From positions 248,001 to 312,000 of the forward strand of contig NZ_RBVY01000005.1 in the NCBI RefSeq assembly GCF_004000215.1: a stretch of DNA of 64,000 bases, in the 5' to 3' direction. The translations under genes were made by a program, and so were the position numbers. The DNA is from Nitratireductor alexandrii. Its GTDB lineage: Bacteria > Pseudomonadota > Alphaproteobacteria > Rhizobiales > Rhizobiaceae. The notes below the pieces were generated by a model. It worked only from the letters and a program-made list of their open reading frames with translations. It was not told the DNA's origin and did not search any database. Below are positions 1-64,000 of the stretch, in pieces; the stretch's first letter is position 1; each line of letters starts with the position of its first letter.

Positions 1-603
1 GCCTATCTGCCCCAGCAATCCGAGATCGACCGCAGCTTTCCCGCCCGCGTTGTCGATCTCGTTGGCCTCGGCCTGTGGCCGAAACGCGGCCTTCTGGGGC
101 GCTACGACAGCCAGGACCGGGAGGATTTGCGCCACGCGCTCGACGCGGTCGGCCTTGCCGGCTTCGAGCACCGGCCGATCGACACCTTGTCCGGCGGCCA
201 GCTGCAACGCGCTCTGTTTGCCCGCGTGCTCGTCCAGAAGGCGGATCTGATCCTGCTCGACGAACCGTTCAACGCCATCGACGCCAAGACCACAGCCGAC
301 CTGATCGCGCTGATCCGGCATTGGCATGGCGAAAGGCGCACCGTGCTCGTGGTGGTTCACGATCTCGAGCTCGTGCGGGAACATTTTCCCGAAACGCTGG
401 TTCTGGCCCGCCGCGCGATCGCCTGGGGCCGCACGGACGAGGTCATGCGGCCCGACATCCTGGCGCGGGCGCGGCGCTTCGACGAGGCCTGGCACGACGA
501 CGCGCCCTGGTGCGCGGGGCACGGCCCGCAGGCCGGACACGACCATGCCGGCGCCCGGTCGGCGCCGGTTGCGGCAGCGGCCGAACGGGGCCGATCCGCA
601 TGA
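1..603 (+). CDS. Metal ABC transporter ATP-binding protein (ZnuC/AztA type), 5' truncated by window
   Basis: The reading frame is open from the first base, so the start and the Walker A motif lie outside the window. What remains shows the Q-loop (AYLPQQ), the ABC signature LSGGQ, Walker B with its glutamate (LILLDEP) and the switch histidine (VVHD). These define an ABC ATPase that powers uptake at the inner membrane. The C-terminus is His-rich (ARRFDEAWHDDAPW, GHGPQAGHDHAG), as is common in zinc or manganese importers. Its stop overlaps the ATG of the following ABC-3 permease (ATGA), so the two are translationally coupled. The metal is inferred from the permease family, not proven; the solute-binding protein is not in the window. 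Confidence 0.9.
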   Translation, partial: AYLPQQSEIDRSFPARVVDLVGLGLWPKRGLLGRYDSQDREDLRHALDAVGLAGFEHRPIDTLSGGQLQRALFARVLVQKADLILLDEPFNAIDAKTTADLIALIRHWHGERRTVLVVVHDLELVREHFPETLVLARRAIAWGRTDEVMRPDILARARRFDEAWHDDAPWCAGHGPQAGHDHAGARSAPVAAAAERGRSA

Positions 604-1466
604 TCGAGCTGCTGGTGACGCCATTTGTCGAATTCGCCTTCATGCGCCGCGCGCTGCTCGGTGTCGTGCTGTTGTCGATGTCGTCGTGCCCGGTCGGCGT
701 GTTCTTGATGCTGCGCCGCATGAGCCTGGCCGGCGACGCCATGGCGCACGCGATCCTGCCGGGCGCCGCCACCGGCTTCCTGCTGTTCGGCCTCGCCATC
801 GTGCCGATGACCATCGGCGGCCTGATCGCCGGTGTTTTGGTCGCGCTCGGCGCGGGCGCGGTCTCGCGCCTGACCGTGCAGAAGGAGGACGCCTCGATGG
901 CCGCCTTCTATCTGATCTCGCTCGCCGTCGGCGTGTTGATCGTGTCGCTGCGCGGTTCCAGCGTCGACCTGATGCATGTTCTTTTCGGCAGCGTGCTGGC
1001 GCTCAACGACGAGGCGCTGACGCTGATCGCCGGCATTTCGATCGCCACGCTGGCAGCGCTTCTGCTGTTATGGCGCGGACTGATCGCGGAATGTCTCGAC
1101 CCGTTGTTCCTGCGCTCGGTCAGCGGCATCGGTCCGCTGGTCCATTTCGTCTTTCTGGGCCTGGTCGTGCTCAATCTGGTCGGCGGCTTCCAGGCATTGG
1201 GCACGCTGTTGTCGGTCGGGCTGATGATGCTGCCGGCAGCCGCCGCCCGTTTCTGGACCGCGCGCGTCGACACGATGTGCCTGCTGGCGGTCGCCATCGG
1301 CATCGCGTCGAGCACGGCCGGCCTGCTGTTGTCCTATCATTTCACCCTGCCCTCGGGCCCGGCCATCATCCTGTCGGCCGGCTTGGTCTATTTCGTCTCG
1401 ATCCTGTTCGGCGCGCGCGGCATCGTGCGCGTGCTTTTGACCCGCCATCGGCACCGCACGGCCTGA
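600..1466 (+). CDS. Metal ABC transporter permease (ABC-3 / ZnuB-AztB family)
   Basis: A 288-residue polytopic inner-membrane protein with about eight hydrophobic segments. It carries the RRMSLAGDAMAHAILPG segment typical of the ABC-3 family (ZnuB, MntB, AztB), which contacts the ATPase, and GTLLSVGLMMLPAAAARFW in the C-terminal half. Length is normal for the family. The ATG at 600 overlaps the stop of the ATPase gene by four bases, which fixes this start. Together they form the membrane part of a zinc- or manganese-type importer. The exact substrate cannot be told from sequence alone, and no Zur or MntR box can be seen because the operon start is outside the window. Confidence 0.9.
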   Translation: MIELLVTPFVEFAFMRRALLGVVLLSMSSCPVGVFLMLRRMSLAGDAMAHAILPGAATGFLLFGLAIVPMTIGGLIAGVLVALGAGAVSRLTVQKEDASMAAFYLISLAVGVLIVSLRGSSVDLMHVLFGSVLALNDEALTLIAGISIATLAALLLLWRGLIAECLDPLFLRSVSGIGPLVHFVFLGLVVLNLVGGFQALGTLLSVGLMMLPAAAARFWTARVDTMCLLAVAIGIASSTAGLLLSYHFTLPSGPAIILSAGLVYFVSILFGARGIVRVLLTRHRHRTA

Positions 1467-1565
1467 GGCGGACGCGGGTTTGGCGGCCAGGCGCTTGCCA
1501 AGCCGGCGCCGAAGCGCTCTTGTGGCGGTCGACAGTCCACGACCCGCCCACGCACGGAGACCGCC

Positions 1566-2483
1566 ATGGCCGCACGGCGCTACGAAATCTACGACGTCTT
1601 CACCGACCGTGCGCTTGCCGGCAACCCGCTGGCGATCGTGCGCGACAGCGACGGGCTTACGGGCGAGGCGATGCAGGCCATCGCCGCCGAATTCAACCTG
1701 TCGGAAACCGTCTTTGTCGGACCGCCGGAAAACCCGGCCCATACCGCCAGCCTGCGCATCTTCACGCCGAAGACGGAACTGCCGTTTGCCGGCCACCCGA
1801 CCGTCGGCAGCGCGATCGCGCTTTACGAGGGCAAGGCACCGGCGGCGCCCGACGGCACCGCCCTTATCGTGCTTGAGGAAAAGATCGGCCCGGTGCGCTG
1901 TGCCGTCAGCGCGACGCCCGGCCGGGCGAGCTTCGCCGAATTCGACCTGCCGCGCCTGCCCGTGCCGGCCGCGCTGTCGGCCGAGCCGGAACTGATCGCC
2001 GCGGCCCTTTCGCTCGATGCCGACGAGATCGGCTTCGAAAACCATCGTGCCTCGGCCTGGTCGGCGGGCGTGCCTTATGTCTGCGTCCCGGTGGCCGGCC
2101 TCGAGGCGGCCGCCAGGGCCCGGCTCGACCCGCGACTATGGCTCGATATCGCGCCGCCGTCGGGCAACCTCATCCCCGGCGCCTATGTCTATTGCCGCGA
2201 GACGGTCGGCGAGGATTGCGCCTTTCACGCCCGCATGTTCGCCCCGCATGACGGCATTGTCGAAGATCCCGCCACCGGTTCGGCGGCGGCCGCCTTCGCC
2301 GGCGCGCTGGTCGCCTTCGACGCCCCGGTCGACGGGCCCGGCCATCACTGGATCGAACAGGGCGTCGAGATGGGCCGTCCGTCGCGCATCCGCCTGGAGG
2401 TCGAAACCGCCGGCGGCGCACTCACGGCCGCGCGCATCGGCGGCCACGCGGTCCGGGTCGCCGACGGGACGCTTTTCGTCTGA
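1566..2483 (+). CDS. PhzF family isomerase/epimerase-like protein
   Basis: A 305-residue protein of the PhzF fold, two similar halves each with a hot-dog-like barrel. The N-terminus has the family pattern YEIYDVFTDRALAGNPLAIV. The catalytic glutamate is expected in NLSETVFV (about residue 45), and the second half has DPATGSAAAAFAGAL. PhzF itself isomerises a phenazine precursor, but most chromosomal members, including this isolated one, have no known substrate, and there are no phenazine genes nearby. The start follows 99 bases of non-coding DNA after the transporter. It is likely a stand-alone gene; the next feature downstream is a tRNA with its own promoter. Confidence 0.88.
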   Translation: MAARRYEIYDVFTDRALAGNPLAIVRDSDGLTGEAMQAIAAEFNLSETVFVGPPENPAHTASLRIFTPKTELPFAGHPTVGSAIALYEGKAPAAPDGTALIVLEEKIGPVRCAVSATPGRASFAEFDLPRLPVPAALSAEPELIAAALSLDADEIGFENHRASAWSAGVPYVCVPVAGLEAAARARLDPRLWLDIAPPSGNLIPGAYVYCRETVGEDCAFHARMFAPHDGIVEDPATGSAAAAFAGALVAFDAPVDGPGHHWIEQGVEMGRPSRIRLEVETAGGALTAARIGGHAVRVADGTLFV

Positions 2484-2502
2484 ATTCTTCGTGTGTCGAG
2501 GC

Positions 2503-2531
2503 TTGCAACGGCCGAAACGAGCGGCTATAGA
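2503..2531 (+). promoter_or_regulatory. Probable sigma-70 promoter of tRNA-Lys
   Basis: TTGCAA at 2503-2508 and TATAGA at 2526-2531 are separated by exactly 17 bases and lie about 36 bases before the tRNA. This is a good match to housekeeping-sigma spacing in alphaproteobacteria. It is inferred from sequence only. Confidence 0.55.
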
Positions 2532-2566
2532 GCCGCACGCTCGTGCTCCTTGAGACACGGCCCCGT

Positions 2567-2642
<76 letters not shown>

Positions 2643-3105
2643 ATTATTTCAATGACTTAGCGGCAATGATAGCGGAACGCACCGTGAACGTGTGACCCGT
2701 CACACGGCACATGTGTGACTTTCTGGTTCCGGCAAGCCAATCTGACCCGCATTGTCGCGGCAATGCCCGGCCGCTGGCGGGCCGTTCCCACATCGCCGTC
2801 GGGCCCCCGCACCGCCCGCATTTTCGGCCATTCAGCTTCGGTTCACGCGCGATCGGCAAGATTTCGTCCAGTCAAAAACTCTGACGCCGAAATCGCCTGT
2901 AAGTTGAAAAATCCATGGCGGATTTCTGCAAGAGCAAGGTCAAAACAGGAACAGGGCGCGCCAGCGCTTTACCATGACGAGATTTCGTGCCTAGCTTTGT
3001 GTCCCGCGGGTGGTGTGAAGTGCTTCATTTACCCGGAGGGCAAGCGGACCTAGTGAAGGCCCGAATAAAAAGGGACAGATAGCCTGCCAGGAGGAGGAGC
3101 ATCCC
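2643..3105. other. 463-bp intergenic region before the repeat-protein gene
   Basis: No credible gene is visible on either strand. The region holds the inverted-repeat cluster at 2690-2719 (annotated separately) and ends with a strong purine-rich ribosome-binding site (GGAGGAGGAG) just before 3106. The A/T-richer stretch around 2870-2950 is a plausible promoter area, but I could not assign -35 and -10 boxes with confidence. Confidence 0.5.
2690..2719. promoter_or_regulatory. Cluster of three GTGTGAC half-sites (two interleaved palindromes)
   Basis: GTGTGAC at 2690-2696 is followed after two bases by its exact inverse GTCACAC at 2699-2705. After seven more bases comes a third half-site GTGTGAC at 2713-2719. 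The middle half-site can therefore pair with either neighbour as a perfect 7-bp inverted repeat, with spacers of 2 or 7 bases. Such an array suggests an operator for a dimeric regulator controlling the repeat protein at 3106, or a structured RNA segment. The regulator is unknown. Confidence 0.4.
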
Positions 3106-6100
3106 ATGGCCGCCAACCCGTTACATGCCCGTTATTTTTCACGCAATTCTCTCACCGGAAAACGCCTCGCCTTGGTTTCGGCGCTGCTTTTGGGGTCGTC
3201 CGCGCTGGTGCCCGCCGCTGTTGCGCAGGAGGCGCTGTCGGCAGGCGAGGCCTTTGCCACGCGCTTTTCCGGCACCACCGAAATCACCCTCGCCGACGGC
3301 GAGCGCCTGACCCTGATCGACGAAAGCGGCGTGGTCGGTTCCGTCGTCGACGTGCGCACTCCCGGCTTTGCCGCCGACGGCCGCCACTGGATCGACGAGC
3401 CGCAACGCCTTCCCGTTACCGCCGGCCAGGTCGGCCAGGTCTTCGGCATCGCCATCGATGACGGCAGCCCGGCCAATATCTACCTGACCGCCACCTCGCA
3501 ATTCGGCCTGCATCGCGATCCCGACAACACCGACTGGCTGCCCGGCCAATGGGGCGAAGGCGGTCCCGGCGGGCTTTACAGGCTCAACGCCGACAATGGC
3601 TACCAGCCGGAACTGCTGGCCGCGATCACGCTCGACGGGCGCGAAAACACCGGCGCCGGTCTCGGCAATGTCGCCTTCGACAAGGCGCACGGGCAATTGT
3701 TCGTCTCCGATCTCGAAACCGGCATGATCCACCGCCTGGCGCTCGACGGCACGCAGATCGACCGCTTCGACCACGGCGCGGCGGGGCGCACCGGCTTTCT
3801 CGACGCGATCACCGGCGAGAACGTGACCCTGCCGGCGGTCGCCTTCGACCCGGCCTCGGGCGCGGCGATCGGCGACTGCGCCGACGCCGGCGGGTCGCCC
3901 CAGACCTTCGCGCAGACGCCGGAATGCTGGAACTATGCCGATTTCCGCCGCCGCGTCTTCGGCCTCGCCGTGTTCACCGACCCGCTTTCGAACGAAACCC
4001 GGCTCTATTATGCCGTTTCGGGCGCGGACGGCATGGGCAATCCCGACTGGGACGGCGCCGGCGACGACGCCGCCAACAGTGTCTGGTCGATCGGCCTGGA
4101 CGAGAATGGCGGGTTTGACGGCACCGACGTGCGCCGCGAAATCGTGCTGCCGGAATTCGGCGGCGATGACGCCACGCCGCGCGCGGTGGCCGACCTCGCC
4201 ATTTCCAACGAAGGCGTGATGCTGGTCGGCGAGCGCGGCGGCGTTCGCAATCTCGGCCTCGATCAGCCGCAACCGTTCGCCACGCCGCATGCCGCGCGCG
4301 TGCTGCACTATACGCTGACGGGCGAAGGGTTCTGGTTCCCCCTCGGCCGCTACGATGTCGGCTTTCACGACCGCAAGTCGCTCGGCCCGCCGCATATCCG
4401 CGCCAATGCCGCCGGCGGTGTCGATTTCGGTTATGGCTATACCACCGACGGCACGATCGACGCCGAACGGCCCTATGGCAGCATCTGGGCCTCCGGCGAT
4501 TCGCTGTGCTCGCCCGACGGGCCCTGCCTGGAGCCTTCGAGCGGCGAACGCAACGACATTTCCGAGGTGCACGGCCTCCAGGGCACTCCGGTCGAAGCGC
4601 TCGACGAGGTGCTGCCCGAGGCCGCGCTCGGCGCCTATCCGGCAACCGGCGATCCCTATCCCGCCGACGCCGTGCTCGCCTCCTACATGATCGATCTCGA
4701 CACCAATATCGACGAGGCCGGCAACCCGATCGCCGTCGAGGCGCTCAAGCACGACGCCACCAAGATCGGCGACGTGGAAATCTATCGCGCCGGCCCGGGC
4801 GCCCCGCCGCCCGGAGAACCGGCCCTGCCGCAGCCGCAAGGCTACGATCTCGACATCGACAAGAGCGGTCCGGCCGAATGTCTGCCGGGTTCGGAATGCA
4901 GCTTCACCATCAAGCTGACCAATAACGGTCCGGCCGATTTCTCCGGTCCGGTCTATCTGTGGGACGTGATCGAACCCGAGGCGGCGCCGTTCGTCGACGT
5001 GATCGGAACCGGCTGGAACTGTTTCGAGCTCGACGCGGGCATCCAGTGCTACAATCCGAGCGTGACGCTCGGTGTCGGCGAATCGACGGAATTCGCGCTC
5101 AAGCTCTCCATTCCGGCCGGATATCGCTCCGACATCCTGACCAATTGCGTCAGCATCCAGTGGCTCTACGGTCAGGACGGCGGTGTCGACGTGCAGGCCA
5201 TCCAGGTCGCGCTCACGCTTCTGGGCTACGACCCGGGCCCGGTCGACGGCATTATGGGCCCGCAAACCCAGTCGGCGCTGGCGCAATTGCAGTCCGATAG
5301 CGGTCTCGACCCGACCGGCGAACTCGATGACGAAACGCTCGGCCTGCTCTATCCCGGCCTGGTGGGGATCATCGGCGATCTCGACAGCACCAACGACCAG
5401 GACTGCCACGATGTCGGCACCGGCGATCCGGCGCCGATCCACTCCAAGTGGAACTCGCATCTGAAGACTGGCTCGCCGCATAACAAGATCCAGTCGCATC
5501 TCAAGACAGGTTCGCCGCACAACAAGATCCAGTCGCACCTCAAGACGGGTTCGCCCCACAACAAGCTGCAATCGCACCTCAAGACGGGTTCGCCCCACAA
5601 CAAGCTGCAGTCGCACCTCAAGACCGGCTCGCCCCACAACAAGCTGCAATCGCACCTCAAGACCGGCTCGCCGCACAACAAGGTCCAGTCGCACCTCAAG
5701 ACGGGTTCGCCCCACAACAAGCTGCAATCGCACCTCAAGACGGGTTCGCCGCACAACAAGCTGCAGTCGCACCTCAAGACGGGCTCGCCCCACAACAAGC
5801 TCCAGTCGCATCTCAAGACCGGCTCGCCGCACAACAAGCTGCAGTCGCACCTCAAGACGGGTTCGCCCCACAACAAGCTGCAGTCGCACCTGAAAACCGG
5901 TTCGCCGCACAAGAAGACGCAATCGCACCTCAAGACGGGCTCGCCGCATAACAAGCTGCAGTCGCACCTGAAAACCGGCTCGCCGCACAAGAAGACGCAA
6001 TCGCACCTCAAGACCGGCTCGCCCCACAACAAGCTGCAGTCGCACCTCAAAACCGGCTCGCCGCACAAGAAGACGCAATCGCATCTCAAGACCGGCTCGC

Positions 6101-6696
6101 CGCATAAGAAGCTGCAGTCGCACCTGAAAACCGGTTCGCCGCACAAGAAGACGCAATCGCACCTCAAGACAGGCTCGCCGCATAACAAGCTGCAGTCGCA
6201 CCTGAAAACCGGCTCGCCGCACAAGAAGACGCAATCGCACCTCAAGACCGGCTCGCCCCACAACAAGCTGCAGTCGCACCTCAAAACCGGCTCGCCGCAC
6301 AAGAAGACGCAATCGCATCTCAAGACCGGCTCGCCGCATAAGAAGCTGCAGTCGCACCTGAAAACCGGCTCGCCGCACAAGAAGACGCAGTCGCACCTCA
6401 AGACAGGTTCGCCGCATAAGAAGCTGCAGTCGCACCTCAAAACCGGCTCGCCGCACAAGAAGACGCAGTCGCACCTCAAAACCGGTTCGCCGCATAAGAA
6501 GGTGCAATCGCACCTCAAGACAGGCTCGCCGCACAACAAGGCGCAATCACACAAGAAAATCGGTTCGGTCAGGCCGCACAACAAAGCGCAGTCGCACAAC
6601 AAGACCGGTTCGGTCAGGCCGCACAACAAGCTGCAGTCGCATCTGAAAAAAGGCTCGGCGATCGAAAAGCCACCGGCTTTCCTGCCTAAGCTCTAG
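3106..6696 (+). CDS. Secreted multidomain protein with DUF11/peptidoglycan-binding fusion and 28 cationic 13-residue repeats
   Basis: A 1196-residue protein of unknown function. Residues 1-40 form a signal peptide (basic NSLTGKR, hydrophobic core, AVA cleavage), so it is exported. Residues about 42-570 form an Asp/Gly-rich, propeller-like region with segments such as GLGNVAFDKAHGQLFVSDLETG. A DUF11-like beta domain starts near 580 (DLDIDKSGPAECLPGSECSF) and runs to ILTNCVSIQW (677-686). It is then interrupted by a PG_binding_1-type domain (about 693-752, VQVAL...LGYDPGPVDGIMGPQTQSAL pattern) and resumes with GDLDSTNDQDC (757-767). Residues 785-1148 are 28 tandem copies of HLKTGSPH[N/K]Kx QS, then degenerate copies to about 1182. 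A GGAGGAGGAG ribosome site supports the start. The likely role is an envelope or surface protein binding peptidoglycan and polyanions or metals, but this is inference. Confidence 0.9.
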   Translation: MAANPLHARYFSRNSLTGKRLALVSALLLGSSALVPAAVAQEALSAGEAFATRFSGTTEITLADGERLTLIDESGVVGSVVDVRTPGFAADGRHWIDEPQRLPVTAGQVGQVFGIAIDDGSPANIYLTATSQFGLHRDPDNTDWLPGQWGEGGPGGLYRLNADNGYQPELLAAITLDGRENTGAGLGNVAFDKAHGQLFVSDLETGMIHRLALDGTQIDRFDHGAAGRTGFLDAITGENVTLPAVAFDPASGAAIGDCADAGGSPQTFAQTPECWNYADFRRRVFGLAVFTDPLSNETRLYYAVSGADGMGNPDWDGAGDDAANSVWSIGLDENGGFDGTDVRREIVLPEFGGDDATPRAVADLAISNEGVMLVGERGGVRNLGLDQPQPFATPHAARVLHYTLTGEGFWFPLGRYDVGFHDRKSLGPPHIRANAAGGVDFGYGYTTDGTIDAERPYGSIWASGDSLCSPDGPCLEPSSGERNDISEVHGLQGTPVEALDEVLPEAALGAYPATGDPYPADAVLASYMIDLDTNIDEAGNPIAVEALKHDATKIGDVEIYRAGPGAPPPGEPALPQPQGYDLDIDKSGPAECLPGSECSFTIKLTNNGPADFSGPVYLWDVIEPEAAPFVDVIGTGWNCFELDAGIQCYNPSVTLGVGESTEFALKLSIPAGYRSDILTNCVSIQWLYGQDGGVDVQAIQVALTLLGYDPGPVDGIMGPQTQSALAQLQSDSGLDPTGELDDETLGLLYPGLVGIIGDLDSTNDQDCHDVGTGDPAPIHSKWNSHLKTGSPHNKIQSHLKTGSPHNKIQSHLKTGSPHNKLQSHLKTGSPHNKLQSHLKTGSPHNKLQSHLKTGSPHNKVQSHLKTGSPHNKLQSHLKTGSPHNKLQSHLKTGSPHNKLQSHLKTGSPHNKLQSHLKTGSPHNKLQSHLKTGSPHKKTQSHLKTGSPHNKLQSHLKTGSPHKKTQSHLKTGSPHNKLQSHLKTGSPHKKTQSHLKTGSPHKKLQSHLKTGSPHKKTQSHLKTGSPHNKLQSHLKTGSPHKKTQSHLKTGSPHNKLQSHLKTGSPHKKTQSHLKTGSPHKKLQSHLKTGSPHKKTQSHLKTGSPHKKLQSHLKTGSPHKKTQSHLKTGSPHKKVQSHLKTGSPHNKAQSHKKIGSVRPHNKAQSHNKTGSVRPHNKLQSHLKKGSAIEKPPAFLPKL
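5458..6549 (+). repeat. Tandem array of 28 in-frame 39-bp repeats
   Basis: Exactly 28 units of 39 bp run from 5458 to 6549 with no length variation, followed by degenerate units to about 6650. Eleven of thirteen residues are invariant; only position 9 (Asn in 16 units, Lys in 12) and position 11 (Ile, Leu, Val, Thr or Ala) vary. The array encodes 56 His and 68 Lys and no Asp or Glu. Units 12-17 (5887-6120) and 18-23 (6121-6354) are a 234-bp block duplication differing at one base that I can find. Confidence 0.97.
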
Positions 6697-6774
6697 GCAC
6701 GTGCAGTTCAAAGGCGCGGGGGGCCTGCAGGCCAGGCTCCCCCGCAGATCCCGACGATGGGAATGGAGATCGAT

Positions 6775-7815
6775 ATGATACCGGCATCATTCATGCCGCG
6801 GGGCTTTGCTTTTGCCCGGCTTTGTTTCGGCCTGGCGGCCGCGGCGATGGTTTGGGCGCACCCGGCCGCGGCTGCGTCCACCAGCACGATCACGACCAAC
6901 GAAGCCTATGTCGACGCCGTGCGTGCCGCGCCGGCTTTCGACATCACCGACATCGACGCGGTGTTCGACCACGTGTTTTCCCAGCTCAAGGACGACGTCA
7001 CCGTCTATCCGACCGAAAACTACTACTATTTCAAGTTCATCCATGACGCGGTGCCTTATGCCGGCAATTTCCGTCTCGACATCGCCGACCGCGACGACGG
7101 CATCGTCCACTTCGCCTATTTCACCGAAAACAATCCCTTCACCGAGCAGGAACTGTCCAAGCATCGCGCCTATAGCGCCGCGCTGGGCGTGACCGTGGAG
7201 AAAAAGGACGACCTCACCTATGCGCTGACCCGCAAGGGGCGCACGGTGACCTTCCATCTCAACGATCTGCGCGACGTGCGGATCCCGAAATCGAAGCTCG
7301 GGCCGGGCGAGGACTATCTCGGCCCGGTCTTCGACGAGGCCGGCGTGCAGATGTTCTTGTTGTGGAACCAGGAACTGAAAATGTTCCTCTACGTGCTCGA
7401 CGACAACGTGCCGTCGGAATCCTATTTCCAGTCCGAGACGTCGACCCAGGTCAGCATCGGACGACGCACCGGTTTCGCCTGGTACCAGGACCGCTATCTC
7501 GACCGCCAGATCCTGGTCGGGGTGCGCGCCTACGAAACCTCGCTCAACACGTTTTTCGACGGGCCGTTCGACCAGCTGCCGGACAATTTTCTGGAGGGCG
7601 ACGTGCTGCGCCGTGCCCTGCTCGAGCTCAGCCCCGAAGTCGAGGGCCAGATCGACAGGTTCGGCAATTCGCGCGACCTCTCCGGCCGCATGCTGGTCGA
7701 CCCCTATCTGCTCTATGAAGACCAGAGCGAATTTACCGTGCTCGATCAATGCGCCGCCGCCGCCGTCGATCCGGCGACCTATTATCCCTGCTTCGCCATC
7801 GGCCAGAGCAAATAA
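6775..7815 (+). CDS. Secreted protein of unknown function next to the repeat protein
   Basis: I do not recognise a family. The protein is 346 residues from the ATG at 6775, which is preceded by GGAG at a 6-base spacing; an in-frame ATG at 6757 is possible but has no such site. Residues 1-34 look like a signal peptide (FMPRGFAFARLCFGLAAAAMVWAHPAAAA). The mature part is rich in Asp, Tyr and Phe (TENYYYFKFIHDAVPYAGNF, DYLGPVFDEAG) with two late cysteines (DQCAAAAVDPATYYPCF) that could form a disulfide. It lies 78 bases after the cationic repeat protein on the same strand. The mature protein looks acidic, so an electrostatic partnership with the repeat protein is conceivable but unproven. Confidence 0.8.
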   Translation: MIPASFMPRGFAFARLCFGLAAAAMVWAHPAAAASTSTITTNEAYVDAVRAAPAFDITDIDAVFDHVFSQLKDDVTVYPTENYYYFKFIHDAVPYAGNFRLDIADRDDGIVHFAYFTENNPFTEQELSKHRAYSAALGVTVEKKDDLTYALTRKGRTVTFHLNDLRDVRIPKSKLGPGEDYLGPVFDEAGVQMFLLWNQELKMFLYVLDDNVPSESYFQSETSTQVSIGRRTGFAWYQDRYLDRQILVGVRAYETSLNTFFDGPFDQLPDNFLEGDVLRRALLELSPEVEGQIDRFGNSRDLSGRMLVDPYLLYEDQSEFTVLDQCAAAAVDPATYYPCFAIGQSK

Positions 7816-7836
7816 GGCGCCGGCGGGCGGCGAGGC

Positions 7837-8274
7837 TCACGCCTCCCGCGCCCGCGCGGCAAGTACCGTGTGCGCAAAACCGTCCTGCGCAATCGCCGTG
7901 CACAGCGCGTCCCATTCGCACTCGTGACAGGCGGAGCGGACGTGGCCGGCCGCGAAAGCGGCGCGCAGCCGACCGAGCCAGGTCGCATCGAGCCTCAGCC
8001 GGCCGCCGAGGCGCACCGGCAAGGCCAGAACACGGCCGAGATCGTCGATCGCCGCGCGATCGCGTTCGCTGACGCTGGCACGATGGCAATGGGGCTGCGG
8101 GTCGCTGAGGAGCGGGGCACAGACGTCGTCCGGCCCGGCCACGACCTCAACGTCTTCGCCCCCTGCCAGGCGCCCCGCGATCGCGGTCATATTGGCCGTG
8201 AAGGCGGGGCTGTAGCCCTTTCCCGCATAGGTCAGCACGCACAGCAGATGGTGCGGGCGCAAGCGCACCGTCAT
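7837..8274 (-). CDS. DUF1284 domain-containing protein
   Basis: A 145-residue protein matching the DUF1284 pattern: the N-terminal VRLRPHHLLCVLTYAGKGYSPAFTANM and cysteines at LLC, DDVCAPL, PHC and CHECEWDALC. That cysteine set suggests iron-sulfur cluster or metal binding. The function is not established. The ATG overlaps the stop of bioY by four bases (8271-8274), so it is co-translated with the biotin transporter and lies under the BioR box upstream of bioY. This context hints at a biotin-linked role, for example in biotin synthesis or [Fe-S] supply to it, but that is inference. Confidence 0.82.
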   Translation of the reverse strand: MTVRLRPHHLLCVLTYAGKGYSPAFTANMTAIAGRLAGGEDVEVVAGPDDVCAPLLSDPQPHCHRASVSERDRAAIDDLGRVLALPVRLGGRLRLDATWLGRLRAAFAAGHVRSACHECEWDALCTAIAQDGFAHTVLAARAREA

Positions 8275-8861
8275 TCGGCAGCCGGTCTCGGCTCGCGCGC
8301 CATGAGCCGGAGCGTCAAGGCACCGAGCGCCGCTTTGAGAACCGCGCCGGCGAGGAAAGGCACGATCCCGGCCATCACCGCCTGCTGCGGGCCGATCAGG
8401 GCCGCCAGCCATGCCGCGCCGACCACGAGGCAAAGCAGATTGCTGATCAGCATGCCGACAAAGGCCAGAGCGGGACGATGGCCGTTCCATCCGCGCTCGG
8501 CCAGCCAGCCCATGGCCATGCCCGCGACCGGAAAGGCAAAGAGATAACCGGCGGTCGGCCCGACGAAATGGTGCGCGCCCGCGGCCCCGCCGGCGAGAAC
8601 CGGCAGACCAAGCGCGCCTTCCAGCAGCCAGGCGGCGATGGTGACGCCGCCGAGGCGCCAGCCGTAAAGCGCGCCCACCAGCGCGACGGCGAAAGTCTGC
8701 ATCGTCACCGGGACGGGGATCATCGGCACTTCGATATAGGACGACAGCGCAAGAAACAGGCTGCCGAAAAACACCGCGCCGATCCTCCAGATCAGCGGGC
8801 GACGCTGCAGATCGAGCGGACTGAAGGCCGGCCTTTGCCGGGCGCTGGTCGAGAGGGTCAT
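8271..8861 (-). CDS. bioY: Biotin transporter BioY (ECF S component)
   Basis: A 196-residue integral membrane protein with six hydrophobic segments and the BioY features: IEVPMIPVPVTMQTFAVALVGALYG near the N-terminus, GLPVLAGGAAGAHHFVGPTAGYLFAFPVAG in the middle, and KAALGA near the C-terminus. BioY binds biotin and imports it, alone or with the ECF components BioM and BioN, which are not in the window. Its start codon lies 16 bases downstream of a perfect BioR box, and the bioR gene itself is nearby on the same strand, so biotin repression is expected. The downstream DUF1284 gene overlaps its stop. Confidence 0.95.
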   Translation of the reverse strand: MTLSTSARQRPAFSPLDLQRRPLIWRIGAVFFGSLFLALSSYIEVPMIPVPVTMQTFAVALVGALYGWRLGGVTIAAWLLEGALGLPVLAGGAAGAHHFVGPTAGYLFAFPVAGMAMGWLAERGWNGHRPALAFVGMLISNLLCLVVGAAWLAALIGPQQAVMAGIVPFLAGAVLKAALGALTLRLMAREPRPAAE

Positions 8862-8877
8862 GGCTGTCCTTTTCAGA

Positions 8878-8887
8878 TTATAGATAA
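8878..8887. promoter_or_regulatory. BioR box upstream of bioY
   Basis: TTATAGATAA matches the published BioR consensus TTATMKATAA at every position. It lies 16 bases before the bioY start on the minus strand, as expected for repression of biotin uptake. Confidence 0.88.
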
Positions 8888-9110
8888 TTTGGATATTCTA
8901 TCGCTAATGGAGTCCACAAAACCGTGCCCATTGCAAGCCCGGCGGGCGCATCCGCCCCTGCGCCCGGCGCAAAGCGTTTCAGCAACAGGAAAATTGCGCT
9001 GGCCGCCAGGCGGCCGTCAGGCGGCGGGCCTTATGCGCGCGGCGTCGCCCGCCGCACCCGATTCGGCAATCCGCGACCCGTCTTTGTGCCGCCTGGTTTT
9101 CTGGCGCGCC

Positions 9111-9761
9111 CTATCGCCCTGCGCCGACGGCGCCCGGCCGTTCCGGTTTTTTTCCGATCCACTGCACATGCCGCGCAAGCACGGCCGTGGCGGCATCGAT
9201 GTCACCCGCACGCAGTGCCGCGAGGATGGCCCTGTGATCGCGATCCGTCGGCGTTTCCCACTCCGCCCGCCAGCCCGAAAACAGGAAGCGGGCGCTGGCG
9301 ATATGCAGATCGTCGATGGTCCGCAGCAGGCGCGGCATGCCGCAGGGCGTGATGATCAGCCGGTGGAAGGCGCGGTTGGCGTCTTCCCAGGCCTGCACGT
9401 CGCCCGCCTGATCGCCGGCGCGCGTGGCCTCCTCGGCCTGGTCCAGAATGGCCTTGGTCAGATGCGGCGCGGCGTTGCGCAAGGCGAGCACCTCGAGCGC
9501 GGCGCGCATCGCGGCGACCTCGCGCACCTCCTCCAGGCTGAAGCCCGCTACCCGAACGCCCCGGTGCGGCTCGCTTTCCACCAGCCCCTGCGCTTCGAGG
9601 CGCCGGAAGGCTTCCCGTACCGGCACATGGCTGGCGCCGAACTCATCGGCGATTTGGTCCTGCCGCAGCCGCGCGCCGGCGCCGATCCGGCCGGAGATGA
9701 TGCGCTCGGCGAGTTCGCGGCCGATCCGCGCGGCAACGGGTTCTGATTTGTGACGCGACAT
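9111..9761 (-). CDS. bioR: Biotin repressor BioR (GntR family, FCD subfamily)
   Basis: A 216-residue GntR-family regulator. Residues about 10-75 are the winged helix (GRELAERIISGRIGAGARLRQDQIADEFGASHVPVREAFRRLEAQGLV). The rest is an all-helical FCD sensor domain with likely metal or ligand histidines (NRAFHRLI, DRDHRAI). The BioR identity rests on two perfect BioR boxes: one four bases upstream of its own start (9766-9775) and one in front of bioY. Autoregulation and bioY control are known for BioR in alphaproteobacteria. The start at 9761 places the box directly upstream. The 223 bases between this gene and the bioY box contain no gene. Confidence 0.9.
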   Translation of the reverse strand: MSRHKSEPVAARIGRELAERIISGRIGAGARLRQDQIADEFGASHVPVREAFRRLEAQGLVESEPHRGVRVAGFSLEEVREVAAMRAALEVLALRNAAPHLTKAILDQAEEATRAGDQAGDVQAWEDANRAFHRLIITPCGMPRLLRTIDDLHIASARFLFSGWRAEWETPTDRDHRAILAALRAGDIDAATAVLARHVQWIGKKPERPGAVGAGR

Positions 9762-9765
9762 GGGA

Positions 9766-9775
9766 TTATAGATAA
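9766..9775. promoter_or_regulatory. BioR box upstream of bioR (autoregulation)
   Basis: A second exact TTATAGATAA starts four bases before the bioR ATG. Two identical copies inside 900 bp, each abutting a biotin gene, make chance unlikely. Binding so close to the start codon would block transcription initiation. Confidence 0.88.
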
Positions 9776-9824
9776 TGCCAACAAGACGCCCCGTCGAGTG
9801 TGCCGCAGGCGGGCGCCGCCGGCT

Positions 9825-10937
9825 TCACACCAGGTCCAGCGTGATCGCAATCGGACAATGGTCGGATGCCTTCGGCCGGTCCCAGCCGATGCGCGGATAG
9901 CGCTCCACCGCCTGGCCGGGCGGAAACAGCGTCCGGAACGGCTGCCCGGCGCGGATGATGTCGGGCACGGCCTTGGCATTGCCGCGCGCCAGCGCCGGCG
10001 ACAGCAAGATGTAGTCGAGCTGGCACAGATGGCGCTCCTGCGGCCCGCGCGTGTGATAGAGCGTCCAGCGATCCAGTTCGGGCCGCCGCTCGACCGGATT
10101 GATGCTGAAACCGTCCTCGGTCAAAAGATCGACGCTGGAAAACGCTTCGCGCACCGGCGTGAAGTCGTAGCCGGAAAACCGGTCGCCGCTGATGACGACC
10201 CGTTCCTGGTAGTCGTTCATGTCGCCGCAAATCACCCACCGCTTGTCCGCCGCCTCGCCGGCCCCGAAGCGTTCCTGGATGATGCGGCGCACCGCGCGGG
10301 CCTCGGCAATCCGCACCGGCATGCTTGCATCCCGGCCCGACAGGCCGTTGCGCGGCGTGCCCATCGACTTGAAATGAACCGTGTAGATGGTCAGAGGCTG
10401 CCCGTCGACCAGCACGTCGACCTCCAGGCAGTCGCGGCGGAAGATGCGGGCAAACGGTTCGATGCCCAGCTCCGCCAGTTCGGGCGTATGCAGGTCGAAA
10501 TCCTCGAAGGTAACGTGGGCATGGCTCGTCATGGCGACGAATTCGATCGGCTGGCCGTGCCTGGTTTCCGGCCGCATCATCACCGCGACGTCGATACCGC
10601 GGCCGTCATTGCCGGCCGTCATGTATTTGTGGCGATAGCCGCGCCCGACCATCTTGAACAGGTAGCCGTATTCGAACGCCTTCAGCGCGTCGAGATTGTC
10701 GACTTCCTGGAGACAGAGGATGTCCGCGCCGGTTTCGGCGATGGCAAGCGCGGACAGTTGGCGGGCGTCGTCGGTATGCGCGATCGCGCGCGCCCGCTCG
10801 ACCTCGCGATATTCGGCCTCGTCCTTGATGTCGAACAGCGCCACGGCCCTGTCCTGCCAAAGCTCGTTGCGATACCCGGAAAAATCGAACCTGTTCATCA
10901 GGTTCTCGATATTGAAACTGGCGACGCGCACGGACAT
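9825..10937 (-). CDS. Endonuclease/exonuclease/phosphatase family protein
   Basis: A 370-residue protein of the DNase I/sphingomyelinase-like fold. It begins VRVASFNIENLMNRF, with the metal-binding Asn of the family. The other motifs are the metal-binding Glu in DILCLQEVDN, the catalytic-type TIYTVHFKSMG, the Asp/Asn pair in WVICGDMNDY, and the terminal KASDHCPIAITLDL with the active-site Asp-His. Family members hydrolyse phosphodiester or phosphomonoester bonds, and the substrate here is unknown. I chose MSVRVASFN at 10937; in-frame ATGs at 10946 and 10967 are possible and none has a clear ribosome site. No signal peptide is evident, so it is probably cytoplasmic. Confidence 0.85.
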   Translation of the reverse strand: MSVRVASFNIENLMNRFDFSGYRNELWQDRAVALFDIKDEAEYREVERARAIAHTDDARQLSALAIAETGADILCLQEVDNLDALKAFEYGYLFKMVGRGYRHKYMTAGNDGRGIDVAVMMRPETRHGQPIEFVAMTSHAHVTFEDFDLHTPELAELGIEPFARIFRRDCLEVDVLVDGQPLTIYTVHFKSMGTPRNGLSGRDASMPVRIAEARAVRRIIQERFGAGEAADKRWVICGDMNDYQERVVISGDRFSGYDFTPVREAFSSVDLLTEDGFSINPVERRPELDRWTLYHTRGPQERHLCQLDYILLSPALARGNAKAVPDIIRAGQPFRTLFPPGQAVERYPRIGWDRPKASDHCPIAITLDLV

Positions 10938-11116
10938 GGGCGGCATATTTGCCCGCCCCCACCGCAAATAACAAGGCAGCGATCACGCTTGCGCGCGCAG
11001 CGGTTGAAAAGCTTCCGTTCATCCCTAGTTCAGGTAGGATTGGCTAGTAGGAGTGTTTGCTACGGCTTTCTGGGCCCCGTGGGCGCGGGAAGACAACTGC
11101 GCAAGGAGGCTCGACA

Positions 11117-11632
11117 ATGTCCAGAATCTTTCCGCTCTTCGTTTGGTGCGCGGCGCTTGTCGTCGGCGCGCTGTCGATGAGCACCAATTCGGCTTCGGCC
11201 GGCGAGCGCATCTGGCGCCACGGCGGCGGTCTGACCGCGATCGGCTGCGCCGGCGGCTCGACCGATTGCCCAACGATCATCAATCGCGGCGGCGGCGTCT
11301 ATTTCGACCGCCGGGCGAAGCGCCGCCATGTCTACAGGGATCGCGATTTCCGCGATCGCCGCGTCTACAAGCGCCGTTATGATCGTCGTCACAATCGGCG
11401 CATCTATCGCCACGGCGGACCGCGGATCTATCTCAACGTGCCCGGGCTGCTTTACGATGCCTATCCGCCGCGGCGCCACGTGCAGCCGCGCCGTTATTAC
11501 AAGCGGCATCGCGGCCTTTCGAACGCCCATATCCAGTGGTGTTTCGACCGCTACCGGTCGTATCGGGTGCGCGACAACACGTTTCAGCCTTATCACGGCC
11601 GGCGGCGCCAATGCGTGTCGCCTTATAGCTGA
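11117..11632 (+). CDS. BA14K family (lectin-like) secreted protein
   Basis: A 171-residue protein with an N-terminal signal peptide ending near NSASA, a middle rich in Arg, Tyr and His ([18 protein letters not shown]), and the C-terminal BA14K signature [24 protein letters not shown] followed by RRQCVSPYS. The family is named after the Brucella 14-kDa lectin-like immunogenic protein and is widespread in Hyphomicrobiales. It is exported, and its glycan-binding role here is only inferred. AGGAGG at 11104-11109, seven bases before the ATG, fixes the start. A strong intrinsic terminator follows at 11662-11685. Confidence 0.9.
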
Positions 11633-11661
11633 ACCGGCCCGGCCGACGGCCGGATCCCAAG

Positions 11662-11685
11662 CGCCGCCCTTCGGGGCGGCGTTTT
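11662..11685 (+). terminator. Intrinsic terminator after the BA14K gene
   Basis: The stem is CGCCGCCC (11662-11669) and GGGCGGCG (11674-11681), with a TTCG tetraloop and TTTT directly after. It lies 30 bases past the BA14K stop. Confidence 0.85.
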
Positions 11686-11778
11686 GCGTTTCGCGGCAAG
11701 ACCGGGAGCGGCCCGGCATTACGGCTGGCCGGCCCGCCCCACGCCGCGGCCGGCCAGCCTGGCATGCGCCTGTTTTTG

Positions 11779-12069
11779 TTATGTGAAGCGCACGCCGATC
11801 TCGCCGATGCCGCGCCAGCACACATCGGCTTCGTGGGTGATGGTCTCGCCGGCAATGTGCAGCCGGAACCGGCGCGGCACACCGAGCGTGTCGCCGAAGG
11901 CGAGTTTCGCGCCCCGTTCCGACAGGTTGCGCACCACGCATTCGCTCGCGCCGTAGCCGTTGTTGAAGGTGAGCTTCGCGCCTTTCAAAACCCGATGGCG
12001 CAGTTCGCGGCGACGGTCGGGGAAAATGCGGCCATCGATGGCGATCGACTTCTTGGTAATCGGCATCAT
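11779..12069 (-). CDS. PilZ domain protein (probable c-di-GMP receptor)
   Basis: A 96-residue single-domain PilZ protein. The N-terminal Arg motif (DRRRELRHRVLKGAKL) and the NLSERGAKLAF loop correspond to the RxxxR and [DN]xSxxG elements that bind cyclic di-GMP, though the first position of the second motif is Asn rather than Asp. It ends with the beta-strand pattern TITHEADVCWRGIGEIGVRF. AGGAGG six bases before the ATG at 12069 supports this start over the longer upstream frame. PilZ proteins act by allosteric contact with partners, and no partner is obvious here. A GGDEF protein that could make the ligand lies at 26.8 kb. Confidence 0.85.
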   Translation of the reverse strand: MMPITKKSIAIDGRIFPDRRRELRHRVLKGAKLTFNNGYGASECVVRNLSERGAKLAFGDTLGVPRRFRLHIAGETITHEADVCWRGIGEIGVRFT

Positions 12070-12136
12070 GTCGAGCCTCCTCGCATTGATGGGGCTCTCG
12101 AAGCGAATTTCGTGCCACGATGAGTGTGCCGAAACG

Positions 12137-12177
12137 GCACAGGCGCCGGACCAGAAGGCCGGCGCCTGTGCTTTTTT
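12137..12177 (+). terminator. Strong intrinsic terminator oriented on the plus strand
   Basis: A perfect 13-bp stem, GCACAGGCGCCGG (12137-12149) with CCGGCGCCTGTGC (12159-12171), has a 9-base loop and is followed by six T on the plus strand. Both flanking genes (PilZ and ilvC) are on the minus strand, where no T-run follows the stem. It may still serve ilvC as a weak reverse terminator, or end an unannotated plus-strand transcript. Confidence 0.7.
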
Positions 12178-12227
12178 GCAGTTTCTGCGAAGGCCCGCCC
12201 GGCCGCAACCGGCGGCAGGCCCACCCG

Positions 12228-13930
<1,703 letters not shown>

Positions 13931-13963
13931 CTCTGTCTCCGGCGGTAAACCGCCCAGCGGTGT

Positions 13964-13978
13964 ACCGTACGTTACGGT
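13964..13978. promoter_or_regulatory. Candidate TetR operator (ACCGTA-N3-TACGGT)
   Basis: A perfect 6-bp inverted repeat with a 3-base spacer lies about 34 bases upstream of the proposed TTG start of the TetR gene. Position and symmetry suit autoregulation of the tetR-ilvC unit. There is no experimental support. Confidence 0.4.
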
Positions 13979-14017
13979 TCGGTCGTCATAGCGCTTTGCC
14001 CCCACGCCATGCAAGGC

Positions 14018-15238
14018 CTATATGGCGCGCCAGTCGATCTCGCGAAGCCCGATCGGGCGAAACGGGGCGGCCAGCGTGCCGGCCACCATCGCCGCCAAGA
14101 TCTGCGGCACGGGCGGGATATGGGCGAGCGTGGCCACAAGCCGGTCGCGCACGAATGGCATCACCGCGGAGTCGGACTGGTAAAACGGCGTCAGGGCCGC
14201 CGACAATGCCTGGAACGTGCGCACGTGCCAGCGTCGCATCGCGCAATAGGCATCGAGGGCCGCCGCCACGTCGCGCGCCCTGTCCAATGCGTGCGCCAGC
14301 GCGGCCGCGTCGAGCAGCGCCATATTGGCGCCCTGCCCCAGTTGCGGGCTGGTCGAGTGCGCGGCATCGCCGATCACCGCCAGCCCGCGCCCGGCCGGAA
14401 CCTTGAGCGTATGGTGCCCATAGCGCGCCAGGGTGAGCTGGTCGAAATCCGCGATCTGGTCGAGATAGGCCCGCGTTTCGGGCCAGAGCCGTTCGACCCG
14501 CCCTTTCCAGGCCTCCAGTCCGGCCGTGCGAACCGCGGCCGCCTGCGCCGGTTTCAGGCTCCAGAAAAACGCCGCCTGCGCCTCGCCGTCCGGCCTTGGT
14601 CGGCCGATCGGCAGAACGCCGATCATCACGCTGGCCTTGTCGTAGCGCTGCACCAGCGCGTGCGGGTCGAAACCGTCGCCGCGCCAGTCGAGCGAAGCCC
14701 AGAACGCGCCATAGGCGAGCGGCCGCGGCTCGCACGGCCGGCGCGCATGCCGCTTCAGCTTCGAGCGCGCGCCGCTGGCATCGACGACGAGATCGAACGG
14801 GCCGAACAGACGCCCGGTCGCGGTGACGATCCGCGGCCGCGCCCCCGTCACGTCGAGCGCCTCGATCTCGGTGCCCGTTTCCACGCCGATATCGGCCGCC
14901 CTGACCGCGTCGAACAACACGTCGAACAGGGCGGCGCGGTGCACGGACAGGCCGAAGCGGCCGCCGCGCCACGCCGCGTAGCGCACATCCAGCACCGTGC
15001 GCCCCGACCGCGCGTCGCTGCCGTGCAGCCGCTCGATGCGGCTGCCGCGCGGCACGATCGCGTCGAGAAGGCCGAGCGCGGCCAGTACCGTCAGCCCGGT
15101 CGGCTGCAGGATCAGTCCCGAGCCCAATGGCTGCGCTGCCTCGAAACGCTCGAAAACCGTCACCCGGTGCCCGGCCCGGTCGAGAAAAAGCGCCGCGGCG
15201 AGCCCGGCCGGGCCAGCTCCGGCGATCGCGATGTCCAT
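14018..15238 (-). CDS. FAD-dependent monooxygenase (PHBH/UbiH-like)
   Basis: A 406-residue flavoprotein monooxygenase. The Rossmann FAD motif opens the protein (DIAIAGAGPAGLAAALFLDRAGHRVTVFE). The DG-type motif is present in an altered form in FDLVVDASGARSKLK. The C-terminal FAD motif GDAAHSTSPQLGQGANMALLDAAALA is clear. Members hydroxylate aromatic or quinone-like substrates with NAD(P)H and O2; the substrate here is unknown. I chose the ATG at 15238, just before the Rossmann strand; a longer frame to 15274 lacks a ribosome site. It is probably a single gene, as the TetR gene downstream has its own likely operator. Confidence 0.88.
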   Translation of the reverse strand: MDIAIAGAGPAGLAAALFLDRAGHRVTVFERFEAAQPLGSGLILQPTGLTVLAALGLLDAIVPRGSRIERLHGSDARSGRTVLDVRYAAWRGGRFGLSVHRAALFDVLFDAVRAADIGVETGTEIEALDVTGARPRIVTATGRLFGPFDLVVDASGARSKLKRHARRPCEPRPLAYGAFWASLDWRGDGFDPHALVQRYDKASVMIGVLPIGRPRPDGEAQAAFFWSLKPAQAAAVRTAGLEAWKGRVERLWPETRAYLDQIADFDQLTLARYGHHTLKVPAGRGLAVIGDAAHSTSPQLGQGANMALLDAAALAHALDRARDVAAALDAYCAMRRWHVRTFQALSAALTPFYQSDSAVMPFVRDRLVATLAHIPPVPQILAAMVAGTLAAPFRPIGLREIDWRAI

Positions 15239-15449
15239 ATGGTCGAAATCCCCCGTTCGACCACGAAATGGCACGCCGGGCGCGGCCCTGACAAGCGAAA
15301 GGCCGCGCGGCCGTCATTCGCGCGGCCCGCGCCGGGTCGACCGGCCACGGCGTTTCGGCACGGCCCCGCCAGACGGTACCGTGATGAGCGCTTGGGATAT
15401 CCGTGGATGCCTTGGCTTGAAAACCCGTCCGGCTTTCAGGTGCGAAAGC

Positions 15450-16004
15450 CTAGCGTCCGCATTGACGCATCTGCCTGGCATAGGAATTGGCCATGTTGGC
15501 GGCCTTGCGGGCGGATTTCTGCATGCCGGCATTGCCCCGCCACACGCCGCGCGCATAGCCGGCCTGACCGGCATAATAAGCCAGATAGAGACTGTAGGCG
15601 TCGTTGAGCGCGATGCCGTTCTTGCGATGGCTGTTATAGTGATACCAGCCCACGAAGTGGATCGCGTCGGCGAAATCGGTTCGGCTCGCCCGCCAGCGGC
15701 CGGTCTCGCGCTTATATCCCTGCCAGGTGCCGTCGAGCGCCTGCGAATAGCCGTAGGCGGTCGATTTGCGCTTCCAGGGAATGATCCCGAGCAGTTTCTT
15801 GCGCGGCGGCCGCGCATCGGAATCGAAACCGGACTCGATGCGGATGGTCGCCATCAGAACCGACGCCGGAACGCCGTATTCGCGCTCCGTCTTTTTGGCC
15901 GCCCGGTACCAATTGCCGAACCAGCCGTCCTTCTGGTCGAAGACGGTGCACACATTGTTGATGCCGCGCGGCGTGGACCCACAACCTGCGAGCGCGATCA
16001 ACAA
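15450..16004 (-). CDS. Lytic transglycosylase (SLT domain) lipoprotein
   Basis: About 184 residues with a lipobox (LIALAGCGS), so a probable outer-membrane lipoprotein. The domain resembles soluble lytic transglycosylases: catalytic-type glutamate in TIRIESGFD, then YGYSQALDGTWQGYK and a Tyr-rich YSLYLAYYAGQAGYARG. These enzymes cleave peptidoglycan to 1,6-anhydro sugars. The start is a problem. TTG at 16004 gives only a short hydrophobic stretch before the lipobox, while the in-frame codons upstream (FVIRTVVAIV) would make a better signal peptide but contain no ATG, GTG or TTG. An ATT start is possible. Confidence 0.8.
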   Translation of the reverse strand: MLIALAGCGSTPRGINNVCTVFDQKDGWFGNWYRAAKKTEREYGVPASVLMATIRIESGFDSDARPPRKKLLGIIPWKRKSTAYGYSQALDGTWQGYKRETGRWRASRTDFADAIHFVGWYHYNSHRKNGIALNDAYSLYLAYYAGQAGYARGVWRGNAGMQKSARKAANMANSYARQMRQCGR

Positions 16005-16025
16005 GACGATGGCGACGACGGTACG

Positions 16026-16055
16026 AATAACAAATCCTCGTGCTCTGACGAGGAT
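16026..16055 (-). terminator. Probable intrinsic terminator of pdxJ
   Basis: The stem ATCCTCGT with ACGAGGAT (16034-16055) is perfect with a 6-base loop. On the minus strand it is followed by TTGTTATT. It lies 54 bases past the pdxJ stop and just upstream of the transglycosylase gene, leaving little room for a promoter between them. Confidence 0.65.
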
Positions 16056-16108
16056 GTAATCGCTAAAATCCTAATAAATTCTGACCGAATTGCGGGTCCC
16101 GCGCGCTG

Positions 16109-16858
16109 CTACTGGCCCGCGCAGGCGCGCAGGAACCGCCTCACCGTCTCGGCCATGCCGTGTTCGAGCGCGTCGGCGGTCAGGCCCTGGCCGATCGAGA
16201 CTTCCGCCAAATGCGGAATCGCCCGCGCCAGCGCCGGCAGATTGGCGACCGTCAAATCGTGGCCGGCATTGACGCCGAGCCCGGCATCTTTTGCGAGCAA
16301 CGCGGTTTCTTTGAGCTTTTCCAGCTCTTTGGCCGCCTTTTTGGAATCGTCGTAGCAGGCGCCGTAGGGCCCGGTATAGAATTCGACCCGGTCGGCGCCC
16401 GTCGCCCGGGCCGCGGCGATCTGGCCCTGCGAGGCATCGGGGTCGCAAAACAGCGACACCCGCGCCCCGTTCGCCTTCAGCCGCGCGACGATGGCGCGCA
16501 GAATGTCGCCATTGACGACGAAATCCCAGCCGTGATCGGAGGTCGCCTGCTCGGGGTCGTCCGGCACCAGCGTCACCTGCTCGGGTTCCGCCTTCTCCAC
16601 CAGATCGAGGAAATCCTGCGTCGGATATCCCTCGATGTTGAATTCGCGGTCGGGAAACTCGTCGTCGATCAGCGCCCGGATCTGTGGCACGTCGGTGAAG
16701 CGTATATGGCGCTGATCGGGGCGCGGATGCACGGTCAGCCCGCCCGCGCCCGCCGCCAGCGCGATGCGACCGAGACCCGTCACGCTCGGCCATGGCAGGT
16801 CGCGCCGGTTGCGCAGCATCGCGATGGCGTTGAGGTTTACGGACAGTTTTGCCGGCAT
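16109..16858 (-). CDS. pdxJ: Pyridoxine 5'-phosphate synthase
   Basis: A 249-residue TIM-barrel enzyme of DXP-dependent vitamin B6 synthesis. It condenses 1-deoxyxylulose 5-phosphate with 3-amino-2-oxopropyl phosphate. Family landmarks are the start [15 protein letters not shown], the active-site [62 protein letters not shown] and [13 protein letters not shown]. The start at 16858 gives the usual alphaproteobacterial length; the upstream in-frame extension does not resemble the family. It is followed by a short hairpin terminator. The companion gene pdxA is not in the window. Confidence 0.96.
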
Positions 16859-16972
16859 GGCTGACTCGCGGAATTTTCCAACGCGACGATGTATAGTCGC
16901 TTTTGCCGGAACGCACAGGACCAAACGCCGTTCATTTTATGGACAGCACAACGGCAAACGAGGATCAACATC

Positions 16973-17374
16973 ATGCTCGTCAACGAAAACCCGCCCACCA
17001 TCAAGCGCATCGACACCACCCGCGACGACGCCTACGCCTTCGACGTCACCGGCCATGTCACCGCGCCGGACATCGAAAACATGTACGGCTTGCTCGAAGG
17101 GGCCTACGAAATTCACGACAAGATCGACCTCCTGGTGCGCATGTCCGCCTATGAGGGTTTCGACTGGAGCGCGGCCTTTAAGGAATCGACCATGATCGGC
17201 AAGACCCACGCGCTGCGGCATATCCGCAAATATGCCGTCGTCGGCGGACCGGCCTGGATCGCCACCATGATGACGGTCTTCAAGCCGTTCATGTCGATGG
17301 AGATGCGCCATTTCGAGGCCGACCGGGAAGCCGAGGCCTGGGCATGGCTGGACGCCGAGCCGGCCGAAGGATAA
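16973..17374 (+). CDS. SpoIIAA-like STAS/AntiS protein
   Basis: A 133-residue cytoplasmic protein of the SpoIIAA-like family (Pfam PF11964 type), a STAS-like fold. Diagnostic stretches are AFDVTGHVTAPDIENMYGLLEGAYEIHDKIDLLVRM, a DWSAAFKE segment, and the C-terminal KYAVVGGPAWIATMMTVFKPFMSMEMRHFEADREAEAWAWL. The function of this family is not known; the fold suggests ligand binding or partner switching. GAGG lies nine bases before the chosen ATG. It is transcribed divergently from pdxJ, with about 114 bases between their starts that must hold both promoters. Confidence 0.85.
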   Translation: MLVNENPPTIKRIDTTRDDAYAFDVTGHVTAPDIENMYGLLEGAYEIHDKIDLLVRMSAYEGFDWSAAFKESTMIGKTHALRHIRKYAVVGGPAWIATMMTVFKPFMSMEMRHFEADREAEAWAWLDAEPAEG

Positions 17375-17388
17375 CGGCCGGCCGCCAT

Positions 17389-18516
17389 TCACCGCACGAT
17401 GGTCAGCCGCTCGGCGGCGCGGGTGATCGCGGTGTAAAGCCAGCGCTGGCGGGTGTCGCGGAACGCATAGCTCTCGTCGAACAGCACGACCTCGTCCCAT
17501 TGCGAGCCCTGCGCCTTGTGCACGGTGAGCGCGTAGCCGTAGTCGAAATCGTCGAAGCGCTTTTTCTGCTGCCAGGCAATGTCGGCGTCGGGCGTCTCGA
17601 AGGCGGCTTTCAACAGCTTGATCTTGGACACGCCCCGGTCGGGATCGTCCTCCTCCGGCGACACCAGAAGGTTGATGCCGGGCTTCACCGTTTCCTTCGA
17701 AGCCGTCATCACCTTCCACAAAGAGCCGTTGAGCAGGCCCTTGGCCGGATCGTTTCTCAGACACACCAGCTTGTCGCCGGCCTGCGGCAGCGGCCCGGAA
17801 AACCCCTTCAATTCGCGCAGGCGCTGGTTGTAGCGCCGCCGCGTGCGGTTGGTGCCCACAAGCACCTGGTCGGCGGACAGAACCAACTCCTGGTCGACAT
17901 CCTCGCGGCCGATCACCTGGGCGGCGCCGAAATCGCCCTTCATGAACTCGCGGCCCTCGCGCACGTCGAGCGCCAGCCGGATGATCGGATTGTCGCGCGC
18001 CTGGCGGTGGATTTCGGTCAGCAAAAAATCGGGCTCGTGCTCGGTGAAGAAGCCGCCGCCCGAAATCGGCGGCAACTGCGCCGGATCGCCCAGAACCAGC
18101 ACCGGCGTGCCGAAGGTCAAAAGATCGCGCCCCAATTGCTCGTCGACCATCGAGCACTCGTCGATGACGATCAGCTTGGCGCGCGCCACCGGGCTTTGCC
18201 GGTTGAGCGAGAAGGTCGGCGACATCGAGGTCTTGCCGGTCGTCTCGTCGGCGATCGCCTCCTCGCCGCGCGGCCGGTAGATCAGCGAATGAATGGTGCG
18301 CGCATTGGTGGCGCCCTTGGCGCGCAGAACCTGGGCGGCCTTGCCGGTGAAGGCGGCGAACTGCACCGAGCCGTCGACATGTTCGGCGAAATGGCGCGCA
18401 AGCGTCGTCTTGCCGGTGCCGGCATACCCGAACAGCCGAAAGATTTGCGGCCGGCCCTCCTTGAGCCAGCGCGATACCGCCTTCAGCGCCTCGTCCTGTT
18501 GGGGAGAAAATTGCAT
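17389..18516 (-). CDS. ATP-dependent RecD-like DNA helicase
   Basis: A 375-residue superfamily 1B helicase resembling RecD/TraA/Dda. It begins FSPQQDEALKAVSRWLKEG. Motif I is GYAGTGKTTLA, motif Ia AFTGKAA, motif II IDECSMVD, motif III GDPAQLPPI, and motif V/VI region VHKAQGSQWDEVVL with TAITRAAERL at the end. It likely unwinds DNA with 5'-3' polarity as other RecD-like enzymes do. It is shorter than RecD and lacks RecB and RecC neighbours, so it acts alone or with an unknown partner. It ends 14 bases from the stop of the SpoIIAA-like gene (convergent). Confidence 0.92.
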   Translation of the reverse strand: MQFSPQQDEALKAVSRWLKEGRPQIFRLFGYAGTGKTTLARHFAEHVDGSVQFAAFTGKAAQVLRAKGATNARTIHSLIYRPRGEEAIADETTGKTSMSPTFSLNRQSPVARAKLIVIDECSMVDEQLGRDLLTFGTPVLVLGDPAQLPPISGGGFFTEHEPDFLLTEIHRQARDNPIIRLALDVREGREFMKGDFGAAQVIGREDVDQELVLSADQVLVGTNRTRRRYNQRLRELKGFSGPLPQAGDKLVCLRNDPAKGLLNGSLWKVMTASKETVKPGINLLVSPEEDDPDRGVSKIKLLKAAFETPDADIAWQQKKRFDDFDYGYALTVHKAQGSQWDEVVLFDESYAFRDTRQRWLYTAITRAAERLTIVR

Positions 18517-18640
18517 GGCACCGAAAGACAGGATTCGCGCCCCTTGCGCAAGGGCGCTCGACGCGCCCCGTCACCGCCGAGCCGGCCCGGCCTGCCAAAG
18601 ACATCCGGCGATCGAAACGCTCGAATTTCGCGGCGATGTC

Positions 18641-19129
18641 TCACCGGAGCGGGTTGCGCGCATAACCCGGCCCGATCGTCAGCGGCCTGTCCGGCACGAC
18701 CGCGTCGCTGATCTGCGAGCGCACGCTCAGGCTGTCGCGCCACAGCACGGCGCGCGCCTCGCGGTCCAAAACCCGGATCGCCACCCGGTAGGGCTTGTCC
18801 TTCTCAACACCGCGCACCGGCGGCGAGCGCAGCGAATAGCGCGCCGTGTCGGTGCCGACGCGCGTGCGCACCACGTGGCCGGCGCCGCCGGCGGGGTCCT
18901 CGAACGTCGCCTCGATGATCGAGCCGGTGGGCAGCGGGCGCTGCACCAGCGCGGTAAAGCCGTAATAGACGTCGGCGACACGGTAATTGAACATGAAACC
19001 GCTGCCGAGGATCTTCAGATAGGGCTTCGAGGAAGGATCCTCGCGTGTCAGCCAGCCGACGGCAAGCAGCAGGACGAGGATCGTCGCCGTTGCCGCCAGG
19101 ACGCGTAAAACGGTCACATGCCGGATCAT
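18641..19129 (-). CDS. Membrane-anchored protein of unknown function
   Basis: A 162-residue protein I do not recognise. One N-terminal hydrophobic segment (VTVLRVLAATATILVLLLAVGWL) is followed by a soluble domain with beta-strand character: YLKILGSGFMFNYRVADVYYGF, GSIIEATFEDPAGGAGH and KPYRVAIRVLDREARAVLWRD. This is consistent with a periplasmic domain tethered to the inner membrane. The start at 19129 places the basic residues IRH directly before the membrane segment. It lies between the helicase and the nitrile hydratase operon with gaps of 124 and 113 bases, so it is probably independent of both. Confidence 0.75.
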   Translation of the reverse strand: MIRHVTVLRVLAATATILVLLLAVGWLTREDPSSKPYLKILGSGFMFNYRVADVYYGFTALVQRPLPTGSIIEATFEDPAGGAGHVVRTRVGTDTARYSLRSPPVRGVEKDKPYRVAIRVLDREARAVLWRDSLSVRSQISDAVVPDRPLTIGPGYARNPLR

Positions 19130-19242
19130 GAAACCCAGTATAGCATAGGCCGCGCGCCCGCGGCCTGCGCCAGCCTGATTGCGTCTATCGCCAAGCCGAT
19201 CGCTCGTACCGGCGCATAACGGGCGGGCCGGCGCGAGGCCGC

Positions 19243-19569
19243 TCAGCCGGCGTAGCCGCGAGGGTCGTTTTCCAGCTTGATCGGCGCGCCGTGCGGTGTC
19301 GCGCGGGCCGCGCGGCGCCAGGCGGCCGCCAATTCGGCAAGCCGGGCGCGGTCGGCAAGCCCCTTTTCGGCGAGCAACGCCTCGAGCGCGGCGACCACGC
19401 CATGGTAATAGTCGCTGCCGTCGGCGGCAACGCCGGCGCGCGCGCGCTCGCGACCGAGCGCGGCGGCCCATTCGCCCGGCGAGACCAGCCCCTTGTCCTG
19501 CAGGGCGAGCGCCAGCGCGAAGGCCTCGGCCTGCCAGGGTTCGGCGAAGGCGCCGTCCTCATGGCTCAT
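19243..19569 (-). CDS. Nitrile hydratase accessory protein
   Basis: A 108-residue protein matching the nitrile hydratase accessory family, which resembles the N-terminal part of the beta subunit: FAEPWQAEAFALALALQDKGLVSPGEWAAALGRE, then DYYHGVVAALEALLAEKGL. In cobalt-type enzymes a small beta-homologous protein helps insert the metal into the alpha subunit (self-subunit swapping). Its ATG lies inside the end of the beta gene (11-bp overlap), making a tight alpha-beta-accessory operon. It is the last gene of that operon; no terminator is obvious. Confidence 0.88.
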   Translation of the reverse strand: MSHEDGAFAEPWQAEAFALALALQDKGLVSPGEWAAALGRERARAGVAADGSDYYHGVVAALEALLAEKGLADRARLAELAAAWRRAARATPHGAPIKLENDPRGYAG

Positions 19570-20227
19570 CGGCCGGCTCCAGATAGCTTTCCCAGGCGTC
19601 GATCGACACCGACAGCGTCGCGTCCGCCGCCTCGCCCCACAATTCGCGTGCCGAAAACACGACCGTGTAGAGATGCTGCGGCGCCTCGCCCGCGCCATGC
19701 GCGTTGGCGTCGGGAAAGACGAACCCGCCACGCACCGCCTCGATCACCCCCACCTTGCCGCGCGCATAGCGCGGCAGCCGCGTATGGCCCTGCGGATGCA
19801 TGGTACGGGTTTGCACGCGGGCGCCGGACGAAAAGCGCGGCGCGGCCGCGACCGCCCGGTCGCACGGCCCGCCTCTGGCGAGCGCGCCCGGCACGTCGGC
19901 CGCCCGCAGGACGCGTTTCGGGGTCGCGCCCGCGCCGTGCGCCCGGCCGGCTGCCAGTTCGTCCTCGGTGACGAAACCGTGCCGCACCAACAGCCGTTCC
20001 AACGCCTTCGTCCAGATTTCGTAATAGCTCGACGCGTAGTAGTCGGCTGGATGCAGGCATTCGCGCGCGTACCGACTTTCGTCGATGGTCCAGTGTCCCA
20101 TCGCGCCGGCCGCCAGCGTGACGCCGAGCGCGCGCTTTTCCCACTCGGCATGAAAGATCGGTTCGTCGACCTCAGGCGCCACGGCGCCGAAGCCCATCTG
20201 GCCGCCGAGGTCGTGCGGACCGTTCAC
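19559..20227 (-). CDS. nthB: Nitrile hydratase beta subunit
   Basis: A 222-residue beta subunit. It starts with GTG at 20227, overlapping the alpha stop (GTGA), and reads [15 protein letters not shown] as expected. Other landmarks are [70 protein letters not shown] and the C-terminal [16 protein letters not shown]. It pairs with the alpha subunit to form the heterodimer that hydrates nitriles to amides. Arg residues in the RxRxx region are known to contact the oxidised cysteines of alpha. Confidence 0.95.
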
Positions 20228-20835
20228 GGTGCGGCCTCGGGCGCCAGCGCCAGCCCGGTGCCGATCATGGAATCGCGCGTCACCAGGCCGGCAAGCGCCT
20301 CCTCGGCCCAGCCCTGCGTGCCGGGCGGGCGTAGCGGCACGACCAGATAGCGCAGCTCGGCGGTCGAATCCCACACCCGGATCGCGGTTTCGCCCGGCAG
20401 TTTCAGCCCGAACTCCTCCAAAACGCCGCGTGGATCGATCACCGCCCGCGAGCGATAGGGCGGCGATTTATACCAGACCGGCGGCAGGCCGAGCACCGAC
20501 CACGGATAACAGGAGCACAAGGTGCACACGACCAGATTGTGGGTGTCGGCACTGTTGAACACCGCCTGCATGTGCTCGCCCTGGCGGCCGGTGTAACCGA
20601 GCGAGGCGATCGCGGCGGTGGCGTCGTTTTGGAGCCATTCAGAAAAGCCCGGATCGGTCCATGCCCTGGCGACGACGCGCGCGCCGTTTTTCGGTCCGAC
20701 CTTGTGTTCGTAGGTCTCCACGATCGCGTCGACGGCGGCCGGGTCGATCAGCCCCTTTTCGGCAAGCACGGTTTCGAGCGCCCGCACGCGCGCCGTCATC
20801 GGATCGAGCTCGTTGTCGTGGTGATCGTGCGCCAT
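20224..20835 (-). CDS. nthA: Nitrile hydratase alpha subunit, cobalt type
   Basis: A 203-residue catalytic subunit of nitrile hydratase (nitrile + water to amide). The metal-binding claw reads [11 protein letters not shown]: three cysteines, two of which become sulfinic and sulfenic acids, plus backbone amides. The Thr in CTLCSC is characteristic of cobalt-type enzymes; iron types have Ser there. Other family stretches are [25 protein letters not shown]-like [28 protein letters not shown] and [15 protein letters not shown]. The ATG at 20835 is chosen over the TTG at 20880. No nitrilase or amidase follows, so the amide is handled elsewhere. Confidence 0.95.
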
Positions 20836-20886
20836 GATCGCGCAGAGTATGGCGCGCACCGGCTCAGGGCAAGATGTCAACGCCGA

Positions 20887-21480
20887 TCAGCGCAGCATCG
20901 GCCACAGCGTCGCCGCCAAAAGCAGTCCCATGGCGATGTTGAACCATTTCAGCCGGATCGGATCGGCCAGAAACCGTCGCAGCGCGACCCCGAACCCGGC
21001 CCAGGACGACACGCACGGCACGTTGACGAGGCCGAAGGCGACGGCGACCAGAAAAACCGATCCGAAGGGGCTGTCCGCATTGGTGTAGAGCACCATCGCC
21101 GTCACCGCCATCACCCAGGCCTTGGGATTAACCCATTGGAACGCCGCCGCCGACAGGAAGGACATCGGCCGGCCGTTACCCGACACCCCATCGATCGACC
21201 GCGACATGGCGATCCGCCAGGCGAGATAGAGCAGATAGGCGCCGCCGGCGAATTTCAGCGCCGTATGCAAAGACGGAAAGCTGGAAAGCACGGCGCCAAG
21301 GCCGAGTCCGACGGACAACAACAATGTGACGAACCCGGCACCGATGCCGAGCATATGCGGCACGGTACGCCAGAAACCGTAATTCACGCCCGAAACCAAA
21401 AGCATGAGATTGTTCGGACCGGGCGTGATCGAGGAAACGAAGGCGAAAACCAGCAGGGCGAAAAAGACGTCGGCGGTCAT
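20887..21480 (-). CDS. LysE/RhtB family amino acid exporter
   Basis: A 197-residue inner-membrane exporter with about six hydrophobic segments. The N-terminal signature FVSSITPGPNNLMLLVSGVNYGF is diagnostic, followed by KFAGGAYLLYLAWRIA and FQWVNPKAWVMAVTAM. Family members export basic or neutral amino acids or homoserine lactone-like compounds; the substrate is unassigned here. A 23-bp palindrome 60 bases upstream (21540-21562) is the likely operator, but no AsnC/Lrp or LysR regulator is adjacent. It sits between nitrile hydratase and ilvBH on the same strand. Confidence 0.9.
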   Translation of the reverse strand: MTADVFFALLVFAFVSSITPGPNNLMLLVSGVNYGFWRTVPHMLGIGAGFVTLLLSVGLGLGAVLSSFPSLHTALKFAGGAYLLYLAWRIAMSRSIDGVSGNGRPMSFLSAAAFQWVNPKAWVMAVTAMVLYTNADSPFGSVFLVAVAFGLVNVPCVSSWAGFGVALRRFLADPIRLKWFNIAMGLLLAATLWPMLR

Positions 21481-21539
21481 GGTCCGGTTCCGTTTGCACC
21501 GTGCCCGCCGCGCCTATGCAAGGATCCGCGGGCACGCAC

Positions 21540-21562
21540 TTAGGACAGTATTATTGTCCTAA
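21540..21562. promoter_or_regulatory. Palindromic candidate operator upstream of lysE-family gene
   Basis: TTAGGACA (21540-21547) and its exact inverse TGTCCTAA (21555-21562) flank a 7-base A/T-rich spacer. The centre lies about 70 bases before the exporter start on the minus strand, a position typical for an activator or repressor of the promoter. Confidence 0.6.
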
Positions 21563-21685
21563 ATTGCCTGAAAATCGACTCCGAATTTGTCCGGGGAACA
21601 ATTTTGACGACCCGGGGATCGTCATGGTTTGCAAGGCGCGGCGGAAAGCCGTCCGCTCCGAGAAAAAACAACGAGCCCGCCGGTC

Positions 21686-22261
21686 CTACTGCATGCCCTG
21701 GGCGCCGCGGTTGAGCGCGGCGACGCCGGTGCGACACACCTCCACCAGCCCGAGCGGCTGCATGATGGCGATGAACTGCTCGATCTTGGAGACCCTGCCG
21801 GTGATCTCGAAGATGAAGTGCTCGGTATTGGCGTCGATCACCTGGGCGCGGAAGGCGTCGGCGAGCCGCAGCGCCTCCACCCGATGGTCGCCGACGCCGG
21901 CTACCTTGACCAACGCCAATTCGCGCTCCAGCGGCCGGTCCTGCCCGCGCTCGCGCGCCACCACGGTCAGGTCGACCACCTTGTGCACCGGCACGATGCG
22001 CTCGAGCTGATGCTTGATCTGTTCCAGCACGTGCGGCGTGCCGCGGGTGACGATGGTGATACGCGACAGGTGCCGCTCGTGCTCGGTCTCCGACACGGTC
22101 AGGCTGTCAATATTGTAGCCGCGCCCCGAAAACAGCCCGATCACGCGCGCCAGAACGCCCGGTTCGTTGTCGACCAGCACCGACAGCGTGCGGGTTTCGT
22201 GGGTCTCGGTCTCGCGCGCGATGAAATAGGCGGAACCGGTCGGTTTGAGTTGGGCGTTCAT
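21686..22261 (-). CDS. ilvH: Acetolactate synthase small (regulatory) subunit
   Basis: A 191-residue regulatory subunit of acetohydroxyacid synthase. The N-terminal ACT domain reads TLSVLVDNEPGVLARVIGLFSGRGYNIDSLTVSETE; the second half has VVARERGQDRPLERELALVKV and EITGRVSKIEQFIAIMQPLGLVEVCRTGVAALNRG. It binds valine and activates and feedback-inhibits the large subunit. It lies 96 bases downstream of ilvB on the same strand and should be transcribed from the attenuated promoter upstream of ilvB. Confidence 0.96.
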   Translation of the reverse strand: MNAQLKPTGSAYFIARETETHETRTLSVLVDNEPGVLARVIGLFSGRGYNIDSLTVSETEHERHLSRITIVTRGTPHVLEQIKHQLERIVPVHKVVDLTVVARERGQDRPLERELALVKVAGVGDHRVEALRLADAFRAQVIDANTEHFIFEITGRVSKIEQFIAIMQPLGLVEVCRTGVAALNRGAQGMQ

Positions 22262-22357
22262 CTTTGCGCTTTTTCCTTCTGCGCTGTGGCGGGCGGGTTC
22301 TTGCGGGCGCCCGACCGTCCTTGCGAACCGCGTGGCCGAGCCCTCGGCTCTCCGCGC

Positions 22358-24145
22358 CTAGACCAGTTCCCTGCCCTTGGCGTCGATGGCATTGGCAACG
22401 GCCTCGTCGGTCGCCTCGTCGGGCAGCAACATCTCGTTATGGGCCTTGCCGGACGGGATCATCGGAAAGCAATTGGCGAGGTTGGCCACCCGGCAGTCGA
22501 AGATCACCGGTTTCTTGACCGCGATCATCTCCTCGATCTTGTCGTCCAACTCGCCGGGCTTTTCGCAGCGTATGCCGTGGCCGCCATAGGCCTCGGCCAG
22601 CTTGACGAAATCCGGCAGCGCCTCCGTGTAGGAATGCGACAGCCGGTTGCCGTGCAGCAATTGCTGCCATTGCCGGACCATGCCCATATATTGGTTGTTG
22701 AGGATGAAGATCTTGATCGGCGCCTGGTACTGGACGGCCGTGCTCATCTCCTGGATCGTCATCAGCACCGAAGCGTCGCCGGCGATGTCGATCACCAGGC
22801 TGTCGCGATGGGCGATCTGCACGCCCAGCGCGGCCGGCAGGCCGTAGCCCATCGTGCCGAGCCCGCCGCTGGTCATCCAGCGATTGGGCTGCTCGAAACC
22901 GTAGTGCTGCGCCGCCCACATCTGGTGCTGGCCGACCTCGGTGGTGATGAACGTGTCCCGGTCCTTGGTCAATTCGTAGAGCCGCTGGACCGCATATTGC
23001 GGCATGATGACGTCGTCATTGGGCTTGTAGGCCAGCGAATCGCGCGCCCGCCAGCGTTCGATCTGCTCCCACCAGGGTCCGAGCGCGGCACGGTCGGGCG
23101 TGACCGTCGCGCGCCACAGCCGCACGACATCCTCCAGCACCCGGCCGACATCGCCCAGGATCGGAATGTCGGCGCGAACGTTCTTGTTGATCGAGGACGG
23201 ATCGATATCGATGTGGATCTTCTTCGAATTGGGCGAAAACGCGTCCAGGCGCCCGGTGATGCGGTCGTCGAAACGGGCGCCGATGCACAGCATGACATCG
23301 CAATCGTGCATGGCCATGTTGGCCTCGAACGTGCCGTGCATGCCCAGCATGCCGAGCCAGCGCTCGCCCGAGGCCGGATAGGCGCCGAGCCCCATCAGCG
23401 TCGAGGTGACCGGAAAACCGGACAGGTCGACGAGTTCGCGCAACAAATGGCTTGCCTCGGGTCCCGAATTCACCACGCCGCCGCCCGAATAGATGATCGG
23501 CTTCTTGGCCTCGGAAAGCAGGTGCACCGCCGCCTTGATCGCCTCCAGATCGCCTTGCAGGCGCGGCCGGTACGACGTCCGCGGCGCCTGCTGCGGCGGG
23601 GTGTAGATGCCCTTGGCGAACTGGATATCCTTGGGAATGTCGACCACGACCGGCCCCGGCCGTCCGGTGGTGGCGACGTGGAACGCCTCGTGGATGATGC
23701 CGGCGAGCTCGTTGACGTCCTTGACCAGCCAATTGTGCTTGGTGCACGGGCGGGTGATGCCGACCGTGTCGCATTCCTGAAACGCGTCCGAGCCGATCAG
23801 CGTCGTGGGCACCTGGCCGGTGATGCAGACCAGCGGAATGGAATCCATCAACGCGTCCTGCAGCGGCGTGACCGCGTTGGTCGCCCCCGGCCCGGACGTC
23901 ACAAGCATCACGCCGGCCTTGCCCGTCGAGCGCGCATAGCCCTCGGCGGCGTGGCCGGCGCCCTGTTCGTGCCGCACCAGGATATGCTCGATATCCTCCT
24001 GCTGGAACAGTTCGTCGTAGATGGGAAGCACCGCGCCGCCGGGATAGCCGAAAATATGTTCGACGCCGTTGTCCTTCAGCGCCTGCGCGACCATCTCCGC
24101 GCCCGTCATCTCGGCACGGCCGGTATCGTCTTTCGGGTTCACCAT
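22358..24145 (-). CDS. ilvB: Acetolactate synthase large (catalytic) subunit
   Basis: A 595-residue thiamine-diphosphate enzyme that makes 2-acetolactate or 2-aceto-2-hydroxybutyrate, the first common step of branched-chain amino acid synthesis. The N-terminal TPP domain contains the catalytic Glu in HEQGAGHAAEGYARSTGKAGVMLVTSGPGATNAVT, with GSDAFQECDTVGITRPCTKHN. The C-terminal TPP motif is GDASVLMTIQEMSTAVQYQAPIKIFILNNQYMGMVRQWQQ. MVNPKDD at 24145 is the most family-like start; the open frame extends further but into the attenuator. It is controlled by the leader at 24207-24355. Confidence 0.96.
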   Translation of the reverse strand: MVNPKDDTGRAEMTGAEMVAQALKDNGVEHIFGYPGGAVLPIYDELFQQEDIEHILVRHEQGAGHAAEGYARSTGKAGVMLVTSGPGATNAVTPLQDALMDSIPLVCITGQVPTTLIGSDAFQECDTVGITRPCTKHNWLVKDVNELAGIIHEAFHVATTGRPGPVVVDIPKDIQFAKGIYTPPQQAPRTSYRPRLQGDLEAIKAAVHLLSEAKKPIIYSGGGVVNSGPEASHLLRELVDLSGFPVTSTLMGLGAYPASGERWLGMLGMHGTFEANMAMHDCDVMLCIGARFDDRITGRLDAFSPNSKKIHIDIDPSSINKNVRADIPILGDVGRVLEDVVRLWRATVTPDRAALGPWWEQIERWRARDSLAYKPNDDVIMPQYAVQRLYELTKDRDTFITTEVGQHQMWAAQHYGFEQPNRWMTSGGLGTMGYGLPAALGVQIAHRDSLVIDIAGDASVLMTIQEMSTAVQYQAPIKIFILNNQYMGMVRQWQQLLHGNRLSHSYTEALPDFVKLAEAYGGHGIRCEKPGELDDKIEEMIAVKKPVIFDCRVANLANCFPMIPSGKAHNEMLLPDEATDEAVANAIDAKGRELV

Positions 24146-24206
24146 TGTCTTTCGTCCCAATCTTCTTCTGCGCGCTGCCGCCACGTTCCTTAGCGGCGAT
24201 CCTGAC

Positions 24207-24232
24207 AATAAAAAAGGCCCCCGAAGGAGCCT
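24207..24232 (-). terminator. Attenuator terminator in the ilvB leader
   Basis: On the minus strand AGGCTCC pairs with GGGGCCT across a TTCG tetraloop (24215-24232, one T-G pair) and runs into TTTTTTATT. It lies between the leader peptide stop and ilvB, 62 bases upstream of the ilvB start: the position and form of a transcription attenuator. Confidence 0.88.
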
Positions 24233-24238
24233 GACGAT

Positions 24239-24287
24239 CGCGCATGGGTGCTTTTGCCCGACGGTTACACCGCCTTGCCCATGCGCG
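24239..24287 (-). promoter_or_regulatory. Upstream leader hairpin of the ilvB attenuator
   Basis: CGCGCATGGG on the minus strand (24278-24287, codons near the end of the leader peptide) pairs perfectly over 10 bp with CCCATGCGCG (24239-24248). It lies directly before the terminator hairpin. It could be the pause or protector hairpin; which alternative fold acts as antiterminator is not resolved by eye. Confidence 0.6.
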
Positions 24288-24318
24288 TTCCTACTACGAG
24301 AATGATCCGTGTGTTCAT
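24265..24318 (-). CDS. ilvB leader peptide (17 residues, Ile-Ile-Leu-Val-Val run)
   Basis: The short ORF reads MNTRIILVVGTRMGKAV and stops with TAA. Five consecutive branched-chain codons (Ile, Ile, Leu, Val, Val) are the sensor expected for ribosome-mediated attenuation: scarcity of any of the three charged tRNAs stalls the ribosome there. A stem-loop overlapping the end of the ORF and a terminator follow before ilvB. The ATG lies 8 bases beyond the predicted -10 box, so transcription probably starts at or within a few bases of it and the leader mRNA is nearly leaderless. Attenuation of ilv operons by such peptides is established in proteobacteria; its use here is inferred from layout. Confidence 0.88.
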   Translation of the reverse strand: MNTRIILVVGTRMGKAV

Positions 24319-24326
24319 GAGCGCGG

Positions 24327-24355
24327 ACTTTAGGCACGGTTTCGGCCCCCGTCAA
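24327..24355 (-). promoter_or_regulatory. Probable promoter of the ilvB leader
   Basis: On the minus strand TTGACG (24350-24355) and TAAAGT (24327-24332) are 17 bases apart. The predicted start of transcription is about at the leader ATG (24318). Confidence 0.65.
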
Positions 24356-24492
24356 CGCGAAAACGCGTCCACGACCGTTCCCGTCATCGGCGAGCCGTCC
24401 CCGCCATTAGGGAAATGTCTACCATTCCCCAACACCCCGCCTTAACCCAACACGGCTACCGTGCCTGGCAACGAGGGTACGGGAATGTGTCG

Positions 24493-26376
24493 ATGATGTA
24501 TGCCGAGAACGGCAAGGCCGTCGGCGAAACGGTCAGCCAGGAAAGACGCAACCCCCAGCAGCCGGACGCCCGGATGCTGGGACGCGTCATCCAGTGCGAC
24601 GGCGCGCGCGCGACCATTTCGTCCTATGTCGACGCGGCCGAGGACGCACCGACCGATCTGTGGAACATCGGCAAGCTGATTTCGGTGTCGACCGGCCAGA
24701 CCCGTCTCGTCGGCCTGGTCTGCTCGATCGAGACGCCCTCGGGCATCTGGGCCGAAACCGGCACCAATCCGATCACGGTTCATCTCGAACTGATCGGTGA
24801 GGTTCGCGACGAGCCCGGTACCCGCCGGCCGGTCTTCGACCGCGGCATCACCGTCTATCCCAATATCGGTTCGATCGCGCACCAGATCAGGTCGCGCGAT
24901 CTCGAGGCCGTGTACCAGATGCACGGCAAGCGGGCGGTCGCCATCGGCCAACTCGCCCAAAACACCAAGCTGCCGGCGCGCATCGCGATCGACTGCATGC
25001 TCAATCGCCATTTCGCGATCGTCGGCACGACCGGCGTCGGCAAATCCTCCGCCGTGTCGCTGCTCTTGCACAAGGCGATCGAGGAACGCCCCGATCTGCG
25101 CATTCTCATCCTCGATCCGCACAACGAATTCTCCGCCGCCTTCCCCAGTCAGGCCGCGCGCATCGACCAGACGACGCTCGACTTGCCGTTCTGGCTGTTC
25201 CGGCTCGAAGAGTTGACCGAGGTCTTGTTTCGCGGCCGCGACGGGGTGGTCGAGGAAATCGACATGCTTCGCGACCTTATTCCCGCGGCCAAGCTCGCCT
25301 ACAGCCAACCCTCCGGCGCGGCGCGTCTGCGGCGCTCGTCCGATCATGGTTCGGTCACCGCCGACACGCCGGTGCCCTATCGCATCAACGATCTGATCAG
25401 GCTGATCGACGAGCGCATGGGCCTGCTCGATTCCAAGGCCGAGCGGCCCGTCCTGCGTTCGCTTCGCGGCCGGCTCGAAAGCATCATCAACGACCCGTCC
25501 TACCGGTTCATGTTCGCGCCGAGCCTGGTCGAGGATTCCATCCGCGACATCATCGGCAAGATCTTCCGCGTACCCCATGGCGGCAAGCCGGTGATGTGTT
25601 TCCAGATGGCCGGCATGCCCTCGGAGGTGGTCAACTCGGTCTGTTCGGTGCTGGCAAGGTTGGCCTTCGACCTCGCCCAGGCGAGCGCGAACCGGCTGAA
25701 ACTGCTGGTGCTGTGCGAGGAAGCCCACCGCTACATGCCGTCCGACCCGCGGCTCGGCTTCGCGCCGACCCGCCACGCCCTGGCCCGGATCGCCAAGGAA
25801 GGCCGCAAATATGGCTGCTATCTCGGCGTCGTGACCCAGCGACCGGGCGAACTCGACCCGACCATCCTGTCGCAATGCTCGACCGTGTTCGCCATGCGCC
25901 TGTCCAATGATCGCGATCAGGACATCATCCGCAGCGCGATCGCCGACTCGTCGGCCTCCACCCTGTCGTTTCTGTCGTCCATGGGACAACGCGAGGCGAT
26001 CGCCTTCGGCGAGGGCGTGGCCACGCCGATGCGCCTGAAATTCGAGGAACTCAGCCCCGACCTGATTCCCGGTGCCCACGCCGACAGCGACTTCGGCGAG
26101 GTGACCGAGCCCGACGACCTTGACCTCGCCGCGATGATCGAGCGGATGCGGCACGTCAACCGGGCCGAGCCGGCCAACGCCGCCGATCCGCAGGCCGATC
26201 CCGCCTTCTTCGGCGAGCCGAGCAGCGTGTTGAAACGCGTCCTGCCCGGCGGCGCGGCCAATAGCGGCGGCTGGGCCGACCGCGAACAACGGGGCGGCGG
26301 CGTTGCCGCTTTCGACGACGAACCGCGCCGCGCGCGCCGTTTCGGCGACGCCACCTACCGCCCGATCCGCGACTGA
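24493..26376 (+). CDS. HerA-like ATPase/helicase (DUF87)
   Basis: About 627 residues of the HerA/FtsK superfamily. An N-terminal beta-barrel (HAS-barrel) region reads LGRVIQCDGARATISSYV and GKLISVSTGQTRLVGLV. Walker A is GTTGVGKSS (about residue 178) and the first acidic motif ILILDPHNEFSAAF. The second is LLVLCEEAHRYMP, with an arginine-finger region NDRDQDIIRSAI. HerA hexamers pump DNA and usually pair with the nuclease NurA, which is absent here. Several starts are possible (ATG 24415, GTG 24487, ATG 24493); I chose 24493, after a GAGGG-rich stretch. The Arg-rich tail is weakly conserved by look. Confidence 0.87.
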   Translation: MMYAENGKAVGETVSQERRNPQQPDARMLGRVIQCDGARATISSYVDAAEDAPTDLWNIGKLISVSTGQTRLVGLVCSIETPSGIWAETGTNPITVHLELIGEVRDEPGTRRPVFDRGITVYPNIGSIAHQIRSRDLEAVYQMHGKRAVAIGQLAQNTKLPARIAIDCMLNRHFAIVGTTGVGKSSAVSLLLHKAIEERPDLRILILDPHNEFSAAFPSQAARIDQTTLDLPFWLFRLEELTEVLFRGRDGVVEEIDMLRDLIPAAKLAYSQPSGAARLRRSSDHGSVTADTPVPYRINDLIRLIDERMGLLDSKAERPVLRSLRGRLESIINDPSYRFMFAPSLVEDSIRDIIGKIFRVPHGGKPVMCFQMAGMPSEVVNSVCSVLARLAFDLAQASANRLKLLVLCEEAHRYMPSDPRLGFAPTRHALARIAKEGRKYGCYLGVVTQRPGELDPTILSQCSTVFAMRLSNDRDQDIIRSAIADSSASTLSFLSSMGQREAIAFGEGVATPMRLKFEELSPDLIPGAHADSDFGEVTEPDDLDLAAMIERMRHVNRAEPANAADPQADPAFFGEPSSVLKRVLPGGAANSGGWADREQRGGGVAAFDDEPRRARRFGDATYRPIRD

Positions 26377-26756
26377 CCCGGCCGACCGGCAAGCAAGCCC
26401 TCAAGCGTTTTTAGGCGAAGCGGAAGCCGCCGAGCCGTTCGCAAACGTCTTGCAACAATGCGTTGGGACCGGACTGCGAAGCCGTGCAAAGCAGAACGCC
26501 TCCAACGCCGGCATAGCCGCGCCGCGAGCGCGCGCGGCGCGGCGGCCGCCTTTTCCAAACCAGCTTTTCCGCCGCCCACGCCCTTTGTCGCCGCCGGATC
26601 TGCGCCGGCATAGGCCGCAAAGCCCGCCGGCGCCACGGCGCGAACCTGTTCGTCGATCTTCTCAGGAAGGATATTTTCGCTGCCGGCCGGCGTGCGGTTT
26701 GGCGGGCGCCGGAACGGGACGAGCCCGTCGGGCGCGGCGCTGCGAGGCGCCCGGCC
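26377..26756. other. 380-bp intergenic region holding a dispersed repeat copy
   Basis: This lies between the convergent HerA-like and GGDEF genes. No gene is supported: the short minus-strand frame here is Arg/Ala-rich with no ribosome site. It contains one copy of the dispersed repeat at 26401-26500; the rest is G/C-rich and featureless to my eye. Confidence 0.55.
26401..26500 (+). repeat. Dispersed intergenic repeat, copy 1
   Basis: AAGCGTTTTTAGGCGAAGCG, then GAAGCCG, CCGTTC, AAACGT, CAACAAT, CTGCGA and AAGCAGA occur in the same order and spacing as in copy 2 at 62676-62780. By eye roughly two thirds of positions agree. It resembles the class of GCGTTT...GGAA...CCG intergenic repeats common in Hyphomicrobiales. 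Confidence 0.65.
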
Positions 26757-27539
26757 TCAGGCGCAGACCCGGTTGCGGCCCATACGTTTTGCCTGGTAGA
26801 GCATGCGATCGGCGCGGCGGAAAAAGTCCTCCGCCGTTTCCTTGCCGTCCCACACCGCGATGCCGACGCTCGTCGTCACCTTCAACCGAATATTGCCCGA
26901 CACCACGGTCAGGCCCGAGATCGCCTTGCGGATGCGTTCGGCGAGCTTGGTAAGCAGTTCCTCGTCCATGTTCGGCGCCACCACGGCGAATTCCTCGCCG
27001 CCCAGCCGCGCCGCGACATCGTGATAGCGGGTGAAATCGCGCAAGCAGCCCGCGACCGCCCGCAGCACCTCGTCGCCGACATCGTGGCCATGGGTGTCGT
27101 TGACCGATTTGAAATGGTCGAGATCGAGGATCATCAGGCCGATCGGTTTGCCGATACGGCGGAACTCGTGCAGATATTCGCGTAGCGCATCGTCGAAATA
27201 ACGCCGGTTCTGCATCCCGGTCAGCCCGTCGGTCAACGCCGCCTGCTCCAGCGTCTCGGAGCGCGCGCTGAGCGAGGCCGTCATCTCGCGCAGCTTGCCT
27301 TCTTCCTTCACCTGGGTGCGGATAAGCGGGTAGATGAAGAACATGCCGAAAAATACCGCGACGGCCAGAAGCATCACCGAGGCGAACAAAAGCTGGGACG
27401 GGCGCATCCCAGCCGCGCCGAAACCGCCCATATCCTCGAAACCGCCAAGCGCGTCATAGGCGACGAGCGTGAAGGCCCCGGACGTGAGGATCAGGGCGAT
27501 AAAGGCAAAAAACGCCGATTCCGATTTATGGAAACGCAT
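26757..27539 (-). CDS. GGDEF diguanylate cyclase with two membrane segments
   Basis: A 260-residue protein. Two hydrophobic segments near residues 8-32 and 50-72 place it in the inner membrane. A short coiled linker (REMTASLSARSETLEQAALTDGLTGMQNRR) leads into a complete GGDEF domain: the active site LGGEEFAVV is intact, and an RxxD product-inhibition site (RYHD) lies five residues upstream. DLDHFKSVNDTHGHDVGDEVL carries metal-binding Asp. It should make cyclic di-GMP. Possible receivers include the PilZ protein at 11.8 kb. The start MRFHKSESAFF at 27539 is chosen over the long upstream frame. Confidence 0.92.
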   Translation of the reverse strand: MRFHKSESAFFAFIALILTSGAFTLVAYDALGGFEDMGGFGAAGMRPSQLLFASVMLLAVAVFFGMFFIYPLIRTQVKEEGKLREMTASLSARSETLEQAALTDGLTGMQNRRYFDDALREYLHEFRRIGKPIGLMILDLDHFKSVNDTHGHDVGDEVLRAVAGCLRDFTRYHDVAARLGGEEFAVVAPNMDEELLTKLAERIRKAISGLTVVSGNIRLKVTTSVGIAVWDGKETAEDFFRRADRMLYQAKRMGRNRVCA

Positions 27540-27651
27540 CGTCCACCACCAACCAGCCGAAACCGAGTTTCGCACGTCTTTGTTTACGGCCGTATTAATG
27601 ACTGCAACCCTTGAGTGAAAATTTCTCTGCCGGCAATGGCCTGGTCGTGTC

Positions 27652-28599
27652 TTAAATGGGAGGGGTAAATATTCTGTCCACCCGAACGTCCGGGGCGATT
27701 TTCGTCCATGACGAATCCAGCTGATTGCGAAACCAGGTCGCCTGGCGCTTGGCGTAACGCCGGGTTGCGGTCTTGGCGCGCGAAACCGCATCCTCGAGCG
27801 TCGTCGCCCCGGCGAGGGCCGCCGACAGTTCGGGCACGCCGATCGCCTTCATCGCCGGAAGGTCCGGGTCCAGGTCGCGCGCGACCAGCGCGCTGACCTC
27901 CTCCAGCGCGCCGGACGCCATCATGTCGTCGAAGCGCGCATCGATCCTGCGGGTCAACGTCGCCCGGTCGACCTCGAGCACGAAGCGGCGAAGCGTGTCC
28001 GGCTCCACGATCGCCGGCGCCCGACGGGCCTGCCAATCGCCGATCGGACGGCCGGTATGGTCGAAAATCTCGAGCGCGCGCACGATGCGCTGACCGTCGG
28101 CCGGCGCGAGCCTTGCCGCGCTTGCCGGGTCGCGCGCCGCCAGCTCATCGTGAAGCGCGGCGCTGCCCTCGCGCGCGAGGCGGTCGCGCCAGCGGCGGCG
28201 AACCGCCGCAGGAATGTCGGGCATGTCGGAGAGCCCGCCTTCCAGGGCGCGGAAATAAAGCCCTGTCCCGCCGACGAAGATGAACGGGGCGCCGTCGACG
28301 CCAAATCGGTCCACGAGCGCGGCGACATCGCGCAGCCAGGCCCCGGTGGAATAGGCCCGTGCCGGATCGACATGGCCGTAAAGATGGTGCGGCGCCCGGT
28401 CGCGTGCGGCACGGTCCGGCCGTGCGGTGATGCGTTCGAGCGTCGCGTAGACCTGCATGGAATCGGCATTCACGATCCGCCCGCCGCTGCGCTCGGCCAG
28501 CGCCAGCGCCAGCCGCGACTTGCCGCTGGCGGTCGGGCCGGCTATCAGGATCGCGTTTTTCAACGGTGCCCGGCGTTCGGCCGGTGCAGGGTTTTTCAT
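27652..28599 (-). CDS. miaA: tRNA dimethylallyltransferase
   Basis: A 315-residue enzyme that adds the dimethylallyl group to N6 of A37 in tRNAs reading UNN codons. The P-loop is ILIAGPTASGKSRLALALAE; the substrate-binding NADSMQVYATLERITARP, HHLYGHVDPARAYSTGAWLRD and FVGGTGLYFRALEGGLSDMP follow, with the C-terminal TRRYAKRQATWFRNQ. The ATG at 28599 overlaps the divergent serB start codon by two bases, which leaves no shared intergenic promoter. An alternative TTG at 28563 (LKNAILIAG) would give a more typical length and free about 35 bases. Confidence 0.94.
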   Translation of the reverse strand: MKNPAPAERRAPLKNAILIAGPTASGKSRLALALAERSGGRIVNADSMQVYATLERITARPDRAARDRAPHHLYGHVDPARAYSTGAWLRDVAALVDRFGVDGAPFIFVGGTGLYFRALEGGLSDMPDIPAAVRRRWRDRLAREGSAALHDELAARDPASAARLAPADGQRIVRALEIFDHTGRPIGDWQARRAPAIVEPDTLRRFVLEVDRATLTRRIDARFDDMMASGALEEVSALVARDLDPDLPAMKAIGVPELSAALAGATTLEDAVSRAKTATRRYAKRQATWFRNQLDSSWTKIAPDVRVDRIFTPPI

Positions 28600-29488
28600 G
28601 GCACTGGTCGCAACAATCATTTCCAATCCCGTCGCCCGCGCGCTCAGCGAGGACGCGGCGACTATGGCCATATCGGCTCTCGGCGCAAGCCGGGTCGAGT
28701 GGCTGGCGCCGGCCGTCGCCGCCGACATCGCCGTGCCCGCGCACATCGATGCGGCCGATGCCGGCGCGCGCCTGCGGGCCGCGCTCGCCGGCCACCCGCT
28801 CGACATCGCCGTTCAGGACCGGGCCGGCCGGCGCAAGAAAATCCTGATCGCCGACATGGACTCCACCATGATCGGCCAGGAATGCATCGACGAACTCGCC
28901 GACGAAGTCGGCCTGCGCGCTCAGGTCGAGACGATCACCGCGCGCGCCATGGACGGCGAGATCGCCTTCGAGCCGGCGCTGCGCGAGCGTGTGGCGCTGC
29001 TCAAGGGCCTGCCGGTTGAGGTCGTCGCGCGCGTGATCGCCGAGCGCATCACGCTCGCTCCCGGCGGCCGCGAACTGGTCGCCACGATGCGAAGGGACGG
29101 TGCCTTCACCGCGCTCGTGTCGGGCGGCTTCACGCTGTTTACCGGGCCGGTCGCCGCCATGCTCGGCTTTCACGAGAACCAGGCCAACCGGCTGGTCGAA
29201 GAAGACGGCGTGCTGGCCGGCAGGGTCGACGAACCGATTCTGGGCCGCAGCGCCAAGGCCGAGGCCCTGCAGGCGATCGCCACGCGCCTCGGCCTGGACA
29301 CGGCCGACGCCATCGCCGTCGGCGACGGCGCCAACGATCTCGACATGCTGCGGCTCGCCGGAACGGGCGTGGCGCTGCACGCCAAGCCGAGCGTCGCCGC
29401 CCAGGCCCGAATCCGCGTCGACCATGGCGACCTGACGGCGCTGCTCTACCTGCAGGGCTATCGCCAGCCCGAGTTCCACCGGCCATGA
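28598..29488 (+). CDS. serB: Phosphoserine phosphatase
   Basis: A 296-residue HAD-family enzyme catalysing the last step of serine synthesis. A divergent N-terminal domain (about residues 1-80) precedes the HAD core. Motif I is ILIADMDSTMIGQECIDELAD, with the nucleophile and acid aspartates. Motif II is ALVSGGFTLFTG, and motif IV AVGDGANDLDMLRLAGTGVALHAKPSVA. It starts back to back with miaA on the opposite strand, an arrangement often seen in Hyphomicrobiales. Its stop overlaps the start of the following acetyltransferase (ATGA). Confidence 0.95.
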   Translation: MALVATIISNPVARALSEDAATMAISALGASRVEWLAPAVAADIAVPAHIDAADAGARLRAALAGHPLDIAVQDRAGRRKKILIADMDSTMIGQECIDELADEVGLRAQVETITARAMDGEIAFEPALRERVALLKGLPVEVVARVIAERITLAPGGRELVATMRRDGAFTALVSGGFTLFTGPVAAMLGFHENQANRLVEEDGVLAGRVDEPILGRSAKAEALQAIATRLGLDTADAIAVGDGANDLDMLRLAGTGVALHAKPSVAAQARIRVDHGDLTALLYLQGYRQPEFHRP

Positions 29489-30048
29489 GGCTGGAGACGC
29501 CCCGTCTGCTGATCCGCAACTGGCGGGATCGCGACCGCGAGCTGTTTTTCCGGATCAATTCCGACGATCGGGTGATGGCGTTTTTCCCTTTCCGCCGAGA
29601 CCGCGAGCAGGCCGACCGGCTGTTCGACATGCTGCGCGACGGCATCGCCAGGAACGGCTACGGCTTCGCGGCGCTCGAACTGCGCGCCACCGGCGCGCCG
29701 ATCGGCTTCGCCGGTCTCCAGCCGGCCGGTCTCGAACCGGTCCTGCCCGCCGAAACGTTCGAGATCGGCTGGCGGCTGGCGCCGGAATTTTGGGGCAATG
29801 GTTACGCCAGCGAGGCCGCCCGGGCGCTGCTGGCCTACGGGTTCGACGATCTCGGCCTTGACGAGATCGTGTCCTTCGCGGTGTGGAACAACACCCGCTC
29901 GACCGCGGTGATGGAGCGGATCGGCATGCGGCGCGACCCGGAGGCGGATTTCGACCACCCGAAAGTGCCCGAAACCCATCCCGACTTGCGCCGCCACGTC
30001 CTCTACCGCCTGTCCCGCGAGGCCTGGCGCGCCCGCGCCGAGCCGTAG
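29485..30048 (+). CDS. GNAT family N-acetyltransferase (RimJ/RimL type)
   Basis: A 187-residue GNAT enzyme. The opening LETPRLLIRNWRDRDRELFFRINSDDRVMAFFPF is typical of the RimJ/RimL group. The acetyl-CoA-binding region is IGWRLAPEFWGNGYASEAARALLAYGFDDLGLDEIVSF, with the Q/RxxGxG/A element in altered form (FWGNGYA), and the C-terminal NTRSTAVMERIGMRRD fits. The substrate is unknown (protein N-terminus, amino sugar or antibiotic are family options). It is translationally coupled to serB through a 4-bp overlap, so they share a transcript. Confidence 0.88.
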   Translation: MRLETPRLLIRNWRDRDRELFFRINSDDRVMAFFPFRRDREQADRLFDMLRDGIARNGYGFAALELRATGAPIGFAGLQPAGLEPVLPAETFEIGWRLAPEFWGNGYASEAARALLAYGFDDLGLDEIVSFAVWNNTRSTAVMERIGMRRDPEADFDHPKVPETHPDLRRHVLYRLSREAWRARAEP

Positions 30049-30099
30049 ACCGCATTCAGACCGCGCGGGCCGCATGCCCGGCGGCCATATGCGTGCGCG

Positions 30100-31587
30100 T
30101 CAATTCATCCGCACGGTCACGAAACGCAATTCGCCGTTCTTGGAGGCCAGCATCAACAGCGCGTTTTTGCGGCCCTGTTCCTTGAGCGCGGCGATCCGGT
30201 CCATCACCTGCTGCGGTGTCGAAACGGATTCCTGAGCGATTTCGGTGATGACGTCTCCGGCCGCGATACCCTTTTCCATCGCCGCCGAATCCGGCGCGAC
30301 CTCGGTCACGACCACACCGGACACATCCTCGGAAATCTCGAAACGCTGCCGCGCCGGGTCGTCGAGCTCGGCGATGGTCATGCCGAGCACCGTCGCGGTT
30401 GCGACCGTGCCGTCGTCGCCCTCGCCGCCCGTCTCGGCCGAGGCGAGCTGCTCGCCGTCCTCCAGCCGGCCGAGCGTGACCTCGACCGTGCTTTCCTTGC
30501 CCTTGCGCACGATCACCACGTCGACCGCCTTGCCGACAGGGCTTTCGGCGACGATGCGCGGCAGGTCGCGCATGTCGATAATGTCCTGGCCGTCGAACTT
30601 CACGATCACGTCGCCGGGCTGGATGGAGCCGTTGTCGACCGGGCCGTCCTTGACGATGCCGGCCACCAGCGCGCCCTTGGCCGTCGCCATGCCGAGGCTT
30701 TCGGCGATGTCGTCGGTCACCGGCTGGATGCGCACGCCGAGCCAGCCGCGCCGCGTCTCGCCGAACTCGCGCAACTGGTCGATCACGTTGACGGCGAGCT
30801 TGGCCGGGATCGAGAAACCGATGCCGATCGAGCCGCCCGACGGCGAGATGATGGCGGTGTTGATGCCGATCACCTCCCCGGCCATGTTGAACAGCGGTCC
30901 GCCCGAATTGCCGCGATTGATCGCCGCGTCCGTCTGGATGTAGTCGTCATAGGGACCGGAATTGATGTCGCGGTTGTTGGCCGACACGATGCCGATCGAC
31001 ACCGAGCCGCCGAGCCCGAACGGATTGCCGATCGCCAGCACCCAGTCGCCGACGCGCATCTTGTCCGAATCGCCGAACGGGACCGCGGTCAGTTTCTTTT
31101 TCGTCGGATCGACCTTCAGGATCGCCAGATCGGTCTTGGTGTCGCGCCCGATCAGTTCGGCCTTCAGCTTGCTGCCGTCGGAGAAATTGGCCTCGATCTC
31201 GTCGGCATCGGCGATCACGTGATTGTTGGTGACGATGATGCCCTCTTCGGCATCGATCACGAAGCCGGACCCGAGCGACTGCACCTTGCGCGGCCGGTTG
31301 TCCTGGCCTTCCCGGTTGCGGAAGAACTCGTCGAAGAAATCCTGGAACGGCGACCCTTCCGGCAATTTGGGCATCGGCACCGCGTCGCGTCCGCCGCGCG
31401 TCGTTTGCGAGGTCGAGATGTTGACCACCGCCCCGATCAGCCCGTCGGCGAGGTCGGCGACCGAGGCCGGCCCGGCGTTCTGGGCTGAGGCCTGGGGCAC
31501 GGACATGGTGACGCCGGCGACGGAAACAGCGGCCGCGGCCGCAATCAGGCTCGTGCGCAGCGACGGCCAAACTCGCGTCAAGGACAT
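30100..31587 (-). CDS. degP: Periplasmic serine protease DegP/HtrA (Do family)
   Basis: A 495-residue periplasmic protease and chaperone. The signal peptide ends at QASA. The catalytic triad is visible: His in VTNNHVIADADEI, Asp in DTKTDLAILKVD, Ser in INRGNSGGPLFNMAGEVIGINTAI. Two PDZ domains follow (about 270-360 and 395-490), including RRGWLGVRIQPVTDDIAESLG. It degrades misfolded envelope proteins. It sits at the end of the hflK-hflC-DUF2065-degP run, a conserved alphaproteobacterial quality-control cluster, but the 121-base gap before it probably holds its own promoter. Confidence 0.96.
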   Translation of the reverse strand: MSLTRVWPSLRTSLIAAAAAVSVAGVTMSVPQASAQNAGPASVADLADGLIGAVVNISTSQTTRGGRDAVPMPKLPEGSPFQDFFDEFFRNREGQDNRPRKVQSLGSGFVIDAEEGIIVTNNHVIADADEIEANFSDGSKLKAELIGRDTKTDLAILKVDPTKKKLTAVPFGDSDKMRVGDWVLAIGNPFGLGGSVSIGIVSANNRDINSGPYDDYIQTDAAINRGNSGGPLFNMAGEVIGINTAIISPSGGSIGIGFSIPAKLAVNVIDQLREFGETRRGWLGVRIQPVTDDIAESLGMATAKGALVAGIVKDGPVDNGSIQPGDVIVKFDGQDIIDMRDLPRIVAESPVGKAVDVVIVRKGKESTVEVTLGRLEDGEQLASAETGGEGDDGTVATATVLGMTIAELDDPARQRFEISEDVSGVVVTEVAPDSAAMEKGIAAGDVITEIAQESVSTPQQVMDRIAALKEQGRKNALLMLASKNGELRFVTVRMN

Positions 31588-31708
31588 GCGATCGTTCTCC
31601 CGGTAGCGGCGCATGACCGTCGGCGCGGCCCTCGCCCGATTGACTGAGACTTCCCAAAAAATACGGCGCGTTTGCGACCTCGCGCGCGCCGTATCGATAA
31701 CGCCTGCG

Positions 31709-31894
31709 TTACCCGCGCACCATCCACACGATCGCGACCCCGGCCGCGACCGCCGCCAGCCCGCCATAACGCAGAACATGTTCCGGCGTCTCGCGCATTT
31801 CGGCTGCCAGCCGCCGGGCGAAACCGGGGAAGCCGCCATAGATCACGCCCTCGATCACGAGGACGAGACCGATGGCGGCAACGAAGTCGCCCAT
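31709..31894 (-). CDS. DUF2065 small membrane protein
   Basis: A 61-residue protein with two hydrophobic helices: DFVAAIGLVLVIEGVIYGGFPGFARRL and HVLRYGGLAAVAAGVAIVWMV. It matches the DUF2065 family, which is regularly found directly after hflC. It starts one base after the hflC stop, so it is co-transcribed. The role is unknown; position suggests the HflKC-FtsH membrane complex. Confidence 0.88.
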   Translation of the reverse strand: MGDFVAAIGLVLVIEGVIYGGFPGFARRLAAEMRETPEHVLRYGGLAAVAAGVAIVWMVRG

Positions 31895-31895
31895 T

Positions 31896-32855
31896 CTATT
31901 GGCCGGGCGGCGTCGCGCCGGTGGTCGTGCGGTCGGCGCGCGGAGCGGCCGGAGCGTTTTCGGCCGGCGCCGGCGCGCGGCCGGCGGCCGAACCGAAATA
32001 GCGGAAGAACTCCGAGTTCGGCGACAGCACCATCGAGGTGCCCTCGCTGTCCAGCGCCTGCGTATAGGCGGCCATCGAACGATAGAACTCGAAGAATTCC
32101 GGATCGCGCTCGAAGGCGTCGGCGAAGATCGCGTTGCGCTCCGCCTCGCCCTCACCGCGCAGGATCTCCGATTCCCGGCGTGCCTCGGCGACGATTTCCA
32201 CCACCTCGCGATCGGCGCGGGCGCGGATGCGCTGGGCCGCCTCGCGACCGCGCGCACGCAGGCGCTCGGCTTCGGCCAGGCGCTCGGCCTTCATGCGGTC
32301 ATAGGTCTGTTGCGAAACCTCCTGGGTCAGGTCGGTCCGGCGAATGCGCACGTCCTCGATCTCCAGGCCGAGCGAATTTGCGTCCGGGCGCAACTGGTCG
32401 CGCACCTCGCGCATCATCGAAGAGCGCTCTTCCGAAAGCGCGGCCTCGAAGCCGCGCAAGCCGTAGACCCGGCGCAGCGCTGCGTCGAGACGCGTGCGCA
32501 GGCGCTGCTCGGCCAGCGTCACGCTGCCCGACACGGTCTGGCGGAAGGTGCGCGGATCGGAAATCCGGTAGGCGACGAACGCGTCGACCTCGTAGAACTT
32601 GCCGCCCGAGACCTGGACGCGAATGTCGTCGAGATCGAAGCGCAGCACGCGGTCCTCGATCAGCTGCACATTGTCGGCCTCCAGAAACCCGAAGGGCAGT
32701 TTGAAATAGAGGCCCGGTTCGGTCTTCACCTCGACGATCTCGCCGAAGCGCAGCACGATCGCCTGCTGGCGTTCGTTGACGATGAAAAACGACGAAAATC
32801 CGAGAATGACGAGGATCGCGACCACAAACGCGATAATGGGAAGACGGTTCGACAT
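31896..32855 (-). CDS. hflC: HflC protease modulator (SPFH/band 7)
   Basis: A 319-residue SPFH protein with one N-terminal membrane anchor (PIIAFVVAILVILGFSSFFIV) and a periplasmic band-7 domain (ERQQAIVLRFGEIVEVKTEPGLYFKLPF). A long helical region follows (RLAEAERLRARGREAAQRIRARADREVVEIVAEARRESEILRGEGEAERN), with an Ala/Pro-rich tail. With HflK it forms the cage around the FtsH protease in the inner membrane. Its ATG overlaps the hflK stop by one base. Confidence 0.95.
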   Translation of the reverse strand: MSNRLPIIAFVVAILVILGFSSFFIVNERQQAIVLRFGEIVEVKTEPGLYFKLPFGFLEADNVQLIEDRVLRFDLDDIRVQVSGGKFYEVDAFVAYRISDPRTFRQTVSGSVTLAEQRLRTRLDAALRRVYGLRGFEAALSEERSSMMREVRDQLRPDANSLGLEIEDVRIRRTDLTQEVSQQTYDRMKAERLAEAERLRARGREAAQRIRARADREVVEIVAEARRESEILRGEGEAERNAIFADAFERDPEFFEFYRSMAAYTQALDSEGTSMVLSPNSEFFRYFGSAAGRAPAPAENAPAAPRADRTTTGATPPGQ

Positions 32856-33937
32856 TACTGGTCTCCTCTCGCGCGCTTCTGCAGTTCGGGCAGCGGCAGA
32901 TACGGCACCACGCCCTGGCCATTGTCCTGTTCGACGATCACCTTGTTGGATCCTTTCAGGATTTGTTCCATCGTTTCCAGAAACAGACGCTTGCGGGTGA
33001 CGTCCGGCGCCTTGGCGTATTCGTCGTAGACGGAGATGAAGCGCTGGGCCTCACCGCGCGCCTCCTGCACGACACGGTTCTTGTAGGCGGCCGCCTCTTC
33101 CCGGATCTGGGCGGCTTCACCGCGGGCCTGGCCGAGTTGCTGGTTGGAATATTGATTCGATTCCTCGACGAAGCGGTCTTCGTCCTGCTCGGCGCGCTGC
33201 ACCTCGTCGAACGCGTCGGCCACCTCGCGCGGCGGCGCGGCGTCCTCGATCGAGATCGCGTTCACCGCCAGGCCGGAGCCGTATTCCTCGAGCGTCGTCT
33301 GGATGATGCTGCGCACATTGTCGGATATGCCCTGGCGATCGTCGCGGAACACGTCCTGGGCCGGCCGCCGGCCGACGACCTCGCGCACCGCGCTCTCGCC
33401 GATCTGGCGGATCATGTCGTCCGGGTTCTGCACGTTGAACAGATAGGCGCGCGGATCGGCGACCTGATAGGCGACGGAAAAGCTGACATCGACGATGTTC
33501 TGGTCGCCCGACAGCATCAGACCGGAGGAGGTCGATCCCCTCGCATCGCCGATATTGAGCAGTTTTTCGGCCGTGTTGGCCTTTTCGACGGTCTCGATCG
33601 GCCACCAATGGAAATGCAGGCCGGGCTCGGAAATATCGTCCTTCGGCTTGCCGAAGCGCAGTTCCACGCCAAGTTCGTCGGGCTGGACGGTGTAGATCGC
33701 CTTGAAGGCCCACAGTCCGAGCAGGCCGACCACGATCAGCCCGACAATGGCGGGGCTGAAGCCGCCGCCGCCCGGCAGAGCCTGCTTCAGCCGGTCCTGG
33801 CCGCGTCGGATAATATCCTCAAGGTCGGGGGGGGAGTTGGACGGTCCACCCGGACCGCGCGGTCCCTGGCCCCAGGGGCCACCGCCATTGCCGCCCCCCC
33901 AAGGGCCGCCGCCTCCGCTCTGATTACTCCAGGGCAT
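32855..33937 (-). CDS. hflK: HflK protease modulator (SPFH/band 7)
   Basis: A 360-residue SPFH protein, partner of HflC. The N-terminus is the usual Gly/Pro/Trp-rich cytoplasmic tail (MPWSNQSGGGGPWGG). Next come LEDIIRRGQDRLKQ, one membrane segment (AIVGLIVVGLLGLWAF) and the band-7 domain (VQPDELGVELRFGKPKDDISEPGLHFHWW). The helical part reads EVQRAEQDEDRFVEESNQYSNQQ. The complex limits FtsH access to membrane proteins. It is the first gene of the hflKC unit; 188 bases separate it from folA and probably contain a promoter. Confidence 0.96.
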   Translation of the reverse strand: MPWSNQSGGGGPWGGGNGGGPWGQGPRGPGGPSNSPPDLEDIIRRGQDRLKQALPGGGGFSPAIVGLIVVGLLGLWAFKAIYTVQPDELGVELRFGKPKDDISEPGLHFHWWPIETVEKANTAEKLLNIGDARGSTSSGLMLSGDQNIVDVSFSVAYQVADPRAYLFNVQNPDDMIRQIGESAVREVVGRRPAQDVFRDDRQGISDNVRSIIQTTLEEYGSGLAVNAISIEDAAPPREVADAFDEVQRAEQDEDRFVEESNQYSNQQLGQARGEAAQIREEAAAYKNRVVQEARGEAQRFISVYDEYAKAPDVTRKRLFLETMEQILKGSNKVIVEQDNGQGVVPYLPLPELQKRARGDQ

Positions 33938-34125
33938 GAAATTCCTTTCATTGTGCGTTCCGCTTCGCGACGGCCTGAATGCCGGGCGGAATCCATGTGT
34001 CGAGAGTTATAGGGATGCGCTACCGCCCTTTCAACGCGGGCATGGACCTTGCGGTGTCATTTGCCGCACATGGTCGCGCTTTCTTACATCATAGGGTAAA
34101 AAACCGGGCACGGCCATGCAAGCGC

Positions 34126-34620
34126 TCAGCGCCTTTCGTAAACGGCGTAACGGGTGGCGTGGCTGTCCTTTTCTCCCGGCGGGACCTCGGCCTCCTCCAC
34201 CACCGCCCACACAGACGGGTCGATCGGCGGAAAACGCGTGTCGCCGTCGATATCGGCCAACACATGGGTCACATGCAGCCGGTCGGCCAGGCCGATCGCC
34301 TGGGCATAGAGCTCGCCGCCGCCGATCACGCAGATCTCATCGCCGTCCTCGCGCGCCGCCATCGCCAGCGCCTCTTCGAGCGTCGCCGTCACCGTGACGC
34401 CGTCGGCGCGCCAGTCGCGATTGCGCGTCACCACGATGTTGGCCCGGCCGGGCAAGGGTCTGCCGATACTGTCGAAGGTCTTGCGTCCCATGATGACGGG
34501 TTTGCCCAGCGTGACCGCCTTGAACCGCTTGAGATCCGTCGACAGGCGCCACGGCATGCCGCCGTCGCGTCCGATGACGCCGTTTTCGGCGACGGCCACC
34601 ACGATCGCGATACTGCTCAT
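34126..34620 (-). CDS. folA: Dihydrofolate reductase
   Basis: A 164-residue DHFR that reduces dihydrofolate to tetrahydrofolate with NADPH. Landmarks are VVAVAENGVIGRDGGMPWRLSTDLKRFKAVTLGKPVIMGRKTFDSIGRPLPGRANIVVTRN and the cofactor loop EICVIGGGELYAQAI. The acidic active-site residue is Asp in LSTDLKRF. It lies 21 bases after thyA on the same strand, coupling regeneration of tetrahydrofolate to the reaction that oxidises it. Confidence 0.97.
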   Translation of the reverse strand: MSSIAIVVAVAENGVIGRDGGMPWRLSTDLKRFKAVTLGKPVIMGRKTFDSIGRPLPGRANIVVTRNRDWRADGVTVTATLEEALAMAAREDGDEICVIGGGELYAQAIGLADRLHVTHVLADIDGDTRFPPIDPSVWAVVEEAEVPPGEKDSHATRYAVYERR

Positions 34621-34641
34621 GGCGAGCCCCTCACACCCGCC

Positions 34642-35436
34642 TCATACCGCGATCGGCGCCTTGATCGAGTCGTCGGCCTCGTAGCCTTCGAGGCTGAAAT
34701 CGGCGTAGCGGAAGGCGAACAGGTCGGCGACATCGGGATTGATGCGCATCGTGGGCAGCGGCTTCGGCGTGCGGGTCAGCTGCAGCCGCGCCTGCATGAA
34801 ATGGTTTTGGTAGAGATGCGCGTCGCCGAGCGTATGAACGAATTCGCCCGGCCGCAGTCCCGTCACCTGCGCCACCATCATCGTCAACAGCGCGTAGGAG
34901 GCGATGTTGAACGGCACGCCGAGGAAGATGTCGGCCGAGCGCTGGTAGAGCTGGCACGACAGCCGGCCCTCGGCGACGTAGAACTGGAACAGGCAGTGGC
35001 ACGGTGGCAGCGCCATTTCGCCGATCTCGGCCGGGTTCCAGGCCGACACGATCAGGCGCCGCGACTCGGGATTGTCGCGGATCTGGTCGACGAGTTGCGC
35101 GATCTGGTCGATCGAGCCACCGTCCGGCGTCGGCCAGGAGCGCCATTGCGAGCCATAGACGGGGCCGAGATCGCCGTTCTCGTCGGCCCATTCGTCCCAG
35201 ATCGTCACGCCGTGCTGGTTGAGGTAGCCGATATTGGTGTCGCCGGACAAAAACCACAGCAATTCGTGGATGATCGACTTCAAATGCAGCTTCTTGGTGG
35301 TCAGCACCGGAAAGCCGTCATCGAGGTCGAACCGCATCTGGTGGCCGAACACCGAGCGGGTGCCGGTCCCCGTGCGGTCGCCGCGATCGGTGCCCGTGTC
35401 GAGCACGTGGGACAAAAGGTCGAGATATTGGCGCAT
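34642..35436 (-). CDS. thyA: Thymidylate synthase (ThyA)
   Basis: A 264-residue enzyme making dTMP from dUMP with methylene-tetrahydrofolate. The catalytic cysteine is in [13 protein letters not shown], the dUMP-binding region [19 protein letters not shown], and the C-terminus ends IKAPIAV as required for closure over the substrates. Length matches the 264-residue E. coli type. It is first in a thyA-folA pair. Confidence 0.97.
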
Positions 35437-35555
35437 GATGTTCCGGGACAGCGATTCTCTTCGCGCCTCACACTAGCCTATCGCGCCCGGCCGCGCACGC
35501 CATCGTCCGGCCTGTCCCCAACCGGTAAAACGCAGCCAATGCCGGCGCCGGCATC

Positions 35556-36011
35556 TCAGTCCAGCACGGCCGGCCAATTGGCGTCGGCTTTGGCGACATT
35601 GCCGGCGATGTCCTGCGACCATTGTGCGCGCACGGACTGCGAATAGTTGAGATAGAGCCTGCCGTCGACGACCGTCCAGGCCTCTGGATCGCCCTTGGCG
35701 GTATAGCCCTGGCTCACCGCCCAGGCGCAATAACCGCCATAGTGCGGCAGATATTTTTGCGGATCGGCGCGGAAAGCGTCGCGGTTGCGTGCGCTGGCGA
35801 AGCGGTAGCGCACGCCCTCGTGGCTGGCTTCGATCGCCGGATCGCCCGGGATCGCGGCGTTTTCACTCTGGTAGGCCACGACATCGTAGCCGCCGGCGCC
35901 CACTCCCGCCACCAGGCCGGTAAACACCTTGTCGGCGGCAACCGCCGCGCCGGCGGTGCCAAGCGCGGTCGCCGCGCCGGCAATCAGGCCCAAGACCCCA
36001 CGTCGCTGCAT
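35556..36011 (-). CDS. Exported YHS-domain protein
   Basis: A 151-residue protein. The N-terminus MQRRGVLGLIAGAATALGTAGAAVAAD is a signal peptide with a twin arginine, possibly Tat-dependent. The mature part has the YHS-like pattern GYDVVAYQSENAAIPGDPAIEASHEGVRYRFASARNRDAFRADPQKYLPHYGGYCAWAVSQG and ends with WTVVDGRLYLNYSQSVRAQWSQD. YHS domains occur in metal-related proteins; the lone CAW cysteine and histidines could bind a metal. The function is unknown. It stands alone between thyA and a TetR gene. Confidence 0.85.
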   Translation of the reverse strand: MQRRGVLGLIAGAATALGTAGAAVAADKVFTGLVAGVGAGGYDVVAYQSENAAIPGDPAIEASHEGVRYRFASARNRDAFRADPQKYLPHYGGYCAWAVSQGYTAKGDPEAWTVVDGRLYLNYSQSVRAQWSQDIAGNVAKADANWPAVLD

Positions 36012-36128
36012 CGCACATCCTCCCTGTCTGCCGACACCGCTTGTAGCGCGGCCGGGCTTGCCGCGCGCTACACGACCTCACACGAATGCTTGATCCCGGC
36101 GCAATACCGGCGAACGTGGCGGACCGCC

Positions 36129-36719
36129 TCAGGTCCGCCTGGACCGGGACAGCGCGGCCTCGACCAGGATAAAGGCCGTCGCGCCGGCTTCCTCCATATA
36201 GTCCGGATCGCGATGCAACAGCACGACGGCGAAGGAGCCGTCGAGCAGCAGCACGATCCGCCGCGCCAGACGGTCCGGCTCCGCCAGCCCCGCGCCCGCA
36301 AAAATTTCCGCAAGCCAGGCCTCGAACTTCTTCTTATGCGCCGCGCCGATGCGCATCGCCGGGTGGCCGGGCATTGCCGCCAATTCGGCCGCCGTGCGCA
36401 GGAAGCCGCAGCCCTTCCATCCCGGCTTGCGGGCCGATCGGGCGAGCGCGCAGAAAATGCCGCGCACCTTGTCGGCAAGCGAACCGTCGGTTTCGGCGAA
36501 CCAGCGCCGGAAAGTGGCAAGATTGGGCTGGTCGCGCCCTTCCAGATAGGCGGCGATCAACTCGTCCTTGCTGGCGAAATGATAATAAAGCGTGCGCTTG
36601 GTGACCCCGGCCTTGGCGGCGACCGCATCGACGCTGACCGCGCGGATGCCCTCGCCGTAAAACAGCGTCGTGGCCGCCTGCACGATACGTTCGCGGGTGG
36701 ATAATGCCGTCGTCGCCAT
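36129..36719 (-). CDS. TetR/AcrR family regulator, divergent from enoyl-CoA hydratase gene
   Basis: A 196-residue TetR-type repressor. The DNA-binding domain reads TRERIVQAATTLFYGEGIRAVSVDAVAAKAGVTKRTLYYHFASKDELIAAYLEGRD; the C-terminal half is a ligand-binding helical bundle with GCGFLRTAAELAAMPGHPAM. It is transcribed away from the enoyl-CoA hydratase gene, with a palindromic operator between the two starts. The effector may be an acyl-CoA, inferred only from the neighbour. The ATG at 36719 is the first Met of the conserved part. Confidence 0.9.
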   Translation of the reverse strand: MATTALSTRERIVQAATTLFYGEGIRAVSVDAVAAKAGVTKRTLYYHFASKDELIAAYLEGRDQPNLATFRRWFAETDGSLADKVRGIFCALARSARKPGWKGCGFLRTAAELAAMPGHPAMRIGAAHKKKFEAWLAEIFAGAGLAEPDRLARRIVLLLDGSFAVVLLHRDPDYMEEAGATAFILVEAALSRSRRT

Positions 36720-36726
36720 GGCCCTA

Positions 36727-36750
36727 TGTATACCGACTAGTGAATATACA
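36727..36750. promoter_or_regulatory. Palindromic operator between tetR and enoyl-CoA hydratase genes
   Basis: TGTATA (36727-36732) and TATACA (36745-36750) are exact inverses, and the centre is the 6-bp palindrome ACTAGT (36736-36741) placed symmetrically. This 24-bp two-fold element is typical of a TetR site and would repress both divergent genes. Confidence 0.7.
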
Positions 36751-36807
36751 CAACAACGGCGTCGCGCTACCTTCCCGTCGTCCCCCCACGCACGCAGGAA
36801 AAGCACC

Positions 36808-37599
36808 ATGCCAGAACCGGTTCTCATCGACGTCGCCGACGGCATCGCCGTCCTCACCCTCAACCGTCCCGACAAGCTCAATGCGCTGTCCCGCGCGATG
36901 ATCGACCGCGTGCTGGACCTGCTCGACGGGATCGAGAGCGACAGCCGCTGCCGCGCAGTGATCCTGACCGGTGCAGGCCAGCGCGCCTTTTCCGCCGGCG
37001 CCGACATCGCCGAATTTCGCGAAAGCGTGCGCGCGGGCATCGACTGCGCCGTGCGCGACTTCGTGCGCCGCGGCCAGCGCATGACGGCGCGGATCGAGGC
37101 CTATCGCAAGCCGGTGATCGCGGCGGTCAACGGCTTCGCCTTCGGCGGCGGTTGCGAGATCGTCGAAGCCGCCCACCTGACGGTCGCCAGCGACGACGCC
37201 CTGTTCGCCAAGCCGGAAATCCGGCTCGGCATGCCGCCGACATTCGGCGGCACGCAGCGCCTCGCCCGGCTGGCGGGCCGCAAGCGCGCGCTGGAATTGC
37301 TGCTGACCGGCGAAACCTTCTCGCCGCGATATGCGCTCGAACTCGGGCTGGTCAACCGCGTCGTGCCGCACGACGAGCTGATGGCGACAGCGCGCGACCT
37401 GGCCGGTCGCATCACGGTCCACACCGCCTCGGCCGCCGCGGCGGTCCTGGCGGCGACCACGCGCGGCCTCAACATGAGCATCGCCGAGGGCCTGCAGACC
37501 GAATGCGACCTGTTCGCCGGCCTGGTGCCCACGCACGATCTCTCCGACCGGCTCGACCGGTGGCTGGCGCGCAAGGCGAAGCCGGTTCCGGCCGCATAG
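36808..37599 (+). CDS. Enoyl-CoA hydratase/isomerase family protein
   Basis: A 263-residue crotonase-fold protein. The CoA-binding and oxyanion loops are AGQRAFSAGADIAEFRES and NGFAFGGGCEIVEAAHLTVAS; PEIRLGMPPTFGGTQRLARLAGRKRALELLLTGETFSPRYALELGLVNRVVP completes the signature. The catalytic glutamate region of hydratases is seen as KPEIRLGMPPTFGG. Hydration of a 2-enoyl-CoA is likely, though isomerase or lyase activity is possible. It is controlled with the divergent TetR gene through the operator at 36727-36750. Confidence 0.9.
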   Translation: MPEPVLIDVADGIAVLTLNRPDKLNALSRAMIDRVLDLLDGIESDSRCRAVILTGAGQRAFSAGADIAEFRESVRAGIDCAVRDFVRRGQRMTARIEAYRKPVIAAVNGFAFGGGCEIVEAAHLTVASDDALFAKPEIRLGMPPTFGGTQRLARLAGRKRALELLLTGETFSPRYALELGLVNRVVPHDELMATARDLAGRITVHTASAAAAVLAATTRGLNMSIAEGLQTECDLFAGLVPTHDLSDRLDRWLARKAKPVPAA

Positions 37600-37624
37600 C
37601 GCGACAAACCGCGTGCCGGCGGTC

Positions 37625-37653
37625 TTTTCATTTGCCGTCGGCATGCCTATATT
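37625..37653 (+). promoter_or_regulatory. Probable promoter of the tmRNA gene
   Basis: TTTTCA (37625-37630) and TATATT (37648-37653) are 17 bases apart, with predicted transcription start near 37660. The -35 box is weak. Confidence 0.45.
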
Positions 37654-37659
37654 CGTCCC

Positions 37660-37980
37660 GTCAGCTTGACTGACTATGGCGATAAACTGCCGATGTAATA
37701 AGCCGTTCGGACCCGGGGGCGGTACCCGGCGCCTCCACCACAAACCGCTTTGCCTGGCGGTTTTTGATGGGGGCGAAATAGGATCGACGAAGGTGTAAAG
37801 ATCGGACTTTTGCCCGGCATTGTACCACCGTTATCGGGCTAAACTTGTAGTTGCAAACGACAACTATGCGGAAGCACGTCTCGCTGCGTAATGCGGCTCG
37901 ACAGCTTCAATTCAAGTCCTAGCGGTTCGCACCTCTAGGCGGGGTTCGGAGGCACCTGGCAACAGAAGCCTCCACTTCTC
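37660..37980 (+). ncRNA. ssrA: Circularly permuted two-piece tmRNA
   Basis: The acceptor part comes first: a T-arm (GTTCGGACCC region) and CGCCTCC-A-CCA ending at 37740. A spacer of 28 bases is removed, then GGGGGCG (37769-37775) begins the coding piece and pairs with the CGCCTCC acceptor strand. The tag ORF at 37853-37891 reads ANDNYAEARLAA and stops with TAA, the alpha-type degradation tag. A GGAGGC/GCCTCC hairpin near the 3' end suggests a pseudoknot or end structure. tmRNA rescues stalled ribosomes and tags the protein for ClpXP. Outer ends are approximate; the two junctions and tag are exact. Confidence 0.95.
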
Positions 37981-38104
37981 CCCATCTGCCTCCCCGTCCA
38001 TTCCCGTCCGCTGTCGCGCGTGTCGGCGCCGCTTGGCGCGCCCCGCGGCCGCTTTCCCGCGCGCACGCCGTCGCCGCCAAAATCATCCAGCCAGGGAGCA
38101 TGCC

Positions 38105-38659
38105 ATGTCCTCACCACAGAGCGAGCGCCTGTTCGTCTTCACCGGCGGGCCGGGCTCCGGCAAAACCACTTTGCTCGACGCACTGGCCGCGACCGGCTTC
38201 GCCGTCATGGACGAGGCCGGGCGCGGCGTCATCCGCCAGCAACAGGCGATCGGCTCCGACGCCCTGCCCTGGGCTGATCGGGCACGCTTCGCCGACTGGA
38301 TGCTGTGTTGGGAATTGCGGTCGCACGCGCTCGCCATGCAGCGCAGCGGGACCGTCCTGTTCGACCGTGCCATCCCCGACATTGTCGGCTATCTCGCCCT
38401 GTCGCGGCTTGCCGTGCCGCCGGCGTTGACACGGGCCGCCACCGATTTCCGTTACAACGCGACCGTCTTCATCGCGCCGCACTGGCCCGAGATCTACGTC
38501 AACGACGCCGAACGCCGCCAATCGCCCGAGGAAGCGCGGCGCACCCACGCCGCGATGGCAAACACCTATTCCGCCTTCGGCTACCGGCTTGTCGAATTGC
38601 CCAAAACCGGTCTTGCCGAACGGGTGCGCTTTGTGGTCGACACGCTGCGGACGGCATGA
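38105..38659 (+). CDS. AAA-family ATPase (NadR/Ttd14-like)
   Basis: A 184-residue P-loop protein. Walker A is VFTGGPGSGKTTLLDALAATGF; FAVMDEAGRGVIRQQQ and TVLFDRAIPDIVGYL follow, with the C-terminal ATVFIAPHWPEIYVNDAERRQSPEEARRTHAAMANTYSAFGYRLVELP. This matches the family annotated as AAA or NadR/Ttd14-like ATPases, which bind nucleoside phosphates or lipids; its substrate is unknown. It lies between ssrA and sspB on the same strand. The start at 38105 is the only ATG before the P-loop. Confidence 0.85.
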   Translation: MSSPQSERLFVFTGGPGSGKTTLLDALAATGFAVMDEAGRGVIRQQQAIGSDALPWADRARFADWMLCWELRSHALAMQRSGTVLFDRAIPDIVGYLALSRLAVPPALTRAATDFRYNATVFIAPHWPEIYVNDAERRQSPEEARRTHAAMANTYSAFGYRLVELPKTGLAERVRFVVDTLRTA

Positions 38660-38776
38660 GACATCGCCGGCCGCGATGCTGACCGGCGCCGCATGCGGGA
38701 ATATCGCACTCGCCGGTTCCATCTTTGTGCAAACCGCACTAAATCTAACCGGACTCACTCGATGGACCCCGACTGC

Positions 38777-39337
38777 ATGACGGACGACCAAATTCGCTAC
38801 GACATCCTCGCCCAGGAAGCCTTGCGCGGCGTGATGCGCAAGGTTTTGAGCGAGGTTGCCAAGACGGGCCTGCCGGGCAACCATCACTTTTTCATCACCT
38901 TCCTCACCGGCGCGCCCGGCGTGCGGGTCTCCAGCCGGCTGCGCGAGCGCTATCCCGAGCAGATGACGATCGTGCTGCAATACCAGTTCTGGGACCTGAA
39001 GGTGACCGATAGCGGCTTCGAGATCGGCCTGTCGTTTTCCGATGTGCCCGAAAAGCTCGAAATCCCGTTCTCGGCCGTGCGCGGTTTCTACGACCCGTCC
39101 GTCAATTTCGAACTCGAGTTCGACGTGAAGGTGGAGGCCCCGGCCGAAGAAGCGCCGGAACCGGAGGCGGACGACAAAAAAGCCGCCGCGCCCGCCAAGG
39201 CGACCGCGGCGAAAAAATCCGGCGGCGAGCGCGCAAAGAAGAAAAAGGACGATCTCAAGGCCGAGGAGCCCGCCGAGGCGGAGGCCGAAACCAAGGGCGC
39301 CCAGGTCGTCTCGCTCGATGCGTTCCGAAAGAAATAA
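38777..39337 (+). CDS. sspB: SspB, ClpXP adaptor for ssrA-tagged proteins (alpha type)
   Basis: A 186-residue protein whose first ~120 residues match alpha-proteobacterial SspB: IRYDILAQEALRGVMRKVLSEVAKTGLPGNHHFFITFLTGAPGVRVSSRLRERYPEQMTIVLQYQFWDL. The rest is a flexible acidic/basic linker (AKKSGGERAKKKKDDLK) ending in QVVSLDAFRKK, the likely ClpX-binding tail. SspB tethers ssrA-tagged substrates to ClpXP; its gene is only 0.8 kb from the tmRNA gene that makes those tags. An ATG at 38762 would add five residues. It is followed by DUF4169 and a ribbon-helix-helix gene on the same strand. Confidence 0.93.
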   Translation: MTDDQIRYDILAQEALRGVMRKVLSEVAKTGLPGNHHFFITFLTGAPGVRVSSRLRERYPEQMTIVLQYQFWDLKVTDSGFEIGLSFSDVPEKLEIPFSAVRGFYDPSVNFELEFDVKVEAPAEEAPEPEADDKKAAAPAKATAAKKSGGERAKKKKDDLKAEEPAEAEAETKGAQVVSLDAFRKK

Positions 39338-39366
39338 CCCAAAAGCGTGTCCGCTCGGGAGCGCCG

Positions 39367-39564
39367 ATGGCTGAGATCGTCAATCTGCGCCTGGCGCGCA
39401 AGCGTGCCGAACGGGCCGCGCGCGAAAAGCGGGCGAGCGAAAATCGCGCACGCCACGGCCGCACCAAGACCGAAAAGCAGACCGAAGCCCGCACCGAACG
39501 AACCGCCCGCGCAGCGCTCGACGGCCATCGCCGCGACAAGCCGCAAGGCGACGACCGGCCGTGA
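39367..39564 (+). CDS. DUF4169 family small basic protein
   Basis: A 65-residue, highly charged protein: MAEIVNLRLARKRAERAAREK followed by more Arg/Lys/Glu. This matches the DUF4169 pattern, a short helical protein of unknown role conserved in Hyphomicrobiales. Its stop overlaps the GTG start of the ribbon-helix-helix gene, and it follows sspB by 29 bases, so the three probably form one operon. Confidence 0.85.
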   Translation: MAEIVNLRLARKRAERAAREKRASENRARHGRTKTEKQTEARTERTARAALDGHRRDKPQGDDRP

Positions 39565-39812
39565 GCGGCGTGCGCAAACGATCGGTCACGATCCGCGGCC
39601 ACCGCACCAGCTATTCGATCGAACAGGCTTTTTACGACGAGTTGAAGAAAATCGCGGCCCGGCGTGATCGCGCCCTGGCCGCGCTCGTCGCCGAAATCGA
39701 CGAACAGCGCCCGCGCGACACCAATCTGTCGTCGGCATTGCGACTTTACGTGCTTGACCATGTGCGCGCGCGCGACGCCGAACGCGCCCGCCGTCCCGAA
39801 CCGTCATCGTAA
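39561..39812 (+). CDS. Ribbon-helix-helix domain protein
   Basis: An 83-residue protein with a GTG start overlapping the DUF4169 stop (GTGA). It begins RKRSVTIRGHRTSYSIEQAFYDELKKIAARRDRALAALVAEIDE, matching the RHH_4-type fold, where the first strand of a dimer enters the DNA groove. It may be a small regulator; the target is unknown. The DUF4169/RHH pair recurs in related genomes, which suggests that they work together. Confidence 0.85.
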   Translation: MSGVRKRSVTIRGHRTSYSIEQAFYDELKKIAARRDRALAALVAEIDEQRPRDTNLSSALRLYVLDHVRARDAERARRPEPSS

Positions 39813-39854
39813 CAGCCGCGCGCCGCGCTCGGCCGGGACGCGCCTGCCGCAAAC

Positions 39855-42800
39855 TCAGCGCCCCGGTGAATGGGACTTCAGAAATTCTTCGATGTCCATC
39901 GCGTCGAAATCGAGTTCCGAAGCGGAACCCGGCCTCGGTCTCGGCGGCCGCGCGGGCGGCGGCAGCGGCGTGCGGGTGATCGTGTCGGTCGATGCGGTCC
40001 CGGCCTCGTCGACCGGCTCGCGGGCCTGTTCGCGCGCGGCCTGTTCCGCACGAAGCCGCGCCTCCTCCTCCGCGCGCCGCCGGGCCTCGTCCTCGGCGCG
40101 GATGCGCGCGGCCTCTTCCTCGGCTTTCTGGCGCGCGGCCTCTTCCTTCGCCTTCAATCGCGCTTCCTCCTCGGCCTGGCGCCGCTCTTCCTCCTCGGCC
40201 TGGCGCGCGGCCTCTTCCTCTGCCTTCAACCGCGCGGCTTCCTCGGCCTGGCGCCGCGCTTCCTCGTCGGCCTGGCGCCGCGCTTCCTCGTCGGCCTGAC
40301 GCGCGGCCTCTTCCTCCGCCTTCAACCGCGCGGCTTCCTCGGCCTGGCGTCGCGCCTCTTCTTCCGCCTGGCGGACGCGGCGCAATTCGGCAAGCTGCGT
40401 GTAATAGCGCACTTCGCGCCGCAGCCGCTGCTTTTCGAGCAGTTCGGCCTGCATCTTTTCCACCCGCGCCTGTTCGCGCTCGAGCGCGCGCTGGGTCAGG
40501 AATTGCGCCAGCGGCGCGGTATCGAAACGGCGCATCACATTGCCGATCGGCCCTTCGGCGACAAAGCCGACCACCGGCTCGGACCCGACCACCGCCTCGT
40601 CGCCGGCCTCGTAACGAAGCTGCCCGTCCATCGACACCGCGCCGGAATTGAGATCGGCGCGGGCCTGCGTCTCCAAACGCGCCGCACCGGCCTCCATGAA
40701 CAGCGGCGGCGTACGGATCACGCCGCCGGCAATGGTGAAGGGGGCAACGATTTCGCCGATCCCGAGCGTCCCGTCGGCGACCAGCGCAGGCGCGAAACCG
40801 GCCGTCTGGTCTGCGGTGATGTCGCGGCCGATCTCGTCGGCGCGCGCCAGGATCGGCCCGAGCGCGTCCGCACTCAGGCCCGGCACGGCAAGCCCGACGA
40901 ACCGCGCCGTGCCCGATCCCGTCAGCGCCGCGATCAGCCCGCCGACGGTGCGCCCGCTTGCCGTCGCCGACGCGCTCAGATCGGCGCTGCCGCCCAAACC
41001 CGGCGCGCGCAGCAGCGTCGCGCTGTCGGCGCCCGCGATCTTCAGTTGGGCCGAAAACAGGCCCGCCCCCTGATTGTTGTTGAGCTCCGCAAGCCCTTCC
41101 AGCGAACCGCCGACGAAGCCGGCCTCAAGATCGGCGAGCCGCAGCCCTTCCCGGTCCAGCGCCAGAGTGAAGCTGGCCTCCTCCGCGCTCAGCCAGGCAC
41201 CGACGCCGAGCGTGCCGACCTCGAACGCCAGCCGCCCGGTAAACGGCACCGTCGCGGCCTGGACAAACGGCGCGTCGGGCCAGCCCTCGCCGTCATATTC
41301 GATCGCCCCTTCGCCGAGCACCAGCCCGGCCGCGAGCGCGAGATCGAACCCGCCGAGCGCGAGCCTGCCGGCGAGATCGGGCATCCCGTCCGCGAGCCGC
41401 GCCCGCAAATCTCCCGAAACCGTATTGCCGGCGAGATTGCCGGCGATCTCGGAAAGCGTGAGCACGCCCCCCTCCAGCGCGACATCGCTTTTGAGATCGG
41501 CGGGAAGCCCGAGCCCCATGCCGGGCAGGGTCAGGCCCGAGGTCATCAGCCACGGTTCCAGATCGTCGCCCGACAGGTCGAGCCCGCCCTTGGCCGACAG
41601 CGCCATGCCGTTTACCGTGGCGCTGCCGGAAAACCGCGCCTGGGCCTGCGGCGACAGGAGCGCGAACCGGACCGCGGCGCCTTCCGACAAGGTGCCGTCC
41701 ACCGCCAGTTGCGCCGTGCCTTCGCCGGTCAGGCCGAGATCGAAGGCCGGCAGGCCGGCAAAGGCCAGCAGTTCGGCGGTATTCGTGGTTTCGGCCTCCA
41801 GCGACAGCGCCAGCGGCGCGCCGAAAAGGTCGCCGTCGAAAGCCTCCGACGACAGCGACAGGCTGACATCGCTGTCGCCGATATGGCCCTGCGCGCCCAG
41901 CGATGCCTGGCCCGGCCCCGCGCCGGCGCGCTCCAGGCTCGCCACCATGTCGATCTGCGCGTCGTCCATCAGCCCCTGATAGGCATCGGCCCGGCCGGCA
42001 AGCGCGGCCGCCAGGGCGTTTTGGGGAAAGCGCGCCGCCACCAGCCGCGCGAACGGGGCGAGATCGCCGGCGAGGATGGAGGCGTCGACGGAGCCGCTCG
42101 GCCGGCCGTCAATGTCGCGTAGCTTCGCCGTCGCGCTGATATTGGCGCCGGCCAGGCCGGTCACCGCCAGCCGGTCGATGTCGAGCTGGTCGCCGCGCAG
42201 CCTGAAGGCGGTATCGACCTCCTCGGCAGCCAGGCCCGACAGCCGCACCGGCCCCGCCTTCAGGCTGAAATCGATGTCGTGGCCGCCGAAATGGGTCACG
42301 CCGGCATCGCTGACGAACAGCGAGGCGAATGCCGCCATGCCGTCGACGTCCAGCGCCTCGCCTTCCAGCTTGGCGGTCATGGCCGGCCGCACGGCGTCGC
42401 GCCGCTGGCGGTCGAGCGAGCCGCGAAACCGCGCCGTGCCCAGGATCAATTCCAGATTGTTGAAAAGCTGGCGCTCGGCGCCCAGTTCGACATCGGCGGC
42501 GAAACCGGCGGCCGGCAGGCGCCGGATCGCCTCGTCGACGTCGCGCGCAAGCCAGGCCGCGAAGCCCGACGGCTGACCGACCGCCAACAAAAGCCGGCCG
42601 TCGAAGCGCATTGCCTCGCCGGCCGAAATCAGCCCGTTCGCCTCCAGCCGCGTGCGGCCGGGCAGCGTCGCGCGCAGCGTGTTGACCGTCCAGCCGTCCG
42701 CGCCCGGCTCGGCCGAGAACGACACGTCGCGAATGGTGGTATCGCCGGCCACGATCGCCGGCAGGTCGATGTCGACCGTGCCCGCGATGCCCGGCCGCGG

Positions 42801-43811
42801 CAGGTCGAGCACGGCCTCGTTGAGCGCGTCCAGGCGATCCTGCAGCGCCAGGCCGGTTATGTCGCCTGCTTCGCCCTCCCCGCGGTCGAGCCGCACCTGC
42901 GCGCCGGTCGCCTGGATCAGGAAACGCGGCGAGACGCCGAAATCGAGCAGCGCGGTGCCGTCGGCGGTATAGGGGTCGTCGAGCGTACCGGTCTCGAGCC
43001 GAAACTCCGAAACGTCGAGCCGGTTGTTGTCGAGCGTGAACGCGCCGGCGAAACGAAAGCCGGCCGGCGCTTCGGGCTGCTCGCCCGTCTCGCCGTCGGC
43101 GCTGCGGATGCCTGCATCCAGTTTGAAGCGGCCGTCATAGCTGGCCGCCCCGTCATGCAGCCGCGCCCGGCCGTCGGTTTCCAGCGCGAAGGCGCGGTCG
43201 CTCGGGCGCACCCGCGCGCGCAGCCGCAACGTGCCGTCGTCCTCGACGGTACCGGTCGACAGCGTGACCGCCGCCGCCTGCCCGTCGAGGCGCATCGATC
43301 CGTCGAGCCGCCACGGCCCGGCGAGCGTGCGCGCGGCGATCTCGGCATTGATCTCGCTGACAATATGCTCGCGGCCGCTGAGCGCATGACGCAGCCGCAC
43401 CCTGCCTTCGGCCACCGTGATCTTTTCGAGCGATATTTGCGACGGATCGAAAAGGCTCGCCGGCCGCGCCGCCCAGTCTATGGTGCCGTCCTCGGCCACC
43501 GTGATGACCGCCGACGGCCGCTCGAGCCGCATGTCGAAGATCAGGATCTCGCCGCGCAGGAACGGCGACAATTCCGCGTCCATCGAGAAGCTGTCGACCG
43601 TCATCTGCGGCTCGCCGGGCGTCGCCCCGGCCACCCTGACATCGGTGAACCGCACCGAGGGGAACGGCAAGAGCCGCGCCGTGGCGGTGCCCTCCACCGT
43701 GACCGCGCGGCCGAGTATGCGGCTTGCCTCGCGTTCGAAATCGGCGCGATAGCTGGTCCAGTCGACAAAATAAGGCCCCACCAGCGCCGCGGTGAGCACC
43801 AGCACGATCAA
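39855..43811 (-). CDS. Giant AsmA family protein with C-terminal coiled coil
   Basis: At least 1318 residues. An N-terminal membrane segment (LVLTAALVGPYFVDWTSYRADFEREASRILGRAVTVEGTATARLLPFPSVRFTDVRVAG) is the hallmark of AsmA/TamB-like proteins, which form long hydrophobic grooves across the periplasm for lipid transfer. The middle is repetitive beta structure. Residues about 1120-1257 are an Ala/Glu/Arg/Lys coiled coil (EEAARLKAEEEAARQ pattern), followed by a Pro-rich stretch and an acidic tail (ELDFDAMDIEEFLKSH). The given start is TTG. The frame continues upstream as FLARLFVFIGG, and AGGAG seven bases before a CTG at 43841 suggests the true start may be that CTG. Confidence 0.88.
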   Translation of the reverse strand: MIVLVLTAALVGPYFVDWTSYRADFEREASRILGRAVTVEGTATARLLPFPSVRFTDVRVAGATPGEPQMTVDSFSMDAELSPFLRGEILIFDMRLERPSAVITVAEDGTIDWAARPASLFDPSQISLEKITVAEGRVRLRHALSGREHIVSEINAEIAARTLAGPWRLDGSMRLDGQAAAVTLSTGTVEDDGTLRLRARVRPSDRAFALETDGRARLHDGAASYDGRFKLDAGIRSADGETGEQPEAPAGFRFAGAFTLDNNRLDVSEFRLETGTLDDPYTADGTALLDFGVSPRFLIQATGAQVRLDRGEGEAGDITGLALQDRLDALNEAVLDLPRPGIAGTVDIDLPAIVAGDTTIRDVSFSAEPGADGWTVNTLRATLPGRTRLEANGLISAGEAMRFDGRLLLAVGQPSGFAAWLARDVDEAIRRLPAAGFAADVELGAERQLFNNLELILGTARFRGSLDRQRRDAVRPAMTAKLEGEALDVDGMAAFASLFVSDAGVTHFGGHDIDFSLKAGPVRLSGLAAEEVDTAFRLRGDQLDIDRLAVTGLAGANISATAKLRDIDGRPSGSVDASILAGDLAPFARLVAARFPQNALAAALAGRADAYQGLMDDAQIDMVASLERAGAGPGQASLGAQGHIGDSDVSLSLSSEAFDGDLFGAPLALSLEAETTNTAELLAFAGLPAFDLGLTGEGTAQLAVDGTLSEGAAVRFALLSPQAQARFSGSATVNGMALSAKGGLDLSGDDLEPWLMTSGLTLPGMGLGLPADLKSDVALEGGVLTLSEIAGNLAGNTVSGDLRARLADGMPDLAGRLALGGFDLALAAGLVLGEGAIEYDGEGWPDAPFVQAATVPFTGRLAFEVGTLGVGAWLSAEEASFTLALDREGLRLADLEAGFVGGSLEGLAELNNNQGAGLFSAQLKIAGADSATLLRAPGLGGSADLSASATASGRTVGGLIAALTGSGTARFVGLAVPGLSADALGPILARADEIGRDITADQTAGFAPALVADGTLGIGEIVAPFTIAGGVIRTPPLFMEAGAARLETQARADLNSGAVSMDGQLRYEAGDEAVVGSEPVVGFVAEGPIGNVMRRFDTAPLAQFLTQRALEREQARVEKMQAELLEKQRLRREVRYYTQLAELRRVRQAEEEARRQAEEAARLKAEEEAARQADEEARRQADEEARRQAEEAARLKAEEEAARQAEEEERRQAEEEARLKAKEEAARQKAEEEAARIRAEDEARRRAEEEARLRAEQAAREQAREPVDEAGTASTDTITRTPLPPPARPPRPRPGSASELDFDAMDIEEFLKSHSPGR

Positions 43812-43935
43812 GCCGCCGATGAATACGAACAGACGGGCCAGAAACCTGCTCCTGAGTCGTCGATAGCCGACACCTTACCCCGATCGGCGTGTCGATAAAG
43901 TGGCGGCGCCGATCCCGGCCAGCGCGAAAAACCCG

Positions 43936-45348
43936 TCAGTCGAGCGCGAAAATCTTGCCCGGATTGAGAATGTTCTGCGGATCGAGCGCCTTCTTGATGG
44001 CCCGCATCACGTCGACGCCGGTGCCCAGTTCCAGTTCCAGAAACTTCGCCTTGCCCTGGCCGATGCCGTGCTCGCCGGTGCAGGTGCCCTCCATCGCCAG
44101 CGCCCGTTCGTTGAGCCGGGCAACGAAGGCCTCCGCCTGCGCGATCTCGCGCGTGTCTTCGGGGTCCATCAGCACCAGCACGTGGAAATTGCCGTCGCCG
44201 ACATGGCCGACGATCGGCGCGACCAGGCCCATCGCCTCGATGTCGCGTTCCGTTTCGGCGATGCATTCGGCCAGCCGCGAGATCGGCACGCACACATCCG
44301 TCGACAGGCCGCGCGCGCCGGGCCTGAGCGGCAGCGAGGCCCAATAGGCGTCGTGGCGCGCCTTCCACAATTTGGTGCGTTCCTCGGCGACCTGGGTCCA
44401 GATGAACGGTCCGCCGCCGTGCTCGGCCGCGATCTCGCCAAAAAGCTGCGCCTGTTCGGCCACGCCGCTCTCGGTGCCGTGGAACTCGAGGAACAGGCAC
44501 GGGCTTTCGGGATAGTCGAGCTTCGAATAGGCGATCATCGCCTTCATCTGCAGCCGGTTGACCAGTTCGATGCGCGCGACCGGCACGCCCATCTGGATGG
44601 TGGCGATCACCGCCTCGCAGGCCGCCTCCACGCTCGGAAACGGGCACACCCCGCCCGACATCGCCTGGGGAATGCCCTGCAGCCTGAGCGTCAGCGAGGT
44701 GATGATGCCGAGCGTGCCTTCCGCGCCGATGAAAAGCCGCGTCAGATCGTAGCCGGCCGAGGATTTCTTGGCCCGCTTGGCGGTCGTCACCGTCTGCCCG
44801 TCGGCCGTCACCGCCGTCAGCGCCAGCACATTGTCGCGCATCGTGCCGTAGCGCACCGCGTTGGTGCCCGACGCGCGCGTCGAGGCCATGCCGCCGAGGC
44901 TGGCATTGGCGCCCGGATCGATCGGGAAAAACAGCCCCGTGTCGCGCAGATAGGTGTTGAGCGCCTCGCGCGTCACGCCCGGCTCGATCGTGCAGTCGAG
45001 ATCCTCGGCATTGACCGACACGATCTTGTCCATGCCCATCAGGTCGAGCGAGATGCCGCCGCCCGGCGCGTTGACATGACCCTCCAGCGACGTGCCGGTG
45101 CCGAACGGGATCACCGGCACGCGATACGTCGCGCAAAGGCGCACCACCTCCTGCACCTCCGGCGTCGAGTGTACGAACACCACCCCGTCCGGCAATTGCG
45201 CGGGAATATAGGTGGTGGTGTGGGCATGCTGCTCGCGGATCGCCTGGCCGGTCTGAAACCGCTCGCCGAAGCGCTGCTTGAGGACGCCGAGCACGGCCTG
45301 GATGCCGTCTTCGTTGCGTTCGACGCGGACAAGATCGGCAAGCGCCAT
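43936..45348 (-). CDS. FAD-linked oxidase (D-lactate dehydrogenase/GlcD type)
   Basis: A 470-residue flavoprotein. The FAD-binding PCMH domain has VPVIPFGTGTSLEGHVNAPGGGISLDLMGMDKIV, PIDPGANASLGGMASTRASGTNAVRYGTMRDNV and FIGAEGTLGIITSLTLRL. The C-terminal oxidase domain has IVGHVGDGNFHVLVL and GEHGIGQGKAKFL, whose histidines are catalytic or metal-binding in this family. It most resembles D-lactate or D-2-hydroxy acid dehydrogenases (LDHD-like). It is a single gene with short spacing to the AsmA gene downstream (about 95-125 bases). Confidence 0.9.
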   Translation of the reverse strand: MALADLVRVERNEDGIQAVLGVLKQRFGERFQTGQAIREQHAHTTTYIPAQLPDGVVFVHSTPEVQEVVRLCATYRVPVIPFGTGTSLEGHVNAPGGGISLDLMGMDKIVSVNAEDLDCTIEPGVTREALNTYLRDTGLFFPIDPGANASLGGMASTRASGTNAVRYGTMRDNVLALTAVTADGQTVTTAKRAKKSSAGYDLTRLFIGAEGTLGIITSLTLRLQGIPQAMSGGVCPFPSVEAACEAVIATIQMGVPVARIELVNRLQMKAMIAYSKLDYPESPCLFLEFHGTESGVAEQAQLFGEIAAEHGGGPFIWTQVAEERTKLWKARHDAYWASLPLRPGARGLSTDVCVPISRLAECIAETERDIEAMGLVAPIVGHVGDGNFHVLVLMDPEDTREIAQAEAFVARLNERALAMEGTCTGEHGIGQGKAKFLELELGTGVDVMRAIKKALDPQNILNPGKIFALD

Positions 45349-45480
45349 GTGTTCCTCCCGTGCATTGTGCCGCGCAGGCCTTGAGAAGGCGTCCCGGTTC
45401 TGATGAGTATCGGGACCGGGCCGGCGGGCGTCCGCGCCTTTATCGGCCGCGCCGGAGAGTTCATCAAGCGGGGAAATTCA

Positions 45481-45966
45481 ATGACCATCAACGCACCGCT
45501 CCTGTCGCGCATCATGGAGATCGAAAAGGACTGGATCGACTATAACGGCCACCTCAACATGGCCTATTACAATGTGCTGTTCGATCGCTGTTCCGACGAG
45601 GCGTTCGAATTGATGGGCATGGGTCCCGACTATGCCAGCGCGCGCAGGCTGACGATCTACACCGCCGAAGTCCATGTCTGTTACGTCCGCGAACTGCATC
45701 TGGGCGATCGTGTCCGCGTCTCCTTCAATCTCATCGACCATGACGACAAGCGCCTGCGCGCCTACCAGGAGATCCATCATCTCGACGGCTGGCTGGCCGC
45801 GACGTCGGAAACGCTGTCCCTGCATATCGACATGGCCGGGCCGCGGGTCGCCGCCTTTCCCGACGACATAAGGCAAAGGGTTGAGGCGGTGCGCGCCGCC
45901 CACCGGGCCTTGCCGATGCCCGAACGCGCCGGCCGCTCGATCGCGATCCGGCGCAAATCCAACTAG
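45481..45966 (+). CDS. Hotdog-fold acyl-CoA thioesterase
   Basis: A 161-residue 4HBT-type thioesterase. The active-site loop EKDWIDYNGHLNMAYYNVLFDRCSDEAF carries the catalytic Asp; TAEVHVCYVRELHLGDRVRVSFNLIDHDDKRLRAYQEIHH follows. Related proteins are the betainyl-CoA thioesterases of carnitine breakdown, but no carnitine genes are nearby, so the substrate is open. I prefer ATG 45481, with GGGGAA upstream; a frame from 45403 adds 26 unlikely residues. The ClC gene starts nine bases after its stop. Confidence 0.87.
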   Translation: MTINAPLLSRIMEIEKDWIDYNGHLNMAYYNVLFDRCSDEAFELMGMGPDYASARRLTIYTAEVHVCYVRELHLGDRVRVSFNLIDHDDKRLRAYQEIHHLDGWLAATSETLSLHIDMAGPRVAAFPDDIRQRVEAVRAAHRALPMPERAGRSIAIRRKSN

Positions 45967-45974
45967 GCTGGGCG

Positions 45975-47606
45975 ATGAATCTCTTCGCCAAGCGCGCGAT
46001 CGTCGCGCTCAGGGGCTGGGTCGGCCCGAACTGGCGCGATTTCCGCAAGGAACGCCAGCCGCTGGTCTTGTGCCTGGCGCTGGCGATCGGCCTTGGCGCC
46101 GGCATTGCCGCGATCATCTTCCGCGAACTGATCGGCATCGCGCAATGGTTCTGGCTCGGCAGCCGCTCCGAACAGACCCTGACGGCCGCCGCCGGCATGC
46201 CGTGGTGGGTGATCGTCGCCGGCCCGGTCGTCGGCGGCCTCGTCGTGGGCCTCCTGCTGCAGCGCATTTCCGTGCGCCGCGCCGGCGGCGTCGCCGACGT
46301 CATCGAGGCGCGCGCCTTTACCGGACGCAAGCTCGGCATGGCCGACGGGTTGTGGTCGGCGCTGGTCTCGGCCATCTCGGTCGGCAGCGGCGCCAGCGCC
46401 GGACGCGAGGGGCCGATCGTGCATCTCGGCGCAACGCTCGGCGGGGTGATCGCGCGCCGCGCCGCGCTGCCGGAATGGTGCCGTCGCACCCTGCTTTCGG
46501 CGGGCGTGGCAAGCGCGGTCGCCGCCTCCTTCAACGCCCCGTTCGCCGGCGTGCTGTTCGCCCACGAGGTGGTTTTGGGCCATTATGCGCTGCGCTCCTT
46601 CGTGCCGATCATGATCGCCTCGACCGCCGGCAGCGTCCTGTCCAGGCTGTGGTTCGGGCCCGACGCCTCCTTTTCCGTGCCGGCCTACGCGGTCGCTTCC
46701 TATTGGGAATTTCCCGCCTTCGTGCTTCTCGGCCTGGTCTCGGCCGTGGTCGCGATCCTGTTCCAGTTCGCGCTGTTCATCGCCGATTTCGCCGCCCGCC
46801 GCGTGGATATTCCGCTCTGGACCCGGCCGGTGGCCGGCGGTGTGCTGGTCGGGGCGGTCGGCGTCTTTTTTCCGCATATTCTGGGTGTCGGTTACGAGCT
46901 CACCGACCTGGCCCTGTCGGAGCAACTGCCGCTGGCGCTCGTCTTGTCGCTGATCGTGCTGAAGACGGTGGCGACGGCAATCTCGCTTGCGGCGCGCTTC
47001 GGCGGCGGCGTGTTCGCGCCGGCGATGGTGGTCGGCGCGCTCACCGGCAGCGCCTTCGGCATGATCGCCTCCGGTCTTTTCCCCGACATGGCCTCCAGCG
47101 GCGGCCTCTACGCCATGCTCGGCATGGGCGCGGTCGCCGGCGCCGTGTTCGGCGCGCCGATCTCCACGGCGATGATCGTGTTCGAACTGACCGGCGGCTA
47201 CGCGCTCGCCATCGCGCTGTTGCTGACGGTGGCCGTGGCTCAGGGCGTCATTCAGGCCGTGCACGGTCATTCCTGGTTCCAGTGGCAGTTGCGCCTGCGC
47301 GGCCTCGACGTGCGCGAGGGCCCGCACAAGCCGCTCGGCGCCTCGGTGCGGGTGATGGATTTCATGGAGCCGGTCGCCGCTGGCGGCGAGCCCCTCGCCT
47401 ATGACCCCGAACGCGGCGGCACGGCGCTCAAACCGACCGACACGCTCGATGCGGCACTGCGCGCCCTCGACACTGGCGGCCATGAACGCCTGCCGGTCGT
47501 CGACCCTGCCGACTCCACCCGCATCATCGCCTGGGTCAGCCTGGTGGCGGCACTGCGCCACTTCAACCAGGCCCTCGTCCAGACCTCGGTCGAGGAGCAT
47601 CGTTGA
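45975..47606 (+). CDS. ClC-family chloride channel/transporter
   Basis: A 543-residue ClC protein. The ion-pathway motifs are GSGASAGREGPIVHLGATLG (with the gating glutamate of GREGP), FNAPFAGVLFAHEV, RFGGGVFAPAMVVGAL and GMGAVAGAVFGAPISTAMIVFELTG. About a dozen helices are followed by a cytoplasmic tail with a CBS-like segment (VRVMDFMEP ... TDTLDAALRALDTGGHERLPVVD). The gating glutamate fits either an exchanger or a channel. It is probably co-transcribed with the thioesterase gene, an unexplained pairing. Confidence 0.93.
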   Translation: MNLFAKRAIVALRGWVGPNWRDFRKERQPLVLCLALAIGLGAGIAAIIFRELIGIAQWFWLGSRSEQTLTAAAGMPWWVIVAGPVVGGLVVGLLLQRISVRRAGGVADVIEARAFTGRKLGMADGLWSALVSAISVGSGASAGREGPIVHLGATLGGVIARRAALPEWCRRTLLSAGVASAVAASFNAPFAGVLFAHEVVLGHYALRSFVPIMIASTAGSVLSRLWFGPDASFSVPAYAVASYWEFPAFVLLGLVSAVVAILFQFALFIADFAARRVDIPLWTRPVAGGVLVGAVGVFFPHILGVGYELTDLALSEQLPLALVLSLIVLKTVATAISLAARFGGGVFAPAMVVGALTGSAFGMIASGLFPDMASSGGLYAMLGMGAVAGAVFGAPISTAMIVFELTGGYALAIALLLTVAVAQGVIQAVHGHSWFQWQLRLRGLDVREGPHKPLGASVRVMDFMEPVAAGGEPLAYDPERGGTALKPTDTLDAALRALDTGGHERLPVVDPADSTRIIAWVSLVAALRHFNQALVQTSVEEHR

Positions 47607-47649
47607 TGCGCGCAGGAACCGTCCCGGCCGGCGCAACACATTGTTAACC

Positions 47650-47664
47650 TTAACGAAACGTTAA
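47650..47664. promoter_or_regulatory. CtrA-like box (TTAA-N7-TTAA)
   Basis: TTAA at 47650 and 47661 with exactly seven bases between them match the CtrA full-site consensus. It lies about 105 bases before the small ORF at 47770, and an additional TTAA just upstream is spaced differently. CtrA control is a guess. Confidence 0.4.
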
Positions 47665-47769
47665 TGTGGACAGCCGAAGCCCGGCCTTGAACGCATAGGC
47701 CGACTCGCAACAGATGGCTCGGGAAACGGGTGAGGCGACGGGCACTTACAACGATATCGAGGTGATGGC

Positions 47770-47967
47770 GTGACGACTGACGTCCAGGCGCTGGCGCAAA
47801 CGCTTGCCCGAGACCGGCGCTTTTCCGACTATGATTTTTGGCGGGCCAAGAACAATCTCGAAAACGCGATCCACGCCATCGCCGGACGCAACGAACCGAT
47901 CCCGATCGATTATCTGCGATGGCGCGCCGTGGTGCGCGAGGTTCGCCATCTCCGGCAGGAGGGGTGA
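47770..47967 (+). CDS. Small hypothetical protein
   Basis: A 65-residue protein with a GTG start, GAGG at 47759-47762 (7-base spacing) and regular helical character: DVQALAQTLARDRRFSDYDFWRAKNNLENAIHAIAGRNEPIPIDYLRWRAVVREVRHLRQEG. Codon usage looks like that of neighbouring genes. I recognise no family. It lies downstream of a CtrA-like box and could be its target. A 210-base gap without visible genes follows. Confidence 0.55.
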   Translation: MTTDVQALAQTLARDRRFSDYDFWRAKNNLENAIHAIAGRNEPIPIDYLRWRAVVREVRHLRQEG

Positions 47968-48177
47968 GCCCGACTGCTTATGCTGGTGCGGGTTTGCGGT
48001 GCGTCGGCCGTTCGACCGCAACGCAATAGCCCCAGCCCGGCCGGCAGTTTCCAAGCGCGCCGTCGGGAGCAGACATCGAGCCTGACCGGCCCGCCGTACG
48101 CATCCCCACGCCCCATCATCCGGCACACGCGGGTTTGTTCCCGGGCAAACACCGGTTAGACTGGCGCAAAATGGGGG

Positions 48178-49233
48178 GTGGGAGTGCTTTCTCGCGGGGA
48201 AGCAACACGCGCGAAAACCGTCGTCGTGCTGGCGGCGCTCGCCTTGGCAGCCTGTGCCGGGCCTGGCCGACGCGCCACGGACGGGCCACGGTTTTACGCC
48301 AATCCGGGCCGGCCCGCCCCGGCGCCGCAAATCGTCGGCTGGACCGACCATCTGGCCAAGATGGCGCTCAAGCTGTTTCCGCAAAAGGACACGCTGCCGC
48401 CCGACCATTGGCTGACGCCCGCGCAGGCCGAAGCACAATTCGAGAGCGCACGCGCGGCGCGGCTGGCGCTCACCTGGTTCGGGCACTCCACCTTCCTGAT
48501 CCGGATCGGCGGCCATGCCGTCCTCACCGATCCCGTGCTTGGCAATCGTGTCGGGCCCGGACATTTGCATCTGCATCGCCTGCCGCCTTTGCGCCCCGAC
48601 CCCGGTCTGATCCGGCGTCTCGACGCGATCGTCATCTCCCATGCCGACTACGACCATCTCGACATCGCCAGCCTGAAAAGGCTCGCCGGTCGTTTTCCCC
48701 ATGCGCGCGTTTTCGTCCCCGAGGGCACGGCGTTCCTGGTCCGGCGGGCGGGCTTTGCCCGTGTCGAAGAAATGCGCTGGTACGAGACGGCGCGGCTCGA
48801 CGGCCTGTCGATCACCGCCGTACCGGCCATTCACGGCGTGCGCCGCCCGCCTTTTGCCATCGACAGCATGCATTGGGCCGGTTTCGTGATCGGCGACAGG
48901 CAAAACAGGGTCTATTTCGCCGGCGATACCGCCAAGGATCAAGCGATCTTTTCAGACATGCGCCGGCGCCTGGGTCCCGTCGACGTGGCCTTGGTGCCGA
49001 CCGGCGCCTGGTCCCCGCACCGCTTCCAGCGTCCCTACCATGTCGATCCGGCCGAGGCCGCGGAACTGGCCAAGATGCTCGGCGCGCGGCTGGCCGTGGG
49101 CATGCATTGGGGCACATTCGCGCTTTCCGAGGATCCGCCGGCCGAGCAGAAACGGCGTTTTCTGGCCGCCGCGACGACCCAAACCCGCACGACCGTGTTC
49201 CGGATCGGCGAAACCCGCGTTCTGGCGCGGTAG
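48178..49233 (+). CDS. Metallo-beta-lactamase-fold lipoprotein (NAPE-PLD/UlaG-like)
   Basis: A 351-residue protein with a GTG start after GGGGG. A lipobox (LALAAC) near residue 25 makes it a likely lipoprotein. The MBL metal motif is ISHADYDHLD, preceded by TWFGHSTFLIRIGGHAVLTDPVLGNR and followed by VYFAGDTAKD and a final MHWGTFALSEDPPAE. This pattern matches the NAPE-hydrolysing phospholipase D-like subgroup, so a phosphodiesterase acting on lipids in the envelope is plausible. It lies 257 bases before the UvrD gene start. Confidence 0.87.
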   Translation: MGVLSRGEATRAKTVVVLAALALAACAGPGRRATDGPRFYANPGRPAPAPQIVGWTDHLAKMALKLFPQKDTLPPDHWLTPAQAEAQFESARAARLALTWFGHSTFLIRIGGHAVLTDPVLGNRVGPGHLHLHRLPPLRPDPGLIRRLDAIVISHADYDHLDIASLKRLAGRFPHARVFVPEGTAFLVRRAGFARVEEMRWYETARLDGLSITAVPAIHGVRRPPFAIDSMHWAGFVIGDRQNRVYFAGDTAKDQAIFSDMRRRLGPVDVALVPTGAWSPHRFQRPYHVDPAEAAELAKMLGARLAVGMHWGTFALSEDPPAEQKRRFLAAATTQTRTTVFRIGETRVLAR

Positions 49234-49490
49234 GCTTTGTCGCGGCGGGCAGGTCCGTCGCGAAAAAAGCCGCCGCGGGCCGGGCGGGACAGGCGCTCGT
49301 CTGCCGATTCGTTGGCCAGGAGGGGAAACCGGGAAAATCCGTCCTGTTCGCCGTACCGCCGCGCCCGGTTGACGCGGCCCGCAGCACGACGGAAACGGCC
49401 GATGGCGAAAAATGGTTCCGCTGACGGGCTTTGGCGGTGACAGGCGCCGCGCCGCTGGCCTTTCTGGCGCGAATCACTACATTCAAGGCA

Positions 49491-52097
49491 ATGTCCAGCC
49501 GCCCAGACGATTTGCCCATCCACCAAGGGGACGAGATGTCCGCGCCGCCCGCCGCCGGCGGCGGACTGGCCGCGCGCGCCATGGCCGCCCGCCATCCACG
49601 GGCGCCCGACTATCTCGCCGGCCTCAACCCCGAACAGCGGCGCGCGGTCGAGACCACCGAGGGCCCGGTGCTGGTGCTGGCCGGCGCCGGCACCGGCAAG
49701 ACACGGGTTTTGACCACCCGCATCGCCCATATCCTGGCGACCGGACGCGCCTGGCCGAGCCAGATTCTGGCCGTCACCTTCACCAACAAGGCCGCGCGCG
49801 AGATGAAGAGCCGTGTCGGGCTTCTGGTCGGCGAACAGGTCGAGGGCATGCCCTGGCTCGGCACCTTTCACTCGATCGGCGTCAAGCTCCTGCGCCGCCA
49901 TGCCGAACTCGCCGGGCTGAAACGCGACTTCACCATTCTCGACACCGACGACCAGATCCGGCTGCTCAAGCAGTTGATCCAGGCCGAGGGGCTCGACGAC
50001 AAGCGCTGGCCGCCGCGCCAGTTCGCCCAGATGATCGACGGCTGGAAGAACAAGGGCCTGTCGCCGGCCCAAATCCCCGAGGGCGATGCCCGCGCCTTCG
50101 CCAATGGCAAGGGCCGCGAACTCTACGCCGCCTATCAGGAGCGGCTGAAAACGCTGAACGCCTGCGATTTCGGCGATCTTTTGCTGCATCCGATCCGGCT
50201 TTTGCGCGAAAATCCCGATATTTTGCGCGAATATCAGCAGAAATTCCGCTATATTTTGGTGGACGAGTATCAAGATACCAACACCGCGCAATATATGTGG
50301 CTGCGCCTGCTGGCGCAGCGGCCGCAGGCGCAACGCTCCGCCGCGGCCCGGGCGCCGGCCGCGAGCGCGCCCGCGGACGAAGGCTCCGAGGTCGACCTGG
50401 GTTCGGCCGGTCAGGCCGACGGTGCAAGGGAAAATCGGCAGGTAAACATTTGCTGCGTCGGCGACGACGACCAGTCGATCTACGGCTGGCGCGGCGCCGA
50501 GGTCGACAACATTCTGCGCTTCGACAAGGACTTTCCCGGCGCCGCCGTGATCAGGCTGGAACGCAACTACCGCTCCACCGCCCATATCCTTGGCGCGGCC
50601 TCGCACCTGATCGCCCACAATGAGGGCCGGCTCGGCAAGACGCTGTTCACCGAGCAGCCCGACCCCGACGACGCCAGGGTGATGGTGCACGCCGCCTGGG
50701 ATTCGGAGGAGGAAGCGCGCGGCGTCGGCGAGGAGATCGAGGCGCTGCAGGCCAAGGGTCACGCCCTCAACGACATGGCGATCCTGGTGCGCGCCTCCTT
50801 CCAGATGCGCGAATTCGAGGACCGGTTCGTCACGCTCGGCCTCAATTACCGCGTCATCGGCGGCCCGCGCTTTTACGAGCGCGCCGAGATCCGCGACGCC
50901 ATGGCCTATTTCCGCGTCGTCGCCCAGGGTGCCGACGACCTCGCCTTCGAGCGCATCGTCAACGTGCCCAAGCGCGGCCTGGGCGAGGCCTCGGTGCGCC
51001 AGGTGCACGACACGGCGCGCGCGCTCGGCGTGCCGATGCTGGAGGCCGCCCGCCAGCTCGCCGAGAGCGACGAGATGAAGCCCAAGCCGCGCGCGGCGCT
51101 GCGCCAGGTGGCGGCCAATTTCGCCCGCTGGCAGGAGCTGTTGGACACCACCCCGCATACCGAGCTCGCCGAGACGATTTTGGAGGAATCCGGCTATACC
51201 GACATGTGGAAGAACGACCGTTCGGCCGACGCGCCCGGACGGCTGGAAAACCTCAAAGAGCTGATCCGCTCGATGGAGGACTATGAAAGCTTGCGCGGCT
51301 TCCTCGAACATGTCGCGCTGGTGATGGACACCGAGCAGGACGAAAATCTCGACGCCGTCTCCGTCATGACGCTGCATTCGGCCAAGGGGCTGGAATTCGA
51401 GACCGTGTTCCTGCCCGGCTGGGAGGAAGGGCTCTTTCCCCATCAGCGCGCGCTCGACGAGGGCGGCCGCTCCGGGCTGGAGGAAGAACGCCGCCTGGCC
51501 TATGTCGGGCTCACCCGGGCCAAGAAGAACCTGCATCTCTGGTTCACCTCAAACCGCCGCGTGCACGGGCTGTGGCAGTCGACCATCCCGTCGCGCTTTC
51601 TCGACGAACTGCCCGAGGCCCATGTCGAAGTCGCCGAGACCGGCCAGAACTACGGCGGCTACGCCTCCGGCGGCGGCCAGGGCAATTATGGCGGCCGGCG
51701 CAACCCCTATGGCGCCTCGCGCTTCGACGAGGCCGGCGGCTCGTTTTCCAACACCTACGCCACGCCGGGCTGGAAACGCGCCCAGCAAAACCGCACCGAG
51801 GCGACCGACCGCAACTGGGGCACGCGCTCCGGCCACGGCGTCGAACGCATCGGCTACGGCGAGACCGATTCGGGCTACGGCGCCGGGCGCGGCTCGGTCA
51901 AGGGCCGGGTGATCGACGGCGAACTGGTCGCCAAATCCGTCGCCGACCAGCCCTCGTCCTTTGCGGTCGGCGACCGCGTCTTCCACCTGAAATTCGGCAA
52001 CGGCAACGTCGCCTCGGTGGAGGGCAACAAACTCACCATCGATTTCGACAAGGCCGGCCAGAAACGCGTGCTCGACGGGTTCGTGGAAAGGGTGTGA
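49491..52097 (+). CDS. uvrD: UvrD/PcrA-type DNA helicase
   Basis: An 868-residue superfamily 1A helicase. Motif I is LAGAGTGKTRVLTTRIAHI (residue ~64), Ia AVTFTNKAAREM, II ILVDEYQDTN (~256), III GDDDQSIYGWRGA, IV IRLERNYRST, V VMTLHSAKGLEFETVFLPG and VI LAYVGLTRAKKNLHL. Between motifs II and III sits a low-complexity insert of about 40 residues (RAPAASAPADEGSEVD). The C-terminal tail (VGDRVFHLKFGNGNVASVEG) is the PcrA/UvrD tudor-like element. It works in nucleotide-excision and mismatch repair and in removing RecA or RNA polymerase. ATG 49491 has AAGG just upstream. Confidence 0.94.
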   Translation: MSSRPDDLPIHQGDEMSAPPAAGGGLAARAMAARHPRAPDYLAGLNPEQRRAVETTEGPVLVLAGAGTGKTRVLTTRIAHILATGRAWPSQILAVTFTNKAAREMKSRVGLLVGEQVEGMPWLGTFHSIGVKLLRRHAELAGLKRDFTILDTDDQIRLLKQLIQAEGLDDKRWPPRQFAQMIDGWKNKGLSPAQIPEGDARAFANGKGRELYAAYQERLKTLNACDFGDLLLHPIRLLRENPDILREYQQKFRYILVDEYQDTNTAQYMWLRLLAQRPQAQRSAAARAPAASAPADEGSEVDLGSAGQADGARENRQVNICCVGDDDQSIYGWRGAEVDNILRFDKDFPGAAVIRLERNYRSTAHILGAASHLIAHNEGRLGKTLFTEQPDPDDARVMVHAAWDSEEEARGVGEEIEALQAKGHALNDMAILVRASFQMREFEDRFVTLGLNYRVIGGPRFYERAEIRDAMAYFRVVAQGADDLAFERIVNVPKRGLGEASVRQVHDTARALGVPMLEAARQLAESDEMKPKPRAALRQVAANFARWQELLDTTPHTELAETILEESGYTDMWKNDRSADAPGRLENLKELIRSMEDYESLRGFLEHVALVMDTEQDENLDAVSVMTLHSAKGLEFETVFLPGWEEGLFPHQRALDEGGRSGLEEERRLAYVGLTRAKKNLHLWFTSNRRVHGLWQSTIPSRFLDELPEAHVEVAETGQNYGGYASGGGQGNYGGRRNPYGASRFDEAGGSFSNTYATPGWKRAQQNRTEATDRNWGTRSGHGVERIGYGETDSGYGAGRGSVKGRVIDGELVAKSVADQPSSFAVGDRVFHLKFGNGNVASVEGNKLTIDFDKAGQKRVLDGFVERV

Positions 52098-52106
52098 GGT
52101 GGAGGG

Positions 52107-52994
52107 GTGGGGGACGAACCATACAATACCTTGAACCATTTCAAGGCGGTGACGACCTACAGGCTCCTTGTAGCTCCTGCTGACGATAATTACTTTCTCG
52201 CTCGCTGGTGTAGAATTAATAGCCTACATGCCGAGTTTTTTTGGCAAGCACAGCAGGCAATCGAAAAATACATGAAGGCCGGGCTTGTTGTTAACGATGT
52301 CCCCGCACACGGGCTTAGTCATGACTTGTCAGCTGCTTTTGAACGATTCGAATTGAATTTCGGGGATCTAACACCTCGAAGTTTCAAGAAGCCACCCACA
52401 CTAAAGAACGAATTGTGGCGCCCGAAGACAACCGAGCTTTTTCTGAAAAAAATCGAGATGCAGGGTCACCCTGATAGTCGTTATCGATTGATATCTTGGT
52501 TCAAAGAGCCGAGCGATCTCTTCATGCTTGACCAGCTTGTTTTCTCGCTTCGGCGAATGACGGTCGGGATGCAATGGACGGTCGGCACGGATTGGAAAGT
52601 TCCTGCCAGTCAAAAACGATACGTTGGTAGACGGTTCGATGACATTCTGAGGAACTATCCACGATTTCAGCCGCGAGGCAGAATCAAGATACCTACTGGG
52701 CCAGCCAATGTTGCAGGCGACCGGATCGAAGACGCACTGTTCGCCTGGAATTTCTCCTATCGTCGGTCTCGTCACGACACAGACAGGAAAGCACCCGCTT
52801 CAGTCGCTTCATCGATGCCAGCCGCTTCTAACTCCGAAACCTACCTGATGTATCGTCGAATGGAGAACGCTTCACGGGCAACTACGCCTATTCTGCTGGA
52901 TGGCGTGCGATGGTTCATTGATCATTTCCATCTCGATAAGCGTACGAAGAAATCATTCGAACAGAAGCTGGCGGAGGCTGCTCAACGCTCCTAA
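52107..52994 (+). CDS. HEPN-domain-like protein of low GC content (probably acquired)
   Basis: A 295-residue protein. Its N-terminal third resembles the HEPN family: NYFLARWCRINSLHAEFFWQAQQAIEKYMKAGLVVND followed by SHDL. An R-x4-H pattern (RINSLH) is present, but whether it is the RNase-type motif is uncertain. The rest is unrecognised. Base composition falls to about 50 percent G+C against two thirds around it, pointing to horizontal transfer. The start is unclear: GTG at 52107, or GTG at 52149. No nucleotidyltransferase (MNT) partner is adjacent. An IS630 remnant follows 79 bases downstream. Confidence 0.65.
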   Translation: MGDEPYNTLNHFKAVTTYRLLVAPADDNYFLARWCRINSLHAEFFWQAQQAIEKYMKAGLVVNDVPAHGLSHDLSAAFERFELNFGDLTPRSFKKPPTLKNELWRPKTTELFLKKIEMQGHPDSRYRLISWFKEPSDLFMLDQLVFSLRRMTVGMQWTVGTDWKVPASQKRYVGRRFDDILRNYPRFQPRGRIKIPTGPANVAGDRIEDALFAWNFSYRRSRHDTDRKAPASVASSMPAASNSETYLMYRRMENASRATTPILLDGVRWFIDHFHLDKRTKKSFEQKLAEAAQRS

Positions 52995-53072
52995 AGCATG
53001 TCGCCCTTGACCTGCTTCAGGATTCCCAAGGTGACTCTGGCAAGATTCGTTGCGGTTTGAAGGAGAACCGCG

Positions 53073-53648
53073 ATGGGGAAACCGGCTCGCTGGAGCCGCG
53101 CCGGCAGGGGCAAAGCGCCGGGCCGGGGCAAACTGGCGCCTCACGCCGGCTTCGTGCGCTGTCGGATGGCGCAGGCCGGGTAACTGACGCTGGACGAACT
53201 CTGCGTCGAACTGAAGGCGCGCGGCTGCGTCGTGTCTCGATCGAGCATCGGTCGGCTGCCGCACCGCCTGGGCCTCAGCCACAAAAAACTCTGCGCGCCA
53301 GCGAGCAGCTGGGGCCTGAGGTGAAGGCGGCACGGGAGGCCTGGACGACAGGCCGAAAGCCGTTCATCGCCAAAGCCTTGGCCCGCCTCGTCTTCATCGA
53401 CGAAACCTCGACCAATACCAAGCTGAGCAAGCGCACCGGCTGGTCGCCAAAGGGAGAGCGCTACCTGGCGCATGTGCCCTTCGGGCGCTGGCGTACACAG
53501 ACCTTCGTCGCCAGCCTGCGCAGCCACGGCCTCGTCGCTCCCTGGATCGTCGAGGGTGCGATGAACGGCGAGATATTCGAACGCTACGTCAATACGCAAC
53601 TTGCGCCGGCGTTGAGCCGAGGCGACGTGGTCATCCTCGATAATGTCC
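53073..53648 (+). pseudogene. IS630-family transposase remnant
   Basis: The sequence begins with MGKP as in IS630 transposases, but the helix-turn-helix part is deleted: it jumps to GRGKLAPHAGFVR, then hits TAA at 53181 before LTLDELCVELKARGCVVSRSSIGRLPHRLGLSHKK. At an A6 run (53283-53288) the frame shifts by -1 to TLRASEQLGPEVKAAREAW. FIDETSTNTKLSKRTGWSPKGERY and GDVVILDN keep the first two DDE aspartates. The C-terminal glutamate region is missing and unrelated DNA follows. The A6 shift may be the family's programmed frameshift, but the deletion, stop and truncation make it a dead copy. Confidence 0.9.
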
Positions 53649-53690
53649 ATGTCCCGCTGTGTTCCGCGCAATTTGTGTGTATCAAACTGC

Positions 53691-53726
53691 TTTCTGCTGC
53701 ATATGGGCGCAAATGTGCAGCAGAAA
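53691..53726. other. Perfect 11-bp inverted repeat at the IS630 junction
   Basis: TTTCTGCTGCA (53691-53701) and TGCAGCAGAAA (53716-53726) are exact inverses with a 14-base spacer, 43 bases past the point where the transposase sequence breaks off. It lacks a T-run and so is not an ordinary terminator; it may be the end of another small element. Confidence 0.6.
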
Positions 53727-53799
53727 ATTTCTGATGCACATGAAGCCCGTCTGTCGCCTCCGGCAACGCTCCCCGTACTTGTGCCGGCACTCAGCGCCG

Positions 53800-55197
53800 C
53801 TACCCGCGCGCCTCGCGGAGCGCCCGGTCGAGCACGGCAAACACCGGTTCCGGGCATTGGGCGACGTTGAAGCGCAGGAAGCCGGTTGCCGATTGCGACA
53901 CGCTGAACACGTTGCCGGGCGCAAGCACCACCTCATGCTCGAGCGCCCGCCGCGCGACGTCGGCGGCGTCCACGCCCTGCGGCAGCGCGCACCACAAGAA
54001 CATGCCGGCCTGCGGCTCGAGCCAGGGTTTCAGGCCGATCCGTTTCAGCCTCGTCCCCGCCTCCGCGCGGGCGCGCGCCAGCCGGGTCCTGAGCGTCTCG
54101 CAATGCTTGCGGTAGACGCTGTCGGTCAGAACGCGCAGCACCAGCGCCGCGTCCAGCCGGCCGCCGCCGAACGTGGTGGCGATCTTCAGATCGACGAGCC
54201 GCTCCACCCAGTCGCCGCGCGCGGCGATGAAACCGCAACGCGCCGACGCCGACAGGGTTTTGGAGAAACTGCCGATCTGGATCACCCGCTCGAGCCCGTC
54301 GAAGGCGGCGAGCCGTGGCGCGGGCCGATGCTCGAAATCGGCGAAAATGTCGTCCTCGACCACGGTCACGGAAAAGTCTTCGGCAAGCTTCAGCACCCGG
54401 TGCGCCGTCGCCGCCGACAGCGTCGCGCCGGTCGGGTTGTGGATCGCGGCATTGGTGATGTAGAGCTTCGGCCGATGGGCGGCGAGCGCCGCGGCAAAGG
54501 CGGCAACGTCGGGCCCGCTCGGCGTGTGCGCGACGCCGACCACGGTGACGCGATGGGCGCGCAGCAGCGCCTGGAAGTTGAAATAGCACGGATCGTCCAC
54601 AAAAACCGTGTCGCCGGGCTCCAGAACAAGCCGGCAGATCAGGTCGATTGCCTGCGTGCCGGACTCCGTCAGCACGATCCGCTCGGGTGCGGCTTCCACG
54701 CCCTTGTCGGCCAGGCGCCGCGCGATCAGCTGGCGCAGCGGCGCCAACCCCAGCGGCGTTGCGTAATCCGCCAGCACCGCCTCGTCGGCGCGCGCCAAAC
54801 CGCGCAGCGCCCTGCGCACGGCCTCCTGCGGCAGCCAGGACGGCGGCAGCCAGCCGCAACCCGGCTTGAGGGCGGTCGCGCCCGCCTCCAGCGACTGGCG
54901 CGACACCCATAGCGGATCGATCGCCCGGTCGCGCCGTGGCCCGACCCGGGCCAGCTCCAGCGGCGCGGCCTGGGCCGCGACGTAAAAACCCGAGCCCGGG
55001 CGCGCGCCGATCAACCCCTCGGCAACCAGCCGGTCATAGGCCTCGACCACGGTCGAGGGCGACACACCGGCCATGCGCGCCATCTGGCGGATCGACGGCA
55101 GCCGCGCCCCGGCCGTCAGGGCGCGGCCGGCGACACGCTGCCGGATCGTCTCCATCACCATCGCCACACGGCCGCCGCCCCGGTCTGGAATCGTCAT
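53800..55197 (-). CDS. MocR family regulator (GntR DNA-binding + aminotransferase domain)
   Basis: A 465-residue MocR protein. An N-terminal winged helix (RQRVAGRALTAGARLPSIRQMARMAGVSPSTVVEAYDRLVAEGLIGARPGSGFYV) is fused to a fold-type I PLP domain with NPTGATLS, VVEDDIFADF and the PLP lysine in IGSFSKTLSASARCGFI. It senses PLP or an amino acid. It faces away from the EamA exporter gene, with an imperfect palindrome between them, so it probably controls that exporter. ATG 55197 leaves the palindrome outside the coding region. Confidence 0.93.
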   Translation of the reverse strand: MTIPDRGGGRVAMVMETIRQRVAGRALTAGARLPSIRQMARMAGVSPSTVVEAYDRLVAEGLIGARPGSGFYVAAQAAPLELARVGPRRDRAIDPLWVSRQSLEAGATALKPGCGWLPPSWLPQEAVRRALRGLARADEAVLADYATPLGLAPLRQLIARRLADKGVEAAPERIVLTESGTQAIDLICRLVLEPGDTVFVDDPCYFNFQALLRAHRVTVVGVAHTPSGPDVAAFAAALAAHRPKLYITNAAIHNPTGATLSAATAHRVLKLAEDFSVTVVEDDIFADFEHRPAPRLAAFDGLERVIQIGSFSKTLSASARCGFIAARGDWVERLVDLKIATTFGGGRLDAALVLRVLTDSVYRKHCETLRTRLARARAEAGTRLKRIGLKPWLEPQAGMFLWCALPQGVDAADVARRALEHEVVLAPGNVFSVSQSATGFLRFNVAQCPEPVFAVLDRALREARG

Positions 55198-55216
55198 CCG
55201 TATTGCATCCGTTATC

Positions 55217-55240
55217 GGTACAGTTTGGCCAGATTGTATC
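55217..55240. promoter_or_regulatory. Candidate MocR operator in the mocR-eamA intergenic region
   Basis: GGTACAGTTTGG (55217-55228) and CCAGATTGTATC (55229-55240) form a 24-bp inverted repeat with three mismatched pairs, between the divergent starts at 55197 and 55305. Confidence 0.5.
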
Positions 55241-55304
55241 GCACCGTTTCTTCCAGAAATAGCCCTGCCGGGCGATAGCGAGGCTCCAACGCGAAGGAAA
55301 CGGC

Positions 55305-56168
55305 ATGGACAGAACGACACAAGGCTGGATCGCCGGCTTGATCGGCGTGGTGATCTTTTCCGCCTCCTTGCCGGCCACCCGCGTGGCGGTGCTCGATTTC
55401 GATCCGGTGTTTTTGACCGTCGCGCGCGCCGCCATCGCCGGCCTGCTCGCGATCACCCTGTTGCGGGGCCTCGGCGCGGCGCGTCCCGCTCGCGCCGACC
55501 TGCCCTCGCTCGCCATCGTGGCGCTGGGCGTCGTCGTCGGTTTTCCGCTGTTGACCGCGCTGGCGCTCAAACACGTCACCGCGGCCCATTCGATCGTCTT
55601 TATCGGCCTTTTGCCGCTCGCCACCGCCATCTTCGCCGTCCTGCGTGGCGGCGAGCGGCCGAGGCCGGCCTTCTGGCTGTTTTCTGGCCTCGGCAGCGCG
55701 CTCGTCGTCGGCTTCGCCCTGGCGCAGGGCGTCGCCGCCTCGCCGGTCGGCGACCTGTTGATGCTGGCGGCGGTCCTGGTCTGCGGGCTGGGTTATGCCG
55801 AGGGCGCCAGGCTCTCGCGCAGGCTCGGCGGCTGGCAGGTGATCTCGTGGGCGCTCGTCCTGTCGCTACCGGCGATGGCCCTGCTCAGCATCATCACCAT
55901 GCCGCGAACGTTTATCGGCATCGGCGTCCCCGCCTGGATCGGCCTTGCCTATGTGTCGCTGTTCAGCATGCTGATCGGGTTCTTCTTCTGGTATCGCGGC
56001 CTGGCCGCGGGCGGCATCGCCACGGTCGGCCAGCTCCAGCTCCTGCAGCCGTTCTTCGGCTTCGCGCTCGCGGCCGGTCTGCTCGGCGAGCCGGTGACGA
56101 CCGCCATGCTCACCGTCACCGTCGCGGTGATCGCCTGCGTGGCCGGCGCGCGCCGCTATGCCGGCTGA
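55305..56168 (+). CDS. EamA/DMT-family transporter
   Basis: A 287-residue inner-membrane protein with ten hydrophobic segments in two EamA repeats (GLIGVVIFSASLPATRVAVLDFDPVFLTVARAAIAGLLA and GDLLMLAAVLVCGLGYAEGARLSRRLGGWQVISW). Related proteins export amino acids or metabolites. It is controlled, by inference, by the divergent MocR regulator, which suggests an amino-acid-like substrate. Confidence 0.92.
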   Translation: MDRTTQGWIAGLIGVVIFSASLPATRVAVLDFDPVFLTVARAAIAGLLAITLLRGLGAARPARADLPSLAIVALGVVVGFPLLTALALKHVTAAHSIVFIGLLPLATAIFAVLRGGERPRPAFWLFSGLGSALVVGFALAQGVAASPVGDLLMLAAVLVCGLGYAEGARLSRRLGGWQVISWALVLSLPAMALLSIITMPRTFIGIGVPAWIGLAYVSLFSMLIGFFFWYRGLAAGGIATVGQLQLLQPFFGFALAAGLLGEPVTTAMLTVTVAVIACVAGARRYAG

Positions 56169-56170
56169 AA

Positions 56171-56317
56171 TCAGCCACGAACATTGCCGGCCTGCTGTCG
56201 TTTCATCGCGCGCTCGGTGAGCGAGACCCACCACAACAGTCCCACGCCGAGGAAAAACACCCCCAGCCCGCCGAAAAAACCGGCAAAGAAAATGCCGATG
56301 GTCGCCAGATCGTTCAT
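56171..56317 (-). CDS. Small single-pass membrane protein
   Basis: A 48-residue protein: MNDLATIGIFFAGFFGGLGVFFLGVGLLWWVSLTERAMKRQQAG. One long hydrophobic helix with a Gly-rich face is followed by a basic cytoplasmic tail. GGGAGG stands six bases before the ATG at 56317, which supports a real gene. It is convergent with the EamA gene, two bases apart at the stops. The function is unknown. Confidence 0.72.
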   Translation of the reverse strand: MNDLATIGIFFAGFFGGLGVFFLGVGLLWWVSLTERAMKRQQAGNVRG

Positions 56318-56515
56318 GTCGGGCCTCCCGTCCCGGATCGCCTGCATCGCCGAGGCGCCCGCCCGACGCGCAGACGCCGGCTTCAACGCCGAATGACGTC
56401 GCCGAAGATGCCGGATCATGACGGCATTCGCCAAAAATGCTGTCATGATCCGCAGGTCGCCGCACGCTCCGCAAAAAATACAAGCACCATGCGGCGGCCA
56501 AAGCGTTGATGTCGG

Positions 56516-56875
56516 TCAAGCCGCGCCCGAGGGGTCCAGCACCTCGCGAATGACCACGGCCTGGTTGTGCCGTTCGTCGCGGGCCGAATAGACCAGCGTG
56601 AGCGGGCCGTCGCGGCCGTGCGCCCGCAACGCCTCGAGCAGGTCGCGACGCTGGTCGAGCTCGTCGCGATAGCGCCGGCGAAAAACCTCCCAACGCTCGG
56701 GATCGTGGCCGAACCATGTGCGCAACGCCGTCGAGGGGCCGATTTCGGGCATCCACAGATCGACCGCGGCCTTGGCCTTCGAGAGGCCGCGCGGCCAGAC
56801 CCGGTCGACCAGAACCCGAAACCCGTCATCGGCCGCGGCCGGCTGATAGATCCGCTTTATCCGCACCGTGTGCAT
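56516..56875 (-). CDS. DUF488 family protein
   Basis: A 119-residue protein with the DUF488 (YeaO-like) pattern: VRIKRIYQPAAADDGFRVLVDRVWPRGLSKAKAAVDLWMPEIGPSTALRTWFGHDPERWEVFRRRYRDEL and GPLTLVYSARDERHNQAVVIREVL. The family is widespread and uncharacterised. It is a lone gene; 198 bases with no gene separate it from the small membrane protein. Confidence 0.88.
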   Translation of the reverse strand: MHTVRIKRIYQPAAADDGFRVLVDRVWPRGLSKAKAAVDLWMPEIGPSTALRTWFGHDPERWEVFRRRYRDELDQRRDLLEALRAHGRDGPLTLVYSARDERHNQAVVIREVLDPSGAA

Positions 56876-57155
56876 GTGCGTGCTCCCGATCGGCAGCCCC
56901 CGCCTTGATGCGGCACTCTAGCCCGGTTCGAAGCCGGGCGGAATGGCGGCCGCCTCCGCCCGACAGAGGGTGGCGCGACTACACGCAGAACGTGCCGGCG
57001 GCCTTTACCCGATCTCAAAAACCCACCGGCCAAGGTGGGGATGCAGGCCAATCCCTGCACCGCCTTCCCCCAAGGCGGGGTGCTCCTCCCTTCCGTCGTG
57101 GCCCCCTGCGACGGAAGGGCTCCACCCTCGGCGAGCGGCTTGGCACCGCGACGGG
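56876..57155. other. 280-bp intergenic region with a hairpin cluster
   Basis: No supported gene. It contains four consecutive hairpins at 57022-57119 (annotated separately). The part next to 56875 must hold the DUF488 promoter, which I cannot pinpoint. Confidence 0.5.
57022..57119. repeat. Four consecutive perfect stem-loops
   Basis: CCCACC/GGTGGG (57022-57039), TGCAGG/CCTGCA (57042-57059), CCGCCTT/AAGGCGG (57060-57078) and CCCTTCCGTCG/CGACGGAAGGG (57088-57119) follow one another with almost no gaps. All arms are perfect. The cluster lies just past the 3' end of the acyltransferase gene on the minus strand. None has a T-run on either strand. Confidence 0.75.
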
Positions 57156-57800
57156 TCAGGCCCGTGACAGCGGCTCCCATTTGTCCAAAAATGCTTCGAT
57201 TCCAAGGGCTTGCATATCCGGCACGGCCTCGAACAATCTCGTCTCCGGCCAGTCCCACCAGCCGAGCCGCATGATGCGCTCCACGGTCGGCGCGGAAAAG
57301 CGCGCCCGCAGCATCCGCGCCGGCGCGCCGGCGACGATGGCAAACGGCGCGACATCCCCGGTCACGACCGCGTTGGCGCCGACGACCGCGCCGGTGCCCA
57401 CCCGCACGCCGGGCAGGATCACCGCGCCATGGCCGATCCACACATCGTGGCCGATGGTGACGGGTTTTGCCCGCCGTTGCGCGCGAAACGCCTGGTCGAC
57501 GCCGAGATAGCGGAAATATTCGTTCGGCCTGTAGCTGATCTTGTGGCTGGTCAGGCGCTCGATCGGGTGCTCGAGCGCGTTGATGCGGGTATTGGCCGCG
57601 ATCGAGCAGAATTTGCCGATCTCGGCGTAGATCGCCTCGCCGTGGCGCTCGAAATAGGAATAGTCGCCGACCGTGACCTCGCGCAAAACGACGCGCTCGC
57701 CGATCGCCACGTGGCGGCCGAGCCGGCAGGCCTTCAGCGTTGCGGTGGAATGAATGCGCGGGGCCGGATCGGTAAATCGCAAATCGGCGCTGTCGCTCAT
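57156..57800 (-). CDS. Hexapeptide-repeat acyltransferase (phosphonate-associated type)
   Basis: A 214-residue left-handed beta-helix protein. Hexapeptide repeats run through ATLKACRLGRHVAIGERVVLREVTVGDYSYFERHGEAIYAEIGKFCSIAANTRINALEHPIERLTSHKISYRP and KPVTIGHDVWIGHGAVILPGVRVGTGAVVGANAVVTGDVAPFAIVAGAPARML. The catalytic histidine is probably in LEHPIERLT. The closest family I recall is the transferase group found in phosphonate (phn) operons, but no phn genes are in the window, so the substrate is open. GGAG precedes the ATG at 57800 closely. Confidence 0.87.
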   Translation of the reverse strand: MSDSADLRFTDPAPRIHSTATLKACRLGRHVAIGERVVLREVTVGDYSYFERHGEAIYAEIGKFCSIAANTRINALEHPIERLTSHKISYRPNEYFRYLGVDQAFRAQRRAKPVTIGHDVWIGHGAVILPGVRVGTGAVVGANAVVTGDVAPFAIVAGAPARMLRARFSAPTVERIMRLGWWDWPETRLFEAVPDMQALGIEAFLDKWEPLSRA

Positions 57801-57882
57801 CTCCGCTCCCCGGCTGGCGTAAGGGGGACGGCTTCGGGCCGTCCCCAGCCTTAAAAGCCGGTCTGGCGGCAACCGGCAAGCC

Positions 57883-58374
57883 CTATTGCGGCTTGCCCTG
57901 GCTCCACACGACCTCCTGGCCGTAGAGCGGCACGGTCGAGATCGCCATCTTGGCCGAGCCGTCCTGAACCTGGCGGGTATTCGACAGATAGATCAGCGTG
58001 TCGTTGGCCTTGTCGTAGATGCGGTTGACCACCTGCTTCTTCCAGATCAGGCTGATGCCCTGCTTGAAGACTTCCTCGCCGCCTTCGCCGAGCGCGATGT
58101 CGCCGATCGTGATCGGCCCGGTCTGCCGGCACGACAGCGCGCTGTTGGAGGGGTCCTCGAACCAGTTCCCCTTTTGCAGCCGGTCGATCATGCCGCGCTC
58201 GAAATAGGCGACATGGCAGGTCACGCCTTCCACCTTGGGATCGCGGATCGCCTCCACGATGATGTCGTTGCCGAGCCAGTCGACGCCGACCTCGCCCACT
58301 TCCTGGGCGCGCGCGCCGGTGGCCGCCGCGCCGGCGACCAGCAAGATTGCGGCAAGAACAAGAATGCGGTTCAT
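57883..58374 (-). CDS. creA: CreA family periplasmic protein
   Basis: A 163-residue protein with a signal peptide ending at ARAQ. The mature sequence reads EVGEVGVDWLGNDIIVEAIRDPKVEGVTCHVAYFERG, then FEDPSNSALSCRQTGPI and VVNRIYDKANDTLIYLSNTRQVQDGSAKMAISTVPLYG, which match CreA throughout. The two cysteines could form a disulfide. CreA is conserved but its function is unknown. GAGGAG six bases before the ATG fixes the start. Confidence 0.93.
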   Translation of the reverse strand: MNRILVLAAILLVAGAAATGARAQEVGEVGVDWLGNDIIVEAIRDPKVEGVTCHVAYFERGMIDRLQKGNWFEDPSNSALSCRQTGPITIGDIALGEGGEEVFKQGISLIWKKQVVNRIYDKANDTLIYLSNTRQVQDGSAKMAISTVPLYGQEVVWSQGKPQ

Positions 58375-58509
58375 CGAATACTCCTCAACGCTGTGACGGG
58401 CAGATGGGGCGTGCGCGGCGCCCCCGCAAGGGGCCCGGCGCGTGCGCGACCAAAAGCCCCTTTGCCAGCGACCTGCCGACACATTATTTTGTTGGTGAGA
58501 GGAAATACA

Positions 58510-58653
58510 ATGTCCGTGCGCCGCGCCACCCAAACAACGTTGTTGGTCGCCGCCCTCGCCGCAGGCTCCGGCGTGGTGTTTGCCATGTGGGCGCAACAGG
58601 GACCTGAAATTTTCCTCGCGGTCGTCGAAAACGGTTTGGCCTGGTGTTTTTGA
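58510..58653 (+). CDS. Small membrane protein upstream of SCO gene
   Basis: A 47-residue protein: MSVRRATQTTLLVAALAAGSGVVFAMWAQQGPEIFLAVVENGLAWCF. A basic start and one hydrophobic helix place it in the inner membrane with a short periplasmic end. AGAGG lies 8 bases before the ATG. It starts on the opposite strand to creA and precedes the SCO gene by 42 bases, likely on the same transcript. The function is unknown. Confidence 0.65.
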   Translation: MSVRRATQTTLLVAALAAGSGVVFAMWAQQGPEIFLAVVENGLAWCF

Positions 58654-58695
58654 GATCGCTTCGACACGGATTTCGGCAGGCAGGATAAAAACACC

Positions 58696-59277
58696 ATGAT
58701 GCGCGGCGTTCTGATCGGCATTCTTTTTCTCATGGCCGGCGCCGTCGGCTGGCTGACATTCGACTGGTACCGCACCACCTATGGCGGCGGGGAAGCCTTC
58801 GGCGCCCCGTTCACGCTCGTCGACCAGAAGGGCGCAGAAATCACCGAGGCCGCTTTCAAGGGCAGCCCGACCGCGCTGTTCTTCGGTTTCACCCATTGTC
58901 CGGAAGTGTGCCCGACGACGCTCTACGAACTCGACGGCTGGCTCGCCCAGCTCGGCGAGGAGGGCGAGGAGATCGAAGCCTATTTCGTCTCCATCGACCC
59001 CGAGCGCGACACGCCGGACGTGCTCGACCGCTATGTCGCCAACGTGTCGGAGCGCATCACCGGCATCACCGGCGAGCCGCAGAAAGTCGCGGAAATGGCC
59101 AAGGCGTTCAAGATCTACGCCAAGAAGGTGCCGCTCGACGGCGGCGACTACACGATGGACCACACCGCGTCCGTGCTGCTTCTGGGCCGCGATGGCGACT
59201 TTTTCGGCACCATCGCCTATGGCGAGAACGCCGAGACCGCGATCGCCAAGCTGAAGCGGCTGGCCAACGAAAGCTGA
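58696..59277 (+). CDS. SCO family protein (Sco1/SenC)
   Basis: A 193-residue thioredoxin-fold protein with an N-terminal anchor (GVLIGILFLMAGAVGWLTF). The copper site is THCPEVCPTTL (CxxxC), with the distant histidine in YTMDHTASVLLL. YFVSIDPERDTPDVL completes the family pattern. SCO proteins deliver copper to the CuA centre of cytochrome c oxidase or keep it reduced. No oxidase genes are in the window. Either of two adjacent ATGs may be used. Confidence 0.93.
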   Translation: MMRGVLIGILFLMAGAVGWLTFDWYRTTYGGGEAFGAPFTLVDQKGAEITEAAFKGSPTALFFGFTHCPEVCPTTLYELDGWLAQLGEEGEEIEAYFVSIDPERDTPDVLDRYVANVSERITGITGEPQKVAEMAKAFKIYAKKVPLDGGDYTMDHTASVLLLGRDGDFFGTIAYGENAETAIAKLKRLANES

Positions 59278-59449
59278 CCGGTAAAGCCGACCGACGGTCG
59301 CCGCCGGCAGCATTGCAGGATCAAGCCACGCCCACGCCGCTGCTTGCACGCCGGCCGCCGATCGGGCAGGAAGGCCGGCGCATGCGCGGCCCAGCTCCCC
59401 GCCCCGGCCCGCGTGCGCCCTGACAGCCGACCTGCCCGGACCTCCCGCC

Positions 59450-60322
59450 ATGCAATGCCGTTTGTTCTTTTCAGCCCCGGAACCCGACGCCAGAAGGCTC
59501 TATGAGCTTCTCGATGTCGAGTTCGAGCGCGACGGCCACACCATCGCCATCACCGAAATCGACGAGGCGGCCGGCCTGCACAGTGTCGAGCTCTACGTCG
59601 ACGAGGCCGGGCTGGACGAGGCGCGGGCGCGCATGCACGCCGTGGTGGCGCGCGCCGGTGTCGAGGGCGCGATCGAGACGGAGACCCTGCCCGACATCGA
59701 CTGGGTGGCGCGGTCGCTCGAGGGGCTGAAACCGGTGCGCGCCGGCCGGTTCCTGGTTCATGGCGCCCACGACCGCGACCAGGTGCGCGCAAACGACCTG
59801 TCGATCGAGATCGAAGCCGCCCAGGCATTCGGCACCGGTCATCACGGCACCACCGCCGGCTGCCTGGAAATGATCGCCGACGTCGTGCGGCGCGAACGCC
59901 CGGCCAGCGTGCTCGATCTCGGCACCGGCAGCGGGGTGCTTGCGATCGCGGTCGCGAAACTGGCGCATGTGCCGGTCCTGGCCACCGATATCGATCCGAT
60001 CGCGACCGCCGTCGCGGCGCGCAACATGCGGCTCAACCGCGTTGGCGCCGATGTCGACGCGGTGACGGCGACGGGTTTCCGCCATCGCGAAATCGCCCGG
60101 CGCGCGCCCTACGACCTGATTGTCGCAAACATCCTCGCCCGGCCGCTGATGCAGCTCGCCCCCGGCATGGCCCGGCACCTGCGCCCGGGCGGCTCGCTGA
60201 TCCTGTCGGGAATCCTCGCACGCCAGCGCAATGCGGTGATCGCCGCCTATGCCGGACAGCGCTTCGGCCATGTCCGCACACTGACGCGCGGCGAATGGGT
60301 GAGCCTGCATCTCAAGCGTTAG
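59450..60322 (+). CDS. prmA: Ribosomal protein L11 methyltransferase
   Basis: A 290-residue SAM-dependent methyltransferase. The N-terminal substrate-binding domain is followed by the catalytic part: IEIEAAQAFGTGHHGTTAGCLEMI, the SAM motif VLDLGTGSGVLAIAVAKLA, ATDIDPIATAVAARNMRLN and YDLIVANILARPLMQLAP (NILA replaces the usual NILA/NPP motif). It methylates L11. It is slightly shorter than the E. coli enzyme. It is followed by a terminator that belongs to the convergent gene. Confidence 0.94.
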   Translation: MQCRLFFSAPEPDARRLYELLDVEFERDGHTIAITEIDEAAGLHSVELYVDEAGLDEARARMHAVVARAGVEGAIETETLPDIDWVARSLEGLKPVRAGRFLVHGAHDRDQVRANDLSIEIEAAQAFGTGHHGTTAGCLEMIADVVRRERPASVLDLGTGSGVLAIAVAKLAHVPVLATDIDPIATAVAARNMRLNRVGADVDAVTATGFRHREIARRAPYDLIVANILARPLMQLAPGMARHLRPGGSLILSGILARQRNAVIAAYAGQRFGHVRTLTRGEWVSLHLKR

Positions 60323-60356
60323 ATCGCCCGACAACCGGCGTTTTCTTCCGGCTGCC

Positions 60357-60389
60357 AACAAAAAAGAGCGGCTTCGTCGGAAGCCGCTC
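60357..60389 (-). terminator. Intrinsic terminator of the small minus-strand gene
   Basis: GAGCGGCTTC and GAAGCCGCTC pair perfectly (60366-60389, loop GTCG). On the minus strand a run of T with one interruption follows. The A-run on the plus side gives no terminator for prmA. Confidence 0.88.
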
Positions 60390-60442
60390 GTCCCGGCGCG
60401 GGCTGGAGGTCGCCGCCCGCGCGCCAATCCGTAAAACCGGGC

Positions 60443-60622
60443 CTAGTAGAAATAATAGCCCGTGCTGCGCTTCTTCAGCTCGGCGCGGCTGTAGCCATTG
60501 GCTTTCAGCGTCTCGTCGTCGAGCATCAACAGCGCACCGTTGACGTAGTGGTTGGCCTGACGCATGCGGGCCTCGACCATTCTGTCGAGTGCGTTACGGA
60601 AAAACCCACGTGTCTGTGCCAT
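60443..60622 (-). CDS. Small protein, DUF1127-like
   Basis: A 59-residue protein: MAQTRGFFRNALDRMVEARMRQANHYVNGALLMLDDETLKANGYSRAELKKRSTGYYFY. The pattern of a basic helix followed by LxxLDDExLxxxGYSRAEL resembles DUF1127 (YjiS) proteins, small RNA-binding or regulatory proteins common in Hyphomicrobiales. GAGG stands 7 bases before the ATG, and a strong terminator follows the stop. Confidence 0.8.
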   Translation of the reverse strand: MAQTRGFFRNALDRMVEARMRQANHYVNGALLMLDDETLKANGYSRAELKKRSTGYYFY

Positions 60623-60830
60623 GTCTAAACCTCGCAATTGGAAGAAATGTCCTCCACGCTCCTTAGGTAGGCTCGGCGAGCGCGTTCCACCAGCGCCGGA
60701 GACGCATGGAAGCCATGCGCTTGTTGCAATGCAACAAAATCTATGCCGCACCTGCGAAAACCGTTCGCCATTGCCTCGCTTGTCGGGCCCGACTACGGTC
60801 TGCCGGATTTGATGGAGAGCAGAGACCGCG

Positions 60831-62666
60831 ATGTTCCAGAACTTCGACACCGTTTCCGATCCGTCCCTGGCGGCAGGCCGGGTGGCGCGCCTGCGCACAA
60901 GGCTCGCGCAGGCGGGTGTCGACGGGTTTCTGGTGCCGCGCGCCGACGAGCATCAGGGAGAATACGTGCCGGCCTGCGCCGAGCGACTGGCTTGGATCAC
61001 CGGCTTTACCGGCTCGGCCGGCGTCGCGCTGATCATGGAAGACAAGGCATGGCTGTTCGTCGACGGCCGCTACACGCTGCAGGGCCGGACCCAGACCGAT
61101 CCCGGCCTGTTCGAGATCGTCGATCTGGTCGAGACGCCGCCGGCCGTCTTCCTGCGCACGCGCTTGCCGGCGGGCGCCCGGATCGGGTTCGATCCCTGGC
61201 TGCACACGATCGACGAAGCCAGGAAGCTGCGAAAGGCGCTCGGCGAAGGCGGCGGCGCGCTGCTGGCGCTCGACGAGAACCCACTCGACGCGGTCTGGCA
61301 GGACCGGCCGGCGCCGCCGCTGAAGCCGGTCGCGATCCATCCCGAGCGTTATGCCGGCCGGCTGGCGCGCGACAAGCTCGCCGACCTCGCCGCGGCGGTC
61401 GGCGCCGCCAAGGCCAGCCACACCGTGCTCACCGATCCAGCCTCATTGTGCTGGGCCTTCAACATTCGCGGCGGCGACGTGCCGCATACCCCGTTGGCAC
61501 TGGGGTTTTCGATCCTGCCCGCCGAAGGCCGGCCGCAACTTTTCATCGACAAGCGCAAGCTGCCGATGAAGACGGAAGCCTATCTGACCCAGCTCGCCGA
61601 CCTTCAGCCGCCCTCGGCGTTGGAAGACGCCCTCGCCGACCTGGCCGGGAGCGGGGTCAAAATCGGGCTCGATCCCGCGCTTGCCGCCGAAAAGCTCAGG
61701 CTGGTCGTCGAGGATCGCGGCGGCACCGTCATCGCCCTGCCCGACCCCGCCCGCCTGCCGCGCGCAACCAAGAACGCGGCCGAACTGGCCGGAAGCCGGG
61801 CCGCGCATCGGCGCGACGGTGTCGCCGTCACCCGCTTCCTCGCCTGGCTCGACCGCCAGCCGGCCGGCACCGTCGACGAAATCGGCGCCGTGCGGGCCCT
61901 CGAGGATGCCCGGCGCACCGCCGGCGAGGCGGCGCAGATGCCGCTGCGCGACATCTCCTTCGACACGATTTCCGGCGCCGGCCCGAACGGCGCCGTCATC
62001 CACTACCGGGTGACGAACGCGACCAGCCGCACGCTCGGCCCCGGCGAGCTTTTTCTGGTCGATTCGGGCGGGCAATACGAGGACGGCACCACCGACATCA
62101 CCCGCACGGTCGCCATCGGCGCGCCGAACGCGGAAATGCGCGAGCGTTACACGCTGGTGCTCAAGGGGCTGATCGGCATCACGGTGCTGAAATTTCCGCC
62201 CGGCACCCGCGGCAGCGACATCGACGCCGTCGCCCGCATGGCGCTGTGGAAGGCCGGCCTCGATTACGGCCACGGCACCGGCCACGGCGTCGGTTCCTAC
62301 CTGTCCGTGCACGAAGGCCCCCAGCGCCTGGCCAGGACGGGAACCGAAAAGCTGCTTGCCGGCATGATCCTGTCCAACGAGCCCGGCTACTACAAGGAAG
62401 GCGCCTACGGCATCCGCATCGAAAACCTGATCGTCGTCGGCGAGGCGACGCCCGTTCCCGGCGGCGACAAGCCGATGCACGGTTTCGAGACGCTGACGCT
62501 CGCCCCCTTCGACCGCCGGCTGATCGCCGAGGACTTGCTGACCAAAGAGGAACTGCAATGGCTCGACGGCTACCACGCCCGCGTGCTGGCCGAGATCGGG
62601 CCGATGCTGGACGGCGAGGACCGCGCCTGGCTGGAACGCGCCGCCGCGCCGCTGGCCCGCCACTGA
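60831..62666 (+). CDS. Xaa-Pro aminopeptidase (M24B family)
   Basis: A 611-residue protein with two creatinase-like N-terminal domains (residues about 1-310) and a pita-bread catalytic domain. Metal ligands are recognisable in LFLVDSGGQYEDGTTDITRT, GHGTGHGVGSYLSVHEGP and ILSNEPGYYKEGAYGIRIENLIVV. It removes an N-terminal residue before proline, probably in the cytoplasm since no signal peptide is seen. The length matches large eukaryotic-like aminopeptidase P. Confidence 0.93.
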   Translation: MFQNFDTVSDPSLAAGRVARLRTRLAQAGVDGFLVPRADEHQGEYVPACAERLAWITGFTGSAGVALIMEDKAWLFVDGRYTLQGRTQTDPGLFEIVDLVETPPAVFLRTRLPAGARIGFDPWLHTIDEARKLRKALGEGGGALLALDENPLDAVWQDRPAPPLKPVAIHPERYAGRLARDKLADLAAAVGAAKASHTVLTDPASLCWAFNIRGGDVPHTPLALGFSILPAEGRPQLFIDKRKLPMKTEAYLTQLADLQPPSALEDALADLAGSGVKIGLDPALAAEKLRLVVEDRGGTVIALPDPARLPRATKNAAELAGSRAAHRRDGVAVTRFLAWLDRQPAGTVDEIGAVRALEDARRTAGEAAQMPLRDISFDTISGAGPNGAVIHYRVTNATSRTLGPGELFLVDSGGQYEDGTTDITRTVAIGAPNAEMRERYTLVLKGLIGITVLKFPPGTRGSDIDAVARMALWKAGLDYGHGTGHGVGSYLSVHEGPQRLARTGTEKLLAGMILSNEPGYYKEGAYGIRIENLIVVGEATPVPGGDKPMHGFETLTLAPFDRRLIAEDLLTKEELQWLDGYHARVLAEIGPMLDGEDRAWLERAAAPLARH

Positions 62667-62675
62667 CCGCCCGGA

Positions 62676-62780
62676 TTAAGCGTTTACAGGCGAAACGGAA
62701 GCCGGTTCACCGTTCAAAAAACGTTTCAAAACAATAAGGTGAAGCCGATCTGCGATTGCGTGAAAAGCAGACCGGCTCTA
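62676..62780 (+). repeat. Dispersed intergenic repeat, copy 2
   Basis: TTAAGCGTTTACAGGCGAAA, then GAAGCCG, CCGTTC, AAACGT, AACAAT, CTGCGA and AAGCAGA keep the order and spacing of copy 1 at 26401-26500. It fills the gap between the convergent aminopeptidase and azlD genes and overlaps the azlD stop region. Confidence 0.65.
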
Positions 62781-63074
62781 GCCGAAAAACTGGCGCCCGG
62801 CGATCAGCACCGCGGCCCCGCCGAAAAACACGCTCATCATGCCGCCGCGCAGCCCGATCAGGCCGGCGGCGACCAGCGCCAGCGCCTCGGCCGGCCCGGC
62901 CGTGTAGGCGGCCGGCGCCACCAGCGTCGTCAGCACCGCCGTCGGCACCGCGTTCAGCCCCGCCTCCACGCGCGGATGGATGCGCGAAAACCGCGACAGC
63001 ACGAGATGGCCGCCGCACCGCGTCAGATAGGTCAGCACCGCGCTGGCCAGGATGATCCAGGTGATCTGGCTCAT
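62778..63074 (-). CDS. azlD: AzlD family branched-chain amino acid exporter subunit
   Basis: A 98-residue protein with about four hydrophobic segments: ITWIILASAVLTYLTRCGGHLVLSRF, then VEAGLNAVPTAVLTTLVAPAAYTAGPAEALALVAAGLIGLRGGMMSVFFGG. AzlD pairs with AzlC to export branched-chain amino acids. Its ATG overlaps the azlC stop by four bases. Confidence 0.92.
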   Translation of the reverse strand: MSQITWIILASAVLTYLTRCGGHLVLSRFSRIHPRVEAGLNAVPTAVLTTLVAPAAYTAGPAEALALVAAGLIGLRGGMMSVFFGGAAVLIAGRQFFG

Positions 63075-63832
63075 ACGCCCTGCCCCGACTGGTCCGGCGG
63101 CGGATCGTCGTAATCCGCCCGCGCCTGCGGGCTCGGCGGCATCGCCGCCGCCAGCACGACGCCCGCCAGCGCGCCGACCGAGATGTGCCACGGCGATCCG
63201 ATCGCCTTGTAGGCCAAGATCGACACGACCGCGCTGACCAGCACCACCGGCAACCACAGCGGCCGGTTGCGGAAACCGACGACGAGGCCGAGAAAATAGA
63301 TCGGCAGCAGGAAGTCGATGCCGAGCGCGTGCGGATCGGGGATCAGCGAACCGAAGCGCGCGCCGAGCCAGGAATTGAACACCCAAAACACATAGACCGG
63401 CAGCGCCATGCCCAGATACCAGGCAAAGCCGACCGACCGGCCGCTTTCGCCGCGGCGCTCCGCTTCCGCGTATTGCGGATCGACCAGGAAGAAAAAGCCG
63501 ACGGCCTTTTGCCAGGCGGTCCACCCGCCCATGCGCCGCCCGACGGCGGCGGAATAAAGGATATGGCGGAAATTGACGGCGAAGATCGAAAACACCACCA
63601 GCCAGGGGGCGATCGTCTGGCCGAACAGTTCCAGGCCGACCATCTGGCTGGCGCCGGCGAAAATGGTCGCGCTCATCAACACGACCTCGAATTCGCTGAA
63701 CCCGTTCTGGATCGCCAGTGCGCCGAACAGGGCGGCGAAGGGCGCCACCGCCACGATGATCGGCAGGCCGAGCCGCACCCCGGCCCAGAATTCGGACGTG
63801 CCGTCGGACGCATAGCTTGTTTCTACGGACAT
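63071..63832 (-). CDS. azlC: AzlC family branched-chain amino acid exporter subunit
   Basis: A 253-residue protein with several hydrophobic helices and the AzlC signature PFAALFGALAIQNGFSEFEVVLMSATIFAGASQMVGLELFGQTIAPWLVVFSIFAVNFRHILYSAAVGRRM. The C-terminus ends with an acidic, Pro-rich stretch. It works with AzlD. Overproduction of valine, leucine or isoleucine by the ilv genes in this window would provide substrate, but regulation is not visible. Confidence 0.93.
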   Translation of the reverse strand: MSVETSYASDGTSEFWAGVRLGLPIIVAVAPFAALFGALAIQNGFSEFEVVLMSATIFAGASQMVGLELFGQTIAPWLVVFSIFAVNFRHILYSAAVGRRMGGWTAWQKAVGFFFLVDPQYAEAERRGESGRSVGFAWYLGMALPVYVFWVFNSWLGARFGSLIPDPHALGIDFLLPIYFLGLVVGFRNRPLWLPVVLVSAVVSILAYKAIGSPWHISVGALAGVVLAAAMPPSPQARADYDDPPPDQSGQGV

Positions 63833-63951
63833 GGGCTCTCCAGAACCGGCCTTATGTAGGAACGCGCGGCCGGCCTGTCACATGAATTCGCTTGAGCCAG
63901 CAATCAGCGGCGCTGATGAGCGGCGCCGGCAAACGGCCGTGCCGTGGCCGC

Positions 63952-64000
63952 TCACGCCTCGGCGATCCGCTCGAACCAGGTCGCCTCGTCGATCACCTCG
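63952..64000 (-). CDS. 3' end of a gene, probably NAD-dependent DNA ligase
   Basis: Only the last 15 codons and the stop are in the window: EVIDEATWFERIAEA. This resembles the C-terminal end of the BRCT domain of LigA, where ...VIDEAxW... is common. The piece is too short for certainty. Confidence 0.4.
   Translation of the reverse strand, partial: EVIDEATWFERIAEA

Follow-up and report, generated by a model that had tools for sequence, protein, structure and literature searches.

A fixed H-x4-[S/T] unit in the tails of unrelated secreted proteins is genomically linked to an uncharacterised protein family in Hyphomicrobiales

The window analysed here, a stretch of 64,000 nucleotides from Nitratireductor alexandrii, encodes an exported protein, hereafter the carrier, whose C-terminal tail is built from units in which a histidine is followed at the fifth position by serine or threonine (H-x4-[S/T]). 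This motif, with its fixed +5 spacing and with units that hardly ever overlap, recurs across unrelated carriers, and it is linked in the genome to the family of the downstream gene, DG. The occurrence of the same pattern in unrelated secreted proteins beside one uncharacterised family points to an undescribed system that may read or chemically modify the pattern.

The carrier and its downstream neighbour

The features of the locus are listed in Table 1. The first-pass annotation had described the carrier as a secreted protein with a propeller-like N-terminus, a DUF11-like domain that is interrupted by PG_binding_1, and a cationic repeat tail. Its signal peptide was recognised by eye. PG_binding_1 (PF01471) was matched at aa 693-748 with 55 bits (E 9e-15; curated cut-off 23). 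DUF11 (PF01345) was matched at aa 581-669 with 16.1 bits (E 0.014), below the cut-off of 24.6, while the homologue L095 passes with 30.3 bits, and the domain of the window protein is therefore named DUF11-like. The nesting is borne out by the distance between the two halves of the DUF11 signature (the NC strand and the ND..C strand), which is 82-83 residues in L001, L082, L088 and L115, with the PG motif inside, versus only 13-18 residues in L117, which lacks the PG motif; the halves are 86 residues apart in L095. The propeller-like fold stands weakly: Foldseek returned YWTD/NHL propellers among its matches (nidogen 1npe, E 1.8e-4; TRIM2, E 1.4e-3) for a poor model (pLDDT 38), and the sole match to PDB profiles was methanol dehydrogenase (E 0.18). 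No published description of the architecture was found in the open-access literature, in agreement with the first-pass annotation, nor anything relevant on DUF11 combined with His-rich repeats or on N. arenosus. The PDB sequence relatives of the carrier, namely PG-binding chains, a match of NLRP5 to the tail that was taken as compositional and two weak others, were put aside. In one member of set A4, TGase_elicitor was matched at E 3.6e-5, which was not seen again in six whole homologues scanned.

Table 1. Features of the carrier and DG genes, in positions of the window
Feature	Position	Strand	Basis
Carrier protein, 1196 aa, exported	3106..6696	+	ORF call
Signal peptide, about aa 1-40	3106..3225	+	by-eye reading
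Propeller-like N-terminal domain, about aa 45-560, without Pfam family in the window protein	3238..4785	+	weak fold support
DUF11-like (Ig-like) domain, first part, aa 581-686	4846..5163	+	Pfam below cut-off; homologue L095 above
PG_binding_1 domain, aa 693-748, nested inside the DUF11-like domain	5182..5349	+	Pfam and motif spacing
Final DUF11-like strand with ND..C motif, about aa 757-770	5374..5415	+	motif spacing
28 x 13-residue repeats = 56 H-x4-S units (SHLKTGS / PHNKxQS)	5455..6546	+	TRF, repeat parse
Array end, degenerate, H-x4-S still present	6547..6660	+	repeat parse
DG (partner gene), 352 aa, judged secreted by eye, without a known family	6757..7815	+	ORF call, Pfam, PDB

The repeat parse confirmed the figures given earlier for the tail, 28 repeats of constant length 13 with 56 His, 68 Lys and no Asp or Glu, and placed the repeats at aa 784-1147. 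Variation is confined to positions 10 and 12, and TRF delimited a 39-bp array at 5455-6641 (score 1452). Two points were absent from the first-pass annotation, namely that each 13-mer consists of two H-x4-S units (SHLKTGS and PHNKxQS), and that DG begins 60 bp downstream of the carrier gene on the same strand. Among the 28 units, dS was 0.57 and dN 0.057, a ratio of 0.10 that is descriptive because the repeats are not independent. Arrays expand and contract fast, the unit counts of three close relatives being 28, 24 and 29. A sigma-70 promoter was not matched, and terminator matches were at chance level.

The spacing of the unit is fixed across divergent tails

In 22 divergent carrier tails (window included), which are not independent because their ancestry is partly shared, Ser or Thr was found at +5 from 802 of the 857 His (742 Ser, 60 Thr), compared with 142.6 expected from composition. 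The proportion at +5 was at least 75% in 22/22 tails, and any other offset between -12 and +12 reached this level in at most 1/22. The 55 exceptions have mostly His, Pro, Gln or Arg at this position, with no Cys and no Ala. A hydroxyl residue at +5 is conserved. The units also rarely interleave, with 2 overlapping pairs among the 802 motifs, and 61 His-His distances were shorter than 6 versus 356 in shuffles. Tails were required to have at least 9 His; L110 (Ser/Thr at +5 from 6% of 16 His) and L117 (11% of 9) were taken out by hand because they have neither an array nor DG, and L035, L115, L086 and L090 were left out as same-genus copies. L006 and L035 are apparently one gene.

Judged from their sequences, the 22 tails share H-x4-[S/T] and little else. 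Two of the tails scored for charge, L079 and L092, lack a net positive charge (-0.6 and -4.5 per 100 residues, respectively), and acidic residues make up 11.6-20.8% of five tails (L036, L069, L071, L079, L092) in which H-x4-[S/T] is still fixed. The highest number of units was 69, in L115. Nothing on an HxxxxS or HX4S motif was found in the open-access literature.

PG_binding_1 was present in four of ten carrier stretches scanned (L082, L088, L095, L121) and absent from six (L067, L069, L070, L075, L083, L101); wall binding is therefore not the core of the system. Of the earlier proposal of a wall anchor joined to a polycationic binder of DNA, lipopolysaccharide, exopolysaccharide or metal ions, the architecture thus holds for the window, while neither wall binding as the core nor basic charge as a constant survives the comparison with relatives, two of which lack a net basic tail. 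The constant unit is the motif array plus DG, and the PG-binding domain is optional.

DG and the motif occur together

With DG as the sole query, an ORF with H-x4-[S/T] was found within 2.5 kb in 35 of 43 loci. The criterion was then fixed in advance for a new draw, in which 5 of 6 new DG genes had such an ORF, with 5-10 motifs per 60 residues. The neighbours of DG include several kinds of unrelated small proteins that look Sec- or Tat-like by eye. In 12 of these small partners, Ser or Thr stood at +5 from 80 of 96 His versus 13.4 expected, the next best offset giving 19/96. Masked BLASTP at E 1e-3 linked same-type pairs only; families f36 and f37 also link, at 4e-4, in a smaller set. The near-copies L098, L099 and L102 were excluded from the 12, as were four small ORFs at L104/L146 with lower counts (5/8, 3/6, 3/7, 5/11).

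Absences coincide as well. Seven scaffold homologues without DG in the fetched flanks (L109-L111, L113, L116-L118) are also without an array. The small partner of family f30 is present in five of eight genomes, the same five that have DG, and three unlinked f30 paralogues (L141-L143) have no array. Carrier and DG are the only families widely common to the neighbourhoods, with two exceptions: 9 loci from 3 families have an upstream ORF that resembles a quinone oxidoreductase by eye, and 12 loci have generic ABC ATPases, the position of which varies. We consider a functional link between DG and the motif to be highly probable, and we infer that DG contacts the motif directly.

Some loci and tests go against this link. 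Among the 8 of 43 loci falling short of the criterion, L068, L089, L097, L100, L107 and L108 have no array, L077 lies at a contig end with 2/2 His that fit, and L091 has 2 motifs; L170 fell short in the new set, and no array lies near the DG of G567. Of the 15 loci that lack a propeller carrier, only 6 gave a match in a stricter test (9/234 ORFs, p < 1e-3), L091, L093 and L106 being among those that failed. The loose criterion also admits two background ORFs (10/179 overlapping windows), each with 3 motifs, which is no fewer than L093 and L106 have. The 'small partner' label requires 3 changes on the DG tree, of which well-supported branches force only 1. Arrays without DG in the fetched stretch were seen in L114, L120 and L122, all at contig ends. 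In G129, G042, G097, G141 and G137, no array was detected at p < 1e-5 within about 20 kb on each side of DG, by a test that is blind to short partners and that also misses the f30 and f44 partners in L139 and L140. A tail search in seven DG genomes gave matches to residues 6-102 of the query, its PG-binding part, and so is uninformative on H-x4-S proteins elsewhere in G042, G129 and G097.

The DG family

None of the libraries searched names the DG family. The DG protein of the window matched nothing in Pfam, NCBIfam or PDB; a Pfam scan of 35 members gave just five single-member matches (E 0.086 or worse), and PDB profiles gave no match up to E 10. The structure model is weak (pLDDT 61, pTM 0.60; the two prediction jobs drew on alignments of three sequences at most), with no Foldseek match at E 0.001 and VIA Z of at most 3.6. 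Kinases were among the matches at E 0.04-0.9 with a TM of about 0.1, which was not counted as evidence. Altogether, Pfam, PDB profiles, Foldseek and VIA gave DG neither an enzyme family nor a fold nor a catalytic motif. Seven polar residues (R106, D193, R237, R250, D268, D272, Q273) and two Cys are invariant in the 35 rows of alignment A2, which comprises 35 of 48 DG sequences, some of them trimmed. The bodies of 45 of 48 DG proteins are net acidic; the idea that C-terminal acidity of DG tracks tail basicity was dropped as not general, L094, L101 and L105 having basic extensions. Within the order, 44 of 397 genomes carry DG. The gene was found in its own genome plus G567 among 385 in a class draw, and in its own genome only among 299 in a phylum draw (0/298 others), and it had no match among 72,556 plasmid records.

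What DG may do to the units

The locus is best explained as a two-gene module of carrier and DG. The first gene would export a scaffold of propeller, DUF11 and PG-binding domains that ends in many successive H-x4-[S/T] units, a long stretch that is probably disordered, and the second a dedicated partner acting on these units outside the cytoplasm. Most likely, DG would be an enzyme that attaches a covalent modification to every unit; the hydroxyl of Ser/Thr would accept it, and the His would serve for recognition or as a second reacting residue. The tail would thereby become a modified element of the surface or matrix, in the way that CotH modifies the basic repeats of CotG and CotB. We regard covalent modification of the units by DG after export, as a candidate chemistry, as evenly balanced between true and false. 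More tentatively, and with less confidence than doubt, DG might be the founder of a new enzyme class in Hyphomicrobiales, exported and protein-modifying, for which H-x4-[S/T] is the recognition signal whatever the exported chain. Every unit would be converted, by phosphorylation, other transfer to the hydroxyl or a His-Ser/Thr crosslink closing a six-residue ring, and the cell surface would bear chains of dozens of modified beads, the 'code' having been acquired several times by unrelated secreted proteins. If DG does act on the units, one large bacterial order would have an exported system acting on a two-residue code, present in up to 69 copies per protein. Such a system, whether for extracytoplasmic modification or for multivalent docking, would be new, and it would give a function to an unannotated family and to proteins that resemble low-complexity sequence.

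Docking is what would be expected if DG were a non-covalent reader that binds each H-x4-S unit; many copies of DG would then assemble on a single carrier at the surface, by a cohesin-dockerin-like logic. A short linear motif that is fixed, present in many copies and joined by variable linkers is consistent with this, as are the acidic DG bodies opposite mostly basic tails and the absence of a recognised catalytic family (Pfam, PDB profiles). However, conservation is limited to the His and the hydroxyl residue, with variable neighbours, which fits chemistry better than a docking surface, and carriers offer up to 69 units for just one or two DG genes. Both points are arguments rather than tests, and we hold a docking role to be possible but somewhat unlikely.

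It is improbable that the array itself is the working part, as a His- and Lys/Arg-rich polymer to which metal ions or polyanions bind at the cell surface, DG being an export or assembly helper. The window tail is indeed strongly basic and His-rich, and its carrier has PG_binding_1, but charge and PG domain vary among relatives whereas H-x4-[S/T] does not, and no counterpart of the ABC permease that lies upstream in the window, of metal type by eye, is conserved in the fetched neighbourhoods. To our knowledge, Ser or Thr at +5 from His is not expected as a metal ligand. Finally, the already disfavoured view of the motif as a functionless relic of repeat expansion, inherited by related tails, agrees with the fast growth and shrinkage of arrays but is very hard to maintain given that amino-acid changes within the array are few versus many silent ones and that the motif is also present in unrelated small proteins beside DG.

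Relation to known systems

Modification of the units by DG would find its closest parallel in the adjacent cotB, cotG and cotH genes of Bacillus subtilis. As these are described in PMC7821199 and PMC9765600, the repeats of the carriers are 6 and 7 residues long and positively charged, many serines of the module are modified by one dedicated enzyme, and CotG-like proteins have layout, repeats and chromosomal organisation in common rather than sequence. The likeness to this spore coat system and its kinase CotH (PF08757) is that a basic, Ser-rich repeat protein lies beside DG, a putative enzyme; unlike CotH, the pair is exported in Gram-negative Hyphomicrobiales and is not on spores, and unlike in CotG the unit is H-x4-[S/T]. 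We know of no +5 spacing kept in CotG repeats. PF08757 was not matched in 35 DG members up to E 1 or in the own genome, with a positive control in B. subtilis, and hhalign of the DG profile against 8 CotH domains (set A5, 8 of 10 loci, leaving out L165 and the partial L161) gave a Probab of 0.13 on the percent scale (E 0.44).

A crosslink of the noursin type is one chemistry that an H-x4-[S/T] unit could support, as lanthipeptides with His crosslinks (noursin, histidinobutyrine) have His joined to a former Thr according to the account in PMC10206099. Unlike these small RiPP precursors with their LanKC synthetases, the carriers showed no such enzyme among the neighbours seen, and DG, their widely conserved neighbour, is by eye an exported protein. 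Pfam matched no lanthionine synthetase in DG members up to E 1. The eukaryotic secretory kinase Fam20C, which by the account in PMC5775333 acts at S-x-E sites, is similar to the proposed DG as a secretory-pathway enzyme reading a two-residue code on secreted proteins, but its code and its kingdom are different. The carrier scaffold uses both domains of the DUF11 and PG_binding_1 surface proteins; the H-x4-S tail and DG lie outside these families and are also found without them.

Carrier tails share a spaced histidine-hydroxyl motif

Homologues of the secreted carrier protein of the window were found in 61 related genomes, and further ones were later found beside its downstream partner gene (DG). 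Their C-terminal tails are outwardly dissimilar, as illustrated by SFHRPPKSPHLPRG, GSVVHRPR, SWHSRDR, THRRRGSPVHTPRA and SQFHLTWGSAYHD. Across 22 tails, that of the window included, 802 of the 857 histidines having a residue at +5 are followed there by Ser or Thr (742 Ser, 60 Thr), compared to 142.6 predicted from composition. This offset reached at least 75% in all 22 tails, whereas every other offset from -12 to +12 did so in at most one. The resulting H-x4-[S/T] motifs hardly interleave, with 2 overlapping pairs in 802, and His-His spacings below 6 were about six times rarer than in shuffled tails (61 versus 356). Position +2 favours K, R or P and position -1 favours S, V or F, neither being invariant. 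In the window, all 61 counted histidines follow the rule, and the 13-residue repeat consists of two motif units, SHLKTGS and PHNKxQS.

DG is found beside motif-bearing genes

With DG as the sole query, an H-x4-S ORF was present within 2.5 kb in 35 of 43 loci; the tails and the DG genes are partly related by descent. L112, L115, L035 and L036, having been found via the carrier, were excluded. Many loci come from fragmented genomes, and arrays break contigs. Among the eight loci that failed, L077 is truncated by the contig end (2 of 2 histidines there fit the motif) and L091 encodes a homologue of the L093 partner with only two motifs. No H-x4-S ORF was found within 2.5 kb of DG in L068, L097, L107, L108, and L089 and L100 of family f7. 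In L068, a quinone-oxidoreductase-like ORF immediately precedes DG with no carrier between them, and in its sister L067 the carrier lies between these two genes; the L068 carrier thus looks to have been lost from this site. ORFs of this type, assigned by eye, precede the module in 9 loci from 3 families. Twelve loci contain generic ABC ATPases, at scattered positions. Besides the carrier, DG and overlapping frames, no further family was common to more than 3 family groups within the fetched flanks, which reach about 2 kb downstream. The array was absent from all 7 carrier homologues without DG in the fetched flanks.

The neighbour criterion was fixed before a further draw of genomes, in which 4 new genomes yielded 6 new DG genes. 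Next to five of these lies an H-x4-S ORF, at a density of 5 to 10 motifs per 60 residues, and the sixth (L170) had none under this criterion. In the background, 10 of 179 overlapping windows were positive, all from two ORFs with exactly three motifs, the level at which L093 and L106 of the first set also stand. At the strict level of p < 1e-3, 9 of 234 ORFs near DG passed, in 6 of the 15 loci without a propeller carrier, versus 0 of 951 other ORFs in 264 kb of background. L170 and the six loci without a neighbour may possibly have a remote genomic target or another role.

Features of the window and of related loci, with the small partners of DG
Feature	Position	Strand	Description	Motifs and fit
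Metal-type ABC transporter permease and PhzF-like ORF	window 75-1466 and 1566-2483		by eye; directly upstream of carrier
Carrier ORF	window 3106-6696	+	1196 residues	61 of 61 counted tail His
DG	window 6757-7815	+	352-aa ORF, 60 bases 3' of carrier; secreted by eye
Open frame	window 39858-43874	-	1339 codons
24-bp tandem array	window 40055-40373		about 13 copies
Quinone-oxidoreductase-like ORF	L068 6263-7387		by eye
Quinone-oxidoreductase-like ORF	L067 2372-3832		by eye
DG with two flanking carriers	L121 (G072:C102) 2099-9186
Tandem DG pair	L074 (G048:C1) 640-3167
f30 small partner				HWRWGS, HNRARS
f36, f37, f23 small partners			Tat-like, Arg-rich; f23 placed by eye only	HRRWRS, HSRRRS, HYRRRS
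f44 partner			two proteins in tandem	6/6 His
f31 partner				HIGKPS, HKPVGS; 17/17 and 17/19 His
f34 partner				HNKWKS; 5/9 His

Some DG genes lack a propeller carrier; next to these lie various types of short protein with export signals judged by eye. In 12 such proteins pooled, 80 of 96 histidines follow the motif rule compared to 13.4 expected, and masked BLASTP among them (E 1e-3) joined only same-type pairs. The f30 partner occurs in 5 of 8 genomes, precisely the five carrying DG; the genus also has three unlinked paralogues, none of them with an array. On the DG tree, the small-partner label needs 3 changes, of which well-supported branches force only 1. In G072, a single DG is flanked by two H-x4-S carriers of different build: one is of the DUF11-PG type and has no propeller (54 of 55 histidines fitting), the other has a propeller (23 of 29); a second DG (L103) has a small Tat-like partner. 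In L074, a tandem DG pair lies behind a single H-x4-S tail, the second DG having a long acidic C-terminal extension.

The DG family and its possible function

DG matched nothing in Pfam and NCBIfam up to E 1, nor any PDB profile. A fold search with a predicted model gave no usable match, the models, built from three sequences, being poor. The 35 aligned DG rows share 17 invariant residues, including R106, D193, R237, R250, D268, D272, Q273 and two Cys. Of 297 genomes of the order, 40 carry DG, and of 397 in a larger draw, 44 do. The gene is present in 2 of 385 genomes from the class, one of them its own, and in the phylum draw of 299 the only genome with DG was its own. The carrier N-terminal domain had no match in 12 of the 40 DG genomes.

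That DG and the motif act together is strongly supported; how they divide their roles we infer. Judged by its sequence, the motif would be better suited to modification than to docking, because one histidine and one hydroxyl residue are kept at fixed spacing while the neighbours vary. The main rival is that DG reads the motif non-covalently. An enzyme would suit DG, there being one or two DG genes per tens of sites. The nearest analogue is the cotB/cotG/cotH module, in which a kinase dedicated to the task attaches many phosphates to the basic repeats of proteins alike in layout and not in sequence (PMC7821199, PMC9765600). By our tests, DG does not belong to CotH. A second candidate chemistry would be a His-Ser/Thr crosslink within the motif, for which the His-to-butyrine crosslink of noursin is a precedent (PMC10206099).

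Architecture of the carrier

The first-pass annotation had described a signal peptide, a DUF11-like domain interrupted by a PG_binding_1 domain, and 28 repeats of 13 residues containing 56 His, 68 Lys and no acidic residue. Pfam placed the PG_binding_1 domain and, below the family cut-off, the DUF11-like domain; the repeats and their composition were as described, and the signal peptide was recognised by eye. No Pfam family was found for the N-terminal region. The nesting also holds: carriers such as L001, L082, L088 and L115 have the PG motif between the NC and ND..C strands of the DUF11-like domain, which lie 82-83 residues from each other, versus only 13-18 in L117, which lacks the motif, and the PG domain is therefore an insertion. 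It is optional among carriers, Pfam detecting it in 4 of 10 carrier stretches (L082, L088, L095, L121) and not in the other 6 (L067, L069, L070, L075, L083, L101). The tail type seems exchangeable as well, because some homologues (L016 and L020, the same gene as L117) end in Cys- and Pro-rich repeats that replace the His-Ser array.

Most differences among the repeat units are silent (dN/dS about 0.10). The window is close to Nitratireductor arenosus (L035, 93% identity), and between these two dN/dS was 0.115 for the carrier minus its tail and 0.112 for DG; compared to the more distant L115, these values were 0.205 and 0.263.

In the window, a metal-type permease and a PhzF-like ORF precede the carrier; the other DG loci showed no conserved metal transporter nearby. 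The window also holds another tandem array, inside a minus-strand open frame whose start appears AsmA-like by eye.
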